Source: a virus. From it: a DNA stretch of 52,102 bases. Position 1 is the stretch's first letter, and each line of letters starts with the position of its first letter. This document shows, in pieces, positions 1-52,102 of this stretch. The translations under genes were made by a program, and so were the position numbers. The notes beneath the pieces were generated by a model, which made no database searches, was not told the DNA's origin, and saw only the letters and a list, made by a program, of their open reading frames with translations. Location of the stretch: positions 1 through 52,102 of IMG/VR virus record IMGVR_UViG_3300045135_003613, one strand, 5' to 3'.

Positions 1-489
1 TTACCACTCCGGACGCGTCTCTATTCTTTCGACGATCTCCCTCATGCGGCGTATCGTTCCGGGATCAGTTCCATCCGGCAGATCATCAAGATCAAAGTAT
101 CCGATTTCAGCAATCTCTACGCTCGTCGGCTTGTTCGCAACGCTGTCGTTGACGTCGCAAACAAAGACCAACACATGATCTCGCCGACTAACGCCACTGT
201 TGTGGAACACCCCATGAAACACAGGCGTCCCCTCAAGTCGTAGGCCTGTTTCCTGTAGCAATTCGTTTTTTAGTGCAGCAACAGCCGTTTCCCCTTTTTC
301 AACGCCGCCACCGGGAAAGTGCCAGCCAGGCGTGTATGTGTGTCGAACAAGCAGGAATTTGCCGTCGTCGGATTGCACGATTGCACGAACCCCGAGTGTT
401 AGCCCGCGCGCCATTAGAAAATAAGTATGTAGCGCGCGGCTAAACAGCGAACCAAATAGGCCGCGCTTCTTTTCACATCCTGAAGTCAC
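1..489 (-). CDS. NUDIX hydrolase
   Basis: This is a 162-residue NUDIX pyrophosphatase, which would hydrolyse a nucleoside diphosphate linked to some other group; the substrate cannot be told from the sequence. The NUDIX box spans about residues 60-83 and begins GGGVEKGE. The usual REUxEE core is NELLQE, so the Arg is Asn and the first Glu of the EE pair is Gln. The gene starts with GTG at 489, which overlaps the TGA of the upstream dehydratase in a GTGA junction, so the two are translationally coupled. The stop at 1-3 is inside the window. The coupling suggests a role in nucleotide-sugar or surface-polysaccharide metabolism. An ATG at codon 26 is an alternative start. Confidence 0.85.
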   Translation of the reverse strand: MTSGCEKKRGLFGSLFSRALHTYFLMARGLTLGVRAIVQSDDGKFLLVRHTYTPGWHFPGGGVEKGETAVAALKNELLQETGLRLEGTPVFHGVFHNSGVSRRDHVLVFVCDVNDSVANKPTSVEIAEIGYFDLDDLPDGTDPGTIRRMREIVERIETRPEW

Positions 490-2444
490 TCGCCGACACC
501 CACGTTCCGCGGCAGCGCGCCCTGTTCCTGATCTGCCATACGGTCAGCCCAATACGCAATTTTTTCACCGAGCGGAGTATAGTCCAACGGCAATTCATGG
601 AGAATGTCCAAAATTGCTGACAGGTCGACGGTTTCACAAGCTTGATGCAAGCGTTCAAGTATCGCCATTAATTCTTTCATCGGAAGCGAGACCTCAGATG
701 CCGTCATGATGCGGGGGTTTAGAGTTGGGCTGGGATTGTTACCAATAAGCAGCTCTTCATAGAGCTTTTCACCCTTCCGCAGACCTGTCACGCAAATTGG
801 AATATCGCCCTGGTCGGGCAAAACTTGATCGGGGTGATCGACCATGTAAGGCACTAGGCCGTGAAGTTTCACCATACTCATTGCAAGATCAAGAATCTTT
901 ACCGGATCACCCATGTCGAGAACAAATACGTCCCCGCCTTTGCCCATCGCGCCTGCTTGGATCACCAGTTGCGCGGCTTCGGGGATTGTCATGAAATACC
1001 GTGTGATGTGCTTATGCGTGACAGTAATTGGTCCACCGTTTTCGATCTGGCTACGGAAGCGCGGGATTACTGACCCGGATGAGCCTAGTACGTTCCCAAA
1101 ACGAACCATCGAAAAGATTGTCGAAGATACTTCTCTTGCATGAGCCTGACAGATCAATTCCGCGATGCGCTTCGTCGCCCCCATCACATTGGTCGGTCGC
1201 ACCGCCTTATCTGTTGAAATCAGGATGAAATTCTCGACCCCCAACCGCTTTGCCGCCGAGGTAATAGCAAGCGTCCCAAACACATTGTTTCTGATGCCTT
1301 CGACGACATTATCCTCAAGTAAGGGAACATGCTTGTAGGCAGCAGCATGGTAGATCGTTTGCACACCAAATGATGTAATCGCGTCTTCGAGGACTCGACT
1401 GTACTGAATGGAGCCAAGGATCGGCACAACGTGAATTGATGGATCGATGCGCGCGGCGGTCTCGGAAAGCTCTGCCTCGATTGAATAAAGCGCAAACTCC
1501 GAGGCCTCAAAAAGTACAAGTCTCTTTGGTTTTAGATTGAGGATTTGTCGACAAAGTTCGCTACCAATCGATCCACCCGTCCCAGAAACCATTACCACGC
1601 GCCCGACAATGTTTTTGCCAAGCAATGCGTTGTCTGGGGTGACGGGATCACGTCCCAACAGGTCTTCTGGCCTCACGGCTCTCAGCTCGGAAATCTTCGC
1701 TTCCCCACTAATAATTTCCGCTAGGCTGGGGATCGTTTTGATCTCGACAGAGAGGTCCTCGAGGTCTTCTACGATTTCACGACGACGTGCACGGCTAATA
1801 CTCGGTATGGCCAGTAATACAGCCGTTGCACCCGTTCTATCGAGCAAACTGGGAATTTGATCGGCCGGATAAACACGCAAGCCACCAATAGACATCCCCT
1901 GTAAACCTTTGTCATCGTCAATAAGTGCGACGGGGGCGTATTCGCGACCGTGAAACAGTGAATTGAGCAACTGCAGTCCGGAGTCACCGGCGCCGTAAAT
2001 AATCACGGGCCTTTTGTAGAGTTGCTTGGGGTTTCGGAAAAACGTCCTCATCAAAAAGCGAAGACCACCCACTGAGAGCACAACGAGTATTGCGAATATG
2101 ATGGGTACAGAGCGAGGAATCCCAGCACCGAACGCAAGACCAGCTAAATATAGAGCAATGCCAGCGATCAATGCGCCTTTGCCAATCGTTATGAGTATCT
2201 GTCCCGTTACAAAGCGAACTAGGGCTCGATAGACCCCCAGAAAATTAAAGGCCAACAACGTAACCGCGGATGCGATCAAAACACTGGTCCAGATTTCCGG
2301 CGTTTGAAGAAACCCGATGCTTTCCAGCCGAAACATCATCGCAGCAACAAAGGACAGCACGATTAAGACAAAGTCAGTGATGACCTGCACCAATATTTTT
2401 TTCGGTCGGCTTAGTTGAGATAAATAATTGGTATAGCTTTGCAT
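486..2444 (-). CDS. Nucleotide-sugar 4,6-dehydratase/epimerase, FlaA1/WbpM/PglF family
   Basis: The 652-residue protein has the two-part layout of membrane-bound UDP-sugar 4,6-dehydratases that start bacillosamine- or QuiNAc-type sugar synthesis for glycans. Residues 20-135 contain four hydrophobic segments. A first Rossmann motif (GAGDSG) is near residue 151, and the catalytic short-chain dehydrogenase domain starts at the glycine-rich GTGGSIGSE near 288. STDK lies at 410-413 and MGATK at 421-425. The usual catalytic Tyr is replaced by Met, as is typical of the FlaA1/WbpM group. It is followed by the coupled NUDIX gene. A WecA-like transferase that would be a natural partner lies 24 kb away at 26569-27669, on the other side of the phage late genes. 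Confidence 0.9.
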   Translation of the reverse strand: MQSYTNYLSQLSRPKKILVQVITDFVLIVLSFVAAMMFRLESIGFLQTPEIWTSVLIASAVTLLAFNFLGVYRALVRFVTGQILITIGKGALIAGIALYLAGLAFGAGIPRSVPIIFAILVVLSVGGLRFLMRTFFRNPKQLYKRPVIIYGAGDSGLQLLNSLFHGREYAPVALIDDDKGLQGMSIGGLRVYPADQIPSLLDRTGATAVLLAIPSISRARRREIVEDLEDLSVEIKTIPSLAEIISGEAKISELRAVRPEDLLGRDPVTPDNALLGKNIVGRVVMVSGTGGSIGSELCRQILNLKPKRLVLFEASEFALYSIEAELSETAARIDPSIHVVPILGSIQYSRVLEDAITSFGVQTIYHAAAYKHVPLLEDNVVEGIRNNVFGTLAITSAAKRLGVENFILISTDKAVRPTNVMGATKRIAELICQAHAREVSSTIFSMVRFGNVLGSSGSVIPRFRSQIENGGPITVTHKHITRYFMTIPEAAQLVIQAGAMGKGGDVFVLDMGDPVKILDLAMSMVKLHGLVPYMVDHPDQVLPDQGDIPICVTGLRKGEKLYEELLIGNNPSPTLNPRIMTASEVSLPMKELMAILERLHQACETVDLSAILDILHELPLDYTPLGEKIAYWADRMADQEQGALPRNVGVGE

Positions 2445-2471
2445 CGGCGGGTGCCTTCTTTAAAAAAAACG

Positions 2472-3479
2472 CTAAACGCGCCCGTAGAGAATATATCGGC
2501 CGGCCCGTCGCGGCAACGCAACATTGCGCCTCATAGTGTCGGGTGCCACCAGGATTCGCATAGCAATATTGGTGTAACCCCAGCCGCGGGGCGGCCGATT
2601 CGAATCTTGCCGCGTCGCGTGAGGTCGCTTAGCATAAAAGCTCTCAACACGCGAAAGTATCCAAGGCCGATGCTTAAAAAACTTGACGATTTTTATACTC
2701 AAGCGCTCCGTATTGACCTCGTCCCTGCGTCGCAACTTGCGGGTCTTAACCCGCAGAATACACAATACTGTGACGCCGCAGGGCGAGGTGCTTTCATCGT
2801 ATCTGCGCTGCAGGGGGAGGTTTTCGAAAGCGTGTACGCCCCCCTTCTGGAGCGGACGTTTGATACGCTCGCCGAGGCTCGGTTGTTCTTTGCCAACCTT
2901 GCTTCTGAACACCCAGACGCCAAGTGCTTTGATTTCGCGGCACACCCTTCGGGCGCGGTGAAGGTATAAACCGCCAGTTCGAGAGAAGTCTGAATGTCCG
3001 GTAAGTGCCTTGAGGCGCGCTTGCACCTCGCGGACCGAGAGCGTCACGGCCGGCACTACATTGCCGGCACGCCGCACCCCGAGCAGCCGCGATTTCGCAT
3101 AGCGCTGGATCGTGACAGCATCGGATTGGTTGCCGCCCAGCACCTCAATCATCGCTCCGGCCGTTTTCACGAAGAAGCCGACATGGCCCTGCCAGGATTT
3201 CGAGCCCCGCGAGAAGACGACGATGTCGCCCGGTTGCGCATCGGCCAGATCCACAGGAATGCCCCAGTCCAGATAAGACCTCGCATTGAGGCGTCGGGTG
3301 GAGCGCAAGCCGGCTTTTTCGAGGCAGTGCCCCACGAAAGCCGCGCACCAGGCCACAGAGTCATGCTCGACCCAGTCGTGGCCGACCGAGGCGTACATCG
3401 CCATTATGGCTGGATTGTCTTCAGGTCCCGGGCCCTCGGTAGTGCCGATGTAGCCTTGGGCGATTTCAAAAGGGGTCAT
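2472..3479 (-). CDS. Endolysin, TIGR02594-type peptidoglycan hydrolase, C-terminus broken
   Basis: Residues 1-140 match the TIGR02594 family of phage lysis enzymes with a CHAP/NlpC-like fold. The likely catalytic Cys is C45 (VAWCAAFVGHC), with a His in GHVGFF near residue 99. The text VREVQARLKAL at about 149-159 looks like the start of a C-terminal peptidoglycan-binding domain, but homology stops right after it. The remaining roughly 170 codons are basic, low-quality sequence antisense to the ORF at 2670-2969. The real gene was probably cut near 2975-3005 by the phage/host junction, leaving an accidental fusion. A good Shine-Dalgarno (AAGGAGG) precedes ATG 3479. Whether the truncated enzyme still works is unknown. 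Confidence 0.7.
   Translation of the reverse strand: MTPFEIAQGYIGTTEGPGPEDNPAIMAMYASVGHDWVEHDSVAWCAAFVGHCLEKAGLRSTRRLNARSYLDWGIPVDLADAQPGDIVVFSRGSKSWQGHVGFFVKTAGAMIEVLGGNQSDAVTIQRYAKSRLLGVRRAGNVVPAVTLSVREVQARLKALTGHSDFSRTGGLYLHRARRVCREIKALGVWVFRSKVGKEQPSLGERIKRPLQKGGVHAFENLPLQRRYDESTSPCGVTVLCILRVKTRKLRRRDEVNTERLSIKIVKFFKHRPWILSRVESFYAKRPHATRQDSNRPPRGWGYTNIAMRILVAPDTMRRNVALPRRAGRYILYGRV
2670..2969 (+). CDS. Hypothetical protein, 99 aa
   Basis: This 99-codon plus-strand ORF runs from ATG 2670 to TAA 2967 and encodes a soluble, mixed-charge protein beginning MLKKLDDFYTQAL. I recognise no domain. The reading frame is open further upstream to 2439, but the ATG at 2670 sits after a weak AAGG element and starts the part that looks protein-like. 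It lies antisense to the 3' extension of the endolysin frame, and the two cannot both be normal genes. The loss of endolysin homology just to its right suggests this is flanking host sequence at the phage junction. A phage-tail accessory gene is the alternative. Confidence 0.45.
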   Translation: MLKKLDDFYTQALRIDLVPASQLAGLNPQNTQYCDAAGRGAFIVSALQGEVFESVYAPLLERTFDTLAEARLFFANLASEHPDAKCFDFAAHPSGAVKV

Positions 3480-3492
3480 TCTGGCCTCCTTG

Positions 3493-3523
3493 CAAAAGAA
3501 AACGCCGCCCCTGAGGACGGCGT
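3493..3523 (-). terminator. Hairpin with T-rich tract between holin and endolysin
   Basis: On the minus strand a perfect 6-bp stem (ACGCCG/CGGCGT, 3502-3507 and 3518-3523) with a 10-nt loop is followed by TTTTCTTTT and then the endolysin ribosome-binding site. It looks like a weak intrinsic terminator or attenuator that would lower endolysin expression relative to the holin. A stem-loop acting only on RNA stability is also possible. Confidence 0.5.
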
Positions 3524-3552
3524 ATGATCAGGTGATCAATGTTGGGCGGGTA

Positions 3553-3864
3553 TTATTTCTTGCGACCAATCCAGGCGCAGAGCAGGCTTTCGGCGCCTCG
3601 GGGGCCGAGATAGGCGAGCGTCGCCACGAACCCGGTTGAGACCGGCTGGGTCAGGCCGATGTAATTTGCCGCCGCGTCGCCAATGAGCGCCATACCCACA
3701 GCGACCGGGATTTCCCAGAGGAGTTCCTTGCCAAAGAAGCGGCGATTGCCGAGCTTCACCTCGCCGGAGTGCCACATGAGCCGACCGGTGAAGGCACCAA
3801 TCAGTGTGGTGATGGCCCCGCCAAAAAGGTGGTTGATGGTTTCAATAAAACTGTTGTCCGGCAT
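3553..3864 (-). CDS. Phage holin, LydA-like (holin superfamily III)
   Basis: A 103-residue membrane protein with two or three hydrophobic stretches: about residues 13-27, a central one with ELLWEIPVAVGMALIGDAA at about 47-66, and a C-terminal one around YLGPRGAESLL. The ELPVA-GM-G pattern and the GPR near the end are typical of LydA-like holins of alphaproteobacterial prophages. It would permeabilise the inner membrane so that the endolysin reaches the cell wall. AAGGAGG lies 8 nt before ATG 3864. It is the gene next to the endolysin, making a two-gene lysis cassette; no spanin gene was seen. Confidence 0.8.
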   Translation of the reverse strand: MPDNSFIETINHLFGGAITTLIGAFTGRLMWHSGEVKLGNRRFFGKELLWEIPVAVGMALIGDAAANYIGLTQPVSTGFVATLAYLGPRGAESLLCAWIGRKK

Positions 3865-3882
3865 CTGCCTGCCTCCTTGGTC

Positions 3883-4968
3883 TCAAAACGGCCCGGTTGC
3901 ATCCGGATCGATGATGGGCGGCACGTTCGCGCTTGGCGCCACTGGGCTTGTGCTTTCTATCCGCGCATCCGTGCCCGCGCCCTGTTGGGGCTGTTTCAGC
4001 TCCAGCGTGGTGACAAACCCGCCGGCCCGGGTCAGCGTGTGGGTCACAGCCTCGATCCGATAAGACCCGTCCACGCCGGGCCGTGTGCCCGACAAGGTAC
4101 AAAGCCCATCCGGCACGGCCGCCGTATTGCCCTCGATGACCACCGTGCCTTCGCCCGCATCTCGGGCAGTTGTGGCGGCATCACTTTCGCCCTGCTGGGT
4201 GGTTTCCACCTCGCTGGCTCGCGCAAAACGATCAGCATAGACGGAGGGCACGTCGATGCCTGTTGCGCGCTCGACAACTTGCCAGGCGCCCCCCGCAACA
4301 TCATACCAACGACCGCGGACCGTCCCGAACTGCGGGCGGCCGAGCCTCGGGGCAATGTCCCAGCTGTGCAGGTTCTGGCCCCAGGTGGCAGCAATGGCCG
4401 TTGCGTAATCCGCATTGCGCTTTGAGAGCACAATCCGCCCGCCGGTGACGCGGAAATTGCCACCGATTTCACGGGCCAGCCGCTCACCCATGGCAATCAG
4501 GCTTTCGTCGCGCATCTCGAAATAGCCGCGGGTCAGATTGCGCAGCTTCGGATCGATCTCGATCTGCGTGATCCCTGCATGCCACGCCGCCTCGCGCAGG
4601 ATCGTCTCCACCGTCGCCCCATCCCAATGACGCTGCTGGCCTTCTTTGGCCCGGCCTGTCGTATCCATGCCCTTCGCCGTGATGCGAAGCCGCCGCCCCG
4701 CACTGCGGGTGCCGGATGATTTCACCTCATCAACCGTGCCATAGAAGACAACGCGCATTCTCTCACTGTCCCAGCCAAGCGCAATCGACACAGGCGCGCC
4801 GATCTGCGGAAGAACAATCCATCCATCGGTGTCATCAATCTCGAGATCCGCGCTGTCGGTATGGGTGCCCACCTTGTCCGAGACCTGAAGGCCCAAAAGC
4901 ACCGGCATCAACGCCGTGGTGATATTCGTGCCCGCCACGGTTACGTTGAAAAGCGCGCGCTTTGACAT
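3883..4968 (-). CDS. Phage late control D / tail hub protein (P2 gpD family)
   Basis: This 361-residue protein belongs to the P2 gpD family, the baseplate hub that caps the tail tube and carries the spike, comparable to T4 gp27. Early residues contain NVTVAGTNITTALMPVLL, the typical family start, and the phrase VLLGLQVSDKVGTHTDSADL follows. It is last in the tail operon after X and U, as in P2. I chose ATG 4968, 8 nt after GGAAG; a GTG at 4974 gives two more residues. The C-terminal 30 residues are Pro- and Ala-rich. Confidence 0.88.
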   Translation of the reverse strand: MSKRALFNVTVAGTNITTALMPVLLGLQVSDKVGTHTDSADLEIDDTDGWIVLPQIGAPVSIALGWDSERMRVVFYGTVDEVKSSGTRSAGRRLRITAKGMDTTGRAKEGQQRHWDGATVETILREAAWHAGITQIEIDPKLRNLTRGYFEMRDESLIAMGERLAREIGGNFRVTGGRIVLSKRNADYATAIAATWGQNLHSWDIAPRLGRPQFGTVRGRWYDVAGGAWQVVERATGIDVPSVYADRFARASEVETTQQGESDAATTARDAGEGTVVIEGNTAAVPDGLCTLSGTRPGVDGSYRIEAVTHTLTRAGGFVTTLELKQPQQGAGTDARIESTSPVAPSANVPPIIDPDATGPF

Positions 4969-4980
4969 GAGCACGCTTCC

Positions 4981-5208
4981 TTACCAAAGCCGGACCGGAT
5001 CCAGAACCTGCTGCTCCCGCGGAATGGGAATTAGCATGTCGAAGCTTGTGCCCACCGGCAGAGTCAGGCCCAGATCCGCAAGCCCAGGGTTCATGTCATA
5101 GATTGCCTCCACGAGTCCCGGCATGGGCCGCTTGAACCTGCGCCATACGATCGTCGCAACTGTCAGCCCGTCGCCTTCCACGGTCACGGTTTCGATCACC
5201 TGGTCCAT
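4981..5208 (-). CDS. Phage tail protein X (P2 gpX family, LysM-like)
   Basis: The 75-residue protein matches P2 gpX: a small LysM-like domain with VWRRFKRPMPGLVEAIYDMN and a following NPGLADLGLTLPVGTSFDML. In P2 the protein is needed for tail assembly and is thought to bind the tail hub. Its start codon overlaps the end of the U gene by 13 nt, and gpD follows after 12 nt, so U, X and D form one translated unit in the order seen in P2-like phages. Confidence 0.87.
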   Translation of the reverse strand: MDQVIETVTVEGDGLTVATIVWRRFKRPMPGLVEAIYDMNPGLADLGLTLPVGTSFDMLIPIPREQQVLDPVRLW

Positions 5209-5627
5209 AGGAGCACATCCGCCAGAAGAGAGAAGAAGGACCCCGCGCTTGGCGCGCTGGCCCGTTTCACGGTGATATCGACATCAATCACCTTGCCGAC
5301 GCCATTGCGGCCGAGATAGGAGGCGCGCTCGCTGACTGAGAGGATATTGACCCAGCCCATCAAAGCACCATCGCCCCGCATCATATATTGCGGCCGTCCC
5401 GACGCGCGGGCTTGCGACAAAAGCGTCAGCTGGCCCATGCCGCCGAACTTTTCTGGATAGAGGCGTGCCTTGATGGTCCAGCTTTCCGGGCCTTCGCCGA
5501 CATATTCGAGGATGGGCCGCGCCCCGAGCACGGGCTTTTCGGCAAAGCCGGCCTCTGTGCCATGACTGTACCCATCGGCGTTGAAGGGCAGGATTTCGAA
5601 TTGGACGGGGCCAAGCATCATCAGCAT
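5196..5627 (-). CDS. Phage tail protein U (P2 gpU family)
   Basis: A 143-residue P2 gpU-type protein (MLMMLGPVQFEILPFNADGY). gpU works at the end of the tail tube together with the tape measure and hub. The hallmark is the segment ARPILEYVGEGPESWTIKAR, the antiparallel core of the family. The ATG overlaps the tape-measure stop by one base (TGATG), and GAGG precedes it, supporting this start. Confidence 0.88.
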   Translation of the reverse strand: MLMMLGPVQFEILPFNADGYSHGTEAGFAEKPVLGARPILEYVGEGPESWTIKARLYPEKFGGMGQLTLLSQARASGRPQYMMRGDGALMGWVNILSVSERASYLGRNGVGKVIDVDITVKRASAPSAGSFFSLLADVLLWTR

Positions 5628-8065
5628 CAGGCAAACCTCAGCCCTGTGTCGGCATAAACACCCCGGAAGGCTTCGCGGATTTGATCGCGCAGCTGCCGGG
5701 TGATTTCTGCAGCGAGCTGCTGCGGGTCCGCCGTCGCGCCGGTGATGGTGATCGGCGCATTGACCGAAACCTCCACGGGACCTGCGCCGTCCATGCTTCC
5801 CACCGGGTTCACATAGCCATTGCGATTGGCAGTGATGAGTTCCGGACCGCGCTCGCCCACGAGGTATGTGCCCCCGCGCGAGATCGGCCCACCGGCCGCG
5901 CGGGTGCCATCAACACCGGAGAATTCATCGACCGCCACGGCTGGAGCCTCATTCCCACCGCCGAGCCACGCCGGCATCGAGGGCCAGCGGATGATGTTCG
6001 TCAGATCGATATTTCCGATCGCTTCGACAATTCGGGACGGAATACCCCGGATCCAGGCGATCAGCTCTTCGAACTTGGCCACCATCCCATCCCAAAGTGC
6101 TTGGATCGCCTCAAGGCCTTTGTCGTAAAGCCCGGTGACGAGCCCAGCAAAGCCATCGATGATCCGGCCGGTCAGATTGGCCGCGTTTTGCGCAATCCGC
6201 GCCTGCTCTTCTTCTGAGAGCACCTCCTGCTCGAAAAGTCCTGAGCTGAAGAACCCGGTGATCGCATCCACCGCCGTCCCGAGGGCCGATCCCAGCCCCG
6301 AGAAGGCGTTCGAAATCGCATCAGTGATCGGCGTCAGAAAACTGAGCTTTTCGCCAAGCCAGTCGAGCGGGCCCTGCAGGCGCTCGGAGATGGCCTGACC
6401 CACGCCGGAAAGCGTGGCCGTGATCCGATCCCAGTAGCGGTAGATCCTAAAGCCTGCCGCGGCAACGGCGGCTGCCACAGCGGCAAAGGTTGCCCAAACC
6501 GGTGCAGAGATCATTGCCACGGCCGCCCCGATCGCGGCAATGCCAGAAGACAGTGCCCCGACACCTGGGACCGCGAGCGCAATACCGGTTAGACCAGCGC
6601 GCAACCTTCCGAGCGTCCCCAGGGGCTGTCCACCCATCGCCGCCAAAGCAGATTGCAGCCCGATCATTTCTGTCGCGGCCGTCCGCGCGCCAATGGCTGC
6701 GCGGCCTATTGTGTTATACCCGGCGGCAATCATCGACAGCACACCGCCGCGGCCCAATAGACCGGCAAAGTGCAGGGCCGACATCGCGCCTTTGAAAGCG
6801 ATGACCGCTGCGGTCGCCCCCACCACGGCGAGCGTCACTTCCGGATAGGCCGCAGCCAGCTCGGAGATCCGCATAATGAGCGGCGTGATCGCCTCCGCCA
6901 GGGACGTGATCGCGGGCATCAGCGCATTGCCAATAGTGACCTGGAGCTCGGTCAACACGTTCTGAAACCGCTGCATATTGGCCTGAAACGTATTGTTGCG
7001 CGCTTCGAACTCCGCGAACGCAGAGCCTGCGTAATTGGCTCGGTCCCCCACCATGCCAAGCGTGTCTTCCACGAGGCCGAGGTTGGTCAGGAGCGGCCCA
7101 AGAGCGCGCGCCTCATTGCCAAAAAGCTGGCTTGAGATCGCGGCCTGCTGCTCACGCGGGATCTGACTGATGCGCCGCAGCACATCGAGCGTCGTCCCCA
7201 CCGCGTCTTCCTGCATGCGCCGTGCGACAGCTTCTGCATCAAGCCCCAGCTCTTGGAATGCTTCCCTCTGTGCCCGCGTCGCGGCTGAGCCGCGCGTCAG
7301 CGCAGCCCCCATATTCCGAAAACTCGTCGCCGCCACCTCGCTTTGCGCGCCAGCCGCCAACATTGCCGAGGCAAAGGCCGAGGTCTCTTCGGCAGAAAAC
7401 CCAAACAGCGTCGCTTGCGCCCCAACGCGGCGGACCACATCGAGAATATCGGCCGCACTCGAGGCCTGGCTGTTGGAAAGATGGTTCATGGCATCTGCCA
7501 GAGAAACCGTCTCGTTGATCGTGAGACCCAAGGCCGTCATCAGGTTGGCCATAGAGGCGCCGGCCTGATCAGCGCTGATGTCAAAGGCCACCCCGATCCG
7601 CGCGGCGGCATCGGTAAAGCGAATGAGGTCTTGCCCCGCAATGCTCGCCTGGCCTGCGGCAGCCGCAATCTCAGCAAGACCCGTCACGGCGATAGGAATG
7701 TCGCGCGAGAGGGCAAAGAGATCCTGCTGGAACTGGCTGAAGCCTTCCGGTGTCGGAAAATCCACCACCTTGCGCACATCGGCCATGGCGCTTTCAAACG
7801 CGGACGCCGCGGCAATCGGACCGCCGATGGCTTCGCGCAATGCGTAGAAACTGGCGGCCGCATCGACCAAGCCACCCCGCGCAGCCGCAAGGGATCGGTT
7901 ATTGCGCGTGATCGCAGCACTAAGCCGATCGCCGAAGGTCATGGGCAGGCCGTTGTTTTCCCGGATACGGGTGGAAATGCCGGCCAAGGCACTGGCGGCC
8001 TGTCGCGCAGGGGTCGTCACGCGATCGAGAAGTTCGATCACCAGCTGGGAGGTCAGCGTTGCCAT
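5627..8065 (-). CDS. Tail tape measure protein
   Basis: At 812 residues this is the longest protein of the tail module and has the features of a TIGR01760-type tape measure: a helical N-terminal core domain (about residues 85-380, with FASAMLAAGAQSEVAATSF), strongly hydrophobic Ala-Gly helices at about 390-560, and a C-terminal part rich in Gly and small residues. It sets tail length and is thought to exit during DNA injection. It lies where expected, right after the frameshifted chaperone and before U. The ATG at 8065 is 10 nt past the stop of the frameshift product. Confidence 0.93.
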   Translation of the reverse strand: MATLTSQLVIELLDRVTTPARQAASALAGISTRIRENNGLPMTFGDRLSAAITRNNRSLAAARGGLVDAAASFYALREAIGGPIAAASAFESAMADVRKVVDFPTPEGFSQFQQDLFALSRDIPIAVTGLAEIAAAAGQASIAGQDLIRFTDAAARIGVAFDISADQAGASMANLMTALGLTINETVSLADAMNHLSNSQASSAADILDVVRRVGAQATLFGFSAEETSAFASAMLAAGAQSEVAATSFRNMGAALTRGSAATRAQREAFQELGLDAEAVARRMQEDAVGTTLDVLRRISQIPREQQAAISSQLFGNEARALGPLLTNLGLVEDTLGMVGDRANYAGSAFAEFEARNNTFQANMQRFQNVLTELQVTIGNALMPAITSLAEAITPLIMRISELAAAYPEVTLAVVGATAAVIAFKGAMSALHFAGLLGRGGVLSMIAAGYNTIGRAAIGARTAATEMIGLQSALAAMGGQPLGTLGRLRAGLTGIALAVPGVGALSSGIAAIGAAVAMISAPVWATFAAVAAAVAAAGFRIYRYWDRITATLSGVGQAISERLQGPLDWLGEKLSFLTPITDAISNAFSGLGSALGTAVDAITGFFSSGLFEQEVLSEEEQARIAQNAANLTGRIIDGFAGLVTGLYDKGLEAIQALWDGMVAKFEELIAWIRGIPSRIVEAIGNIDLTNIIRWPSMPAWLGGGNEAPAVAVDEFSGVDGTRAAGGPISRGGTYLVGERGPELITANRNGYVNPVGSMDGAGPVEVSVNAPITITGATADPQQLAAEITRQLRDQIREAFRGVYADTGLRFA

Positions 8066-8075
8066 GGGATCAGGT

Positions 8076-8491
8076 TCACTTCGGTATTGCGGCGCGCGCT
8101 AGACGACGGGCCTCAGCGTGCCAAAGCACCAGCTCTGGCCAGTCCATGTCCATCAGATCGGTGATCGGGGTATTCAGCCAGTGAGCGGTTTCGGCTGCGA
8201 TGGTGCGCCAGTCGCGGATGCCGTGCCCTTTGGGAAAAAACCGGCGATCACCTCGGAGATCGCGGTAAAATCATCCGTGTCCATTTCCTCGATCGCTTCG
8301 CGCGGCAAATCCGTCAGAACGGCAGCCATCAGAATGCCCTGTTCCAACTGATCCTCAATCCCGGCCAACGCATCCTGCAGGGTCTTGAGGTCCTTCACTT
8401 TCGGCTTTTTGACGCTGACCTCCCTCAGGGTCTGCTCGCCCAAGGTGATAGGCACCGAAAGCGGCAGTTGTTTATTGTGATGCTGTGCCAT
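8076..8491 (-). CDS. Tail assembly chaperone, -1 frameshift extension (GT / E+E' type)
   Basis: A second frame runs on from the chaperone ORF without its own start codon. If ribosomes slip -1 at the T-TTT-TTC heptamer (8234-8240 on the plus strand), translation continues past the normal stop and gives a 138-residue product. Its new C-terminus includes HWLNTPITDLMDMDWPELVL, which closely resembles the GpE'-type extension of P2-like phages. The stop is the TGA at 8076-8078. In lambda and P2 both the short and long forms are needed, the long form recruiting tube protein to the tape measure. Confidence 0.75.
8174..8491 (-). CDS. Tail assembly chaperone, short form (P2 gpE-like)
   Basis: A 105-residue protein (MAQHHNKQLPLSVPITLGEQ) of the phage tail assembly chaperone class, mostly charged and helical. 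It lies between the tail tube and tape-measure genes, the defining position of this function. The ATG at 8491 follows GAGAGGG and lies 8 nt past the stop of the tube gene. The upstream in-frame TTG (8503) is less likely as a start. The protein is also the first part of a frameshift product described at 8076-8491. Confidence 0.82.
   Translation of the reverse strand: MAQHHNKQLPLSVPITLGEQTLREVSVKKPKVKDLKTLQDALAGIEDQLEQGILMAAVLTDLPREAIEEMDTDDFTAISEVIAGFFPKGTASATGAPSQPKPLTG
8234..8240 (-). promoter_or_regulatory. -1 ribosomal slippery heptamer(s) in the chaperone gene
   Basis: On the coding strand the chaperone codons read GGT TTT TTC CCA AAG. This provides a T-TTT-TTC heptamer in the zero frame, equivalent to P2's T-TTT-TTG. 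It is immediately followed by CCCAAAG, which also fits X-XXY-YYZ and overlaps it by one base. Both would shift into the same -1 frame that carries the conserved extension. No stem was measured downstream. Confidence 0.75.
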
Positions 8492-8499
8492 GGGCCCTC

Positions 8500-9036
8500 T
8501 CAAAATCCGTTGGGAATGCGCAGGATGTTGCGTTCATCCGCGTTCTGGGAGGTGCCATCCACGCGCCAATCGGCGGTGAAAAAGTCCCAGTAGAGTTTCT
8601 CGACCCCGCCGAAATGCAGCTCGTAATGCAGGATTTCCGAGATTGAATAATCAAACCCCTGCATTTCACCGCGCTGGAAGGCTTCCGGATTTGCCGCCCC
8701 AAGCCGGCCTTCAAGCACGGCTTTCGCCTCAATGGCCTCGCCCGTACGTTTCGAACGGATCGAGCCATAGGCGGTGAACTTCTTGCGCGAGGCAGCGCCC
8801 AGTCCGAACTGGGTCAGAAGATCTGGGTCCCAGCCCGCCAGCTTGAAGCTCGCTTCAAGCTTCTGAATGCCGACGGCCACCTCGATCTGCACCCGCGAGC
8901 CGCCCGGGTGATAATCCTGAAAGCTTTCTTGCAGATTGGGCAGCTGCAATTCGGTCAATGTCAGGTGTTTCGAGGCCGTCGGGTCCTCATCGCCGCAAAA
9001 GAGGTTTGCGGCTTCCATGATGTAGATATTGCTCAT
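8500..9036 (-). CDS. Major tail tube protein (P2 gpFII family)
   Basis: The 178-residue protein matches the P2 gpFII family: it starts MSNIYIMEAANLFCGDED, where an N-terminal MEAANLF is characteristic, and contains TLTELQLPNLQESFQDYHPG at about 26-45. Hexameric rings stack into the inner tube of the contractile tail. A strong GAGAGGAGC ribosome site precedes ATG 9036, and the sheath gene is immediately upstream, as in P2. Confidence 0.9.
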   Translation of the reverse strand: MSNIYIMEAANLFCGDEDPTASKHLTLTELQLPNLQESFQDYHPGGSRVQIEVAVGIQKLEASFKLAGWDPDLLTQFGLGAASRKKFTAYGSIRSKRTGEAIEAKAVLEGRLGAANPEAFQRGEMQGFDYSISEILHYELHFGGVEKLYWDFFTADWRVDGTSQNADERNILRIPNGF

Positions 9037-9047
9037 GTGGGCTCCTC

Positions 9048-10295
9048 TCAGCCGGTGATGGTGCCGACCTGCGCCAGCAGGTCATCAAGCAGCGCATCGA
9101 GCGCCGGGCGGTAGCGGGCGGATTGAATGCCGAGATAGCGCAGCACCGGCGCCTCTTCCGCGGCAAAGCTGACGGTGAAGCGGCCCTGGCGCAGTTCCTC
9201 GGGCGTGTTCTGATCGCGGGTGAACTTCAGCTCAAAGCCCAGAATGTCGCCATCGGCCTTGAGGTTGCGAAGCCCCGTTTCCATCGTGTTCAGGATCGCT
9301 TGGATGGTTTGGCCGGTGACATTGAAGCGGCCGAGATAGAAGCGCAGGGTCCGGAGCAGCATCAGATGGATGAAGTCCCGCCCGCGCGTGACATTGTAGA
9401 ACCGCCAAAGATCATCCTCCCCGGCATTGTCGGTCCCGACGAAAATGAAACCGCCTTGACCGATGGCGCTTTCGACGCCCATTTCTCCGCGCAGGATCAC
9501 GCCGATATTGGCCGATAGCAGGCGCTGCCCCTCGGTCGCGCCATCCGTCAGGGAAAAGTTGATCGGACGAGAGGGTCCCACAATCCCCTGCACGGGCTGG
9601 TTGGCCCAGGAGTGGAACGGCCGGCCCTGCTTTTCGTGGTCACGGCGCACGCCAATGCCGATGATGGCTGGCGATGAGGGTTGGACCACACTCACGCCCT
9701 CAGCGTAAACCTTCACCGCCGGATCGATGGGGATGAGCCGTGATGAGGAAATCGTCTCGCGCCAATCGATGGCGTCTTGCTCGGATGTCCCTGGGCCATC
9801 GACCACCGCATGGGCGAGGAGCTTTTCGCAGATTGGCGGCAGCGCGGCGCAAACCGGGTTCGCCTCGGCACCTGTGCGCTGGCTGGTGAACCCAGGTGCG
9901 CAAAGGAGCCGCGGGATCATGCCAATCTCGGGGCCCGCGCGCAGGAAGGCCGAAAGACCCGTCAGCGCACCATCGCCCACGACATTGGCAATCGTTGCCA
10001 AAGTATCGACGCCGTCTTCGACACGGACCAAGACCACCTTGGCGGCAACTTGGAATTCGCCGAGCTGCGCGTTCAAGAGCACCAGCGCGTCTTTGAGCGT
10101 GCCGGCGTCCCCGAGCGCGGTCAGCTTAGCCGCATCGTCAGAATAGAGAAACACGGGCGTGTAAGCGGGAAAGACAGATGCATCCGCATCCGGCGCGGTG
10201 CCAATGATGCCGACCACCGACATATCACTCCAGACCGGTGGGCGCGGTTCATTGTCGATCCGCGTGATCGAAATCCCGAAAGTCGGGTCGGACAT
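9048..10295 (-). CDS. Tail sheath protein (P2 gpFI family)
   Basis: The 415-residue product has the phage tail-sheath fold: N-terminal MSDPTFGISITRIDNEPRPP, the standard SVVGIIGTAPDADASVFP entry, and a C-terminal domain with FYNVTRGRDFIHLMLLRTL and FRLT-like strands. This identifies a contractile, myovirus-type tail. The sheath contracts on adsorption to drive the tube through the envelope. AAGGAGGGAC precedes ATG 10295. The last 40 residues (DALLDDLLAQVGTITG) correspond to the interlocking C-terminal arm. Confidence 0.92.
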   Translation of the reverse strand: MSDPTFGISITRIDNEPRPPVWSDMSVVGIIGTAPDADASVFPAYTPVFLYSDDAAKLTALGDAGTLKDALVLLNAQLGEFQVAAKVVLVRVEDGVDTLATIANVVGDGALTGLSAFLRAGPEIGMIPRLLCAPGFTSQRTGAEANPVCAALPPICEKLLAHAVVDGPGTSEQDAIDWRETISSSRLIPIDPAVKVYAEGVSVVQPSSPAIIGIGVRRDHEKQGRPFHSWANQPVQGIVGPSRPINFSLTDGATEGQRLLSANIGVILRGEMGVESAIGQGGFIFVGTDNAGEDDLWRFYNVTRGRDFIHLMLLRTLRFYLGRFNVTGQTIQAILNTMETGLRNLKADGDILGFELKFTRDQNTPEELRQGRFTVSFAAEEAPVLRYLGIQSARYRPALDALLDDLLAQVGTITG

Positions 10296-10335
10296 GGCTG
10301 TCCCTCCTTGAAATTGTTAGGGCAAAAGGCGCGGA

Positions 10336-11142
10336 TCAGTAGGACCCGCAATCCACCGTGGTGATCTGGGCTTGCAATCCATCGAGCGTGCTTTGCAGGT
10401 TTGAAACCTGGGCAATCGTGTGCCCGTGGCTACTGGCCGCCTTGCTGGCAAGTTGGGCCGTGAGCGTCGGAATGTCACCGATCCCGAGCGCCACGGTGCC
10501 GGTTTGACCATTCACCGAGGACACTGGGCCATTGGCGAGCACGCTTTCAGCGACCGCCGCTGCATCAGCAGCATCTTGCGCCGCCTGCTGGGCCAGAAGC
10601 AGCGTGTTGGCCACATTGGCGGCGGCCTCGATCAGGGCCGTCGCGAGACCCGCGCTTGCGGAAATCACCCAGTCATTGTGTTGGGCGGCCCCGATATTGC
10701 CATGAATGGCGACAACCTCACCTGCGAGCCCACCGTTTTCGCGCGCATACGCGGCCACCCGAAACACCGCCCAATCGTTCAGGCTGTCCGTGCTGCCGCG
10801 GGAGATGACCACATAGGGCGTGGGCGCAAAGAGCGCGCGCGCCGGCGTGTCATCGATTTCAAAAGTGGTCTCTAGCCCGACCGCAAGCGTCAGCGGCGTC
10901 GCTGATGTGGCCACCAGAAACCCGTTTTCTGCGGCCGCAGATGCTGTGGCCAGCGCAGGGCCCAAGACCTCATTCACCCGGGTCAGGCCAAGCGTGACCA
11001 GATTGTCGGTCGCCGTGCCGATCTGCGCGAGCTGGGTATTCAGTTCCGCGAGGCTTTCTGCAATCAGGCGATAGCGGCGGTTGAAAAAATCCCGATCGAG
11101 GTCCTGATTGTCACGCACGCGTAGGTCTTCAAACCTCAGCAT
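10336..11142 (-). CDS. Putative tail fibre or baseplate-attached protein
   Basis: A 268-residue protein of unknown fold. The middle is Ala-rich and helical (about residues 165-210, probable coiled coil). It also contains SSVNGQTGTVALGIGDIP at about 215-232; this VNGQTG-VxL motif is frequent in trimeric phage tail fibres. The last 20 residues include the SHGHTIAQVSNLQ segment, with a His-rich turn as in fibre tips. Placed between the sheath and the tail I/fibre genes, it is best read as a side or short tail fibre. Identity of the receptor target is not visible. Confidence 0.55.
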   Translation of the reverse strand: MLRFEDLRVRDNQDLDRDFFNRRYRLIAESLAELNTQLAQIGTATDNLVTLGLTRVNEVLGPALATASAAAENGFLVATSATPLTLAVGLETTFEIDDTPARALFAPTPYVVISRGSTDSLNDWAVFRVAAYARENGGLAGEVVAIHGNIGAAQHNDWVISASAGLATALIEAAANVANTLLLAQQAAQDAADAAAVAESVLANGPVSSVNGQTGTVALGIGDIPTLTAQLASKAASSHGHTIAQVSNLQSTLDGLQAQITTVDCGSY

Positions 11143-11317
11143 GGCGTAAGCCTTTCTTCAGAGGCTCGGATGTCGCGATGGCCTCGGGATGATCTGCCGA
11201 TAAGCTGTCGAAGATTGCCGCTGTGACGGTATACCGCGCGCCCGGCCGAAACCGCGCGCCGGCAAATTCAAGGGGACGGTTCACCGTCACCCGGTAATGG
11301 GTCGGTTTGGAGGCCAT
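11129..11317 (-). CDS. Small phage protein, 62 aa
   Basis: A 62-residue ORF (MASKPTHYRVTVNRPLEFAG) overlapping the start of the fibre gene by 14 nt, with a GGAAGGAC ribosome site before ATG 11317. It resembles the small hypothetical proteins that often precede tail-fibre genes in alphaproteobacterial prophages; the fold of RVTVNRPLEFAGARFRPGARYTV is strand-rich. No function is recognised. Confidence 0.55.
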   Translation of the reverse strand: MASKPTHYRVTVNRPLEFAGARFRPGARYTVTAAIFDSLSADHPEAIATSEPLKKGLRHAEV

Positions 11318-11339
11318 GAGATGTCCTTCCTTTATGGGA

Positions 11340-13646
11340 TCAGCATTGTGCGTATTCGATCAACTCGCTGACGAGGAACGGCAGTGCCGCGCTGACGGTC
11401 GAGCCCACGATCTTGACGGCGTAGGTGCTGACCGAGGTCACATTGAAGATGGAGGTCCGCCGCACCGTGCCATCAGCCAAGATCACATCTTCAACCACAT
11501 TGGCCGCCTCGGTGCCGGTAAGACCCACCCCGGTCAGCAATGTGACTGTGCAATCGTGGTTTGCCTCTTCGAAATGCTGCAGATCGGTGACCACCTTGAC
11601 GCTGGTTGTGGGCGAGCCAAGCGTGCGCGCCTCCGAGACCCAGGTAAAGGCCGTCTTGGGCCGCGTGGCAACCGCCTGCGATCCGGTCAGTCCAAATCCC
11701 GGCATCAGGTCCGTCGTTCCCGTCAGCGTCACCCGCAGCGGCAAGATGGCGGGCAAGCCCGATAGATCCGGACCATTGGCCTCGCCATCGAGCGCCACCC
11801 AGGCCCCGTTCACCTGCACCTCGATATCGGTGCGGCAGGCGGGCGGGATCACGCCTGGATGCAAAACATCGAGATCGAGGATGCCGCCCGCAAGTTGCAG
11901 TGCCGTCAGTTCCACCGAGAGCCGCGTGCGCTCGAAGCGGGCAAAGTATAGCCGCATTTTCATGTCATCGACGAGATTGCCCGCGAAAAAGGCGCCGTCC
12001 GTCGAGACAAAGAAGGTGCCTTGCACCACCCCGTTGTCGGTATTGGTCATGGCGACATAATGATCGCCCGTGGTGACCAGCACGATGGCGTAGCGCCGGC
12101 CCGCTGTCAGGAAGGTCGGCGTGATCGGGAGTTTGGTTTCCACCAGTGACGGCAAGCCCACTTCCGTTGAAATCGCCCCCACCTGAATGTCGAGCACCGG
12201 AAGGGTCGTGCGCGAGATAACCCGCGACAGATCCGGCATGCCGAAGGCGGTCTCGGTGACCAGCACCGTCACATCGCCTGCCGCAGCCTTGCGCGAGAAA
12301 TAAAGCCCCACCTGGCTCAGCCAGCCATCTTGCGAGTTCAGGAATGTTTGCGCAACTTGCTGACCATTGATCGTGGCTGTGGTGGTGACGCGGTCCCAGT
12401 ATTGCTCCTCGTAAGTATCGATCCAGAAGCGGCGCACCCGGATCCAATGCACATTGCCATTGGGTACCCGCGCGCCGTTGGGCATGCGGTCCGGTAGGCC
12501 ATTGGTGACCTCCCAGGTCTCGCCCGCGCGGCGGAAGACATTGCCCGCGAGATCATAGGTGCCCTGGCGCCACCAGCGACTGTTGGTGCAAACCACCATG
12601 GAATTGCCATAGCGCCGCCGTGTGCGGGCGCGCGTGAGCTGGCGGATGTCTGTGGTCTCGAAGGTGTATTGAGCCAGCCGCGTTTCAGACGCGTAGCCCG
12701 TCAGATCAAGCCGGACGCCATGGGCGTATTTGGGCAAAACAAAGCCGCTGCTGTTGGCGATATAGACATTGTTGGGGTTCAGAAGCGCGAGTTCCGAGGT
12801 TTCCGCCCCAGCCCGCGGGAAGCGAATGCCTTCCTCGACCACCGCGTCGAAATCCGGGTGGTCGATGTTCGACCCCTCCGCCGTCAGGAAATGATTGGTG
12901 CCATAGTAGATATAGGCCCCCGGCGCATAGACCTCGGTGCGCAACTCATCGAGCTGTTCGGTCAGTTCCACAATCTCGGTCTTGGTCGCATACCCCGCGA
13001 GCCGATCCGCCAGGGCCGACAGGTCCGTGCGCAGCGTATCCACCTGACCGCTGATCTGCCCGCGCCAGTTTTCCAGGGCGATCGTGCGGTTGGCGACATT
13101 GCGCAGGTTCGGGAGTTGCGTCGCCTGCCATTGCTCAATCGCGACCACGCCGGAGGTGTCGAGAAGCACATAGGCGATGACCGTGACATTGGCATCTGTC
13201 GCCGGATAGCTCGGGTCTGGCCCTTCGGTGCCCGCCACCGTCGAAATCTCCGCGCGGCGCAGGCTTTCCATCGCAACAGATTGCGGCTCGGTGGTGCCCG
13301 TTTGTGCATCGATCAAAAAATCCCGCGGCTGGATGTCCGTCTCAACCTCCTGGCCGAAGCTAACAATCGCCACGCGTTTACGCGTCACCAGTGGCAGCAC
13401 GTTGAAGAGATCAACGATGATGTCCTCGCTGCGCACATAAACGGCGCCACCTGCGTACAGCCGGCCTGCAGAGAGCGTGAGTTCCGTGGCTGCCGTCTTG
13501 GTGGCGGAAAACCCGGAATAGGCTTTGCCGGCCTCAAGCGCGTCGCGCACGATATGATCCATCGAGGCGCGGCCAAAATCCTGCATGTTGTTGAGATCGG
13601 CGGATTGCAGCTCCTGCCGATCGCGGTAGATGACGGTGCGTTCCAT
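11340..13646 (-). CDS. Large tail/baseplate-associated protein, 768 aa
   Basis: This is the second-largest tail gene. The N-terminus, MERTVIYRDRQELQSADLNN, and the next 130 residues resemble the DUF4815-type head of phage tail proteins. A predicted coiled-coil or helical stretch near residues 190-240 (NWRGQISGQVDTLRTDLSAL) separates it from a strand-rich C-terminal part that would be a receptor-binding or fibre region. AGAGGTC lies before ATG 13646, and the gene is 3 nt past the stop of gpI. Its position between I and the fibre gene suggests a side-tail fibre or baseplate collar. The exact function is not established. Confidence 0.6.
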   Translation of the reverse strand: MERTVIYRDRQELQSADLNNMQDFGRASMDHIVRDALEAGKAYSGFSATKTAATELTLSAGRLYAGGAVYVRSEDIIVDLFNVLPLVTRKRVAIVSFGQEVETDIQPRDFLIDAQTGTTEPQSVAMESLRRAEISTVAGTEGPDPSYPATDANVTVIAYVLLDTSGVVAIEQWQATQLPNLRNVANRTIALENWRGQISGQVDTLRTDLSALADRLAGYATKTEIVELTEQLDELRTEVYAPGAYIYYGTNHFLTAEGSNIDHPDFDAVVEEGIRFPRAGAETSELALLNPNNVYIANSSGFVLPKYAHGVRLDLTGYASETRLAQYTFETTDIRQLTRARTRRRYGNSMVVCTNSRWWRQGTYDLAGNVFRRAGETWEVTNGLPDRMPNGARVPNGNVHWIRVRRFWIDTYEEQYWDRVTTTATINGQQVAQTFLNSQDGWLSQVGLYFSRKAAAGDVTVLVTETAFGMPDLSRVISRTTLPVLDIQVGAISTEVGLPSLVETKLPITPTFLTAGRRYAIVLVTTGDHYVAMTNTDNGVVQGTFFVSTDGAFFAGNLVDDMKMRLYFARFERTRLSVELTALQLAGGILDLDVLHPGVIPPACRTDIEVQVNGAWVALDGEANGPDLSGLPAILPLRVTLTGTTDLMPGFGLTGSQAVATRPKTAFTWVSEARTLGSPTTSVKVVTDLQHFEEANHDCTVTLLTGVGLTGTEAANVVEDVILADGTVRRTSIFNVTSVSTYAVKIVGSTVSAALPFLVSELIEYAQC

Positions 13647-13649
13647 GGA

Positions 13650-14909
13650 TCAGACCTCTGTCAATGCGCCGAGCGTGATGTCTCCCACGGCACGGCGGTC
13701 GCCCGGTCGCGGCACGCGCCAGGTCTTTGTGTTGATCAGGACCTTGTCCCGGAGCGATTTGGTGACCATCACCGCCGCGCGCGCATCGGCGACGGGCTTG
13801 GTGCTGGCGGCCACGACATAGCCATTGACGAACCGGCCCGCCGTCCGCGGGTGACGCCGGCCTTTGATGCGGGTCAGCACCTCGGACGTATAGGGCGGCA
13901 TCCCAAGGCGGGTGTAGCCGAGATGGGTGGAGCGCTTGCGCTCATCGAGCACGCGGTCCGGGTCGTGAATGTGCCAGCGGTCGTAGAGATGCCGCCAGGC
14001 GATTGTTTCCGGCAGGCAGGCGCCAGAGACACGCTGCCCCGGGCCTCCCGGAAACAGGGACGTCGCCTGCTGCGGGTGTTGTTCAGCGACCTGCTGCGGA
14101 CGCACGTCGATCAGATCGCCCTTGGGCAAGACCGTCGTGTATTGTTCCCGGCCCAGCCGATAGCTGTAGGTCGCATCGCGTGGGATACGGACAATCCGCT
14201 GGCGCACTCCTATATCGTCGATCATGAACGCCTGCGCTTTCGGCCGATCGCCGAGATGAATGGCCGCTGTGGGCTTCGGCGCCAGCACCACCTCGTCATA
14301 GGAAATCGCGTTGAAGCCCCCAACGCGTTCTGGGGTCACCCTGCGAACCGTCAGATCAGTCTCTGCGCCACGGTTGTAGAGCTTGGCCGTGCGGATGTAT
14401 TTGGTTTCAGTAATCGAGACCGGATTATTTGGCCCCGCGAAGGCCGTGCCCGGGCCGTCCGGCGCCGACAGAAACCGGGTGTTCCGGCCGGAAACACCCC
14501 GGGCAACGAAGGGATAGATGCGCAGTTGCGCGAAACGATCGAGGTAAGCCGCCCGTTCCGTCTCGGTCAGCGCCTTCGACAGATAGGTCTTCGCCGGCGG
14601 CACGATGAAGCGCCGCGCTTCCGCGCCCATGACGGTAAGGGCTTCAGCGATCGCGGTTTGGGTGCCCTTGATCGCATGAAACGGCAGCGAGCGCGCCGTC
14701 CGGGCGCGTTTTTTCTCCTCTGGCCAATCTTTGTCCCAGAGGTCGACCGATAGTCCCCAGGCGAGCCAAGGCAGATAAGGTGCCGGGACGGCATGGGGCT
14801 GGACGAGTTCACGCAGGCCGATGGGCAGGTCAGCGATGCGCCCCCCGGTGAGATCGGCAGCCTCCTCGAAGGAAGTTCGGGTGTCGGGCAGCAGGGTTTC
14901 TTGGGCCAT
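13650..14909 (-). CDS. Phage tail protein I (P2 gpI family) with C-terminal extension
   Basis: The first 200 residues match P2 gpI, a baseplate wedge protein: SFEEAADLTGGRIADLPIGL, then YLPWLAWGLSVDLWDKDWPE, the family's diagnostic W-rich segment. At 419 residues it is about twice the P2 length (around 176). The extra ~220 residues (VSGRNTRFLSAPDGPGTAFA onward) have no obvious match and could attach a fibre. It stands between baseplate J and the 768-residue fibre-like gene. Confidence 0.87.
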   Translation of the reverse strand: MAQETLLPDTRTSFEEAADLTGGRIADLPIGLRELVQPHAVPAPYLPWLAWGLSVDLWDKDWPEEKKRARTARSLPFHAIKGTQTAIAEALTVMGAEARRFIVPPAKTYLSKALTETERAAYLDRFAQLRIYPFVARGVSGRNTRFLSAPDGPGTAFAGPNNPVSITETKYIRTAKLYNRGAETDLTVRRVTPERVGGFNAISYDEVVLAPKPTAAIHLGDRPKAQAFMIDDIGVRQRIVRIPRDATYSYRLGREQYTTVLPKGDLIDVRPQQVAEQHPQQATSLFPGGPGQRVSGACLPETIAWRHLYDRWHIHDPDRVLDERKRSTHLGYTRLGMPPYTSEVLTRIKGRRHPRTAGRFVNGYVVAASTKPVADARAAVMVTKSLRDKVLINTKTWRVPRPGDRRAVGDITLGALTEV

Positions 14910-14920
14910 CAGCGGCGCTC

Positions 14921-15808
14921 CTACGCGTCGCGCAGATCCGCGACCGTGATGGTTATGGCCTCTAGGTCATAGACCTCGGTCGGCCCCAGAACGAGGTCCT
15001 CTGCCGGCGAGATCAGGTCCACGGAATGTACGCCTTCTTGGTGTAGTTTCGAGAAGATGGCCGAGCGGCGCAGGTTCATGCCCAGCATACGGTTTGTTTC
15101 TACCCAGGTGGTCAGCGCTGTGAGCGCGCGATCGCGCACCAGGTTGCCGTCTGGGCCCGGATAAAGCGTCAGCGTCGCGTTGATCTTGACCGGATGCACG
15201 GCAGGTCCCAGCACCTCGACCATGTCGGTGAGCGGCCGGACGTCATTATTTATGAGCGACAGGCGAACAGCCTCGCGCTCTTCAAGGCTTGGGACTGGGT
15301 CATCTCCTGCGCGCAACATTGTCACGCGCACCCGACCGGGCGTGGTCATGATCGCGGTGGCATCTCGCGCCCATGGGGCGGCACCAAGGGCATGATAGAC
15401 ATAGGCCCCCTCTGGCCCCGCGACCGAAAACGCATCAGGCGCAAGTTGCACCCGTCGACGCAGCCGCGCATCGTCTTCAGCGACCTGCGCCCCGGTCTCG
15501 TACTCAATCTGCATCCGGGCTGTGGCAAAGAGGGCCGCCAGATGATCGAGGTTCGTGCCGTAGGCTGAGGCCAAGAGCACGGACCGGGCTGCATCATTGA
15601 TCCGCGCGCGTAGAAGAAGTTCGCGATAAGCAAAAGCCTCGATCAGCTTGCGCGCGGGCTCGCTTTCGAGTTCGATGACGCCTGCGATGTCTGGAAACCG
15701 CACGACCAGATCGTCACGCATGTCTTTGACGATAGTCTCGTAATCCAGCGTCTCGATCACATCAGGCGGCGGCAGACCTGCCAGATTGATGGCGGTAAAT
15801 CGGCTCAT
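14921..15808 (-). CDS. Baseplate assembly protein J (gp47 family)
   Basis: The 295-residue protein is the baseplate J/gp47 wedge component: N-terminal MSRFTAINLAGLPPPDVIET is the classic alphaproteobacterial J start, and the core includes YGTNLDHLAALFATAR. It connects W and I in the baseplate. Its ATG overlaps the W stop (ATGA at 15805-15808), so W and J are translationally coupled. Confidence 0.92.
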   Translation of the reverse strand: MSRFTAINLAGLPPPDVIETLDYETIVKDMRDDLVVRFPDIAGVIELESEPARKLIEAFAYRELLLRARINDAARSVLLASAYGTNLDHLAALFATARMQIEYETGAQVAEDDARLRRRVQLAPDAFSVAGPEGAYVYHALGAAPWARDATAIMTTPGRVRVTMLRAGDDPVPSLEEREAVRLSLINNDVRPLTDMVEVLGPAVHPVKINATLTLYPGPDGNLVRDRALTALTTWVETNRMLGMNLRRSAIFSKLHQEGVHSVDLISPAEDLVLGPTEVYDLEAITITVADLRDA

Positions 15809-16230
15809 GCCAGGGCCTCACGGGTTTCGATCAGGACGCCATCAGGGTTGGCATAGGCATCGACGCGGCGCGCGCCCTCCGCGGTGTAATCGCCAAACAT
15901 TGCCCGGGGGCGGTATTCGCCCTCGAGAAAGACATGCAAGGCGCCCGTCCGTGTGACCTCGACGACCTGGATGCGCGTCACCCGATAGCGCGGTTCGAAC
16001 TGCTCAATGGCCGAGGTCATCGCTGCGAAAAAGGGCGTTACCTCGTTTGGGCTGATCGTGCGCCCCATGAGATGCGGCACGAAAGAGCCATACCATTCCC
16101 GCATCACCCGGCTGCCGAACCGTGTGGTGAAGATATCATGCAGGCTTTGCACCACATGCGGCCAGCCCTCCAAAATGCGGCCCGTCGCGGCGTTCAGTCC
16201 GACCGACGGATTGGGGGAACGGCTGACCAT
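15805..16230 (-). CDS. Baseplate assembly protein W (gp25-like)
   Basis: A 141-residue GPW/gp25 family protein; the segment HDIFTTRFGSRVMREWYGS is the recognised core, with the strongly conserved GSR-x-R-x-x-YG motif. It acts as a baseplate wedge component. The last four bases overlap the J start. The ribosome site before ATG 16230 is weak, and the gene starts 9 nt after the upstream stop, so reinitiation is likely. Confidence 0.92.
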   Translation of the reverse strand: MVSRSPNPSVGLNAATGRILEGWPHVVQSLHDIFTTRFGSRVMREWYGSFVPHLMGRTISPNEVTPFFAAMTSAIEQFEPRYRVTRIQVVEVTRTGALHVFLEGEYRPRAMFGDYTAEGARRVDAYANPDGVLIETREALA

Positions 16231-16239
16231 GGTTCAGGG

Positions 16240-16452
16240 TTACTCCGAGGCCTCGGGGGTGTCGGGTTTTGTGGTCGGCCTTTCGGGCTTGGTCTGTTTG
16301 GCGGCTGGTTTGACATCCAGCGCGCGCAGAGAACCGAGGCGAACTTCGTGTTCGGCCTGTTTTTCGGTGAGCTCCAGCACGGTGCCCACGCCCGTGTTGG
16401 TCTGGCCCGCCACAAAGCGGCCGGCGGTTTCGGTGATGGCAAAACGTGGCAT
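16240..16452 (-). CDS. Small phage tail-region protein, 70 aa
   Basis: A 70-residue ORF (MPRFAITETAGRFVAGQTNT) between V and W. AAGGAC precedes ATG 16450-16452. The C-terminal 22 residues are a Lys/Pro/Thr-rich tail (AAKQTKPERPTTKPDTPEAS). No known domain. Small proteins of this type occur between gpV and gpW in alphaproteobacterial P2-like prophages. The frame is open further upstream, but only this start has a ribosome site. Confidence 0.6.
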   Translation of the reverse strand: MPRFAITETAGRFVAGQTNTGVGTVLELTEKQAEHEVRLGSLRALDVKPAAKQTKPERPTTKPDTPEASE

Positions 16453-16465
16453 GGGATCGTCCTTC

Positions 16466-17005
16466 TCAGTTTGCGGGGGTGCCGGTGACCGAAGGTCCGG
16501 AGCGCACGCCGCTGTGGATGTGGCTGTCGCCGATATTCTTGCCGTTATGGCGGGCCTGGCCGCCGGTGATTTCAACGTTGGCGCCATCAACCTTGAAACG
16601 CAATCCGCCGACGGCAATCTCGAGGCCGTCTTCGGCCAGAGTCACGGTGACATCGCCGTAACTCAGCACGTTCTGGTTCGCCGCCGTCGAAGGTGACGGG
16701 TTAGCGTTCGAATGCGTCAGCGGGACCGCGACCGCCTGCTGGAAATCCCCGTTCGGCGACATCGCGGTGAACTGCTGCCCGATGCTGGGCGGTGTATGGA
16801 CCCGCAGCGCGCCGGAAAACTGAGTGTAAGGGATCCAGGGCGACAAAAACCGGCCCGACGTTCCATGTGCGGGGCCGAAGTCCAGTCGGATCCGATGAGT
16901 TTCGGTATCAACTTCAGCCACGGTGCCGTGCCGCATCATACCCGAGAAGCGGCGTTCGAGCTCGGCAATACGCGCGGCCAATTCCACCAATTCGCGGATC
17001 GCCAT
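16466..17005 (-). CDS. Baseplate assembly protein V (spike)
   Basis: The 179-residue product matches P2 gpV, the central spike: an N-terminal coiled-coil (MAIRELVELAARIAELERR), an OB-fold (VAEVDTETHRIRLDFGPAHG) and a beta-helical C-terminal part with DSHIHSGVRSGPS, whose His residues resemble the iron-binding HxH tip of spike proteins. The start at 17005 follows the upstream TGA after one base. It is the membrane-piercing point of the tail. Confidence 0.87.
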   Translation of the reverse strand: MAIRELVELAARIAELERRFSGMMRHGTVAEVDTETHRIRLDFGPAHGTSGRFLSPWIPYTQFSGALRVHTPPSIGQQFTAMSPNGDFQQAVAVPLTHSNANPSPSTAANQNVLSYGDVTVTLAEDGLEIAVGGLRFKVDGANVEITGGQARHNGKNIGDSHIHSGVRSGPSVTGTPAN

Positions 17006-17006
17006 G

Positions 17007-17819
17007 TCAGGACGCCTCCGCCGCGGTGATCGACGCATCAATTGTGGTCACACGGTCGCCTTCTTCATCGAAGATGACTGTATCCAAGGGCACTGGATCG
17101 CCTTGATCGTCGAGCGTGGGCAAAACGCCGAGCTTGTCCATGACCTCGAGTGGCACGCCCAGCATCAGCGCAGCGCTTGCCCAATCGGTGAGGCTCTCGC
17201 CTTCGATCTGCTCGCGCAGCATGGCCGCAATCGGCGCCAAAGTTTGATCGGCCTTCATCAGCGCAAGAACCTCGCCCCAGGCGGTGCCAGGCGGAATGTC
17301 CGCCCCCACCGCTGGCGTGTCGACCAGATCGCAGGTCAGAACCAGCTGCCGGGCGGCGAAACGCACACCGTTTTCCGAGGAGGCCCCGCGGCGTGACAGC
17401 CGCCGGGTCACGCGGGGGACCAGTTTCATCCAGGCGCGCGCCCAGGCACTGTCATCGCGCGTCAGCGCAGTGATGACCTGATGCTCCATCATGTCGAGCG
17501 TCAGCTCCATCCCCTCATCTGTGTGCGGAATGGCAATCGTGATCTGGCCGCCCTGACCGTCACGAGCCGGAACTTCGACCCGCGCGGCGATGGCAAGTTC
17601 TATGACCAGGTCGCAGCGCTGATGGTCGCCTACGAGATCGCGACCTGTGATGTCGGCCTCGTGCTCATCTGTCGTCAACACCAGAAGCGGCTGGCGGTTT
17701 TCGGCGATGGTCTGATCGATTGGATCTACTGCGCTGTCGAACACACGGGCGCCTGCCAAGGTCCGGTCCCGGAGCGCGCGGGCGGCCACAAGCCGCATGA
17801 CAAGGCGTGTCAGGCTCAT
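17007..17819 (-). CDS. Hypothetical phage protein, tail-head interface region, 270 aa
   Basis: A 270-residue protein (MSLTRLVMRLVAARALRDRT) of unknown fold, strongly acidic toward the C-terminus. Its last 60 residues (LGVPLEVMDKLGVLPTLDDQ onward) are hydrophilic. It overlaps its upstream neighbour by ATGA (17816-17819) and the V gene follows after 1 nt. The position, between head-completion genes and baseplate V, suggests a tail-completion or neck role such as P2 gpR/gpS, but no homology supports this. Confidence 0.5.
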   Translation of the reverse strand: MSLTRLVMRLVAARALRDRTLAGARVFDSAVDPIDQTIAENRQPLLVLTTDEHEADITGRDLVGDHQRCDLVIELAIAARVEVPARDGQGGQITIAIPHTDEGMELTLDMMEHQVITALTRDDSAWARAWMKLVPRVTRRLSRRGASSENGVRFAARQLVLTCDLVDTPAVGADIPPGTAWGEVLALMKADQTLAPIAAMLREQIEGESLTDWASAALMLGVPLEVMDKLGVLPTLDDQGDPVPLDTVIFDEEGDRVTTIDASITAAEAS

Positions 17820-18229
17820 GCGATTTCATCCTCTTGGACAAGGATCAGGGTCAAATCGCCCAGATCCGAGGGGGCGACCCTTGAGATTGCATAAATCGGC
17901 TGCCCGCCGCGTGCCATTAGAACAACCGCGTCGCCGGTGATCGGCAGCCAGGGCAGCTGATCGATCTGCGGCTGGGCGATCCAGAACTCGGCGGCGACGG
18001 TTGACAGCTTGGTCATGCCCGACATTTGCCCACCACGCGCTTGGCCACGGAGGTCCTCCTGCGCGGGGCCAGCTGAGAAGATGCCGTAGGTGGTTGCCTC
18101 GGGGCGGTCCGGGTCGGCGCTGCGTTCCGCGTATTGCGTGGATACACGAGGGCGCAGAAGAGCTGGTTCGGCAAAGACCGCCTTGACTGTTGCGCTGGTG
18201 CGGGCATCCAAGTCATTGAAAAGAGACAT
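17816..18229 (-). CDS. Hypothetical structural protein, head completion region, 137 aa
   Basis: A 137-residue protein (MSLFNDLDARTSATVKAVFA) whose start is fixed by GGAGG 4 nt before ATG 18229. The N-terminal motif MSLF-LD-RT is familiar from Rhodobacteraceae prophages, but I cannot name a family. It lies after the capsid and before the 270-residue gene and could be a head-tail adaptor or head-completion protein. The higBA locus on the opposite strand separates it from the capsid gene. Confidence 0.5.
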   Translation of the reverse strand: MSLFNDLDARTSATVKAVFAEPALLRPRVSTQYAERSADPDRPEATTYGIFSAGPAQEDLRGQARGGQMSGMTKLSTVAAEFWIAQPQIDQLPWLPITGDAVVLMARGGQPIYAISRVAPSDLGDLTLILVQEDEIA

Positions 18230-18263
18230 GATGCCTCCGTTTTTTGGACGATGTTTGCGCATC

Positions 18264-18326
18264 TTCCCGTATTGGGAATTTCTGTTGACTCAAGTCTGAC
18301 ACGCTGCTACTTTCCCAATATGGGAA
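18264..18326 (+). promoter_or_regulatory. higBA promoter with two operator-like palindromes
   Basis: Two 15-bp palindromes, TTCCCGTATTGGGAA (18264-18278) and TTCCCAATATGGGAA (18312-18326), have the same arms (TTCCC/GGGAA), a 5-bp centre and centres 48 bp apart. Between them lies TTGACT (18285-18290) and, 17 bp on, TACTTT (18308-18313) as -35 and -10 elements. The second palindrome overlaps the start site. This fits repression of the promoter by a HigA-HigB complex bound at both sites. Confidence 0.65.
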
Positions 18327-18335
18327 GGGACGCCT

Positions 18336-18638
18336 ATGCGGATCATTGCAAGACAAACACTGACAGCTTTCGCTGATGCTCATCCAAGCTCCAAACCGGC
18401 GCTTGAACATTGGTACCGAATAGCGAAGGCGGCTGAGTGGAACGCAATGGCAGACGTACAGGCGGCCTTTTCCAAGGCAAAAGTCTTGAATGCAGAACGT
18501 GCCCGCTTTGAAATTCAAGGTGGCAACTACCGCCTCGTAGCGGCGTTCAACTTTCCAAGACAGATTGCCTTTATCAAGTTCGTAGGAACCCACGCTGAGT
18601 ATGACAAGATCGACGCCCTGACCGTATCACAATATTAA
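18336..18638 (+). CDS. higB: HigB-type mRNA interferase toxin
   Basis: The 100-residue protein matches the HigB/RelE superfamily toxin (PF09907 type): MRIIARQTLTAFADAHPSSK, then KAAEWNAMADVQAAF and RYRL-like NYRLVAAFNF. Such toxins cleave mRNA at the ribosome. The palindrome-flanked promoter at 18264-18326 serves it, and AAGGGA precedes ATG 18336. It is read on the plus strand, antisense to the late operon, with its antitoxin downstream, as in other HigBA loci. Confidence 0.85.
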   Translation: MRIIARQTLTAFADAHPSSKPALEHWYRIAKAAEWNAMADVQAAFSKAKVLNAERARFEIQGGNYRLVAAFNFPRQIAFIKFVGTHAEYDKIDALTVSQY

Positions 18639-18661
18639 CCAAACTTCTGAAAGCCCCACAC

Positions 18662-19033
18662 ATGCAACTCAAACCTATCAGGAACGCGAGTGATCACAGG
18701 AAGGCACTCGCACTTATTGAAGAACTTTGGGATGCCGCCCCTGATACTGATGAGGGCGATCTGCTCGATATACTTGTCGACCTGGTCGAGCATTACGAAG
18801 AAAAGCACTTCCCTATTTCAGCTGCTGAACCTGTCGATGTTATCAAGGCGCACATGGACGCAACCGGCCGCACCCAAAAGGACCTTGGTGACCTTTTTGG
18901 ATCAGCCCCCCGTGCGTCTGAGATTCTCAAAAAGCGACGCGCCTTGACCGTCGATATGATCCACAAGTTGCACGAAGATTGGGGTATTCCATCTGATTGC
19001 CTTATCCGCCCCTATCATTTGGAAGCAGCCTAA
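18662..19033 (+). CDS. higA: HigA antitoxin, XRE-family regulator
   Basis: A 123-residue protein with a helix-turn-helix in the C-terminal half (TGRTQKDLGDLFGSAPRASE, about residues 66-85), preceded by a 60-residue acidic N-terminal domain. The family name of the HTH is XRE-type (HigA). It would neutralise HigB and repress the shared promoter. It starts 23 nt after higB and ends 3 nt before the convergent capsid gene stop, so late transcription through the capsid gene runs straight into it. Confidence 0.85.
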   Translation: MQLKPIRNASDHRKALALIEELWDAAPDTDEGDLLDILVDLVEHYEEKHFPISAAEPVDVIKAHMDATGRTQKDLGDLFGSAPRASEILKKRRALTVDMIHKLHEDWGIPSDCLIRPYHLEAA

Positions 19034-19036
19034 TAT

Positions 19037-20068
19037 TTATGTCCGCTTGCCCGGGATCAGCACTCGCGGCCGAGTGCAGTAATGCAGCGCGTTCATCTGG
19101 AACTCAAGGTTCACGCCTTTGCCGTTCTGCATCTCCCACTGCTTGCCGTATAGGCGCTGACCGGGGGTATTGACCGTCTCTATGTAGTCGGCCGGGGCAT
19201 AGACCGTCCGGAAGAGCCCAGGCACACCCGAAGGTACAAGATGGCACTTGTCGGTGTCGATGCCGACATTATGACCGCCGCGGTAGTTCATCCAGGTGAT
19301 GCCGCCGAACTCGAAGGCGCCGTAGATGCCGGAATTGCCCGAGTTGATATAGGCGTTCCGGAGCGAGGCCGCGTCGGCATAACCCTTATAGGTTTCGCGG
19401 ACCTCCTGGTGGGCGATGAGATCGTCAAAGAAGGCGTCACCGCAAAGCGCCATGATGCCTGTGTAGGGCAGACCGTCGAGAATGCCTGCCATTTGACGGA
19501 TGACGCCTGCGCATTTCTTGCGGAGCGCCCCATCGGCGGCGCTGGCATTGTCGAGATCGAAGTCGACCACGGCCTGCTGGCTTTCGCCGAACTCGGTGAA
19601 ATAATCAAACAGCACCGAGCCATCGGCATCGAGCAACTGGCCGGTCTTGAGGATGTTGAGCCGGTGGTATTCTTCAGTCAGCGCAAAGAACTGGCTTGCC
19701 TCGGCCGCGCGGTCCGCAATTTTCTGCTGCAACCGCTCGACAGCGACCTCTTGACCAAATGCACGAACCTGCTGCACCTCGTCGGCATAGATCGCATCAT
19801 TGACCTGGAAGTGCGGCACTTTCAGCATGCGCACGGCGCGCTTCGATTTGTCGAAGGTCTGGCCAGGCCCACCGCGCGGGCTGGCCGAGACCAGCATGCG
19901 GTTTTGCTCTTTATCCTTCTCGATCGCGATATCGAGCGTATCGATGCTGGTGGTCTGGAAGAGGCCCATCTGCCCGATGCGGGACGGGGTATATTTGATC
20001 TCACGAAGCGCATCCGTGAGGCGCATGACGCTGAAGGCGTCCTGACTGAAGATGTTGAGGATCGACAT
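19037..20068 (-). CDS. Major capsid protein, lambda gpE family
   Basis: A 343-residue phage major capsid protein E (MSILNIFSQDAFSVMRLTDA; HK97-fold group with the lambda gpE signature). Features include SPRGGPGQTFDK, DAIYADEVQQVRAFG and a C-terminal VLIPGKRT. It forms the icosahedral shell with the decoration protein encoded next to it. AAGGACCTCCC precedes ATG 20068. It is sandwiched between two plus-strand toxin-antitoxin-related genes (higBA on its left, hicB on its right). Confidence 0.93.
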   Translation of the reverse strand: MSILNIFSQDAFSVMRLTDALREIKYTPSRIGQMGLFQTTSIDTLDIAIEKDKEQNRMLVSASPRGGPGQTFDKSKRAVRMLKVPHFQVNDAIYADEVQQVRAFGQEVAVERLQQKIADRAAEASQFFALTEEYHRLNILKTGQLLDADGSVLFDYFTEFGESQQAVVDFDLDNASAADGALRKKCAGVIRQMAGILDGLPYTGIMALCGDAFFDDLIAHQEVRETYKGYADAASLRNAYINSGNSGIYGAFEFGGITWMNYRGGHNVGIDTDKCHLVPSGVPGLFRTVYAPADYIETVNTPGQRLYGKQWEMQNGKGVNLEFQMNALHYCTRPRVLIPGKRT

Positions 20069-20210
20069 GGGAGGTCCTTCTATTGCGTCGGCGCGCCAGC
20101 AACTGGTCGCGCAAGATCAACCTGCGGCCCGAGGGCGCAGGAGATCGCTCTGGTTGAGTGGACGGCGTTTTCGCCTTGCCTTGCAGGGCTCGGCGCGCCA
20201 CCGTTGCCAC

Positions 20211-20420
20211 ATGCAAAAAACGCTGGAATATCGCGGGTATCAGGCCGAAGTTTCCGAAGAGGGAGAGCTATTGGTCGGGCACATCTCCGGCATTCGAGAC
20301 CGGGTTGGTTTCCACGCGGAAAGCTTTGAGGCGTTGCGCGAAGCCTTCAGGGAAGCCGTGGACGATTATCTTGAGGTCTGCCAGATTGTCGGTAAGGCAC
20401 CACCCAAGCCTGACACATAA
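20211..20420 (+). CDS. hicB: Orphan HicB-family antitoxin-like protein
   Basis: A 69-residue HicB-like protein, MQKTLEYRGYQAEVSEEGEL, followed by LVGHISGIRDRVGFHAESFE and the AFREAVDDYLE helix. This matches the HicB partial RNase-H fold, but no HicA gene is present on either side (20069-20210 and 20421-20438 hold no ORF of suitable size). It lies between capsid and decoration genes on the opposite strand. It could act alone as a regulator, neutralise a HicA elsewhere, or be a decaying remnant. Confidence 0.7.
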   Translation: MQKTLEYRGYQAEVSEEGELLVGHISGIRDRVGFHAESFEALREAFREAVDDYLEVCQIVGKAPPKPDT

Positions 20421-20438
20421 TCGCAAGACGGGATCAAG

Positions 20439-20810
20439 TTACCGCACGATGATCCCGGCCGTCGCGAGATCAGCTTGGGCCGCGGCCTTTTCAGCGGCTT
20501 GATCTCGGTCGGGATGGTAGGTCAGAATCTTGCCATTGACCTCGGCATCCCGCGTAATGGCGGCAACCGGAACGTCACTGGCCGTTGCGTCGCAGCCATA
20601 GAGCGCGATGGCTACGGCCGTTTGGCTGCCATCGGTCGCGCCTACGGCGCTCGCCAGATATTTGCCGGTCGCGGTGATTTTTCCGAGCACGGTGCCAGGG
20701 GCGATGATGCCTGCGCCGCTGGCAATGGTGATGTTTTCCCGAGAGCGCTGGCCATTGGCCTCAGTCATCAGGAATTCGCCGGGATGCCGGCCTTCAATGA
20801 GAACGATCAT
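20439..20810 (-). CDS. Head decoration protein (lambda gpD family)
   Basis: A 123-residue HDPD-family protein: HPGEFLMTEANGQRSRENIT at residues 9-28 is the characteristic head, with GAGIIAPGTVLGKI next. The trimer binds the outside of the capsid and stabilises it. TAGGAGAG precedes ATG 20810. Adjacent to the protease and capsid, as in lambda-type heads. Confidence 0.93.
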   Translation of the reverse strand: MIVLIEGRHPGEFLMTEANGQRSRENITIASGAGIIAPGTVLGKITATGKYLASAVGATDGSQTAVAIALYGCDATASDVPVAAITRDAEVNGKILTYHPDRDQAAEKAAAQADLATAGIIVR

Positions 20811-20826
20811 GGACGGTCTCTCCTAT

Positions 20827-22173
20827 TCAGCTGAAGCGCGCATTGGCCTGGGTAATGGCTTTCGCCCACCCGGCCGCATTGCGTTCAGATCGGTTGCGTT
20901 GATCGGCTGGAGTTTCGGCCCCGAGTTCGGCCTCTTGCGCGGCTCGGTCAGCGATGGAGGCCGAAGCTGCGGCTTTCGGTGAAGCGGCCAGAACCTTGGC
21001 TGCATCCACAGCTGACATCTCGGTCTCAAGCGCCAGCACCAAGGCTTGTGCCTCACGACCTTCCGATTCCGGCGCGGTCAGGATGGATTTGATCCGCGCC
21101 GTGGCCTCCGCCTTGCCGGCAGTTACGCCAGCCTCATGGGCCTCGGTGCGTGCCGCATCGACAGCCGCCTGCAGATCAGCGGTGCTGATGGCAGAGACAT
21201 CGCTCTGCGGCGCCTCACTTTGATTGGTTTTGGTCATGTGTCCTCCCTTTCTCTGGGGGCTTGCCCCGGAGGGCGGTTGCGAGAGCGTGGCGATCACCTC
21301 ATCAAGGCTCGCCATGCGATCGGCGAGGCCTTGGGCAATGGCATCGGCGCCAAGATAGGTGCGGGCTTCTGTCGCCCGAATGGCCTCGTTACTGATCCGA
21401 CCGGCGCGGCCCTCGGCCACAAGGCCGACGAACTGGTCGTAGATTTTCATGACCTCGGCCTGCAGGTCGGCGCGGACCGCGTCTGACAGCGGCCCAAATG
21501 GGTGGCCATCGACCTTGTGGGCGCCCGCATGGATCAGCGTCGGCTTCACGCCGCGATCCTCGAGTTCACCCGAGCGATCGAGGTGGGTCAGCACGACGCC
21601 AATCGATCCCACCATCGAGGTGGGTGAGACTATGATTTCCGATGCAGCGCTCGCGATGCCATAGGCAGCGGAGGCCGCCACATCGTTCACGAACGCGACG
21701 ACTGGCTTGGTCTTATTGACCGCGCTCACCAGCTTGGTCACGGCGAACATGCCCGTCGCCTCGCCACCTGGACTGTCGATATCCAAGAGGATGGCCCGCA
21801 CATCCTGATCGACTTCCGCCTCGCGCAGCTGCGCGGCAATCCCCTCATAGGACACGAGACCCGAACTCGCCCCGATCCAGGCACCGCGGTTCACCAGACT
21901 GCCCACGATCGGCAGAATCGCGACGCCGTTTTCCACGCGCATGGATCCGACACCGCCATTGTCGCGCCGATATGTGCCGACGAACCGGTTGGTCTCGGGC
22001 GTGACGGTTTGCAGCGGCTCAATCCCAATCCGTCCTTGCAGCACGTGCAGGATCAGATCCACCTTATCCGGGTGTAAAAGCAACGGTCGGTTCAGAACGC
22101 GTCCTGCGATCTGCGCGAGAGACGGTCTCGCTGCAGCGACGGCCGTCTGTTTGATGTCGGACGGTTCCGTCAC
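20827..22173 (-). CDS. S49-family head maturation protease with scaffold domain
   Basis: The 448-residue protein is an SppA-like peptidase followed by a helical, Ala/Glu-rich domain (about residues 310-448) that looks like an internal scaffold, as in lambda C/Nu3. The catalytic Ser is most likely S168 in VAASAAYGIAS and the Lys K220 in AHKVDGHPF, both in the S49 arrangement. The SVLGS-like TSMVGSIGVVLTHL is at about 185-198. I chose GTG 22173 after a strong AGGAGGG; it shares a GTGA overlap with the connector gene. It would cleave scaffold during procapsid maturation. Confidence 0.88.
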   Translation of the reverse strand: MTEPSDIKQTAVAAARPSLAQIAGRVLNRPLLLHPDKVDLILHVLQGRIGIEPLQTVTPETNRFVGTYRRDNGGVGSMRVENGVAILPIVGSLVNRGAWIGASSGLVSYEGIAAQLREAEVDQDVRAILLDIDSPGGEATGMFAVTKLVSAVNKTKPVVAFVNDVAASAAYGIASAASEIIVSPTSMVGSIGVVLTHLDRSGELEDRGVKPTLIHAGAHKVDGHPFGPLSDAVRADLQAEVMKIYDQFVGLVAEGRAGRISNEAIRATEARTYLGADAIAQGLADRMASLDEVIATLSQPPSGASPQRKGGHMTKTNQSEAPQSDVSAISTADLQAAVDAARTEAHEAGVTAGKAEATARIKSILTAPESEGREAQALVLALETEMSAVDAAKVLAASPKAAASASIADRAAQEAELGAETPADQRNRSERNAAGWAKAITQANARFS

Positions 22174-22430
22174 CTCACCCCTCCTGTTCCAAGCGCAAAG
22201 CGCCGCGGGCCGCGCCCCTGAAGTTGGGCGCATTGCTCTTCAAATCCACGAATGATCGCCAAAAGTCGGTCGGGATGCGCCCGGTGATAGGTCACGGACC
22301 TTTCAACGCCGTTAGACCCGGCCCGGAACCGCACCTCCATGGCGCCTTCGCCGGCGACAAGCCGGACATAAACCTGGCGCAAACCGGCCGCGGCGGCGCA
22401 AGGATCGGTCTCATCGATGTTGATCGTCAT
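22170..22430 (-). CDS. Head-to-tail connector, gpW-like
   Basis: An 86-residue protein (MTINIDETDPCAAAAGLRQV) resembling lambda gpW: a short protein with helices flanking a beta hairpin (MEVRFRAGSNGVERSVTYHR), sitting between the terminase/portal and the capsid protease. gpW plugs the portal channel and is required for tail joining. It overlaps the portal stop by ATGA and the protease start by GTGA, making a tightly coupled cluster. Assignment is by size, sequence pattern and context. Confidence 0.75.
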   Translation of the reverse strand: MTINIDETDPCAAAAGLRQVYVRLVAGEGAMEVRFRAGSNGVERSVTYHRAHPDRLLAIIRGFEEQCAQLQGRGPRRFALGTGGVR

Positions 22431-24049
22431 ACCTCGGCCTCATCGCCCGTGTCGTCCTGTCCATCTGTGGCCGCATTCGGGCCACCACCCTGCGCCCCCA
22501 TCATCTGTGGCTCGGGCAGCCCATATTCGGCCCGGAGCGCCTGTTCTTGGGCGAGCTGCTGGTAGACATCGTCCACATCCGCCCCAAGATCGGTGCAGAT
22601 CATCGCGTCCGACATCACGCCGAGCCGTTTCCACACCTCGTGCGCCTTGGCTTTTTTTAGATCATCGGCTTGCGGGCGTGGGTCGCCGCGCCACTCGGCC
22701 CGACAGGCCGCCGTGCGATTGGCCAGGAACCCAGCAATGCCGCCCGGGAACGGCAGGCTGCCGGCCTCGATCTCTTCCTCGAGCCAGGCCTGGTAAATGG
22801 GCTGGCAAAACGGCGCCATGATATTGCGCCGCCGCGCCTTGGTGATGGCGAAGATCTCCGTCGTTGCCGCCTGCAGCGAGGAATAGGTCGCGCCCACATT
22901 GTCGCCTGTAGCACTTTCGTAGGTCAGCCCCAGACAGCGCGCGAGTTCACGCAGCAGATGCATCGAGAAAGCGGCATAGTCCGAGGACGGATGATTGCTC
23001 GTGTGGAAGGTCAACTCCTGGCCCGGAAAGAGGTGGGCCAAGCGGCCATTGATCCCCACATCCAGCGTGCTGCCGTCATAATAGCCCGCGACCATCTCGA
23101 TATAGGCCTCCATCGGCGAGATGCCTTGGGCCAACATCTGCGCCTGTTCCTGCGGCGTCAGAAGACCTTGGAGAACCTGCTCGGTTGGCTCGTCCGAGGT
23201 GATGGTCACCGCGAAGAGCGTTTGCACGATCGCGGCCATCAGCGTGGCATCGGCCAGTTGGTCGAACTGCCGTGCGACCTGGAGCGCCGGCACCAAAGGC
23301 GAGATGCCCCGATGAGTGCCGGGTGCGCCCTCGAAGATATGGATGACCCGCGGCCGTCCCGCGGCATCCCGGGCACGCACATCATGTTCCACGTCGTGCT
23401 TGAACAGGTCCTTGCGAATGGCGAGGTAGCCCACCGGCATGCCATCGGCGTCTGTATAGACCCCGTTGATCAACCGCTTCATGCTTTCCGTTTTGCGCGA
23501 CAGCCGCTGCGGTGGCAGTAGGCGCACCTTGGTGCCGTAGCGGTTCCACGGCCGCTTGCGCCAAGGCAGTTCGGCGAGGATCTCGCCGGTGATAAGCCAC
23601 GAGCGGAACGCAGCCGCCTGCATCTGCCCGAAGGTGCGCAAGCCCTGAATGTCGCATTCCTGCGCATTGCGCGCCCAAAGCTCGAACCGGCGCTCCACCG
23701 TCTTGGCCCAATCCGAGGCCTCGACCGGCGACATGCCAAAAGTCTCGTTCTCCGGCAGTGCTTTCAGCTGGAGCCCAGTGCCGACGGTATTGGCCACGCA
23801 TTGCTCCATGGCTCCGGCCAGCCACCCGCTGTTGTGCAGAAGGTCGTTGACCCGCGCGGCGGCATCGTCCCAGGCCTCACCAATATCATCCTGCGCCTCG
23901 CGCAAAGCCGGCTTCCAACCGGAAAAGGTCACGCCTCGTCCACCCCGCATGTATTTGCCGGAGGGTCTGGGGAGGCTCATTCCCTCCGGCCCCGCGACCG
24001 GAGGCAGCGCCTCGGCCAGCAGATCTTTCAACTTTGCGATCACAGACAT
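22427..24049 (-). CDS. Phage portal protein, lambda gpB family
   Basis: A 540-residue portal protein with the lambda gpB signature: SGKYMRGGRGVTFSGWKPAL near residue 30 and NSGWLAGAMEQCVANTVGTG near 93. It forms the dodecameric ring at the packaging vertex. The C-terminal 30 residues are Gly/Asp-rich (QGGGPNAATDGQDDTGD). The ATG at 24049 comes 5 nt past the terminase stop. Confidence 0.94.
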   Translation of the reverse strand: MSVIAKLKDLLAEALPPVAGPEGMSLPRPSGKYMRGGRGVTFSGWKPALREAQDDIGEAWDDAAARVNDLLHNSGWLAGAMEQCVANTVGTGLQLKALPENETFGMSPVEASDWAKTVERRFELWARNAQECDIQGLRTFGQMQAAAFRSWLITGEILAELPWRKRPWNRYGTKVRLLPPQRLSRKTESMKRLINGVYTDADGMPVGYLAIRKDLFKHDVEHDVRARDAAGRPRVIHIFEGAPGTHRGISPLVPALQVARQFDQLADATLMAAIVQTLFAVTITSDEPTEQVLQGLLTPQEQAQMLAQGISPMEAYIEMVAGYYDGSTLDVGINGRLAHLFPGQELTFHTSNHPSSDYAAFSMHLLRELARCLGLTYESATGDNVGATYSSLQAATTEIFAITKARRRNIMAPFCQPIYQAWLEEEIEAGSLPFPGGIAGFLANRTAACRAEWRGDPRPQADDLKKAKAHEVWKRLGVMSDAMICTDLGADVDDVYQQLAQEQALRAEYGLPEPQMMGAQGGGPNAATDGQDDTGDEAEV

Positions 24050-24054
24050 CTGCG

Positions 24055-26118
24055 TTATCCATTCAGCCTGCTGCCATGGCGGGCAAACCGCCCGCGCAGT
24101 GCGCCGCTGCTGCCGTGCCCTGGGGAGGAGCGCGATGCCGGCGGCGGCGCTTTTGATGTCTCCGGCTCTGGCGCGGTCACCCGGCTTGGGTCATGCCCAC
24201 CGGGCACGGCTGCTTCGAGGCTGGTTTGTCGTTCGATCCCTTCCGGAATGCGCTGGACGTTCAGCGTGTAGCCAATGGCCGCACAGAGCGCCTCGCAATC
24301 AAGAAAGTGGTTGTTGCGCGAGCGTTTCACCCAGATGGGCTTTCCCTCGACCACGACCCGCGCCTCCGAGGTCAGCTGCTTGCAGTAATCCTCCGACACT
24401 GCCTCATGCACATGAAACGCCCCCGGCTGGTCCGCCGGCGTGCGAATGCGCGACATCACGAGCGACTTGAAGAAATCGGTCGAGAGCGTCACCAAATCGA
24501 TCGAATAGAGCGCCTTCTTGCCATCGGGCTTCACCTCGATTTTTGAGACCCGATATGGCGGGCTCTGCTGATCCCGCCCCTTCGTCGGGGCGCAGAGCCA
24601 GCTGTAGCGCCGGCAGAACTCATAGACCTTGTGCTCATTTCCCAGCTCCGGTTTGTCCGGCCGGAAGCCTGAATCCACAAAGACCTTCTCGATCTGCATG
24701 CCGCTCACCGGCGTCAGCATCAGATCCGCCAGCGCGGACCAGACATCGTCATCTTCCGTGGGCCCGTAAAGCTGGCCATTATCGATCAGCCAAGACGTGC
24801 CCCGCGCGCCAAAGGCTCGGATTACATAGACCAGGCTGAACTTCTGGACGTCGACGCCCATCACGAGGCGCAAGCCCCCGGCGGGAACGTCTCCCGGCCG
24901 ATACGGCTGGCGGCGTTCCATGATCTCCTGCCAGTCCGGCACATCGCCCGAGGCCGTCATGGCGTAGCATTCGCCAAAGCCCGCATTCATCGCGGTCTGG
25001 ATCCGGTCGTGATCACCAGATTGCAGCGCGGTCAGATATGTTTCCGCGCGCTGACCCCAAGTAACGAAGGGCGAGCAGAGCCCAGATGCCCACATCGACA
25101 GCGTCGAGCTTTCGACGGGCGCACCCGTGACATCGGGCGCGTCTTCCTTCAGCGTGACCGTTTGCCCGGGCGCGACCATCGTGCCGCGGGCGTTCATCCA
25201 AACCTTGTCGGCCTCACTATGCTGGCCGCCGCAGCGTGGACATTCGAGGGTCGCAGCCTGTTTGGCCTGCGCAGGCGTCACACGGTCGGGCCAGCGCAGC
25301 TGCTTAAAGCGCGGGATGAAGAATTCCGAGCAATGCCGACACGGCCAGGCCCAGTGATGCCGCGTGCCCTCCTGCCAGAGTTTCCAAATCGGGCTTTCGA
25401 GATCCTCCGGCGCTGACCGCGCCCAGAACTCGAGGCCACTGGTCTCATCCGGTTCGATTTCCACGAGGCCTCGCGCCGGTGTGCTAGTGATTGCCGTCAC
25501 AAAATCGGCATAGGTCTCGCCACGCGCTTCCACGAGGCCCAGGACATCCCCTTGGCCTTTCACATTGGCCATCATCTCATCGTATTCGTCGATCAGCGCC
25601 AGCGCGGCAGGGTCAGACTTCAGGGCCGTGGACGAGCCCGCATGCGCGAGGCGCAGCCTGACGCCCGCGACATGCTTCAGCGTCTTTTTCATGCGGCGGC
25701 CGCGCACCACCTTGTTCGCCAGCGTGTCCGCCTCATCGAGCAGGTTCATCAGCCGCGGCTCGAACTGGTCGGTCAGAAACTCCTTCGTCGGGCCCACGTA
25801 GAGGATCGGCGCCGGGCGCTGGTCGAGCCGTGCCCCGATGATATCCAGCATGCTGTCGGTCTTGCCAGACTGCGCCGAGGTCACCGCCACCACCCGGCGA
25901 TAGCCACCGCGATGCACAGCTGCCGACCACGGGATCATATAGGGCGTCAGCCCCGGGTCCCGGGGACCGGGTATGCCGGCGGTTTCCGGGTATATTCTGT
26001 GTGCGGCCGCCCAAGGCGCCGGGTCACGTTTCTCGCTCGGCCTCCAGATCGCCGCTGCCAGCGACCAGAGCTGCGCCTGCTTTGTCGGCCGCCCCTGCAA
26101 TGCGTTCAAGCGCGCCAT
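24055..26118 (-). CDS. Terminase large subunit, gpA family
   Basis: The 687-residue terminase has the phage lambda gpA arrangement: an ATPase with Walker A SAQSGKTDSM (residues 81-90) and a Walker B-like LALIDEYDEM near 175, and a nuclease domain around VMGVDVQKFSLVYV. A zinc-binding-like region with WPCRHCSEF and LECPRCGGQHSE (CxxC pairs) lies in the middle. It cuts and translocates concatemeric DNA into the head. GAGGTGAT precedes ATG 26118, within the last 95 nt of the small subunit gene, so they overlap extensively. Confidence 0.95.
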   Translation of the reverse strand: MARLNALQGRPTKQAQLWSLAAAIWRPSEKRDPAPWAAAHRIYPETAGIPGPRDPGLTPYMIPWSAAVHRGGYRRVVAVTSAQSGKTDSMLDIIGARLDQRPAPILYVGPTKEFLTDQFEPRLMNLLDEADTLANKVVRGRRMKKTLKHVAGVRLRLAHAGSSTALKSDPAALALIDEYDEMMANVKGQGDVLGLVEARGETYADFVTAITSTPARGLVEIEPDETSGLEFWARSAPEDLESPIWKLWQEGTRHHWAWPCRHCSEFFIPRFKQLRWPDRVTPAQAKQAATLECPRCGGQHSEADKVWMNARGTMVAPGQTVTLKEDAPDVTGAPVESSTLSMWASGLCSPFVTWGQRAETYLTALQSGDHDRIQTAMNAGFGECYAMTASGDVPDWQEIMERRQPYRPGDVPAGGLRLVMGVDVQKFSLVYVIRAFGARGTSWLIDNGQLYGPTEDDDVWSALADLMLTPVSGMQIEKVFVDSGFRPDKPELGNEHKVYEFCRRYSWLCAPTKGRDQQSPPYRVSKIEVKPDGKKALYSIDLVTLSTDFFKSLVMSRIRTPADQPGAFHVHEAVSEDYCKQLTSEARVVVEGKPIWVKRSRNNHFLDCEALCAAIGYTLNVQRIPEGIERQTSLEAAVPGGHDPSRVTAPEPETSKAPPPASRSSPGHGSSGALRGRFARHGSRLNG

Positions 26119-26521
26119 CGATCACCTCTTCGAGCGCGCGCCGCGCCTCCATATCGCGCGTGTAGCGCGCGGCAAGACCGGCAAGCTCTGCCCGCACCAG
26201 CGCCGCCATCTCACCCACGACGGCCTTTGCATCCTCCATCGGGATCAGTTCCCGGCTGCGTTCCTGGATCCTGAGTTCAATCTCGCGCGTGCGCGCTTCC
26301 GTGGCCCGGCTTGCGACCGCGGCCTTGTTATTTTTGGACAGCTGGTCTTCGTAATAGGCTAGCGCCCCGCGGATCACGCCCACGAGCGTGTATTCCCCGC
26401 GCTGTGCCCGATCCATGTAGCCGGATTTGACAAGGCCCTGGACCCAGCGGTCCGAGCGGCCCAGCAGGGCTGCGGCCTGGGATACCGTAATGGTTTGGCC
26501 GCGCGTGCGAGGTTCAGACAT
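26024..26521 (-). CDS. Terminase small subunit (Nu1-like)
   Basis: A 165-residue protein beginning MSEPRTRGQTITVSQAAALL. The first 60 residues form a winged-helix/HTH (TVSQAAALLGRSDRWVQGLV), as in Nu1/gpNu1 DNA-recognition domains, followed by a helical oligomerisation part. It would bind the cos/pac site and bring in the large subunit. I set the start at ATG 26521, after AGGGGA; a TTG at 26524 adds one residue. It overlaps the large-subunit gene by 95 nt. Confidence 0.9.
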   Translation of the reverse strand: MSEPRTRGQTITVSQAAALLGRSDRWVQGLVKSGYMDRAQRGEYTLVGVIRGALAYYEDQLSKNNKAAVASRATEARTREIELRIQERSRELIPMEDAKAVVGEMAALVRAELAGLAARYTRDMEARRALEEVIDGALERIAGAADKAGAALVAGSGDLEAERET

Positions 26522-26568
26522 CAAACTGTCCCCTGTTCACTACGGGAGGACAGTCGGTCTTCCCTTGA

Positions 26569-27669
26569 TTATCGGCGGAACCGGCGGATCAGACCGGGCG
26601 CTGACGCATAACTTGCAAAGAACAGCACCCCGAAGGCCACGACGGCCAGAAACGCATTCTGATTTTGGTTCCACAGCAGCACACCCGCAATCGGCGGTGC
26701 GATGACAAAGGGGTACAACACCAGCGTAGTGAGTGGGTTAGCAATATGGCGGCGGTTTCGGCCAAGGATGCATATCTCCAAGGCCCGCATGACCATCTGA
26801 TGCACATGCAACCGATCTGGCGCAGAAACATCCTTGTTTCTGCGAGACCTCCGATAGATCGCCAGCAATGTATCGGCCACAGGCCAATACATCGTTAGCA
26901 AAATGGCCCAAGGCGAGACATCAGGAGAATTAAGTAAGATTGAAATCCCAAACCAGCTCAGCACAAATCCGATCGTGTAGGCCCCTGCGTCTCCGAGGAA
27001 GATCAGACCCAAGGGGTAGTTCACGATAAAAAATCCGAATATCCCTGCCGCGACCATCATCGCGAGGTGGACCATGGTGGCGTAGCCTGCCAGTTCAGCA
27101 ATTTGGCTGAGCGCCACAGCTGCCACAATCGCAGTTAATGAGGCGAGGCCGTTCACGCCGTCAATCAGATTGAAGCCGTTGGCGATCCCAGCAGTCACCA
27201 AGAGGGTCAGCGGAACGCCAACCGCCCAGTGATCAACCAGCAAATCCAGTCCGGGAATACCAGTTCGCGGTAGCCAGACACCCAAAAGCCAGATCGCCAG
27301 TAAACTTGCACCCATGGCAGCCAACATCCGCCGCCTAGGCGACATGTGAAACCCAAGGTCTTCGGCCAAGCCGACGATAAAGAGCACTGATGTCGCCAAA
27401 ATGAAATTAGCGTATGGCCCGGAGATGGAAACTGGCGCGAACACAACGCTCAGGCCCAAAGCACCAAAAATCCCAATGCCCCCGACCCTCGGAGTGAGGC
27501 GAGTGTGCATAGATTGAACCGCACGCAAGTCATCGCTGCGTCCGCTGAGCCGCGGGAACCGAGAGCGCAAAAGTACAATCGACACGCAAAAGACAAAGGC
27601 AAGTGCGGCCAGAACATACTCGTGCCATTCAAAATGCAACGTCGCTTGGTGAACCAAAGGCGGCCCCAA
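26569..27669 (-). CDS. WecA/MraY-like UDP-sugar:undecaprenyl-phosphate sugar-phosphate transferase
   Basis: A 366-residue polytopic membrane protein, about 9-11 hydrophobic segments, of the MraY/WecA/WbcO (glycosyltransferase 4) family. Motifs: GLAEDLGFHMSPRRRM (residues 100-115, the DD motif as ED), NGFNLIDGVNGLA (164-176), FLGDAGA (224-230) and HVHQ (near 289, replacing HIHH). It would place the first sugar phosphate on the lipid carrier at the inner face of the membrane. The ORF opens with TTG 27669 directly after a TGA, so the true N-terminus is uncertain. It is AT-richer than its phage neighbours and lies between the early and late phage modules. Confidence 0.87.
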   Translation of the reverse strand: MGPPLVHQATLHFEWHEYVLAALAFVFCVSIVLLRSRFPRLSGRSDDLRAVQSMHTRLTPRVGGIGIFGALGLSVVFAPVSISGPYANFILATSVLFIVGLAEDLGFHMSPRRRMLAAMGASLLAIWLLGVWLPRTGIPGLDLLVDHWAVGVPLTLLVTAGIANGFNLIDGVNGLASLTAIVAAVALSQIAELAGYATMVHLAMMVAAGIFGFFIVNYPLGLIFLGDAGAYTIGFVLSWFGISILLNSPDVSPWAILLTMYWPVADTLLAIYRRSRRNKDVSAPDRLHVHQMVMRALEICILGRNRRHIANPLTTLVLYPFVIAPPIAGVLLWNQNQNAFLAVVAFGVLFFASYASAPGLIRRFRR

Positions 27670-27820
27670 TCACTGAAAAGAGGAAAGTCTCAGATTGATT
27701 GCGTGCCACATAGGCCATTCGACCGTTTATCTCCAATGCGGAAATACCAAGAGTGTCTTCTACCCCCCCCCCGTTACATTTTTGCCACACATCAAATTGC
27801 CAATTGCCGTTGGCGCCTTG
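27629..27820 (-). pseudogene. Possible remnant of an upstream gene, 63 codons
   Basis: Directly after the TGA of the DUF7220 gene, the same frame stays open for 63 codons, ending at TGA 27629-27631, and reads as plausible protein (NWQFDVWQKCNGGGVEDTLG, then MAYVARNQSETFLFSVIG). It has no start codon of its own and overlaps the 5' end of the wecA-like ORF by 41 nt. Its codon use resembles host sequence. I read it as the 3' end of a disrupted host gene that once preceded the transferase; a chance ORF cannot be excluded. Confidence 0.35.
27763..27772. repeat. Homopolymer C10/G10 tract
   Basis: Ten consecutive C residues on the plus strand (G10 on the strand of the transferase gene), about 94 nt upstream of its TTG start. 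Tracts of this length mutate by slippage. With one G more, a frame starting at ATG 27793 would stay open into the remnant ORF. Sequencing error in the tract is also possible. Confidence 0.8.
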
Positions 27821-28033
27821 TCAGAGCCTCCAGCGATTAAACAGCCGGCGAAGGACGTATCCCCGGGCCAGCGATACAGCTGTGAAGATCAGCCCAAGAC
27901 CGAGGTTCTCGACCACTCCGACGCGCAACCCAAAGGCCGGAAACACAGCGAATTGTGTGGCAACCGCCAGGGCATAGCCCACCACCGTGTTGGTCACAGC
28001 CTCGATCAGCGACCCGCGTCTTGATTGCGCCAT
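27821..28033 (-). CDS. DUF7220-type phage membrane protein, 70 aa
   Basis: A 70-residue protein, MAQSRRGSLIEAVTNTVVGY, with two transmembrane segments and the motif VSLARGYVLRRLFNRW at the C-terminus. It matches the DUF7220 pattern of alphaproteobacterial prophage genes. GAGGGG before ATG 28033 supports this start rather than the longer frame. Its role is unknown; a membrane partner of packaging or superinfection exclusion would be speculation. It is followed by the remnant ORF in the same frame. Confidence 0.7.
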   Translation of the reverse strand: MAQSRRGSLIEAVTNTVVGYALAVATQFAVFPAFGLRVGVVENLGLGLIFTAVSLARGYVLRRLFNRWRL

Positions 28034-28135
28034 GCGCCCCTCTAAAGCCATGTAATTGCTACGATTATAGTGGATATGCTCAGGCGTAAGAGCGAAGATT
28101 CCTTGACGCAAACGACGCACCGAAGGACCTCGCCC

Positions 28136-28318
28136 ATGACCATCGCCGAACGTTACAACGAAGCCGCCGCCAAACTCCTGCCGCATATGGCTGCCGACCT
28201 GACGGTCGATCCGGCCATCTCGGATGCCAACCACATCGACGAGATCGTCTTTCGCCGCAGTGAATACCTCGGCGGCATGGCCGTCGCCATCCTCGCCATG
28301 ATCGACCAGCAGAACTGA
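28136..28318 (+). CDS. Hypothetical protein, 60 aa
   Basis: A 60-residue hydrophilic-then-hydrophobic ORF (MTIAERYNEAAAKLLPHMAA) with GAAGGAC before ATG 28136. It is first of four plus-strand small genes (28136-29480) that run against the phage transcription. Its divergent neighbour is DUF7220. I do not recognise the family; clusters of this kind occur with DUF3489 genes on alphaproteobacterial plasmids and ICEs. Confidence 0.55.
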   Translation: MTIAERYNEAAAKLLPHMAADLTVDPAISDANHIDEIVFRRSEYLGGMAVAILAMIDQQN

Positions 28319-28329
28319 GGGAGCCAACG

Positions 28330-28614
28330 ATGAGCACACGCGCACAGATTGCTATCCAGACCGGGCCAGACGAATGGGCCCATGTTTACTGCCACTTTGA
28401 CGGCTACCCCGCCCACATGGTGCCCGCGCTGGCGGCCTGGGCGCCTGAGGACATCCTCGCTGCCCGGGAAATCCGACAGGTTCGGGCAGACAAATTGGAC
28501 AGTTTTGCTCCACCCCGTGCGCCCCGCATCCTGCGCCGTCCGACCTGCGAGTTCTCTCACCTCTACATCTGGCAGGACGGCGGCTGGGTCGCTGAGACCG
28601 CTCCGGTCGAATGA
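28330..28614 (+). CDS. Hypothetical protein, 94 aa
   Basis: A 94-residue protein (MSTRAQIAIQTGPDEWAHVY) with an alternating strand pattern and the HFDGYPAHMVPALAAWAPED segment. It is preceded by GAGGGAGCC 8 nt before ATG 28330, and starts 11 nt after the 60-residue gene, consistent with one operon. Its sequence resembles accessory genes of mobile elements but no domain is recognised. Confidence 0.6.
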   Translation: MSTRAQIAIQTGPDEWAHVYCHFDGYPAHMVPALAAWAPEDILAAREIRQVRADKLDSFAPPRAPRILRRPTCEFSHLYIWQDGGWVAETAPVE

Positions 28615-28716
28615 TCGATTAGCAACAATAGAACACTGATTTTGATACACTTTATAGCGCATCGGAGCGACTCTGACGTCACAGAACGAGACGCAACTCA
28701 GCCCGCGGAGCCCTCC

Positions 28717-29118
28717 ATGACCAACGCCACCGTCCTTCCCAGTCGCAACACCGATTACGGGTTCTTCGGAACCCTGAACACCTGCCCGGAACGCGACAGG
28801 CGCACGAGCGAGGTCTGGATCCTCGCCAGCCGCCTGATCGCCCGAGCCGTCAATGCCACCTCCGAGGAGGAGATCATTGGCATTCGCGACTTCCTCGATA
28901 GCCGCTCGGGACGGCATTTCGCGGATGAGGTGGTTGGCGCGCTGCAGTGCGGTGCGCCGGATTGCGAAGCCGCCATCGCCGCAGCCATTTCCAAATGGCA
29001 GGACTGGCGCATCACCCGCGCGACAGAGCGCAGCGACGGAATCCCCGCTGGGCTGCCTTACCTTACGGGCTGGGTTCAGCATTTTGCGGTCACCGCTGCA
29101 ATGGAAGAGCAGCACTGA
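28717..29118 (+). CDS. Hypothetical protein, 133 aa
   Basis: A 133-residue protein (MTNATVLPSRNTDYGFFGTL) with helical charged sequence and an internal Cys pair (LQCGAPDCEA). The ATG at 28717 follows GGAGCC. The intergenic 102 nt before it contain an AT-rich stretch with TTGATA and TTATAG, a possible promoter. Part of the plus-strand cluster 28136-29480; function unknown. Confidence 0.6.
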   Translation: MTNATVLPSRNTDYGFFGTLNTCPERDRRTSEVWILASRLIARAVNATSEEEIIGIRDFLDSRSGRHFADEVVGALQCGAPDCEAAIAAAISKWQDWRITRATERSDGIPAGLPYLTGWVQHFAVTAAMEEQH

Positions 29119-29210
29119 ACCTGAGCCGGACCCGATCAGCCCGCCCGCGTGGCGGGCTTTCGGCAGTAGAAGGCGTTGCATGCTGCCGCGCCGAATTGCC
29201 GGAGAAGACC

Positions 29211-29480
29211 ATGGCCAAGGCCGCAAAGACCGCGAACCCCCAAACAGCCGAGGACCAAGACGCCTCGGCCCCCAAGCCCCAGAGGGTCACCAAGCAGCAG
29301 ATCTTGATCGACATGCTGTCGCGCCCGGAGGGTGCAACCATTGAAGAGCTGGTCGAGGCGACTGGCTGGCTTTCACATACCTGCAGAGGTGCTATGTCCG
29401 GTGCGCTGAAGAAAAAGCTTGGGCTGACCATCACCTCCGAGAAGGAAGATCAGCGCGGGCGGGTGTATCGGTTAACGTAA
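29211..29480 (+). CDS. DUF3489-like protein, 89 aa
   Basis: An 89-residue protein with a winged-helix-like DUF3489 domain: QQILIDMLSRPEGATIEELV (about residues 29-48) and the following WLSHTCRGAMSGALKKKLG. The N-terminus is a basic, Ala/Lys-rich linker. Proteins of this family are common on plasmids and integrative elements and are thought to bind DNA. GGAGAAG precedes ATG 29211. It ends the plus-strand cluster. Confidence 0.75.
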   Translation: MAKAAKTANPQTAEDQDASAPKPQRVTKQQILIDMLSRPEGATIEELVEATGWLSHTCRGAMSGALKKKLGLTITSEKEDQRGRVYRLT

Positions 29481-29513
29481 GCACCAGCCCACCGCCGCTC
29501 CGCAGTCCGTCGA

Positions 29514-29780
29514 TCAATAATGAAAGCGCAGCTGTGCGATTTCCAAGCTTTGGTGATCTCCTGAGCCGCTGACGCGGTAGACCATCCTATCTTCATGCGA
29601 AATCCTACGCGACCACCAACCAGAGAGGTCACCCCGCAACGGTTCAGGCTTACCTACGCCCTTGAAGGGCGTGCGTTGGCATTGCTTGATCAGTTCATTG
29701 ATCCGATCACGAACCTTGGGATTATTGTCAGCCCAATACAGATAATCTTCCCAAGCTTCGTCAGAAAAAACCAGTTTCAC
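29514..29780 (-). CDS. yoeB: YoeB-type mRNA interferase toxin
   Basis: An 88-residue YoeB/Txe toxin. The catalytic residues known from E. coli YoeB are present: E46, R65 and a C-terminal His (H87, in RFHY). The ribosome-dependent endonuclease cleaves mRNA in the A site. It begins with GTG at 29780, sharing a GTGA overlap with yefM, so the pair is co-translated. It stands in the accessory stretch left of the ParB-methyltransferase gene. Confidence 0.93.
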   Translation of the reverse strand: MKLVFSDEAWEDYLYWADNNPKVRDRINELIKQCQRTPFKGVGKPEPLRGDLSGWWSRRISHEDRMVYRVSGSGDHQSLEIAQLRFHY

Positions 29781-30028
29781 TCCAACAGCTCGCGCGTTTG
29801 CCCACCCTCACCATCAAGCTGGCTGATGGCGGACCGCAAACGGGATGCATTGCGTGGGTTCGACAACAAATGAAGCGTTTCGTTGATCGCGCTCCAGGCT
29901 TCCAGAGACACGACGACGACGGCCTCGCCCTTCTTCCGCGTGACGATGACTTCTTCTTTGTCGTTGATCGCGCGATCCATCACAGACTTGAGCTGTGCGC
30001 GCGCATCCGAATAGGTCATGACGTTCAT
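29777..30028 (-). CDS. yefM: YefM/Phd-family antitoxin
   Basis: The 83-residue antitoxin carries the Phd/YefM N-terminal DNA-binding domain (MNVMTYSDARAQLKSVMDRA) and a C-terminal toxin-binding tail. It would neutralise YoeB and autoregulate the operon through the palindrome at 30057-30074. GGGAG precedes ATG 30028. The operon reads on the minus strand. Confidence 0.92.
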   Translation of the reverse strand: MNVMTYSDARAQLKSVMDRAINDKEEVIVTRKKGEAVVVVSLEAWSAINETLHLLSNPRNASRLRSAISQLDGEGGQTRELLE

Positions 30029-30056
30029 AGTGGCTCTCCCGAAAACGCTCCATATA

Positions 30057-30074
30057 TGTACGACATATTGTACG
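30057..30074 (-). promoter_or_regulatory. YefM-like operator
   Basis: Two TGTACG hexamers lie at 30057-30062 and 30069-30074, 12 bp centre to centre, just upstream of yefM. The E. coli YefM-YoeB operator uses TGTACA cores in palindromes with the same 12-bp spacing. The surrounding sequence is AT-rich (CATATATG and ATATTG), as expected of the promoter. Confidence 0.65.
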
Positions 30075-30223
30075 ATTTCAAGGGGCCAGGTTTCGGCTTG
30101 GCACGTGTGCAGATTGTCTTGACCACCTCGACATTGGCGCACAGGGTATTTTCAATAGTATTGCAACAACTTGGCGTGCGCGACAGTGCGATTAGCCACG
30201 AACCACCCGTCGGGGAGGCAAAA

Positions 30224-30424
30224 ATGATCAAACCAAGCCAAGATACTCAGCTTGGCAAGCAGGCTCAGGCAGGAACAACATCAGAGACACCGCAGTCCAA
30301 GGACGCCTATGCCGAACACCGAGAAGCAATTGCCGGCATCACCAAAGGGCTATCGCAAGCCCTGGCGGGGCGTGGGGTTGAGGCAAGACGCTTCTTCCAA
30401 GACCTGGAGGCGTCTCGAGGGTAG
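30224..30424 (+). CDS. Hypothetical protein, 66 aa
   Basis: A 66-residue hydrophilic ORF (MIKPSQDTQLGKQAQAGTTS) with an excellent GGGGAGG site before ATG 30224. It is Gln/Ala/Lys-rich at the N-terminus, then a basic helix (EHREAIAGITKGLSQALAGR). It lies divergently to yefM; the 195-bp gap between them holds both promoters. Function unknown. Confidence 0.5.
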   Translation: MIKPSQDTQLGKQAQAGTTSETPQSKDAYAEHREAIAGITKGLSQALAGRGVEARRFFQDLEASRG

Positions 30425-30463
30425 GATATTCACAAGCCTTTGCTTGATCTTCGATAGCGCGCC

Positions 30464-30925
30464 TTATTTTGCCCCCGAACGCGGTGACGTTAAGCCGTCG
30501 CCCATAAGTGCGGCATCCTCAGCGAGCCATGCCGCGGTCATGGGGTCATCGTTGTCGCTCAGTCTACGGGACCTGCGCAACCGAAGTGCCAGATGACGCG
30601 CAACGATCGCCCCGAGGATGGCCCCGACGCCGTCTGCGACAAGATCAGCCCATTCGGCCTGCCTGCCGAAGAAAGGCTGGATCACCTCGATGACACCTCC
30701 ATAGGCAATGACGCCCAGAATAACCCAAACTGCAAACCGCGGCCGCACGAGCGGCAGCGGGAATGCGAGGCAGGCAAATGCCAGGACGTGGTAAATCTTG
30801 TCCGCCCCCGCAGGGCCACGAGACGGCATTGGCGCCAGGGTGAGCACGGCAATGACCACTGCGAGCACGATTGTCACCGCGCCCCCGATCGTCATTCGTC
30901 TCAGTTTTGTTTGCCCTTGCGCCAC
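30464..30925 (-). CDS. VanZ-like membrane protein, 153 aa
   Basis: Four hydrophobic segments and the motif DKIYHVLAFACLAFPL with a following GVIEVIQPFFGRQAEWADLV resemble the VanZ family (VanZ-like, with the conserved R-x-x-E-x-x-D region). I start it at GTG 30925 (AGAGGA 7 nt before); an ATG at codon 11 is possible. The C-terminal 40 residues are hydrophilic. VanZ-like genes occur widely next to envelope loci; here it is within the accessory stretch. Function unknown. Confidence 0.65.
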   Translation of the reverse strand: MAQGQTKLRRMTIGGAVTIVLAVVIAVLTLAPMPSRGPAGADKIYHVLAFACLAFPLPLVRPRFAVWVILGVIAYGGVIEVIQPFFGRQAEWADLVADGVGAILGAIVARHLALRLRRSRRLSDNDDPMTAAWLAEDAALMGDGLTSPRSGAK

Positions 30926-30991
30926 ACATCGTTCCTCTGGTGAACGCCTATCAGCGCGATAATCCCATGGAGTGTCAATGGCGTAGCCCAC

Positions 30992-32305
30992 TTAGCCGTC
31001 CATTTCGGCATCTACCGGAACGGTCTCGCCGGATTTTAGCGCATCAAAAGTCTGCCCGCTGCTTGCCAGCACCGCGGTCTCGCCCGTGAACTCTTGCCAG
31101 CGGCGGACGATCACATCCACATATTTCGGATCGAGCTCGATCAGGGACGCGTGGCGTCCCGTCTTTTCCGCCGCGATGAGCGTCGTGCCACTGCCGCCGA
31201 AGGGATCGAACACCAGATCGCCCTTGCGGCTCGAATTGCGGATTGCCCGTTCGACCAGGGACACCGGCTTCATCGTCGGATGCAGATCGTTCTTGTGGGG
31301 CCGCTCGATGTTCCAGACATCGCCCTGGTCGCGATCGCCGCACCAGTGGCGTTTCACACCCTCGGGCCAGCCATAGAGGATCGGCTCATATTGCCGCTGG
31401 TAATCGGCGCGGCCCAGAGTGAAGCGGTCCTTCGCCCAGATGATGAAGGTCGACCAATGGCCGCCGGCGGATTTGAACGCCGATTGCAGCGTCTGCAATT
31501 CGCTGGACGACATGCAGATATAAACCGCGCCGTCGGTATGCGAGTTGATCAGTACGCAGGCGTCGTAGAGGAACTGCCCGAAACCTTCGCCCAGGGCGTC
31601 GTTCTTGATCCGCCGCCCCTTGCCAGCTTTCTCCGCGCCAACACCGCCGGCGTAGTCCACATTGTAGGGCGGATCGCAAAAGCAGAGGTCGGCTTTCACA
31701 TCGCCGAGCACTTTCTGCACATCCGTGGCAACCGTGCTGTCGCCGCAGAGCAGCCTGTGTTTACCCAAGAGCCAGACATCGCCGGGGCGTGTTACAGGGG
31801 CCTCGGGAACCTCCGGCACATCGTCGGGGTCCGTCAGGCCACCCGTCGTGTCGATCAGCGCGTCGGGCAGGATTTCCGCGAGGTCCTCTGCGCTAAAGCC
31901 GATCAGCGACATATCCTCGATCCCGAAATCTTCCCGCAACTCCCCGATCTCGATGCGCAGCATCTCCGGGTCCCACTCGGCGATTTCGGCCAGGCGGTTG
32001 TCGGCCAGAGTATAAAGCCGCCGATCTTCTTCCGACCAGCCGCGCGCCACCATCACCGGCACCTCGGCCAACCCTAGCTGCGCGGCGGCCATCAACCGGC
32101 CATGGCCGGCGATGATCGTCCCATCCTCGGCCACCAGCATCGGGATGGTGAACCCAAAGCGCTCCATCGAGGCCGCGATCTGGTCGATCTGCTCCGGTGG
32201 GTGCTGGCGGGCGTTTTTTGCATAAGGGACCAAATCGGCCACCTGCCACATCTCGACCTGCGCCGCGGGCCAGGCCTGCGGGGTGATTTTGGATTGGGCT
32301 GTCAT
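30992..32305 (-). CDS. ParB-domain DNA methyltransferase
   Basis: A 437-residue fusion of an N-terminal ParB-like domain (PYAKNARQHPPEQIDQIAAS, then a GHGRLMAAAQLGL nuclease/DNA-binding motif, residues about 20-95) to an N6/N4 DNA methyltransferase of the beta group. DPPYNVDYAGG is near residue 218 and DPFGGSGTTLIAAEK, the AdoMet motif, near 372. Such fusions are common in alphaproteobacterial prophages and may protect phage DNA from restriction or mark it for packaging. The ATG at 32305 follows AGGATCCC; an upstream ATG at 32323 adds six residues. The 450-bp region in front of it is non-coding. Confidence 0.9.
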   Translation of the reverse strand: MTAQSKITPQAWPAAQVEMWQVADLVPYAKNARQHPPEQIDQIAASMERFGFTIPMLVAEDGTIIAGHGRLMAAAQLGLAEVPVMVARGWSEEDRRLYTLADNRLAEIAEWDPEMLRIEIGELREDFGIEDMSLIGFSAEDLAEILPDALIDTTGGLTDPDDVPEVPEAPVTRPGDVWLLGKHRLLCGDSTVATDVQKVLGDVKADLCFCDPPYNVDYAGGVGAEKAGKGRRIKNDALGEGFGQFLYDACVLINSHTDGAVYICMSSSELQTLQSAFKSAGGHWSTFIIWAKDRFTLGRADYQRQYEPILYGWPEGVKRHWCGDRDQGDVWNIERPHKNDLHPTMKPVSLVERAIRNSSRKGDLVFDPFGGSGTTLIAAEKTGRHASLIELDPKYVDVIVRRWQEFTGETAVLASSGQTFDALKSGETVPVDAEMDG

Positions 32306-32323
32306 TGGGATCCTGTCGGGCAT

Positions 32324-32774
32324 GGGCCAACGCCCCGCTGAACCGAAACGAACCGCAGGGGGTCATTTCGTTTCGCGGCAAGAAAAACGTCCATGTTTTA
32401 TTGGGGTTCGGCGCGTGTGAACGAGGCTCAGCTTGCGCGAAACGAAGCGGATTTCAGGGGGGTGCATTTCGCCAATTCAGGACCTAAACCCCTGATTTCA
32501 TTGAGGTGGACCCTCTTTGAAACGAAGCGAAATGGATTTTTGAAACGAGAAAAAACGCTCAAATATCGCGAGGCGGCGGCCCCGCATCGAACTTTCTCTA
32601 GGAAGGGACCCAAGGGGTCCCCCGTCCGTCTGTGTCGTAGCCTGTCAGCATGCTGATTTGACCCTTGCAAATGTTTTATCGCAGCCAAGACTCGCGGTCC
32701 AACAAATAAATGTCCCGCTGTTTTCTTTTCTTGTTGCCATTGGAAAGACTCGACTTTTTTGTCCCGCTCGGCCG
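32324..32774. promoter_or_regulatory. Non-coding repeat-rich region upstream of the methyltransferase
   Basis: No convincing gene was found here. Four direct GAAACGA copies start at 32345, 32439, 32519 and 32542; the ones at 32439 and 32519 extend to GAAACGAAGCG. An inverted copy at 32366-32375 forms a hairpin with the first. A 7-bp perfect stem GGGACCC/GGGTCCC lies at 32605-32621, and a perfect 12-bp palindrome (TCAGCATGCTGA) at 32645-32656. Two AGCGGGACA copies (32712 and 32760, inverse) are near its right edge. It looks like a regulatory or replication-control region. Confidence 0.5.
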
Positions 32775-33308
32775 TCATACGTCCAAAAGCTGCTCAATTT
32801 GGCGCGTAGCCTCGGCCAGCACATCGGGTTGCGCGGCTTCAAATGCGTCGCGTGTTGCGTCCTGCACCATCTCCCTCGGGATGGCTGGGCCGAACATTTT
32901 CCGTATCGGCAGACGGGCACTCCCCTCTCGAACGAAGGCGTTGTTGGCGAGCGAGCCCACGAGGAAAGCACTGTCGAACCGCTGCCAGCGCCCCCAGGGC
33001 TTGGCCCGCACACCGTAGGCAAACTGCCGCGGGCTGAAATGCGAAAGGCCCAGATAGTCGCCGCGGGCCTCGATCGTGTAGGTCAGGTTCGAGAACGTCG
33101 ATCGGATCGAGCGTGTCTCGCGGTTGATCAGCGCAGCCTTTGCGCCTGTTTGTTGCCGCAGGGCACGGCGCACTTGGGTGCGGACCTTGTTGCCCTCGCT
33201 GTTCAGCGCACGATTGAAGGCCCGTGTCGCTGCCTGTTCACCCAGTCGGGCGACCGCGGCTTCGAAGTGAATGCGGGTCTGATCAAGGTCGCGGATGATG
33301 ACATTCAT
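32775..33308 (-). CDS. Prophage minor tail protein Z (gpZ family)
   Basis: The 177-residue protein matches the phage minor tail protein Z family: FEAAVARLGEQAATRAFNRA, TQVRRALRQQTGAKAALINR and FSPRQFAYGVRAKPWGRWQ. It is a structural gene lying inside the early region, separated from all tail genes by 15 kb. Copies of AGCGGGACA occur on both sides of it. It may be a mosaic acquisition, and it is a candidate for an inactive or accessory tail component. ATG 33308 has no clear ribosome site. Confidence 0.8.
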   Translation of the reverse strand: MNVIIRDLDQTRIHFEAAVARLGEQAATRAFNRALNSEGNKVRTQVRRALRQQTGAKAALINRETRSIRSTFSNLTYTIEARGDYLGLSHFSPRQFAYGVRAKPWGRWQRFDSAFLVGSLANNAFVREGSARLPIRKMFGPAIPREMVQDATRDAFEAAQPDVLAEATRQIEQLLDV

Positions 33309-33371
33309 GGACCCTGCCTCTCACGCACACGACACCGAGTATATCGTTTTTATAGCCTCCTGGACGGGATC

Positions 33372-33416
33372 TGTCCCGCCTTCCGATGTCCCGCTGAAAA
33401 GTGTCCCGCTGGACCG
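33372..33416. repeat. Three tandem 15-bp repeats with TGTCCCGC core
   Basis: TGTCCCGC starts at 33372, 33387 and 33402, exactly 15 bp apart, within a 134-bp gap between the gpZ and doc genes. Related copies are at 32712 and 32760 (same orientation) and inverted at 50582-50589. The left part also forms CGGGA-TCTG-TCCCG. This spacing, not far from 1.5 helical turns, is like iterons or operator arrays. Confidence 0.7.
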
Positions 33417-33442
33417 AAAGGGGTTGACAGGGCGGCCAGGAG

Positions 33443-33835
33443 TCAGCGGTCGACAGGGATCATCAACTTCGAAAGCCAGACTGCGAAGGTTTCCTCGGAC
33501 ATCACGCCAGAGGCCAAGTCTTCCATAGCCCTGACGCCGTCGAGCGGATCCGGGCGCAAGCCAAAGCCATTCAGGCGCAGAAACGTCGCCGACGTCACAA
33601 AGGCCGTCCGTTTGTTGCCGTCAACAAAGGCATGCGCCTTCGCAATCCCAAACGCATAAGCCGCGGCAATTTCCTCAAGGCTCGGCGCGCCATAGGCAGC
33701 TTTGTTGCGGGGACGCTCCACCGCCGCCTCGAGAAGCTGGATGTCGCGCATGCCTGACGCACCGCCGTGGCGCGCAATCTGGCGATCATGGATGATCAGA
33801 ACCGCCTGCAACGGCACCCATACCGGCTCGATCAC
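33443..33835 (-). CDS. doc: Doc-family toxin (Fic fold)
   Basis: A 130-residue Doc protein. The diagnostic motif HAFVDGNKRTAF lies at residues 68-79, matching HxFx(D/N)(A/G)NKR of Doc kinases, which phosphorylate EF-Tu. It begins with GTG 33835, overlapping the antitoxin stop (GTGA). The partner is an AbrB-type protein rather than Phd, as in many such loci. The three tandem repeats at 33372-33416 lie just downstream of it. Confidence 0.9.
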   Translation of the reverse strand: MIEPVWVPLQAVLIIHDRQIARHGGASGMRDIQLLEAAVERPRNKAAYGAPSLEEIAAAYAFGIAKAHAFVDGNKRTAFVTSATFLRLNGFGLRPDPLDGVRAMEDLASGVMSEETFAVWLSKLMIPVDR

Positions 33836-34056
33836 GCAAGCGCCTGTAGCATGTCACGGTTTTCGTCCATGACGATTTGCGCCGCAGCGAGAGCCGCGGC
33901 CAGTTCAGGATTCTGTAGCGTGATCTTCAGGCTGCCATCGTCGCCGCGGACCAAGTAAACCGTGTCTCCTTCGCGGGCATCGAGGGCCGCCAGCATTTCC
34001 GCTGACAGCGTAACGACGGCCGAGTTGCCGACTTTGCGGATGCGGGTTTCGAACAT
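33832..34056 (-). CDS. AbrB/MazE-type antitoxin
   Basis: A 74-residue SpoVT/AbrB-fold protein: MFETRIRKVGNSAVVTLSAE is the N-terminal swapped-hairpin DNA-binding domain, followed by an acidic C-terminus rich in Ala and Leu for toxin binding. GAGGAGG precedes ATG 34056. The short AT-rich region just in front (34070-34095, with TACATCGGTATATAC) is a probable operator. It forms a coupled pair with doc. Confidence 0.88.
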   Translation of the reverse strand: MFETRIRKVGNSAVVTLSAEMLAALDAREGDTVYLVRGDDGSLKITLQNPELAAALAAAQIVMDENRDMLQALA

Positions 34057-34149
34057 GGCAGACCTCCTCGTGAATACATCGGTATATACGGAATTTGAGC
34101 CATAGATGCAAGGTCAGGCGCCGCACCAGCCCAGCACGGCGCCCAAGGT

Positions 34150-34575
34150 TCACGCCGTCTGCTCAATGACGTACTCCATCGACCGCTTGCGCGGCACGGT
34201 TCTGCCGTTGAGCTTCCAGACGATCACGGCCAGCCCATACTCGTGCCGTCGGTTGGCAGCAGAGCGGCTGATGCCGTGGTGCCAACTGATTTTCTTCCAG
34301 GCGTCACGGTTGGCCCGCGCCCAAAGGATCTGGCCTATATCCTTGTCGACCCACCGGAGCCAGAGCATCGCCTCATCGGCCTGCGTGATCATCCGCGGCG
34401 ATGGCAGCGGCTTTTTCATCCGCGGCTCCTGCTCGACCTGATCGGCGAAGGTCGAGACGTATTCTGGCCAAGCGCTGACATAGGCCTGTGGGCGGACCGG
34501 CGGCATGGACCGCATCACGTCCGCCGCGAGGTCCAACCGGTCGGCCACCATTGCCCGGGTCCATTCATCGGCCAT
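34150..34575 (-). CDS. DUF6362-like DNA-binding protein
   Basis: A 141-residue protein that matches the DUF6362 pattern of alphaproteobacterial phages: a central WVDKDIGQILWARANRDAWK and the HTH-like ISWHHGISRSAANRRHEYGL at about residues 96-115. AAAGGAGG precedes ATG 34575. It could be a regulator or a terminase-like recognition protein. Its stop is near the AbrB promoter region. Overlaps its downstream partner by 11 nt. Confidence 0.7.
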   Translation of the reverse strand: MADEWTRAMVADRLDLAADVMRSMPPVRPQAYVSAWPEYVSTFADQVEQEPRMKKPLPSPRMITQADEAMLWLRWVDKDIGQILWARANRDAWKKISWHHGISRSAANRRHEYGLAVIVWKLNGRTVPRKRSMEYVIEQTA

Positions 34576-34774
34576 GACGTACCTCCTTTACGGCTGGCAG
34601 CTTGCCATAAAGTTTTTCGCCCAGCTGACGAACCAGTTCGCGCTCCGGCCAAGTGAGGCGATGATCGTTGAGCGAGACCGCCAGCATGTGCTGTTCATGC
34701 CAGCCATCGCGCTTGACCTGGTCAGGGTCACGGCGATTGCCGCCGTAACCCTTGGGAGTGAAGCGCATGCCCAT
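34565..34774 (-). CDS. Small early protein, 69 aa
   Basis: A basic 69-residue ORF (MGMRFTPKGYGGNRRDPDQV). It starts within the TGATG junction with the RuvC-like gene (AAGGAGG upstream) and overlaps the DUF6362 gene by 11 nt, so translation is coupled. No domain recognised. The Arg/Lys-rich sequence suggests nucleic-acid contact, though this is inference. Confidence 0.55.
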   Translation of the reverse strand: MGMRFTPKGYGGNRRDPDQVKRDGWHEQHMLAVSLNDHRLTWPERELVRQLGEKLYGKLPAVKEVRHGR

Positions 34775-35310
34775 CAGGCCAGCCCTCCTTGTGTTTCAAT
34801 CGCCCAGAGAAGGATGGCGATGGCATCCGCCTCGTTATCGTCTGTGGGGCTGAAGCCGCGCTGGCGCGCCGCATCGATCATGGCCTGCTTGTTCGCATTG
34901 CCCAGGCCCGTCAGAAATTTCTTGATCGTGCCAACTGGTACGCCCTGGTAGGGCACACCGCGCAATTCGCCCCAGCTGGTCAAAACCGCAAGCAGACCTC
35001 CAAAAACATGGGCTGCATCCGTGCCCGCGTGCCGACGAACCTCTTCGAAGTAGATCGCCTCGATCGGACCGGACAGCCTGTCGATCTCGGTTAGCCAGTT
35101 GGTAAAGCGCAGGTAGCGCATGCCGCCGCCGTCGTAACGGCCCGGCTTGAAACTGACGGTGCCGCTGGTGATGAGGCCATCGAAGCCACGGATGGCCCAG
35201 CCGGTTGTCGTGCCGAGGTCAAGCGCAAGGATCGTGCGTGCGGGTTCAGCCGGCACAGGCATTTTCGGGGTTGCGCCGAAATCGGCACTGGCGAGAGTCA
35301 GGTCAGCCAT
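34774..35310 (-). CDS. RuvC-like Holliday-junction resolvase
   Basis: A 178-residue RuvC/RNase H-fold protein: residues 29-40 (ALDLGTTTGWAI) hold the first catalytic Asp, YFEEVRRHAG the next acidic residue, and DDNEADAIAILLWA near 158-171 the C-terminal acidic cluster. Phage resolvases of this type clear junctions before packaging. Next to the primase/helicase and the recombination genes it belongs to the replication module. It overlaps the 38-residue ORF. Confidence 0.85.
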   Translation of the reverse strand: MADLTLASADFGATPKMPVPAEPARTILALDLGTTTGWAIRGFDGLITSGTVSFKPGRYDGGGMRYLRFTNWLTEIDRLSGPIEAIYFEEVRRHAGTDAAHVFGGLLAVLTSWGELRGVPYQGVPVGTIKKFLTGLGNANKQAMIDAARQRGFSPTDDNEADAIAILLWAIETQGGLA

Positions 35311-35419
35311 GGGTGGTCTCCTTTTCGGGTGGGCTGCTCGGGTGGAAGACGACGGCGGTCATGTGCTTGGCGGTGCGGGCCGCCGTCGTCGGATTGAATT
35401 GGAAAGCTGGTGGCCTCAT
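35303..35419 (-). CDS. Possible 38-aa coupled protein
   Basis: A 38-codon ORF (MRPPAFQFNPTTAARTAKHM) fills the only gap between the primase and the resolvase. Its ATG at 35417-35419 overlaps the primase stop (ATGA), and its TGA is inside the resolvase start. The overlaps on both sides are what would be expected of a real coupled peptide, but the codon content is not conclusive. Confidence 0.4.
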   Translation of the reverse strand: MRPPAFQFNPTTAARTAKHMTAVVFHPSSPPEKETTHG

Positions 35420-38358
35420 GGGTCGAGATCCTTCAGCCAATCGGGGCGTGGGGGCCTTTGGGGACCTTCATTTTGAGGTCCCCACCGAGGTCCCCACGTG
35501 TAAGCCTCTGTTGTTAAATCGATTTGGGGACATGGGGGACCTTGGGGACCTTTTCCCGGGTCATCTCTATCGTGCGCGTGCGCGCGCATGCGCGTGTGCG
35601 AAGGGGCCGAAATAGGTCCCCCAGGTCCCCAAGGTCCCCATTTGTCATTGTTTTCAGCATGTTGGTGGTGGGGACCTTTGTTTTTGAGGTCCCCACCTGA
35701 GGCTAGAGGTCCCCCAACCTCAGGTTGATTTGATGTATTCACATCGGCTTCACTCTCACAAATCTCGAGTTGCCACCGTGTTGTCTTGTGCAGCACACCT
35801 GCTTTGCGCACGCGAACCGCGCGTCTTTCCAACCGGAACACCCGATCACGCATCTTCGAAATCGATATCCCGAAGGCGGTTTTTTGTGCTCGCTCCGTCC
35901 CGCCACTCATCGGTGGCGCTGGATCACAGAATGCCGCGACATCGAACAAGTCAGCCGCCCCGACCGGTGCCGTCCCAAACCGATCCCACCAGGCGGCGAT
36001 AAACGCGCTCCAACCCGCGCCCTCGCTGTCGGAGGCCGCCATCATGTCTTCAAGGTTCGTCAGGAAACCCGGGATGCCTGCGGTTTCCAGTACGCCACCA
36101 ATGACCTGCGCCCAGTTCTCATAGGACCCGATGGTCTTGCTGCCGCGCGGCTTGCCAGCAGCGATCCAAGCTTGGCAGAGCGTCAGGCACGCGGCCACGA
36201 TGCGCGCACGGTTGGCGCGGATCCAGACCATGAGATCGGGATGGCGGAAACCTGCGCGCTGCCAGGGACGCTCGACATTGGCATCGAGCCGGATGCGCAC
36301 GAGGCGACGGGCCATCTCGTTTGAGAACTCGGGGTTGTTGCCCGTGGCGATCCACAGACAACGGATCGGCAACCGGGTCATTTCCGAGGCCCCAAGCACG
36401 CGGTCCTCCCAGAAGGGAGCGGTCAGTGCGGCTGCAACGGCAGAACTGTCGAGCTTGGCCCGCAGGTTGTCGATCAGGATGATTGAGGGGATCTGGCGCA
36501 GCTTGGCTGTGACACGCTTGCGCCATTCTTCGTCGTCGCGGCCCTCGGTCATGACGCTGGCACCGGTGCCGGTCAGGATGGTGGCCACGGCATCGACCAA
36601 CAGCGTGGCCCCGGTGCCGGGCGTGGGTTTTTCAATCAGATGCAGCGGCGTGGGCCCGTCGACCATGCCGCGCAAGAACCCAAGCAGCAGCAGCGCCACC
36701 ACATGGGCGCGTTCCGCTTCCCCGGTGAAAGGGAAATCGCCGAAGAGGTCGTCGCAGATCAGCTCGCGCGCAGCGGCGATCTCCGCCTCTGTGGGGCGCT
36801 TCGGGATGTCTGGCACGGTAAAGCCCGGTGACGGGACATAGAGCAGACGTGCGTCCGGATGATAGCCGGGGGCCGTGATCAGCGTGCCGCTGCGCCCGAA
36901 CACGGGCGTGTTCACGATGCCTGTGAGCACCGGCAGTGCGGGATCGGGCGTGGCGAGTACGGATTTGACTGTTGCGACCGGCGGCGGCGCGGGCAGCAAT
37001 TCCCCCTTGGCGTTTTCGCGGACCCAGCGGGCGAGACGTGCCAACATATGCCGAAGGCGTTCTTCATTCAGGATCGTGGCGACGGGTCGGCCTTCATCAT
37101 CCGGTACGACCCAGGTCGGCTGCCCGGCAAAACGGAAGACCCAAGGCGTGCGGTTCGAGGCCATGACCACGCTCCAGACCTGCGCCACAGCGCGACCGAG
37201 ATCGCCTTCGTCAGCGCGCAGGACGGGGATGTCATTGCCAGTGCCTTGGTAATTCAGCGGCCGATGTTGCCCGATTTGCAGAACGGAGTCGGCATCGACT
37301 TCCTGTTCGGTGGCCGCGATGAGCTGAGCGACGGCTGCTGAACCGGCTCTTAGCAACATGTCGTTGAAGTCCTCGCCCTCCTCAGGCGGGATTGCGATGG
37401 CGACGTCGCGGCCCTGAGCGCGTAGGCGGCGAGCACTTGCCTCGGCGGCCCGCAGACCGGCCCCGGAGGTATCATGATCGGCGAGGATCAAGATGCGCTG
37501 TGCCGCCGGGGGCAATTCCACCTGCTCAAGTCCTGAGGTGGAAAGCGTCGCCCAGACCGGCAGATCCGGGCAAGCCGTCATCACCGCCAGACCGGTTTCT
37601 ATGCCTTCACAGAGTGCGACACGCCCGTCTTTGCCGATCGCGGCCAGTCTGACCGCGCCGCCTGCAATGCGGCCCAGCATCATCTTGGGCTTGGCAATCG
37701 GAGCTTTGCGCACCTCGTTCCCATCAGAAACGAGGTAAGTGCGATGCAGTCCGATGATCTGGCCGCTGCGATCGCGCACTTGGCCCAGCAATGCCGCATA
37801 CCCGGTCTTGGTTTCCCAATGGGTCAGATCCGGGTGGAACAGCAAGTCGGTCTCGTGGGGCACAGTCAGTGAGCGACCGGCGAGATAGGTCGCAGCGGCA
37901 GTGTCCGCGACTGGCACGGCACGCGAGAGGATATGTGCGATCTCCTGCGCCGGGTCGCGCTTAGGCGCGGGCGTGACCACGGGCGTCTGACGCGCCGGTG
38001 CCCCAGCGTTTACGCCTGTCATGTCCGCCGCCTCAACGATCAGATCACGCCCGGTCAGACCTGTCCCTTCTTCGATCGTGTTGATCGGCCCGCCACCTGT
38101 GTTTCCATCGAAATCAACCCAGTCCCCGGCATGCGGACCGCGCAGGGCGATAATGCAGGAGCCGGTGTTGCGCGGGGCATCGCCGCGGATATTGGCCAGC
38201 CGCCATTCATCACCGACACGTTTGCCGTTCGGAAACAAACGCGGCACCCAAGTCTCTGCAGTGTCGCGCAGGCGCTGCACGATCAAATCAAGATCGTAGC
38301 GTTGCTTCTCGCCATGGTTTGGGACTACGTCGTTGAGGTCGATGACCACTGCGCTCAT
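35416..38358 (-). CDS. Primase/helicase-like replication protein, 980 aa
   Basis: The largest protein of the early region. The N-terminus (about residues 30-100) resembles the zinc/DUF7146-type CHC2-like domain, followed by a Toprim domain: VALCEGIETGLAVMTACPDL near 250 and ILILADHDTSGAG near 290. A C-terminal ATPase-like region has a Walker A-like KPTPGTGATLLVDAV near 578 and IPSIILIDNLRAKLDSS as Walker B. Thus it may prime and unwind at the phage origin. The last 100 residues are Gly-Pro-rich, and their DNA is repeat-dense. GTAGGAGG precedes ATG 38358. Confidence 0.85.
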   Translation of the reverse strand: MSAVVIDLNDVVPNHGEKQRYDLDLIVQRLRDTAETWVPRLFPNGKRVGDEWRLANIRGDAPRNTGSCIIALRGPHAGDWVDFDGNTGGGPINTIEEGTGLTGRDLIVEAADMTGVNAGAPARQTPVVTPAPKRDPAQEIAHILSRAVPVADTAAATYLAGRSLTVPHETDLLFHPDLTHWETKTGYAALLGQVRDRSGQIIGLHRTYLVSDGNEVRKAPIAKPKMMLGRIAGGAVRLAAIGKDGRVALCEGIETGLAVMTACPDLPVWATLSTSGLEQVELPPAAQRILILADHDTSGAGLRAAEASARRLRAQGRDVAIAIPPEEGEDFNDMLLRAGSAAVAQLIAATEQEVDADSVLQIGQHRPLNYQGTGNDIPVLRADEGDLGRAVAQVWSVVMASNRTPWVFRFAGQPTWVVPDDEGRPVATILNEERLRHMLARLARWVRENAKGELLPAPPPVATVKSVLATPDPALPVLTGIVNTPVFGRSGTLITAPGYHPDARLLYVPSPGFTVPDIPKRPTEAEIAAARELICDDLFGDFPFTGEAERAHVVALLLLGFLRGMVDGPTPLHLIEKPTPGTGATLLVDAVATILTGTGASVMTEGRDDEEWRKRVTAKLRQIPSIILIDNLRAKLDSSAVAAALTAPFWEDRVLGASEMTRLPIRCLWIATGNNPEFSNEMARRLVRIRLDANVERPWQRAGFRHPDLMVWIRANRARIVAACLTLCQAWIAAGKPRGSKTIGSYENWAQVIGGVLETAGIPGFLTNLEDMMAASDSEGAGWSAFIAAWWDRFGTAPVGAADLFDVAAFCDPAPPMSGGTERAQKTAFGISISKMRDRVFRLERRAVRVRKAGVLHKTTRWQLEICESEADVNTSNQPEVGGPLASGGDLKNKGPHHQHAENNDKWGPWGPGGPISAPSHTRMRAHAHDRDDPGKGPQGPPCPQIDLTTEAYTWGPRWGPQNEGPQRPPRPDWLKDLDP
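35459..35714. repeat. GGGGACC/GGTCCCC repeat array in the primase 3' end
   Basis: The heptamer GGGGACC, in either orientation, occurs 11 times in 255 bp: 35460, 35477, 35489, 35535, 35544, 35615, 35624, 35633, 35670, 35688 and 35708. Two similar hairpins are present: 35459-35484 (9-bp arms, loop TCATTTTG) and 35668-35696 (10-bp arms, loop TTGTTTTTG). They are read in different protein frames. A stretch of alternating purine-pyrimidine lies between (35570-35600). Confidence 0.85.
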
Positions 38359-38367
38359 GAAGGCCTC

Positions 38368-39651
38368 CTACGCCAAAAGAAGAAGGCCGTGCTCAGCCCG
38401 GGTAATTGCGGTGTAGAGCCACCGCTTTCTGTCATCGGGGGTGCGACCAAAGCCGTCGTCAAAAACGACGACATTCGACCATTGTGACCCTTGCGCTTTG
38501 TGGCAGGTGATCGCGTAACCCCAGCTGGATTGGATCAGCCGACGACATGCAATTGCTTCGCGGCGTTGCCGATCCGGATCGAAGCGAACGTGATCATCAA
38601 ATTCACCGCGCCAAAACTCCTGAACGCCAGGGACAAACAGACCATCATCCGTTTGAACGTTTGCTCGGAAAGCCCGATCATTGTGCGGATGCCCCTGCAC
38701 ATCAGACAGGGTTAGGAACATGCCATTGATCAGCCCCAGATCGTGGCGGTTGCGCAGGCAGATGATCTTTTCGCCAGCTCCGCTCGGGTAGTCAGCGGTA
38801 AAACCAGCTGCCGTCTTCATGGTGGAGTTCAAGTGACGCCGCGTTGCGTGTGTTCCACAAATGACCTGTTCGCCCTGCAACATCTGGGCAGGACAAACCG
38901 CATGACGCGACATCTTCCAGACCTGGTCGTCAAAAGCTCCGAAGGGAATTTCCTGGCCGTGACGGGCCATGGACGCGAGCCGCAAGATCGGACTATCCGC
39001 TGCCTGCCGATGGATTTCAGTCAGCATGACGTCCGGTACAGCTTGTGTGAAAAACCCAGTCCCACGAACGGGTGCGAGTTGGCCTGGGTCACCGAGCACC
39101 AGGATGGGTTTGCCGAAGGACAGAAGATCTTGTGCCATGTCTTCGCCGACCATCGACACTTCATCGAGTACGAGGAGATCAGCGTCACGGAGAGCCGATT
39201 GTGAATTCAGGACAAACCGCAGTTCATGGATATGATCGAGCCGCTGTTTCAGCTGCGCAATCTGCGCCTGCGCAAACCCACGCTCACCAACACCCATTCT
39301 GGGTAGGTCGCGTTCCAGAGCAGCCAACTCTTCCGTTGTGCGAGCAATCTCTTCGGGGGTGGCCTCCGATGAGCGATAAATCAGGCTGTGAATCGTTTGT
39401 GCGGGCGTTCCCTTTTGCGTCATTACGTGCACGGCTTTGCCGGTAAAGGCAGCAAAAAGAACACCACCAAGTCCGCCCGGCGTCATGGGTTGGAGCCCAA
39501 GCGCATCAATTGCCATAGAAGTGATCGTGGTTTTGCCAGTCCCAGCATAGCCAAACGTCCGAAAAACCTGCTGTTCATGCGTGCGATGCAGAAACCAATC
39601 TCGAATGGCCCGGATCGCTTTGGCTTGTGCCTCAGAAACGGTGATGCTCAT
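38368..39651 (-). CDS. RecD/Dda-like ATP-dependent DNA helicase
   Basis: A 427-residue SF1 helicase: Walker A GYAGTGKTTI at about residues 34-43, Walker B LLVLDEVSMVGEDM near 157-170, and a C-terminal UvrD_C_2-type AITCHKAQGSQW. It resembles Dda and RecD2-like replication helicases of phages. The start is the ATG at 39651, which overlaps the nuclease stop (ATGA). The longer frame with 16 extra residues is unlikely. Confidence 0.9.
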   Translation of the reverse strand: MSITVSEAQAKAIRAIRDWFLHRTHEQQVFRTFGYAGTGKTTITSMAIDALGLQPMTPGGLGGVLFAAFTGKAVHVMTQKGTPAQTIHSLIYRSSEATPEEIARTTEELAALERDLPRMGVGERGFAQAQIAQLKQRLDHIHELRFVLNSQSALRDADLLVLDEVSMVGEDMAQDLLSFGKPILVLGDPGQLAPVRGTGFFTQAVPDVMLTEIHRQAADSPILRLASMARHGQEIPFGAFDDQVWKMSRHAVCPAQMLQGEQVICGTHATRRHLNSTMKTAAGFTADYPSGAGEKIICLRNRHDLGLINGMFLTLSDVQGHPHNDRAFRANVQTDDGLFVPGVQEFWRGEFDDHVRFDPDRQRREAIACRRLIQSSWGYAITCHKAQGSQWSNVVVFDDGFGRTPDDRKRWLYTAITRAEHGLLLLA

Positions 39652-40421
39652 GGACGTTCCTCCGACCAGCAGTGCAGACTGAAGGGGCAGAAGCGGCAAA
39701 CGTAGAAATCGGCATGGGATGCGATCCGCGGCAGCAGATCACCGGCATCGGCCGCGCGCAGCACCATGACTGCCTTATCCGAGAGCGCCTGTGCCTCGGC
39801 GGCGTCAAGCGGCACATATTCGTGGTAAAGTTCGCAGGTGTCCTTGTTCAGCGCAGTGAACAGCGCGGCATCGAGGCCCATATAGGCCATGTAGATCTGC
39901 ACCTGCGCGAAATAGACCGGTTTCGAGACCCGCACGCCTTTCTTGGCTGTGTCGTTCCAGCTTGAGGCCTTGAGCGCCTTGTGCTCCCAAAGCGCTGGCC
40001 AGGAAATTTCAACGTTGGGGCCGCCAACGATGACGCCATCGACATGGCCACGGATGCGCCCGCCGGCGGTCTCAAAACCAAATTGACCACCATCGCGCTT
40101 TTCTGTGCGCAGATCAAAACCGGCCGCCCGCAGCCAGCGGATGGCCAAATCCTCAAAGACGTGACCTGCCTCAAAGATGCGCAATGTCTGCCCAGCGAAT
40201 TCCTTGCCAGTATCAACCGGTGTTTTAGTGAATTCATAAACAAGTCGCCGCGCGCAGGGCTCCCCGATGCGGCTGGCACCAAGATAGTCGCGAGGGCGTT
40301 GAGCATCGCGTTCAGCCACAAGTGCGGCATCGATATGGGCATTGATCCTTGCCCCGAGCGGTACAGGGTCCGTACTCCTGCGGCCATAGACGAAGCCAGA
40401 TTGGTGGTTTAGGTCGAGCAT
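39648..40421 (-). CDS. PD-(D/E)XK nuclease, Cas4/RecB-like with probable Fe-S cluster
   Basis: A 257-residue exonuclease. The catalytic signature is GHVDGVIVGG (Asp) followed by LWEHKAL (ExK) at about residues 129-155. A Cys (EPCARR, about residue 57) plus C-terminal CRFCPFSLHC (CxxC-x5-C) fit the four Cys of a Cas4/AddB-type iron-sulfur cluster. The start is ATG 40421 after GAGG. It would process DNA ends for annealing recombination with the SSB- and Sak4-like genes close by. Confidence 0.85.
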   Translation of the reverse strand: MLDLNHQSGFVYGRRSTDPVPLGARINAHIDAALVAERDAQRPRDYLGASRIGEPCARRLVYEFTKTPVDTGKEFAGQTLRIFEAGHVFEDLAIRWLRAAGFDLRTEKRDGGQFGFETAGGRIRGHVDGVIVGGPNVEISWPALWEHKALKASSWNDTAKKGVRVSKPVYFAQVQIYMAYMGLDAALFTALNKDTCELYHEYVPLDAAEAQALSDKAVMVLRAADAGDLLPRIASHADFYVCRFCPFSLHCWSEERP

Positions 40422-40431
40422 TCCCAATTCC

Positions 40432-40800
40432 TCAAAACGGTATTTCGCCGGCATCAGACTGGCGCTGCATCGCCCCCTGAAACCCGTCTACGCAGGCCTC
40501 GATCAGCCGATCGATGTCCTCGGCCGAGCGGTCGAAGAAGGCATTCATCAGCCCCATCTCCGTCAGCGCCTCGGCCAGATCGCGCCGCGCCTCTCGGATC
40601 GCGCGGATTTCCATGTCGGTCTTATCAATCATTCCAAAGTTCCTCCGGGCGATGGCGCTGCTCACGGTGAGGCAGGCCATCGAACAAAATCGGTGATACG
40701 GGTGGCGATCCCATCGCAGCTGGTGGCAGTAGCCGAAGCCCCGGGCTTCCCGGCCGCACAGCGCGCAAGGCACGCAGCGGGCAAGTTCAGCGCGGCTCAC
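40432..40800 (-). CDS. DUF6511-like zinc-finger protein
   Basis: A 122-residue protein that begins with GTG 40800 (GTGA overlap with the preceding gene). The N-terminal 45 residues hold four Cys plus His: CVPCALCGREARGFGYCHQL and FCSMACLT, a probable zinc ribbon. The C-terminal part is a charged helix ending in EIPF. It matches the DUF6511 type seen in alphaproteobacterial phages. It lies between the nuclease and the small ORF 40797-41030. Confidence 0.7.
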   Translation of the reverse strand: MSRAELARCVPCALCGREARGFGYCHQLRWDRHPYHRFCSMACLTVSSAIARRNFGMIDKTDMEIRAIREARRDLAEALTEMGLMNAFFDRSAEDIDRLIEACVDGFQGAMQRQSDAGEIPF

Positions 40801-41030
40801 CCCATGAGCAGCAGGTCGAGTGCTGCGCGTTCCTCTGGATCGGGTCCTCGTGTCCTGCGCTCCGAGGCCAGCACGATGAAGCGGCTGATCGCGTTCGACG
40901 CCATGCATTCGAGATCCTTTCGCGTGAGGGTGGCGATGGGGCGGTCAAGCCGCCCCCGCGCTTCCAGCCAGCGCCCCATGGCAAGGGCAGCCTCTGTCGT
41001 GACATGCGCCTGCCAGTCATCCGGGCTCAT
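40797..41030 (-). CDS. Small early protein, 77 aa
   Basis: A 77-residue ORF (MSPDDWQAHVTTEAALAMGR) with helical sequence and ATGA overlap with its upstream neighbour and GTGA overlap with the DUF6511-like gene. It has the codon use of neighbouring phage genes. No family recognised. Confidence 0.6.
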   Translation of the reverse strand: MSPDDWQAHVTTEAALAMGRWLEARGRLDRPIATLTRKDLECMASNAISRFIVLASERRTRGPDPEERAALDLLLMG

Positions 41031-41755
41031 GGGTTCAACCAGGCGGGGCCAACGGCAGGTTTTGCTGCTTCTGCAGATGCCGCAGGCTGACCGCTGGATT
41101 GACCTGACCCGGCCGACCAAGCAGGTGTCGAAGCGCTGCTGGCGGGCAGCGATTGCCCCCAAGCCGGCGCTGCGGATACTGGCGCCGCAGCTGCAGGGCG
41201 CGGACGGTTCGAGGGCTGCGCCGGGACCTGTTCCCCTGCCATGACCTTTTGCCATTCCGGTGCAGTGGGCAGGACCACATGATCGAGCTTATTGGCATCC
41301 TTGTAGGCTGGGTTGCGGTTCGGCTCGACCTGGATCTTGGCCACGAAGGTGATGCCATCGAGATCAGCAAGGCCGCGCAGCACACGTTTGGCCTTGGCAG
41401 CCTCGCTCATGTCTTCCGGGTTCAGCCCAAGCGCACTGTCGATCATCGCCCGGAACTGGCTTTTTGAGATTTTCCAGCCTAAAGACTGGCCTTGCTCGTC
41501 GAGCTTTCCGCCCTGGACAGTGAAATTCTGCCAAAACTTGCGCCGGGCAAATGGCCCCTCGGCCACCGTGAATTCGGCATCCACCATCCGCACATCGCTG
41601 CCAGGCTGGTTCGAGGATTTGAGAAGGCCGCGATCGACCTCGCTCATGCCGTCCACACCGCCTTTGCGGATGGACATGGTCACTTTGGCGAAAGTGCCGT
41701 CAGGGATCAGGTCGCCGGCTTGCTGCGGCGCCACATCGTTCATATCAAAGGTCAT
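41027..41755 (-). CDS. Single-strand DNA-binding-like protein (DUF669-like)
   Basis: A 242-residue protein; residues 1-160 contain a globular domain (MTFDMNDVAPQQAGDLIPDG, TEAEF-like DAEFTVAEGPFARRKFWQNF), resembling the DUF669 phage SSB-like group. The rest is a long Pro/Ala/Ser-rich tail, as common in SSBs, which may contact partners. It stands next to the Sak4-like ATPase and near the Cas4-like nuclease, a usual arrangement in recombination modules. The identification is by pattern, not by search. Confidence 0.6.
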   Translation of the reverse strand: MTFDMNDVAPQQAGDLIPDGTFAKVTMSIRKGGVDGMSEVDRGLLKSSNQPGSDVRMVDAEFTVAEGPFARRKFWQNFTVQGGKLDEQGQSLGWKISKSQFRAMIDSALGLNPEDMSEAAKAKRVLRGLADLDGITFVAKIQVEPNRNPAYKDANKLDHVVLPTAPEWQKVMAGEQVPAQPSNRPRPAAAAPVSAAPAWGQSLPASSASTPAWSAGSGQSSGQPAASAEAAKPAVGPAWLNP

Positions 41756-41759
41756 CGGA

Positions 41760-42608
41760 TTATCCTTTCACGGGTTGATTGATTTTGGAGAGCAGCGCGC
41801 CCAAATCAGGCGGCTCTGTCATGTCGAGGCGGCCAGACCGATCTTTGGCGGGCAGGCCCCAAGGGTTGCCAGAGCAGCAGACAAGGCGGCGCTCTTGGCC
41901 TTTGTCTGGATCATGGCGCCATGTGACGCCGCCGTCGGGCGCCTCTTCCCGGCTGAAGAGGCTCAGTGTCATCACCTGATCGACGATGCCGGGCAGCTCG
42001 CGCGCGGCCTTGCCGCCTTCCATCTGTGGCTGCCAGATGGTGCGGTTCATCTCATCGGTCAGCCGCTCGAGGATGCCGACGAAGATCACCGTCTTACCCG
42101 GCGCATGCTGCAAGTGCTTCAAAAGCCCGATCACCTCACGCGCCAGTAGGCCGTAGGCACCACGGGTATCTGGTTTCCCAGTGCGGTCTGAAAGCGCCTC
42201 AGGACGCGTCTTGGCCCAGGCCATCGCTTGGCGGGTCAGATCTGTGATGCTGTCCACAAAGACGATGCTTTTGGCATCCAACCGTGCCGCCAACTCCGGG
42301 TGTTGCCCGCGCAGATGCGCATAATGGGCCTCGGAAAAGTGCTCATCGGGCTGGGCGGCGGGATTGGCCCCGCCAATCAGGCAGGCAATGTCTACGGCAT
42401 CGGCGAAGCGACGGATTGGCAAGCTGTCGCCGCGCCAATCCTGAACAGATTTCAGTCCGGCCTCGAGATCGACGCAAACAGTCTGAGCAGCCGGAAGGGT
42501 CTTCAGCAGCGTCGTCTTGCCGTAGCCGCTTGGGCCGAACAGCGCCACGGTGGTCTTGCCCTGCGCCTCGGCTAGGCGCTCATCGGCGGAGAGGATGCGA
42601 AGGTTCAT
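41760..42608 (-). CDS. Sak4-like ATP-binding recombination protein
   Basis: A 282-residue RecA-core ATPase of the type used by phages (Sak4/AAA_24). Walker A GPSGYGKTTLLKTL is at about residues 25-38, and Walker B SIVFVDSITDLTR near 113-125. These proteins anneal single-stranded DNA and stimulate recombination with an SSB, here likely its neighbour at 41027. The gene is 4 nt from its upstream partner. Confidence 0.82.
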   Translation of the reverse strand: MNLRILSADERLAEAQGKTTVALFGPSGYGKTTLLKTLPAAQTVCVDLEAGLKSVQDWRGDSLPIRRFADAVDIACLIGGANPAAQPDEHFSEAHYAHLRGQHPELAARLDAKSIVFVDSITDLTRQAMAWAKTRPEALSDRTGKPDTRGAYGLLAREVIGLLKHLQHAPGKTVIFVGILERLTDEMNRTIWQPQMEGGKAARELPGIVDQVMTLSLFSREEAPDGGVTWRHDPDKGQERRLVCCSGNPWGLPAKDRSGRLDMTEPPDLGALLSKINQPVKG

Positions 42609-43102
42609 TCCAGCACCTCGCCGCGCAGATCGGACAACCCGTTCCGGGTCAAGATCGCCTCAAGACAGTCGCCAAAGCGCCATGTCGGGTTTTCAGCCCA
42701 GAACTGATCGGCCTGACGCATTGCTTCACGCCATTCCCGCAATGCTGCGCTATCGTTGGCGATCTGCTGATTGCGGATCTCGATGGCCCGGGCAAATTCC
42801 GCGCGCGTCAATTGGCGTGTCGAGACAAGGGTCGTGCCTTCGAGATCCATGGCAACGGCCGCTGGCAGTGAAAACGGCAATTCCGTCTGTTCTGGTGCCA
42901 CCGCTTGTTCGGCCCGGAGTTTCAGTCGGCGGGCCCGTGTGTCGATCCGGGTGACAACGCCATCGATGCCAGCAAGGTACTGGCCATCTGCATCGATATC
43001 GTCCCAACGGTTGACAGCTGCCTGCCGCTTGTTGATCGCACGTCCCGCGATCACTTCGCCGACAATCTCGGCGACAACATCATTCAGTCGCATATGTCCC
43101 AT
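42605..43102 (-). CDS. Early phage protein, 165 aa
   Basis: A 165-residue protein (MGHMRLNDVVAEIVGEVIAG) with a perfect AGGAGG site before ATG 43102. The body is helical and basic (NRWDDIDADGQYLAGIDGVV). The stop overlaps the Sak4-like start by 4 nt, and the 5' end overlaps the larger upstream gene by 23 nt. No family recognised; it probably belongs to the recombination unit. Confidence 0.6.
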   Translation of the reverse strand: MGHMRLNDVVAEIVGEVIAGRAINKRQAAVNRWDDIDADGQYLAGIDGVVTRIDTRARRLKLRAEQAVAPEQTELPFSLPAAVAMDLEGTTLVSTRQLTRAEFARAIEIRNQQIANDSAALREWREAMRQADQFWAENPTWRFGDCLEAILTRNGLSDLRGEVLE

Positions 43103-43970
43103 TCTGGACCTCCTGTTCGTAAAGGGTGCTGAAGTCGGTGAGCCAAGCCGCCGCGCGCCGGATCGGCGCGGTGTCAACGGCATGGCGCGAGGCAGGAGGA
43201 ACGCGGCGCACCGCATCCACGGGGCTCGGCTGTTCATCGATGCGCTCGATGATCTCTTCGATCCGGCCGCAGATCGCGCGATCCTCTTGCGTCCCAAAGA
43301 CTGCGATCTGGCGGGCCCGCATTTCCGGCGTCAGCGGCGGCGGGCGATCTTCCTCGAGGCGCTGAACGCTTTCCTGAATGCGCTGTAGTCGATCGAGAGA
43401 ACGTTGCAGCCGATCCTCTGCGGCGCGACGGACCGCCGAGCGGGTTGGTTCCTCCCCGCGCTCAAGCTTTTGATCCAAGGTGCGGCGCACAATGCCTGGG
43501 TCGGCGGCTTCGGCGTCGCGGATCAGGCGCGCATCGTGAACCTGGTCGCGGCGCAGACCGAGATCGGCCATGGTGACGATCGCGATGTCGCCACCAACAG
43601 GATTTGGGCCATCGGACTGCGTTTCAACGTTGGGGTCACCAACCTTGAAATTCCGACCACCGCCGTGTCTAGCGACGTCACCACGCTCCTGCGCCGCATC
43701 ATACTCGTCGGCGAGGCGCCGCTTGGCAGCCGCTTCAATTTCGAGGGCGTCAGCCTGCGCGCGGTGAGCCGCAGCCACGAGATCATCATGGGCGGCTTTT
43801 GCGTTTTTGAGCCGCGCGGCCCGTTTGGCGACATCATAGGCCAAACCGGCAGCTTCACGGGCCTCGAGCACCTCAGCGGCGGTCTTTGCGCTGGCCAGCA
43901 TGGTGGCGGCACGATCGATCAGGCCCGGAAGGTTTTCGCCGGCCAAGGAAATGGGGGCGAGCGCAGTCAT
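43080..43970 (-). CDS. Early phage protein with helical N-terminus, 296 aa
   Basis: A 296-residue protein. The first 110 residues are helical (EVLEAREAAGLAYDVAKRAA and HDDLVAAAHRAQADALEIEA, probable coiled coil). The middle has HDARLIRDAEAADPGIVRRT, which resembles a motif in phage proteins often found beside methyltransferase or ParB genes. It may bind DNA. It overlaps its neighbour at 43967 by 4 nt. No family name can be given. Confidence 0.6.
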   Translation of the reverse strand: MTALAPISLAGENLPGLIDRAATMLASAKTAAEVLEAREAAGLAYDVAKRAARLKNAKAAHDDLVAAAHRAQADALEIEAAAKRRLADEYDAAQERGDVARHGGGRNFKVGDPNVETQSDGPNPVGGDIAIVTMADLGLRRDQVHDARLIRDAEAADPGIVRRTLDQKLERGEEPTRSAVRRAAEDRLQRSLDRLQRIQESVQRLEEDRPPPLTPEMRARQIAVFGTQEDRAICGRIEEIIERIDEQPSPVDAVRRVPPASRHAVDTAPIRRAAAWLTDFSTLYEQEVQNGTYATE

Positions 43971-44455
43971 TTCTGCGCCTCCGCCGGCTCCAGCGTGACC
44001 TTCAGCGCCCCCACCTTCACGGTGCGCGCAGGCTCAAACCCCTTGCGCCAGGCCTCGGGCAGTGCGCCGTACTTGCGCTCCGAGACGGTCAGCTTGGTGT
44101 CGATAAACTCGGCCGGGTCCTCGCCGCTGTCGGCAATGTTCCGGGCGATCTGCGCCAGTTTTTCCTGGTCCCAGTCGACGCGTTTCGGCAGATCGGCCAC
44201 CACGGTGTAGTCCCCGTCGACCAGACGCACCGTGCCCGTATCTTTGCCGCAGGCGCGGCGGGCCTCGGCAGCACGGGTGGCGTAGCGCACCTCGAGGGCG
44301 GCGCTGAACCGGGCAGTCGCGGCTTTCAACTGTTTGCTGGCGTGATCAAGCTCGCCTTGGAGGGCGGCCAGCAACTCGACCGGCATCTGAGCCAGATCGC
44401 CAGTCGACATGTTGAGCATGTCATCCACGCTCGGGGTGTTTTCGGGATAGGTCAT
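43967..44455 (-). CDS. Early phage protein, 162 aa
   Basis: A 162-residue acidic protein (MTYPENTPSVDDMLNMSTGD) with a coiled-coil-like stretch (GELDHASKQLKAATARFSAA) at about 34-53 and a conserved C-terminal half (DLPKRVDWDQEKLAQIARNI). Typical of hypothetical genes of Rhodobacter-type prophages. Overlaps the 296-residue gene by ATGA. Function unknown. Confidence 0.6.
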   Translation of the reverse strand: MTYPENTPSVDDMLNMSTGDLAQMPVELLAALQGELDHASKQLKAATARFSAALEVRYATRAAEARRACGKDTGTVRLVDGDYTVVADLPKRVDWDQEKLAQIARNIADSGEDPAEFIDTKLTVSERKYGALPEAWRKGFEPARTVKVGALKVTLEPAEAQK

Positions 44456-44480
44456 GGGGGGCTCCTGTTCGGGGGATGGT

Positions 44481-44819
44481 TCAGGCGGCGACGGCAGCGA
44501 GCTGCGTCACGGCATCAGCGGTTCCGCGCGTCTTGGGCCGCGCGATGGCAAGATAGGAAAACAGGTCCGGTCCAAGGCGCTCTTGGACGAGGTGCACGAG
44601 GCCTTGGCCTTCGGTCCAAAAGGCCCGCTTGCCCAAGAGGGCCAGTTCCGTGCGCTCATTGTCCCCAAGCTTGGAAAGCCCTGGGAATGTATCGAGGACC
44701 AGGAACCCGCGGTGGTATTCAAGACGGTCGCCGGGCAAGGCCTGCGCCACCCAGGCGCAGAACTGGATTTCCGTCAGTGACGCCTTCGCCCGGAATGTGG
44801 TGATGGTTGCTGTGGTCAT
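44481..44819 (-). CDS. Early phage protein, 112 aa
   Basis: A 112-residue protein (MTTATITTFRAKASLTEIQF) with a mixed alpha/beta pattern. It has the codon use and orientation of the other early genes, starts 28 nt after the sigma-like gene and ends 25 nt before its downstream neighbour. No known domain. Confidence 0.55.
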   Translation of the reverse strand: MTTATITTFRAKASLTEIQFCAWVAQALPGDRLEYHRGFLVLDTFPGLSKLGDNERTELALLGKRAFWTEGQGLVHLVQERLGPDLFSYLAIARPKTRGTADAVTQLAAVAA

Positions 44820-44847
44820 GATCTTGCTCTCCTCGACCTGCTTCTAC

Positions 44848-45441
44848 TCACGCGCTCTGAAAACCGTCCCAGCATGGGCCGAGGCCGTAGGCGGTGAGGA
44901 CGGGACGAAGAGCGGAGATCCGGCGATAAAGCGTTGTGCGTTTGACAGCGCCGTGGGCGACCAGGTCAGAAACGGTGACCTGGGAAAGGACATGGCAGAG
45001 CTGGCGATCACCATTGCTCAGACGGGCCAGCGCGCATTCGGTCGCAAGCCGCGCATGCTGCATGTCGGTGTCAAAAGGACGCTGACCGTACCAGCTGGCG
45101 AGGCCATCCTCCTCCAGCAGCAGGTTTTTCAGGGGCTCACGACTACCGGCCATCGGCGCATCAAGTGAAAACATCCACCCGTCCTGCGCCCGCCGCTGAC
45201 GCTGGATTCGCATCGCGATACGCGATGACTGGTTGCGCAGGACGATATTGGCGAAGGCGCCAATGCTGCCGCGGCGCGCGTCAAATCCAGGCAAGCGGCA
45301 GATGAGATCGAGCAGCAGATCCTGCGAGAGATCCTCGAGGTCAGCTGGCGGCAGGCGCAATTTGCGGTGCAGGCGACGTGCGGCGCGATTGGCCTCGTCG
45401 ATCAGCGTGACAACGTCGGCGGTCGATAATTTGGGGGGCAT
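44848..45441 (-). CDS. Sigma-70-like (ECF-type) factor
   Basis: A 197-residue protein with the two-domain layout of small sigma factors. Region 2 lies around residues 35-85 (DLEDLSQDLLLDLICRLPGF and FANIVLRNQSSRIAMRIQRQ), and a region 4-like HTH with LSQVTVSDLVAHGAVKRTT near 150-168. A phage sigma factor could switch transcription to middle or late genes. The inverted repeat at 45453-45478 lies in its leader. The match is by pattern. Confidence 0.65.
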   Translation of the reverse strand: MPPKLSTADVVTLIDEANRAARRLHRKLRLPPADLEDLSQDLLLDLICRLPGFDARRGSIGAFANIVLRNQSSRIAMRIQRQRRAQDGWMFSLDAPMAGSREPLKNLLLEEDGLASWYGQRPFDTDMQHARLATECALARLSNGDRQLCHVLSQVTVSDLVAHGAVKRTTLYRRISALRPVLTAYGLGPCWDGFQSA

Positions 45442-45452
45442 GGTCGGGGTCC

Positions 45453-45478
45453 TCGAAGCTTGATTTCTCTTGCTTCGA
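45453..45478. promoter_or_regulatory. Inverted repeat upstream of the sigma-like gene
   Basis: TCGAAGC (45453-45459) and GCTTCGA (45472-45478) form 7-bp arms around a 12-bp spacer, 12 bp upstream of the ATG at 45441. It could be an operator for a dimeric regulator such as the wHTH protein encoded just upstream, or an mRNA hairpin over the ribosome site. Confidence 0.5.
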
Positions 45479-45513
45479 ATTTCGCCGACCCCGGCCTTCC
45501 GTTTGTGTGTTTG

Positions 45514-46491
45514 TTATGTGTGGATTGTGTGCCGTTTGTGTGTGGCGCCCTCTTCGGCAAAGGAAATCGCTTCTGGTGCAAGGCCCAACCGGTAGCCGAC
45601 GCCATGCACCGTTGCGATCAGCTCCTTGGCCGTCGAGGCCGGCGCACCGGGTGCCACAAGGGCTTTGCGCAAATCCCGAATAACCTCGTTTGGCGGGCGG
45701 CCGGTTTCAGCCTCAATGATTTGCTTCTTGATGATTGGGTCCCTGCGGCATGCCTGCTCAGCGAGCAAAACGAGAACGGCAACCATCTGAACCGACATGT
45801 CCAGAACCCTTCCATCGAGCATGACGGAGGGGATGGATCGATTTATGATCAAGCGGACGCGGTCGCTTGGCGGCAGCAAGCCATCGAACGACATCACTTC
45901 AACGCCGTTCCCATCCGCGTGAAGGATCTCAACGACTTTGTGGGCGTCGATTTCCATGTCGCGCAGACGGATGCCACTGGCCTGGTCAATCTCATCGAAG
46001 ACCACGATCGGCGGTTTGCCTCCAGCGAGTGATTTCAAGAGCATCGAGATGCCCGGCGCAAACACATCCCGGGGCGAGCGGCATAAGAAGATGCTGCGCC
46101 CCGTCGCCGCCTTGCCCATCGACCAAAGCCCGGCTGAAATCACCGCAGGCGTTCCCGTCAACTTGCCCGCTGCTGCGATGGCCACAATCAACTGATCTGC
46201 ATCGATCCGGTAACGCATCAGGTCGGCCGGCTCGAGGAATACATCCTGGCTGGGGTCGAGCGGGCAGCAGGCAACGAGCTTGCCGTTAATTTCCTGGATC
46301 ATCCGCGCATCATGGCCGCAATCGCAATGCGCGCAGGTGCCCCAGCTGTCGATCTTGCGGTCCTCAACCAAGATGCGCGCTCTGAGCAGCTTGTTGAGTT
46401 CTGCCTCGGGGAAGCGCCGCAGCAGTCGGCCAGAGACCTCGGGGCGCGCGCCTGTTTTATTCAGCCGCTTCCACAACCAGATCAAAGTCAT
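45514..46491 (-). CDS. Early regulator with Cys cluster and winged-helix C-terminus
   Basis: A 325-residue protein. Near residues 50-76 is a Cys-rich segment (CAHCDCGHDARM then VACC), a probable zinc site. After a 150-residue middle part comes a winged-helix domain resembling the OmpR C-terminus (RPPNEVIRDLRKALVAPGAP, ending in VHGVGYRLGL), so a DNA-binding factor is likely. No receiver domain is visible. It starts at ATG 46491, inside the last 35 nt of the upstream gene. I could not match it to a named family. Confidence 0.6.
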   Translation of the reverse strand: MTLIWLWKRLNKTGARPEVSGRLLRRFPEAELNKLLRARILVEDRKIDSWGTCAHCDCGHDARMIQEINGKLVACCPLDPSQDVFLEPADLMRYRIDADQLIVAIAAAGKLTGTPAVISAGLWSMGKAATGRSIFLCRSPRDVFAPGISMLLKSLAGGKPPIVVFDEIDQASGIRLRDMEIDAHKVVEILHADGNGVEVMSFDGLLPPSDRVRLIINRSIPSVMLDGRVLDMSVQMVAVLVLLAEQACRRDPIIKKQIIEAETGRPPNEVIRDLRKALVAPGAPASTAKELIATVHGVGYRLGLAPEAISFAEEGATHKRHTIHT

Positions 46492-47692
46492 GGTCTTTCT
46501 CCAACCCGTTGCGTGCAATCAGCGTGTGGATCGATTTCTCGAACCGCGTGCGACGGAAGGCCAAGGTCCCGGGAGGTTTCAGGCGCACGGTGGATTGGGC
46601 CGGCTTCTTCTTGCCCACATGGAAAAACACACGGAACGTGATCTCACCCAAGCGCCAACCTTGCCGAAAATCCACCTCGCTGGTGGCAAAGTTGCGCAAT
46701 GCGCCGTTGGTGTCCTTAGTCACCCAGCTGCGCAGATGCCGAAAGGCCTGCGCGTCCTCATCCCATTCGAAGAGGTCAGCTGCGGCCGCAACAATCGTCA
46801 CGCTGTGGATCGTGTCATCATGACGATGCTCAAAAGCAAAGTCCGGGCCTGCCTCGGAGATGGGGTCCAACGTGTAGAGATCACGCGCATGATCACCAGC
46901 GAAAAAGCCCGGGCGCCCCAGGATATGTGTGGCGAAGAGCTCGGCCAGTTCCACCTGCTGGGATTTCAGCACGCCTCCGATCAGAAGGCGCCCCTCGGTC
47001 GCGTTATAGCGCAGAGCCGCGTATTTGACCGCACGCACCGTGATGATTTCTTCGCGATCGCCCGAGACCACAGGCGTGGTCTTGACCGGGGCGCCATGGC
47101 TGAGGACCAGGTTGAATTCGTCATCCTCGTCGTAGGGTGCCAAACGACAATAGCCGCCCTGCAGGTCCTTTGCGAAGAGCGCCGCCGCCGCGGCTTCAAA
47201 CACTGCGCCGACATCGTCGGTGAAATCCGCCGGCACATCCCGTTCCGGTCCCCGAAACTCCGCCATCGCGGTCGGCGCCCTCAGCGCCAATTGGTCCGCA
47301 GCAACCTCGAACAGGTCATGGTGATGGAGATAGACGTGCAATGCCACGTGTTTCGGGTCCTGTTCGGCAGGGGCGTCAGCCGTCTGCTCAGGGTCGGCGG
47401 GCTCGAACAATGTGATTTGCTGGCGCCGCGCTGCCGACAAGATCGTCTCCATCCCATGCGACGTGCCCAGTTCCGCAATTCGGTGCAGGTCAGCCACGAG
47501 CCCCTCGGACCAGTCATTGACCGGTTGGTCGAAATACTCTGCCAGCAGACCACGATGGTTTGCCTCTGCATCATCAAAGGCGATGGGCGCCGCCCCACCG
47601 ACGAAATGGCGGTCGAAGAGCTGGCGCATCAGCATGGGATCAATGGTCTTCAGGAAACGTGGATTCACGAACTTCTTTAGATTGCCGGCCAT
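46457..47692 (-). CDS. First early-operon gene, unknown function, 411 aa
   Basis: The 411-residue product (MAGNLKKFVNPRFLKTIDPM) is the first gene read from the divergent control region and has no recognised domain. It contains an Ala/Asp-rich part near 100-130 and two strand-rich regions; HLHHH-like LHVYLHHHDLF is near 116-126. It is coupled by overlap to the wHTH regulator downstream. AAAGGA precedes ATG 47692, and the LexA box lies 30 nt upstream, so it is probably SOS-controlled. It is a good candidate for an uncharacterised phage takeover or control protein. Confidence 0.6.
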   Translation of the reverse strand: MAGNLKKFVNPRFLKTIDPMLMRQLFDRHFVGGAAPIAFDDAEANHRGLLAEYFDQPVNDWSEGLVADLHRIAELGTSHGMETILSAARRQQITLFEPADPEQTADAPAEQDPKHVALHVYLHHHDLFEVAADQLALRAPTAMAEFRGPERDVPADFTDDVGAVFEAAAAALFAKDLQGGYCRLAPYDEDDEFNLVLSHGAPVKTTPVVSGDREEIITVRAVKYAALRYNATEGRLLIGGVLKSQQVELAELFATHILGRPGFFAGDHARDLYTLDPISEAGPDFAFEHRHDDTIHSVTIVAAAADLFEWDEDAQAFRHLRSWVTKDTNGALRNFATSEVDFRQGWRLGEITFRVFFHVGKKKPAQSTVRLKPPGTLAFRRTRFEKSIHTLIARNGLEKDHDFDLVVEAAE

Positions 47693-47721
47693 GGCGAATC
47701 CTTTCTGTCGGGGAAAATAAT

Positions 47722-47736
47722 GTTCATCTTATGTTC
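47722..47736 (-). promoter_or_regulatory. LexA (SOS) box, alphaproteobacterial type
   Basis: GTTC (47722-47725), seven bases ATCTTAT, then GTTC (47733-47736): an exact match to the alphaproteobacterial consensus GTTC-N7-GTTC. It lies 30-44 bp upstream of the first early gene (start 47692) and just before a TATTTT-like -10 element, in the region between the divergent early operon and the recombinase operon. Confidence 0.8.
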
Positions 47737-47828
47737 TCATCGCAACAGGTCAATCATCGCGTTGGGCGTGGGACAGATTCCAAAAGGCGTGAGTAGAAGC
47801 TGGGCGAGAGAACGACCCGGGAAACCCC

Positions 47829-48032
47829 ATGAAACGCCCCAACGCCCTACAACCCGACCGCATGAACGCCCAGGAGCGCCGCGCCGAACTTTGCAGTTTG
47901 CTAGCGCTTGGCCTTGTCCGCATTCACCAAAGAGAACGTCTGCAAAATACTGATATTTATGGAGAAAGTTCGCTACACAACTCAGCCTCTCAGAGCATTC
48001 ATGCAGATCCAACTAGAAAGGAAGCAACATGA
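47829..48032 (+). CDS. Small ORF 1 of the recombinase cassette, 67 aa
   Basis: A 67-residue basic protein beginning MKRPNALQPDRMNAQERRAE. It resembles the small proteins (MTxxERRAEVxxLLAxGLVRL) that precede DUF2924 and recombinase genes in alphaproteobacterial prophages. The core AQERRAELCSLLALGL is repeated in the next gene (22 of 28 residues identical over the paired segment). It overlaps that gene by ATGA. The short HTH-like helix suggests a regulatory or accessory role. Confidence 0.65.
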   Translation: MKRPNALQPDRMNAQERRAELCSLLALGLVRIHQRERLQNTDIYGESSLHNSASQSIHADPTRKEAT

Positions 48033-48280
48033 ACGCTTTGACCCCGGCGCTGCACACGAATGCCTTACGCCGCCCATTGAAACGCCCAAACGCACTGCAC
48101 CCAGACCACATGACCGCCCAAGAGCGTCAAGCTGAGATTTGCAGTTTGCTCGCGCTCGCCCTCGCTCGGCCCGATATGCGCCCATGCGAAAATCCGCTTG
48201 AAAACGAAGGAGATAAACGCCGGCGGATCGATACACAGCCGTGCCGCCTTGCCGCTCAAAATCGGAAGCAACGTTCATGA
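48029..48280 (+). CDS. Small ORF 2 of the recombinase cassette, 83 aa (duplicate)
   Basis: An 83-residue paralogue of the preceding gene: KRPNALHPDHMTAQERQAEI aligns with KRPNALQPDRMNAQERRAEL, then the sequences diverge. It has AAGGAAG before its ATG at 48029 and overlaps both neighbours by ATGA. A tandem duplication of one small gene is the simplest origin. Confidence 0.65.
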   Translation: MNALTPALHTNALRRPLKRPNALHPDHMTAQERQAEICSLLALALARPDMRPCENPLENEGDKRRRIDTQPCRLAAQNRKQRS

Positions 48281-48729
48281 CAAACCATGACCCAATCCCT
48301 GCGCGCATCGCCGCGTTGAAAACTACGCCAACGCCGGCATTGCGCAAACAATGGCGCGAGTTGTTCGGTACCATGCCACCGCCCTTCAATCGGCGTTACC
48401 TGGAAAGCCGGCTGGCCTATCGCATCCAGGAACTGGCCTATGGCGGCCTGAAACCCCAGACCCTCAAACGACTGGCGAAGCTGGGCGACGAGCTCGATGG
48501 CGGAGATCGCCTGAAAAGCCGCATCCGCGCCGATATCAAGCCGATCTTGGGCACAAGGCTGCTCCGCGAATGGCAGGGGGTCGAGCATGTCGTCACGGTT
48601 ACGGTCGATGGGTATGAATGGCAGGGGCGCCCGTACAAGTCGCTGTCCTCCATCGCTCGCGCCATCACCGGCACTCGCTGGAATGGCTGGGTTTTCTTTG
48701 GCCTGAAGAATTATCGGGGGCGAACATGA
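48277..48729 (+). CDS. DUF2924 domain protein
   Basis: A 150-residue DUF2924 protein (MTNHDPIPARIAALKTTPTP), with RLAYRIQELAYGGLKPQTLK at about 47-66 and a C-terminal segment typical of the family. DUF2924 genes are found almost always before a large serine recombinase in alphaproteobacterial prophages. Its role is unproven; a recombination directionality or accessory factor is an idea. GGAAG precedes ATG 48277, and it overlaps its neighbours by ATGA. Confidence 0.8.
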   Translation: MTNHDPIPARIAALKTTPTPALRKQWRELFGTMPPPFNRRYLESRLAYRIQELAYGGLKPQTLKRLAKLGDELDGGDRLKSRIRADIKPILGTRLLREWQGVEHVVTVTVDGYEWQGRPYKSLSSIARAITGTRWNGWVFFGLKNYRGRT

Positions 48730-50042
48730 CACAGCCGATCCTGCGCAAATTGCGCTGCGCAATCTACACCCGCAAATCCAGCGAAGAAGGGCTCGAGCAG
48801 GAATTCAACTCGCTCCATGCCCAGCGTGAAGCCTGCGAGGCCTATATCGCCAGTCAGCGATCGGAAGGCTGGGTTGTTCTCCGCGAACAATACGATGACG
48901 GCGGCGTGTCCGGCGGCACCTTGGAGCGGCCGGGCCTCAAGGCGCTGATGCAGGACATAGAGGAGGGCCTGGTCGATGTGGTTGTCGTTTACAAGATTGA
49001 TCGCCTCAGCCGCTCGCTGGCTGATTTCGCCAAGTTGGTTGAGGTATTCGATCGCACGGGCGTTACCTTCGTATCCGTAACCCAGCAGTTCAACACGACG
49101 ACTTCCATGGGGCGGTTGACACTGAACATCCTGCTCAGCTTCGCCCAATTCGAGCGTGAAGTAACCGCCGAGCGCATCCGCGACAAGGTTGCCGCCAGCC
49201 GCAAGAAGGGCATCTGGATGGGCGGCGTGCCGCCCTACGGTTACCGTGTTGAAAATCGCAAGCTCATAATCGATGAGGAGAAGGCTGAGCATATCCGTTG
49301 GATTTTCGCCCGCTTTGTCGAAATCGGTTCCGCGACGGAACTGGCGCGCCAAATCGATCAGCGTGGGCTCTTAACGCCAAATGGAAATCGGATCGACAAG
49401 AAGTACCTCTATCGGCTGCTGAACAACCGCGCCTATATCGGCGAAGCGGTTCACAAGGGCGAAAGCTATCCCGGGGAACATGAGGCCATCCTTGACCGCG
49501 TTATCTGGGACAAGGTCCATACCATCCTGCAGGAGAGCCCACATAAGCGGGCAGCGAATACGCGCGCCGAGACGCCAGCCCTGCTCAAGGGATTGATCTA
49601 CGGCCCCGATGGGGCGGCATTCTCACCAACCCACACGAGAAAGCGGGGCAAGCTTTATCGCTACTATGTCAGCCAGTCGATCCTGAAGCACGGCGCTGGA
49701 TCCTGCCCGATTGGCCGCGTCACGGCCGGTGAGATCGAGACCGCCGTGATCGACCAGGTCCGTGCGGTGTTTCGCCAACCAGAAATCATCGCCGGCGCGT
49801 GGGACGCCGCGAAAACCCATTGTCGCGACATCACCCTCGACGATGCGCGCATGGCTCTGCAGCAATTCGATCCGCTGTGGGATGAACTCTTCCCAGCCGA
49901 GCAGACACGTATCATCGCCTTGGCCGTTGAGCGGGTCGACATTGGCACCGACGCCATCAGCGTCCGGATGCGTATCGATGGGCTCGCGGAGTTGGCCCAA
50001 GAACTGCTGCAAAGCCCTGAAGAAAAGGATGCTGCCGCATGA
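48726..50042 (+). CDS. Large serine recombinase (phage integrase)
   Basis: The 438-residue protein has the resolvase-type catalytic domain (CAIYTRKSSEEGLEQEFNSL; catalytic Ser S18), a recombinase domain (GVPPYGYRVENRKLIIDEEK near 155-175) and a zinc-ribbon-like domain around 285-330, where the usual Cys pairs are mostly gone (LIYGPDGAAFSPTHTRKRGK). This degenerate ribbon is typical of the DUF2924-linked subgroup. It is full-length for that subgroup, ending with a coiled C-terminus. It would integrate and excise the prophage. It overlaps DUF2924 and the HTH gene by ATGA. Confidence 0.88.
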   Translation: MTQPILRKLRCAIYTRKSSEEGLEQEFNSLHAQREACEAYIASQRSEGWVVLREQYDDGGVSGGTLERPGLKALMQDIEEGLVDVVVVYKIDRLSRSLADFAKLVEVFDRTGVTFVSVTQQFNTTTSMGRLTLNILLSFAQFEREVTAERIRDKVAASRKKGIWMGGVPPYGYRVENRKLIIDEEKAEHIRWIFARFVEIGSATELARQIDQRGLLTPNGNRIDKKYLYRLLNNRAYIGEAVHKGESYPGEHEAILDRVIWDKVHTILQESPHKRAANTRAETPALLKGLIYGPDGAAFSPTHTRKRGKLYRYYVSQSILKHGAGSCPIGRVTAGEIETAVIDQVRAVFRQPEIIAGAWDAAKTHCRDITLDDARMALQQFDPLWDELFPAEQTRIIALAVERVDIGTDAISVRMRIDGLAELAQELLQSPEEKDAAA

Positions 50043-50428
50043 GCAAGAAACCCACTATCCCCGACACTGTGACCGTCACCATTCCATTCCGCGTGGCAAA
50101 ACGCGGTGGTCGCAAGGAGGTTCAGCTTCCACCCGGTGCGAACAATCGCAGCCCTGACTATACGCTGATCAAGGCGGTGGCGCGCGCCTATCGATGGCGC
50201 CAAATCCTTGAGGATGGCGACATGGGAACGATCGCCGAATTGGCGGATTACGAGAAGATCTCGCCATCATATCTGACGCGCGTGATGCGGCTCACCTTAT
50301 TGGCGCCAGACATCATCGAAGCGATCCTGGACGGAAACCCACCATCTGTGGGCATGACGGAACTGCTTGATCCGATAACGCACGTTTGGGCCGAGCAGCG
50401 ATCGGCGCTTGGCTATAAAAGCAGATAG
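50039..50428 (+). CDS. HTH protein of the recombinase cassette
   Basis: A 129-residue protein (MSKKPTIPDTVTVTIPFRVA) with a ParB/KorB-like HTH at about 62-95 (MGTIAELADYEKISPSYLTR). It overlaps the recombinase by ATGA and is followed by a terminator. It regularly accompanies this recombinase type and might control the operon or direct recombination. Its binding site is unknown; the AGCGGGACA copy downstream is a candidate. Confidence 0.75.
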   Translation: MSKKPTIPDTVTVTIPFRVAKRGGRKEVQLPPGANNRSPDYTLIKAVARAYRWRQILEDGDMGTIAELADYEKISPSYLTRVMRLTLLAPDIIEAILDGNPPSVGMTELLDPITHVWAEQRSALGYKSR

Positions 50429-50801
50429 CACTCGGCATGCCCTCACCACAAAGCCGTTTCAAGTCGATGATTTGGAACGGCTTTTTTTGTCGCAAAGGCA
50501 AAACGGGCCGCCACCACGCCTCAAGGATTTGGACGCGAGTCGCTGGGATCATTCGCAAGACTCCGCTCGGAGCCCCCGAAAGCGGGACATTTTTTTGATT
50601 CAGTTCCAGCAAGTTATTGAAACCGTATTGAAAAATGTGTGGTTAACAGGTCCGGAGAAAATGGGGGCGAGAGAGCGGGGTTGTGGGGCAAGATGGGGCC
50701 AAATAGCGTTTTGCCCAGAACCGTGCTGGCGCTATAACCTTCAAATATAACGGGATTTTTTAGGCCACAGCCCGTTTGGAGAAGGGTTCCAAAAGGCTGG
50801 G
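50429..50801. other. Non-coding stretch between the recombinase operon and tRNA-Ser
   Basis: No gene is supported here. It contains the terminator at 50450-50488, the inverted AGCGGGACA copy at 50581-50589 (GCGGGACATTTTTTTG resembles the sequence at 32704-32720), and an imperfect repeat of AACGGG/CCCGTT near 50750-50780. It should contain the right phage/host boundary, but no matching direct repeat was found at the left end. Confidence 0.5.
50450..50488 (+). terminator. Rho-independent terminator after the recombinase operon
   Basis: AAAGCCGTT (50450-50458) pairs with AACGGCTTT (50476-50484), with a 17-nt loop, followed by a run of seven T. It lies 21 nt past the stop of the HTH gene and closes the plus-strand cassette. 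Confidence 0.8.
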
Positions 50802-50891
50802 TGGCGGAGCCGAAGGGATTCGAACCCTCGAGACGATTCCTCGCCTACTCCCTTAGCAGGGGAGCGCCTTCGACCACTCGGCCACAGCTCC
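50802..50891 (-). tRNA. tRNA-Ser (GCT)
   Basis: The 90-nt gene, read on the minus strand, has GGAGCTG at the 5' end pairing with CGGCTCC, then discriminator G and an encoded CCA. The long variable arm of class II tRNAs is present, and the anticodon loop CTGCTAA gives anticodon GCT, reading AGC and AGU. The element ends somewhere on its 3' side, but no copy of its 3' end was found at the left junction, and the recombinase is of the serine type. Confidence 0.93.
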
Positions 50892-51148
50892 GTTGACGGG
50901 TATAGCCTTGGCCTGCATTGAATGACAAGGGGATTTGGGAAAAAAATCGAGATCAGTAACCTTCTGAAATCATGTTATATTTTGACGCATCCGCGCTTAT
51001 AGCTACGAAAGCTTCCTTGAAGGTCTGATTTTTGGGGCCCTTGATAATTCGTGCAAAGCACTTCGAATTTACTTCCGCGCAAGTTGGCGATCATCTGGAC
51101 AGTAGTCAGGCCTGCAGCGGTTTGCCTTTTGCCTTGCCGATATTCGGA

Positions 51149-51178
51149 TTAATTGGTAATAAAAAATCACCAATTTAA
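51149..51178. promoter_or_regulatory. Inverted repeat upstream of the lldD-like gene
   Basis: AATTGGT (51151-51157) and ACCAATT (51169-51175) form 7-bp arms around an 11-bp AT-rich spacer, ending 16 bp before the ATG at 51191. The arms resemble half-sites of GntR/FadR-type regulators such as LldR (AATTGGT...ACCAATT), but the spacer is longer than the usual three bases. Confidence 0.4.
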
Positions 51179-51190
51179 GTGGATAGCCTC

Positions 51191-52102
51191 ATGCCAGTGA
51201 TTACCAACATCCAAGACCTCAAAGACATCTACAAACGCCGTGTGCCAAAGATGTTCTATGACTATTGCGAAAGCGGTAGTTACACCGAGCAGACCTTTCG
51301 GGAAAACATCTCTGATTTCGATCTGATCAAACTGCGGCAGCGCGTGGCGATTGATATCGCCAACCGCTCGACCAAAAGCAAACTGTTGGGGCAGGATGTC
51401 GCCATGCCTGTGGCCTTGGCGCCGGTTGGTCTGACGGGGATGCAGCACGCCGATGGGGAAATCAAAGCGGCCAAAGCTGCTGAGAAATTCGGGGTGCCCT
51501 ATACACTGTCCACCATGTCGATCAACTCGATCGAGGAGGTGGCCGCAGAAACGTCGGCGCCGTTCTGGTTTCAGGTCTACACATTGACTGACGACAAATT
51601 TATGCAAAGCCTGATGGATCGCGCAAAGGCCGCGAAATGTTCGGCTGTTGTGATTACGCTTGACCTGCAGGTTTTGGGACAACGCCACAAGGACTTGAAA
51701 AACGGCTTGTCCGCCCCTCCGAAACCGACGTTGAAAAACATCGTCAACCTGTCGATGAAATGGCGTTGGGGCTTGGGCATGCTTGGTGCAAAGCGGTATA
51801 ATTTCGGCAATATCGTCGGGCATACCGAAGGTGCCTCCAATGCCAGTTCACTGGCGGCTTGGACCAATGAAAAGTTTGATGCGGGTCTGGATTGGGCGCG
51901 GGTGAAAGAACTGCGCAATATGTGGGATGGGCCGGTGATCCTTAAGGGGATCATGGATGTTGAAGATGCGAAAAAGGCCGTTGAAGTGGGCGTGGACGCG
52001 ATTGTCGTCTCGAACCACGGGGGGCGCCAGTTAGACGGTGCGCTCAGCTCGATCCGGGCTTTGGAGCCGATTGTCGAGGCGGTTGGCGACAAGCTGGACG
52101 TC
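51191..52102 (+). CDS. lldD: FMN-dependent L-lactate dehydrogenase / alpha-hydroxy-acid oxidase (partial)
   Basis: The first 304 codons of a gene cut by the window end. The protein (MPVITNIQDLKDIYKRRVPK) matches the LldD/glycolate-oxidase family. The FMN/substrate site includes PVALAPVGLTGMQHADGE at about 72-89, and the catalytic His motif SNHGGRQLDG is at about 275-285. It oxidises L-lactate to pyruvate in the membrane. It belongs to the host side, to the right of tRNA-Ser. Confidence 0.9.
   Translation, partial: MPVITNIQDLKDIYKRRVPKMFYDYCESGSYTEQTFRENISDFDLIKLRQRVAIDIANRSTKSKLLGQDVAMPVALAPVGLTGMQHADGEIKAAKAAEKFGVPYTLSTMSINSIEEVAAETSAPFWFQVYTLTDDKFMQSLMDRAKAAKCSAVVITLDLQVLGQRHKDLKNGLSAPPKPTLKNIVNLSMKWRWGLGMLGAKRYNFGNIVGHTEGASNASSLAAWTNEKFDAGLDWARVKELRNMWDGPVILKGIMDVEDAKKAVEVGVDAIVVSNHGGRQLDGALSSIRALEPIVEAVGDKLDV

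Follow-up and report, generated by a model that had tools for sequence, protein, structure and literature searches.

A short-repeat array within the 3' tail of a phage primase-helicase gene covaries with the encoded winged helix and is a probable replication origin

Results

The DNA analysed here (the window) is a single linear virus record from IMG/VR, 52,102 bp long; its minus strand encodes a 980-residue primase-helicase and putative initiator at positions 35416–38358. Domain matches, AF2 modelling and PDB matches give the protein the order DnaG-like DUF7146 and Toprim_3 primase, AAA+ helicase, C-terminal winged helix and disordered tail: the N-terminal part matches DnaG primases in the PDB (Foldseek), the AAA+ part matches phrog_10537, and the helicase part gave no D5_N, Pox_D5 or Prim-Pol Pfam match at E ≤ 10. 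In the AF2 model, which contains no DNA, the C-terminal domain (residues 801–867; 35758–35958, minus strand) is predicted to be a winged helix with a recognition helix and a wing, built from helices 801–809 and 822–835 and strands 840–842, 847–856 and 859–867. Foldseek searches with the isolated domain returned no PDB match and, in BFVD, its own phage relatives only, and when the whole alignment was used to search PDB sequences, only a chance match emerged. Disorder is predicted for the final 110 residues, which end in the conserved sequence PDWLKELDP. A ParB/methyltransferase gene is also present in the window.

The DNA coding for this tail carries a dense, iteron-like array, the proposed replication origin (35460–35714, unstranded). 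An earlier sequence-only reading had counted eleven copies of GGGGACC in both orientations and had seen two near-identical hairpins, and both observations hold: there are exactly 11 GGGGACC/GGTCCCC sites, four on the plus strand (35460, 35535, 35544, 35670) and seven on the minus strand (35477, 35489, 35615, 35624, 35633, 35688, 35708), all of them inside the primase-helicase ORF, with five further sites in the remainder of the window. The hairpins (35459–35484 and 35668–35697, both unstranded) are inverted site pairs with start-to-start distances of 17 and 18 bp, respectively. Folding assigns the second an 11-bp stem and a z score of −5.7; a 38-nt piece with the first scores −3.4, with a pairing that differs from the hairpin itself because a third site competes. 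The two peptides quoted in that reading, GGDLKNKGPH and WGPQNEGPQ, are both found in the ORF translation. When the peptide was recoded synonymously from the codon set of the gene itself (5000 trials), a mean of 0.8 sites and a maximum of 5 remained, which rules out chance or codon bias as the source of the array, and in the window's other 334-bp stretches no 7-mer occurs more than five times. A search of the window with the pattern GGGGACCTNNNGGGGACC, whose spacing differed from the real one, gave no match, and the pattern with the correct spacing was confined to the array.

Across the family, the sites follow a common layout, the conserved core of which consists of three sites, an approximately 30-bp alternating purine-pyrimidine tract and three opposed sites. 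Read along the gene, the first half comprises two reverse sites, one forward site and then a block of at most three reverse sites 9 bp apart; the second half begins with at most three forward sites, again 9 bp apart, and closes with two reverse sites and one forward site. In the window, these elements correspond to a three-site block at 35615–35639, the tract at 35571–35600 and an opposed block at 35526–35550 made up of two exact sites and a degenerate one (GGGGACA, 35526), all three features being unstranded. Neither the tract nor the dyad arrangement of sites around it had figured in the sequence-only reading. In 74 of 93 arrays, the sites bordering the central gap start 65, 68 or 71 bp apart, and the inverted pairs at 17–19 bp that make up the two hairpins occur on the left in about 80% and on the right in about 45% of arrays. 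Register can be maintained across a change of motif: loci L006 (GGTCCCC) and L008 (GGTTCAC) share 12 copies in register that differ at the same two positions, a comparison in which sites were picked by exact match per genome and the register counts alone are informative.

The alternating run in the tails has a median length of 28 bp, versus 8 bp in random gene segments, and alternation is kept in 524 of 567 four- or six-fold degenerate codons, where 280 would be expected from the gene's codon usage. Codon choice thus preserves the alternation, and the tract is therefore selected as DNA. Alternating CG/CA sequence is prone to adopt the Z-DNA form, and we infer that the tract may serve as an opening or topology element.

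Relatives of the gene were collected from viral contigs (80 loci) and from bacterial genomes (62 loci), many of them alphaproteobacterial. GGGGACC itself is restricted to close relatives; in the remainder, a different motif occupies the same place at equal density, and every usable relative (about 100 distinct arrays) has 6–15 exact copies at the same gene position. An array at the gene end is absent from large lytic Ruegeria and Caulobacter phages and from phiAsp2, despite a homologous helicase. In total, 17 motif types were distinguished across genomes: AGGTCCCC in the window, AGGCCCCC in a relative that is 90% identical, and further AGGTTCAC, AGGTTCCC, ATGTTCCC, ACATTCCC, ACGTTCCC, ACGTTCAC, ACATTCAC, ACGTCCAC, AGGCTCAC, ACCCTCAC, AACCTCCC, ATCCTCCC and others. 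They share the form A-p2-p3-p4-p5-C-p7-C, with C invariant at positions 6 and 8 and variation at positions 2, 3, 4, 5 and 7. Types such as AGGTTCACA resemble the right half of a DnaA box (TTATNCACA), a resemblance that we judge coincidental.

All copies within a genome change together, and at least 35 such en-bloc type changes map onto the protein tree (FastTree, 124 proteins), a figure that recombination could inflate. The sequence-only reading would have been refuted by related phages that keep the peptide and lose the repeats, and the reverse is seen: the array is always in position in the relatives, motif and peptide change jointly (GGP/WGP giving way to CEP, GEP, GER or GEV), and no relative was found with the peptide but without the repeats. 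Because the peptide follows the motif, selection acts on the DNA. Furthermore, a truncation or frameshift interrupts the ORF within the array at four loci, and the sites carry on beyond the stop; family-wide, 1360 of 1373 exact sites lie inside ORFs and 13 at or past the stop codon. Mixed arrays, in which GGCTCAC is accompanied by GGTTCAC at some of the sites (e.g., L046, L051, L052 and L096–L099), may be intermediate states. Three loci retrieved by DNA pattern (L284, L290 and L300) proved to be unrelated collagen-like or repetitive genes and were rejected.

We then related each varying motif position to 870 protein columns in an association scan. The best or joint-best columns were 831 for position 2, 827 for position 3, 823 for position 4, 859 for position 5 and 857/858 for position 7, with co-change P values of about 2e-5, 2e-10, 4e-7, 3e-10 and 7e-15, respectively. 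In the AF2 model, residues 823, 827 and 831 share one face of helix 822–835, and residues 857–859 form the turn of the following β-hairpin, or wing. The window's putative specificity residues are accordingly R823, T827 and I831 in the recognition helix (motif positions 4, 3 and 2; 35866–35892, minus strand) and H857 and K858 (position 7) and T859 (position 5) in the wing (35782–35790, minus strand). Contingency tables of residue against base are near-deterministic. At position 2, an uncharged residue 831 goes with G (leucine being ambiguous) and lysine or arginine with a base other than G; at position 3, T827 goes with G, isoleucine mostly with A, and valine or alanine with C; at position 4, R/K823 pair with T and Q, N, H, T or P with C; at position 5, A/S859 pair with T and threonine or valine with C; and at position 7, H857 goes with C and arginine or glutamine with A.

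The code was evaluated by a leave-clade-out test, in which rows at least 85% identical were omitted and a single residue served as the predictor. Calls were correct in 95/96 cases at position 7, 93/96 at position 4, 92/96 at position 3 and 85/93 at position 2 (G or not), and in 84/96 at position 5, where 12 cases were uncallable and a 90% cut-off gave 95/96. Accuracy at positions 7, 4, 3 and 2 is 91–99%. The nearest allowed relative, used as predictor instead, scored 47, 52, 59, 72 and 82 at positions 7, 4, 3, 2 and 5, respectively. Columns of two adjacent genes, a RuvC-like resolvase and an SF1 helicase, fell short of this performance except at position 5, where the majority class already accounts for 88%; on these two adjacent-gene controls, linkage is rejected as the sole cause of the covariation. 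Some association columns may hitch-hike with recombined blocks of winged helix plus array.

Among 28 further loci, 20 could be framed, six of them with an identity of 97% or more to known rows; the code was correct in 20/20 at position 7, 20/20 at position 5, 19/20 at position 4, 18/20 at position 3 and 16/20 at position 2. Another seven of the 28 carry the new types AGACCCCC/AGTCCCCC, with residue combinations outside the code, and one is without the tail. One locus, L050, runs contrary to the code, having R823 yet a mixed, mostly GGCTCAC array (with GGTTCAC).

Finally, the genes of distant helicase homologues end in, or are immediately followed by, arrays built from other short motifs: GCAGGGA, GTGGGAA and CGGGTAG in Streptomyces plasmids, AAACCCG in Saccharopolyspora pCM32 and TACCCGCA in a Methanosarcinales phage. 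RepA of the plasmid pWTY27 is 32% identical to the window protein (phrog_10537/19930). Gel-shift and DNase footprinting experiments have established that it binds its GTGGGAAC iteron array, and the iteron region is essential for replication, which proceeds bidirectionally (PMC3583192). The two systems share a homologous helicase and, at the 3' end of its gene, short iterons in both orientations; they differ in that the pWTY27 array is described as lying outside the ORF, that its primase is a separate Prim-Pol gene, and that no family-wide motif switching is described there (PMC3583192).

Discussion

Judging from the covariation among natural sequences, it is almost certain that the protein's winged helix recognises the array. 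The suggestion of the sequence-only reading that the repeats act at the DNA level, for instance as an origin inside a replication gene, is supported by the conservation of the array, by the winged-helix covariation and by the binding observed in the homologue. Homology and layout make it highly likely that the array has origin activity, and we propose that these phages very probably replicate from it, so that the origin would sit in the 3' tail of the gene for its own initiator. GC skew, which had been put forward as a check, changes slope at about 34–36 kb, where gene content changes too, and has no clear turning point at the array.

In the mechanism that we envisage, the fusion of a DnaG-type primase and an AAA+ helicase would act as a self-loading initiator, whose C-terminal winged helix would bind the 8-bp repeats through contacts of the recognition helix with positions 2–4 and of the wing with positions 5 and 7. 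Oligomers could then assemble on both three-site blocks, facing opposite ways, and open the DNA around the central alternating tract, after which two helicases would depart in opposite directions, giving bidirectional forks. Helicase loading, melting at the tract and fork movement are thus conjectural steps of the model. With initiator and sites in one gene, specificity can switch as a unit.

Several other readings were weighed against an origin. The helicase might bind the array mainly to control its own expression or copy number, by autorepression or handcuffing, with replication starting elsewhere. Iterons often double for initiation and control, the sites do lie within the initiator gene, and the winged-helix covariation speaks for recognition rather than initiation; we nonetheless consider such a role improbable, as the sites are at the gene's 3' end, away from the promoter, the dyad layout and structured central tract fit an origin, and the array is essential in the homologue pWTY27, as would be expected of an origin. 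Less probable still is that the reader of the array is another phage or host protein, such as a ParB-like methyltransferase or a partition or packaging factor, and that the winged helix covaries by linkage only. The winged-helix coding sequence does adjoin the array, and a ParB/methyltransferase gene is at hand in the window, but a separate residue accounts for each base, these residues stand at i, i+4 and i+8 of one helix plus a wing, a given residue predicts the same base across unrelated backgrounds, and the adjacent genes tested contain no such columns.

The sequence-only reading had also offered a transcript structure, and the hairpins could in principle work in RNA, as a terminator, in mRNA stability or as a structured transcript. 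Two strong hairpins and inverted pairs at fixed spacing would suit such a function, yet protein sites in two orientations would give inverted pairs anyway, most sites fall outside the hairpin pairing, and the sites covary with protein residues, not just arm with arm; moreover, the search against Rfam produced no match at gathering score and terminator-like sites occur at chance level. This alternative accordingly finds little support, and we regard it as very unlikely. That the repetition belongs to the protein, as a Gly-Pro-rich low-complexity tail, is scarcely credible: the tail is translated and its terminal PDWLKELDP is conserved, but the sites fall in several frames and on both strands, the peptide shifts with the motif, and the sites survive behind premature stops and frameshifts and are lost on synonymous recoding.

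The closest described arrangement is the Rep-ori replicon of the SaPI/PICI and pWTY27 type. SaPI Rep and SCCmec Cch2 each use the C-terminal domain to bind iterons that lie immediately downstream of the gene (PMC7581432), and PICI origins have two iteron sets flanking a central element (PMC6092414). On the archaeal plasmid pRN1, the region just after the primase-helicase gene is likewise essential (PMC4234260). The proposed initiator of the window resembles SaPI/PICI Rep and Cch2 as a self-loading helicase with a C-terminal domain that binds iterons, whereas their helicases, of the DUF927 and D5/Primase_Cterm families, are unlike its own; their origins are intergenic, and the portions available describe no residue-by-base code (PMC7581432, PMC6092414). 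The window combines an AAA+ helicase with a C-terminal DNA-binding domain (a winged helix by AF2), short 3' iterons in two sets about a central element, albeit inside the ORF, and recognition of its own iterons by the protein, as argued from covariation and from direct binding in the homologue. It has neither an intergenic origin downstream of rep nor an A+T-rich melting region between the sets: the PICI centre is A+T-rich (PMC6092414), in contrast to the window's G+C-rich alternating tract. Because its sites are intra-ORF, the window's proposed replicon is a variant of the Rep-ori type and not a plain member.

Covarying origins and initiators are known elsewhere. In PLE, the origin and the DNA-binding domain of the initiator RepA covary as a module and switch repeatedly, the origin-directed nuclease Odn of ICP1 being the suspected driver (PMC8263062); PLE, unlike the window, has a RepA_N initiator, three intergenic iterons of about 30 bp and two module types, versus at least 17 here (PMC8263062). 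Geminivirus Rep-iteron pairs are conserved in position and diversified in sequence, with cognate Rep specificity (PMC12548392). The geminiviruses differ from the window in their unrelated proteins and rolling-circle replication.

Iterons inside the initiator gene are a feature that the window shares with lambda gene O. The O protein is no helicase; it contacts its sites with the N-terminal domain, and the iterons, four in number, are longer and accompanied by an A+T-rich stretch. An initiator of the O type, which brings in the helicase as a separate protein (P, DnaB), has no counterpart in the window system, because the proposed initiator there is itself a primase-helicase. The P4 alpha protein unites primase, helicase and a C-terminal DNA-binding domain that recognises repeats, and those repeats are distant from its gene. 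The window protein, by comparison with P4 alpha and D5 proteins, has no D5_N/Pox_D5 match and has a DnaG-like primase. In one collected locus (L291), whose protein matches D5_N and Pox_D5, the gene tail itself contains an array of GGTTCAC.

We found no account, in the open-access literature searched, of the array of this phage family, of a recognition code at the level of single bases and single residues, or of a comparable number of types; the in-frame position of the putative origin and the residue-by-base code thus appear to be undescribed. What sets the family apart from the described Rep-ori replicons is the placement of this probable origin within the ORF in nearly all members instead of outside the gene. 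A joint reading, which we hold with slightly more doubt than confidence, is that the origin lies wholly in the initiator's frame as a one-gene unit, that at least 17 specificities are set through the winged-helix code, that co-resident replicons, satellites or origin-targeting nucleases probably exert the pressure to switch, and that the Z-DNA-prone tract replaces an A+T-rich opener.

The approximately 100 natural variants provide a near-complete, testable residue-to-base code for a replication initiator. Two questions become testable with them: by what route an initiator and its dozen origin sites can acquire a new specificity in concert while replication continues, and which pressure diversifies phage origins, be it incompatibility, satellites or origin-directed nucleases. 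In addition, a two-orientation array of short repeats at or in the 3' end of a helicase gene offers a rule for finding origins in unannotated phages and plasmids, and Gly/Pro-type tail repeats of such proteins should be annotated with caution, as DNA sites rather than protein features. With respect to the driver of switching, two of these helicase genes lie together on one contig (L320), one with CGTTCCC and the other with GGTTCCC as its motif, a pair that fits avoidance of cross-talk; Jannaschia seosinensis carries two copies of the same motif type (L092 and L093), and exclusion is therefore not absolute.

Conserved Features of the Array and of the Primase-Helicase C Terminus

The primase-helicase ORF of the window ends in the residues PDWLKDLDP (window 35419-35445), which are conserved 3' of the variable array, with PDWLKELDP and similar endings found in relatives. 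Conservation of this C-terminal peptide beyond such a variable stretch argues that the primase-helicase tail is translated to its end, and the peptide itself could possibly mediate a replisome contact. At the array centre lies a 30-bp alternating purine-pyrimidine tract (window 35571-35600), whose alternation is preserved via codon choice family-wide, in both the window and its relatives.

Several related loci carry interrupted ORFs, or shortened or mixed arrays. The ORF acquires a premature stop or frameshift within the array in L038, L046, L073, and L102, where the downstream sites are retained. An intra-array deletion in a Thioalkalivibrio sp. contig (L135) leaves only ~3 sites but preserves the C-terminal peptide. 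GGCTCAC and GGTTCAC sites are mixed in one array in L046, L047, L050-L052, L096-L099, L101, L102, and L130, perhaps representing a state between two specificities; the winged-helix residue 823 is R in L050 but Q in its neighbours.

Distribution and Genomic Context

An array of three reverse and four forward GGTTCAC sites flanking a central gap lies in the gene tail of a D5_N/Pox_D5 (P4-alpha-like) primase (L291:2995-5475), and the arrangement extends beyond the window helicase family. In L293, where 16 GGTTCAC sites span positions 10462-10676, no helicase of this family is detectable within the locus, and the contig end is close by. Contig L320 (IMGVR_UViG_3300027976_002118) encodes two such helicases with differing arrays, CGTTCCC versus GGTTCCC, and represents either adjacent prophages or a chimeric contig. 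The homologous helicase in L270 and other Caulobacter phages is labelled 'PE-PGRS family protein', most likely a misnomer.

Close to the end of the window record, a large serine integrase gene (48618-50042, plus strand) adjoins a tRNA-Ser(GCT) gene (50802-50891, minus strand), and the record is therefore probably a prophage. Near the replication module, the minus strand also encodes a ParB-domain DNA methyltransferase fusion (window 30992-32323) and a Doc-like Fic protein (window 33443-33835).
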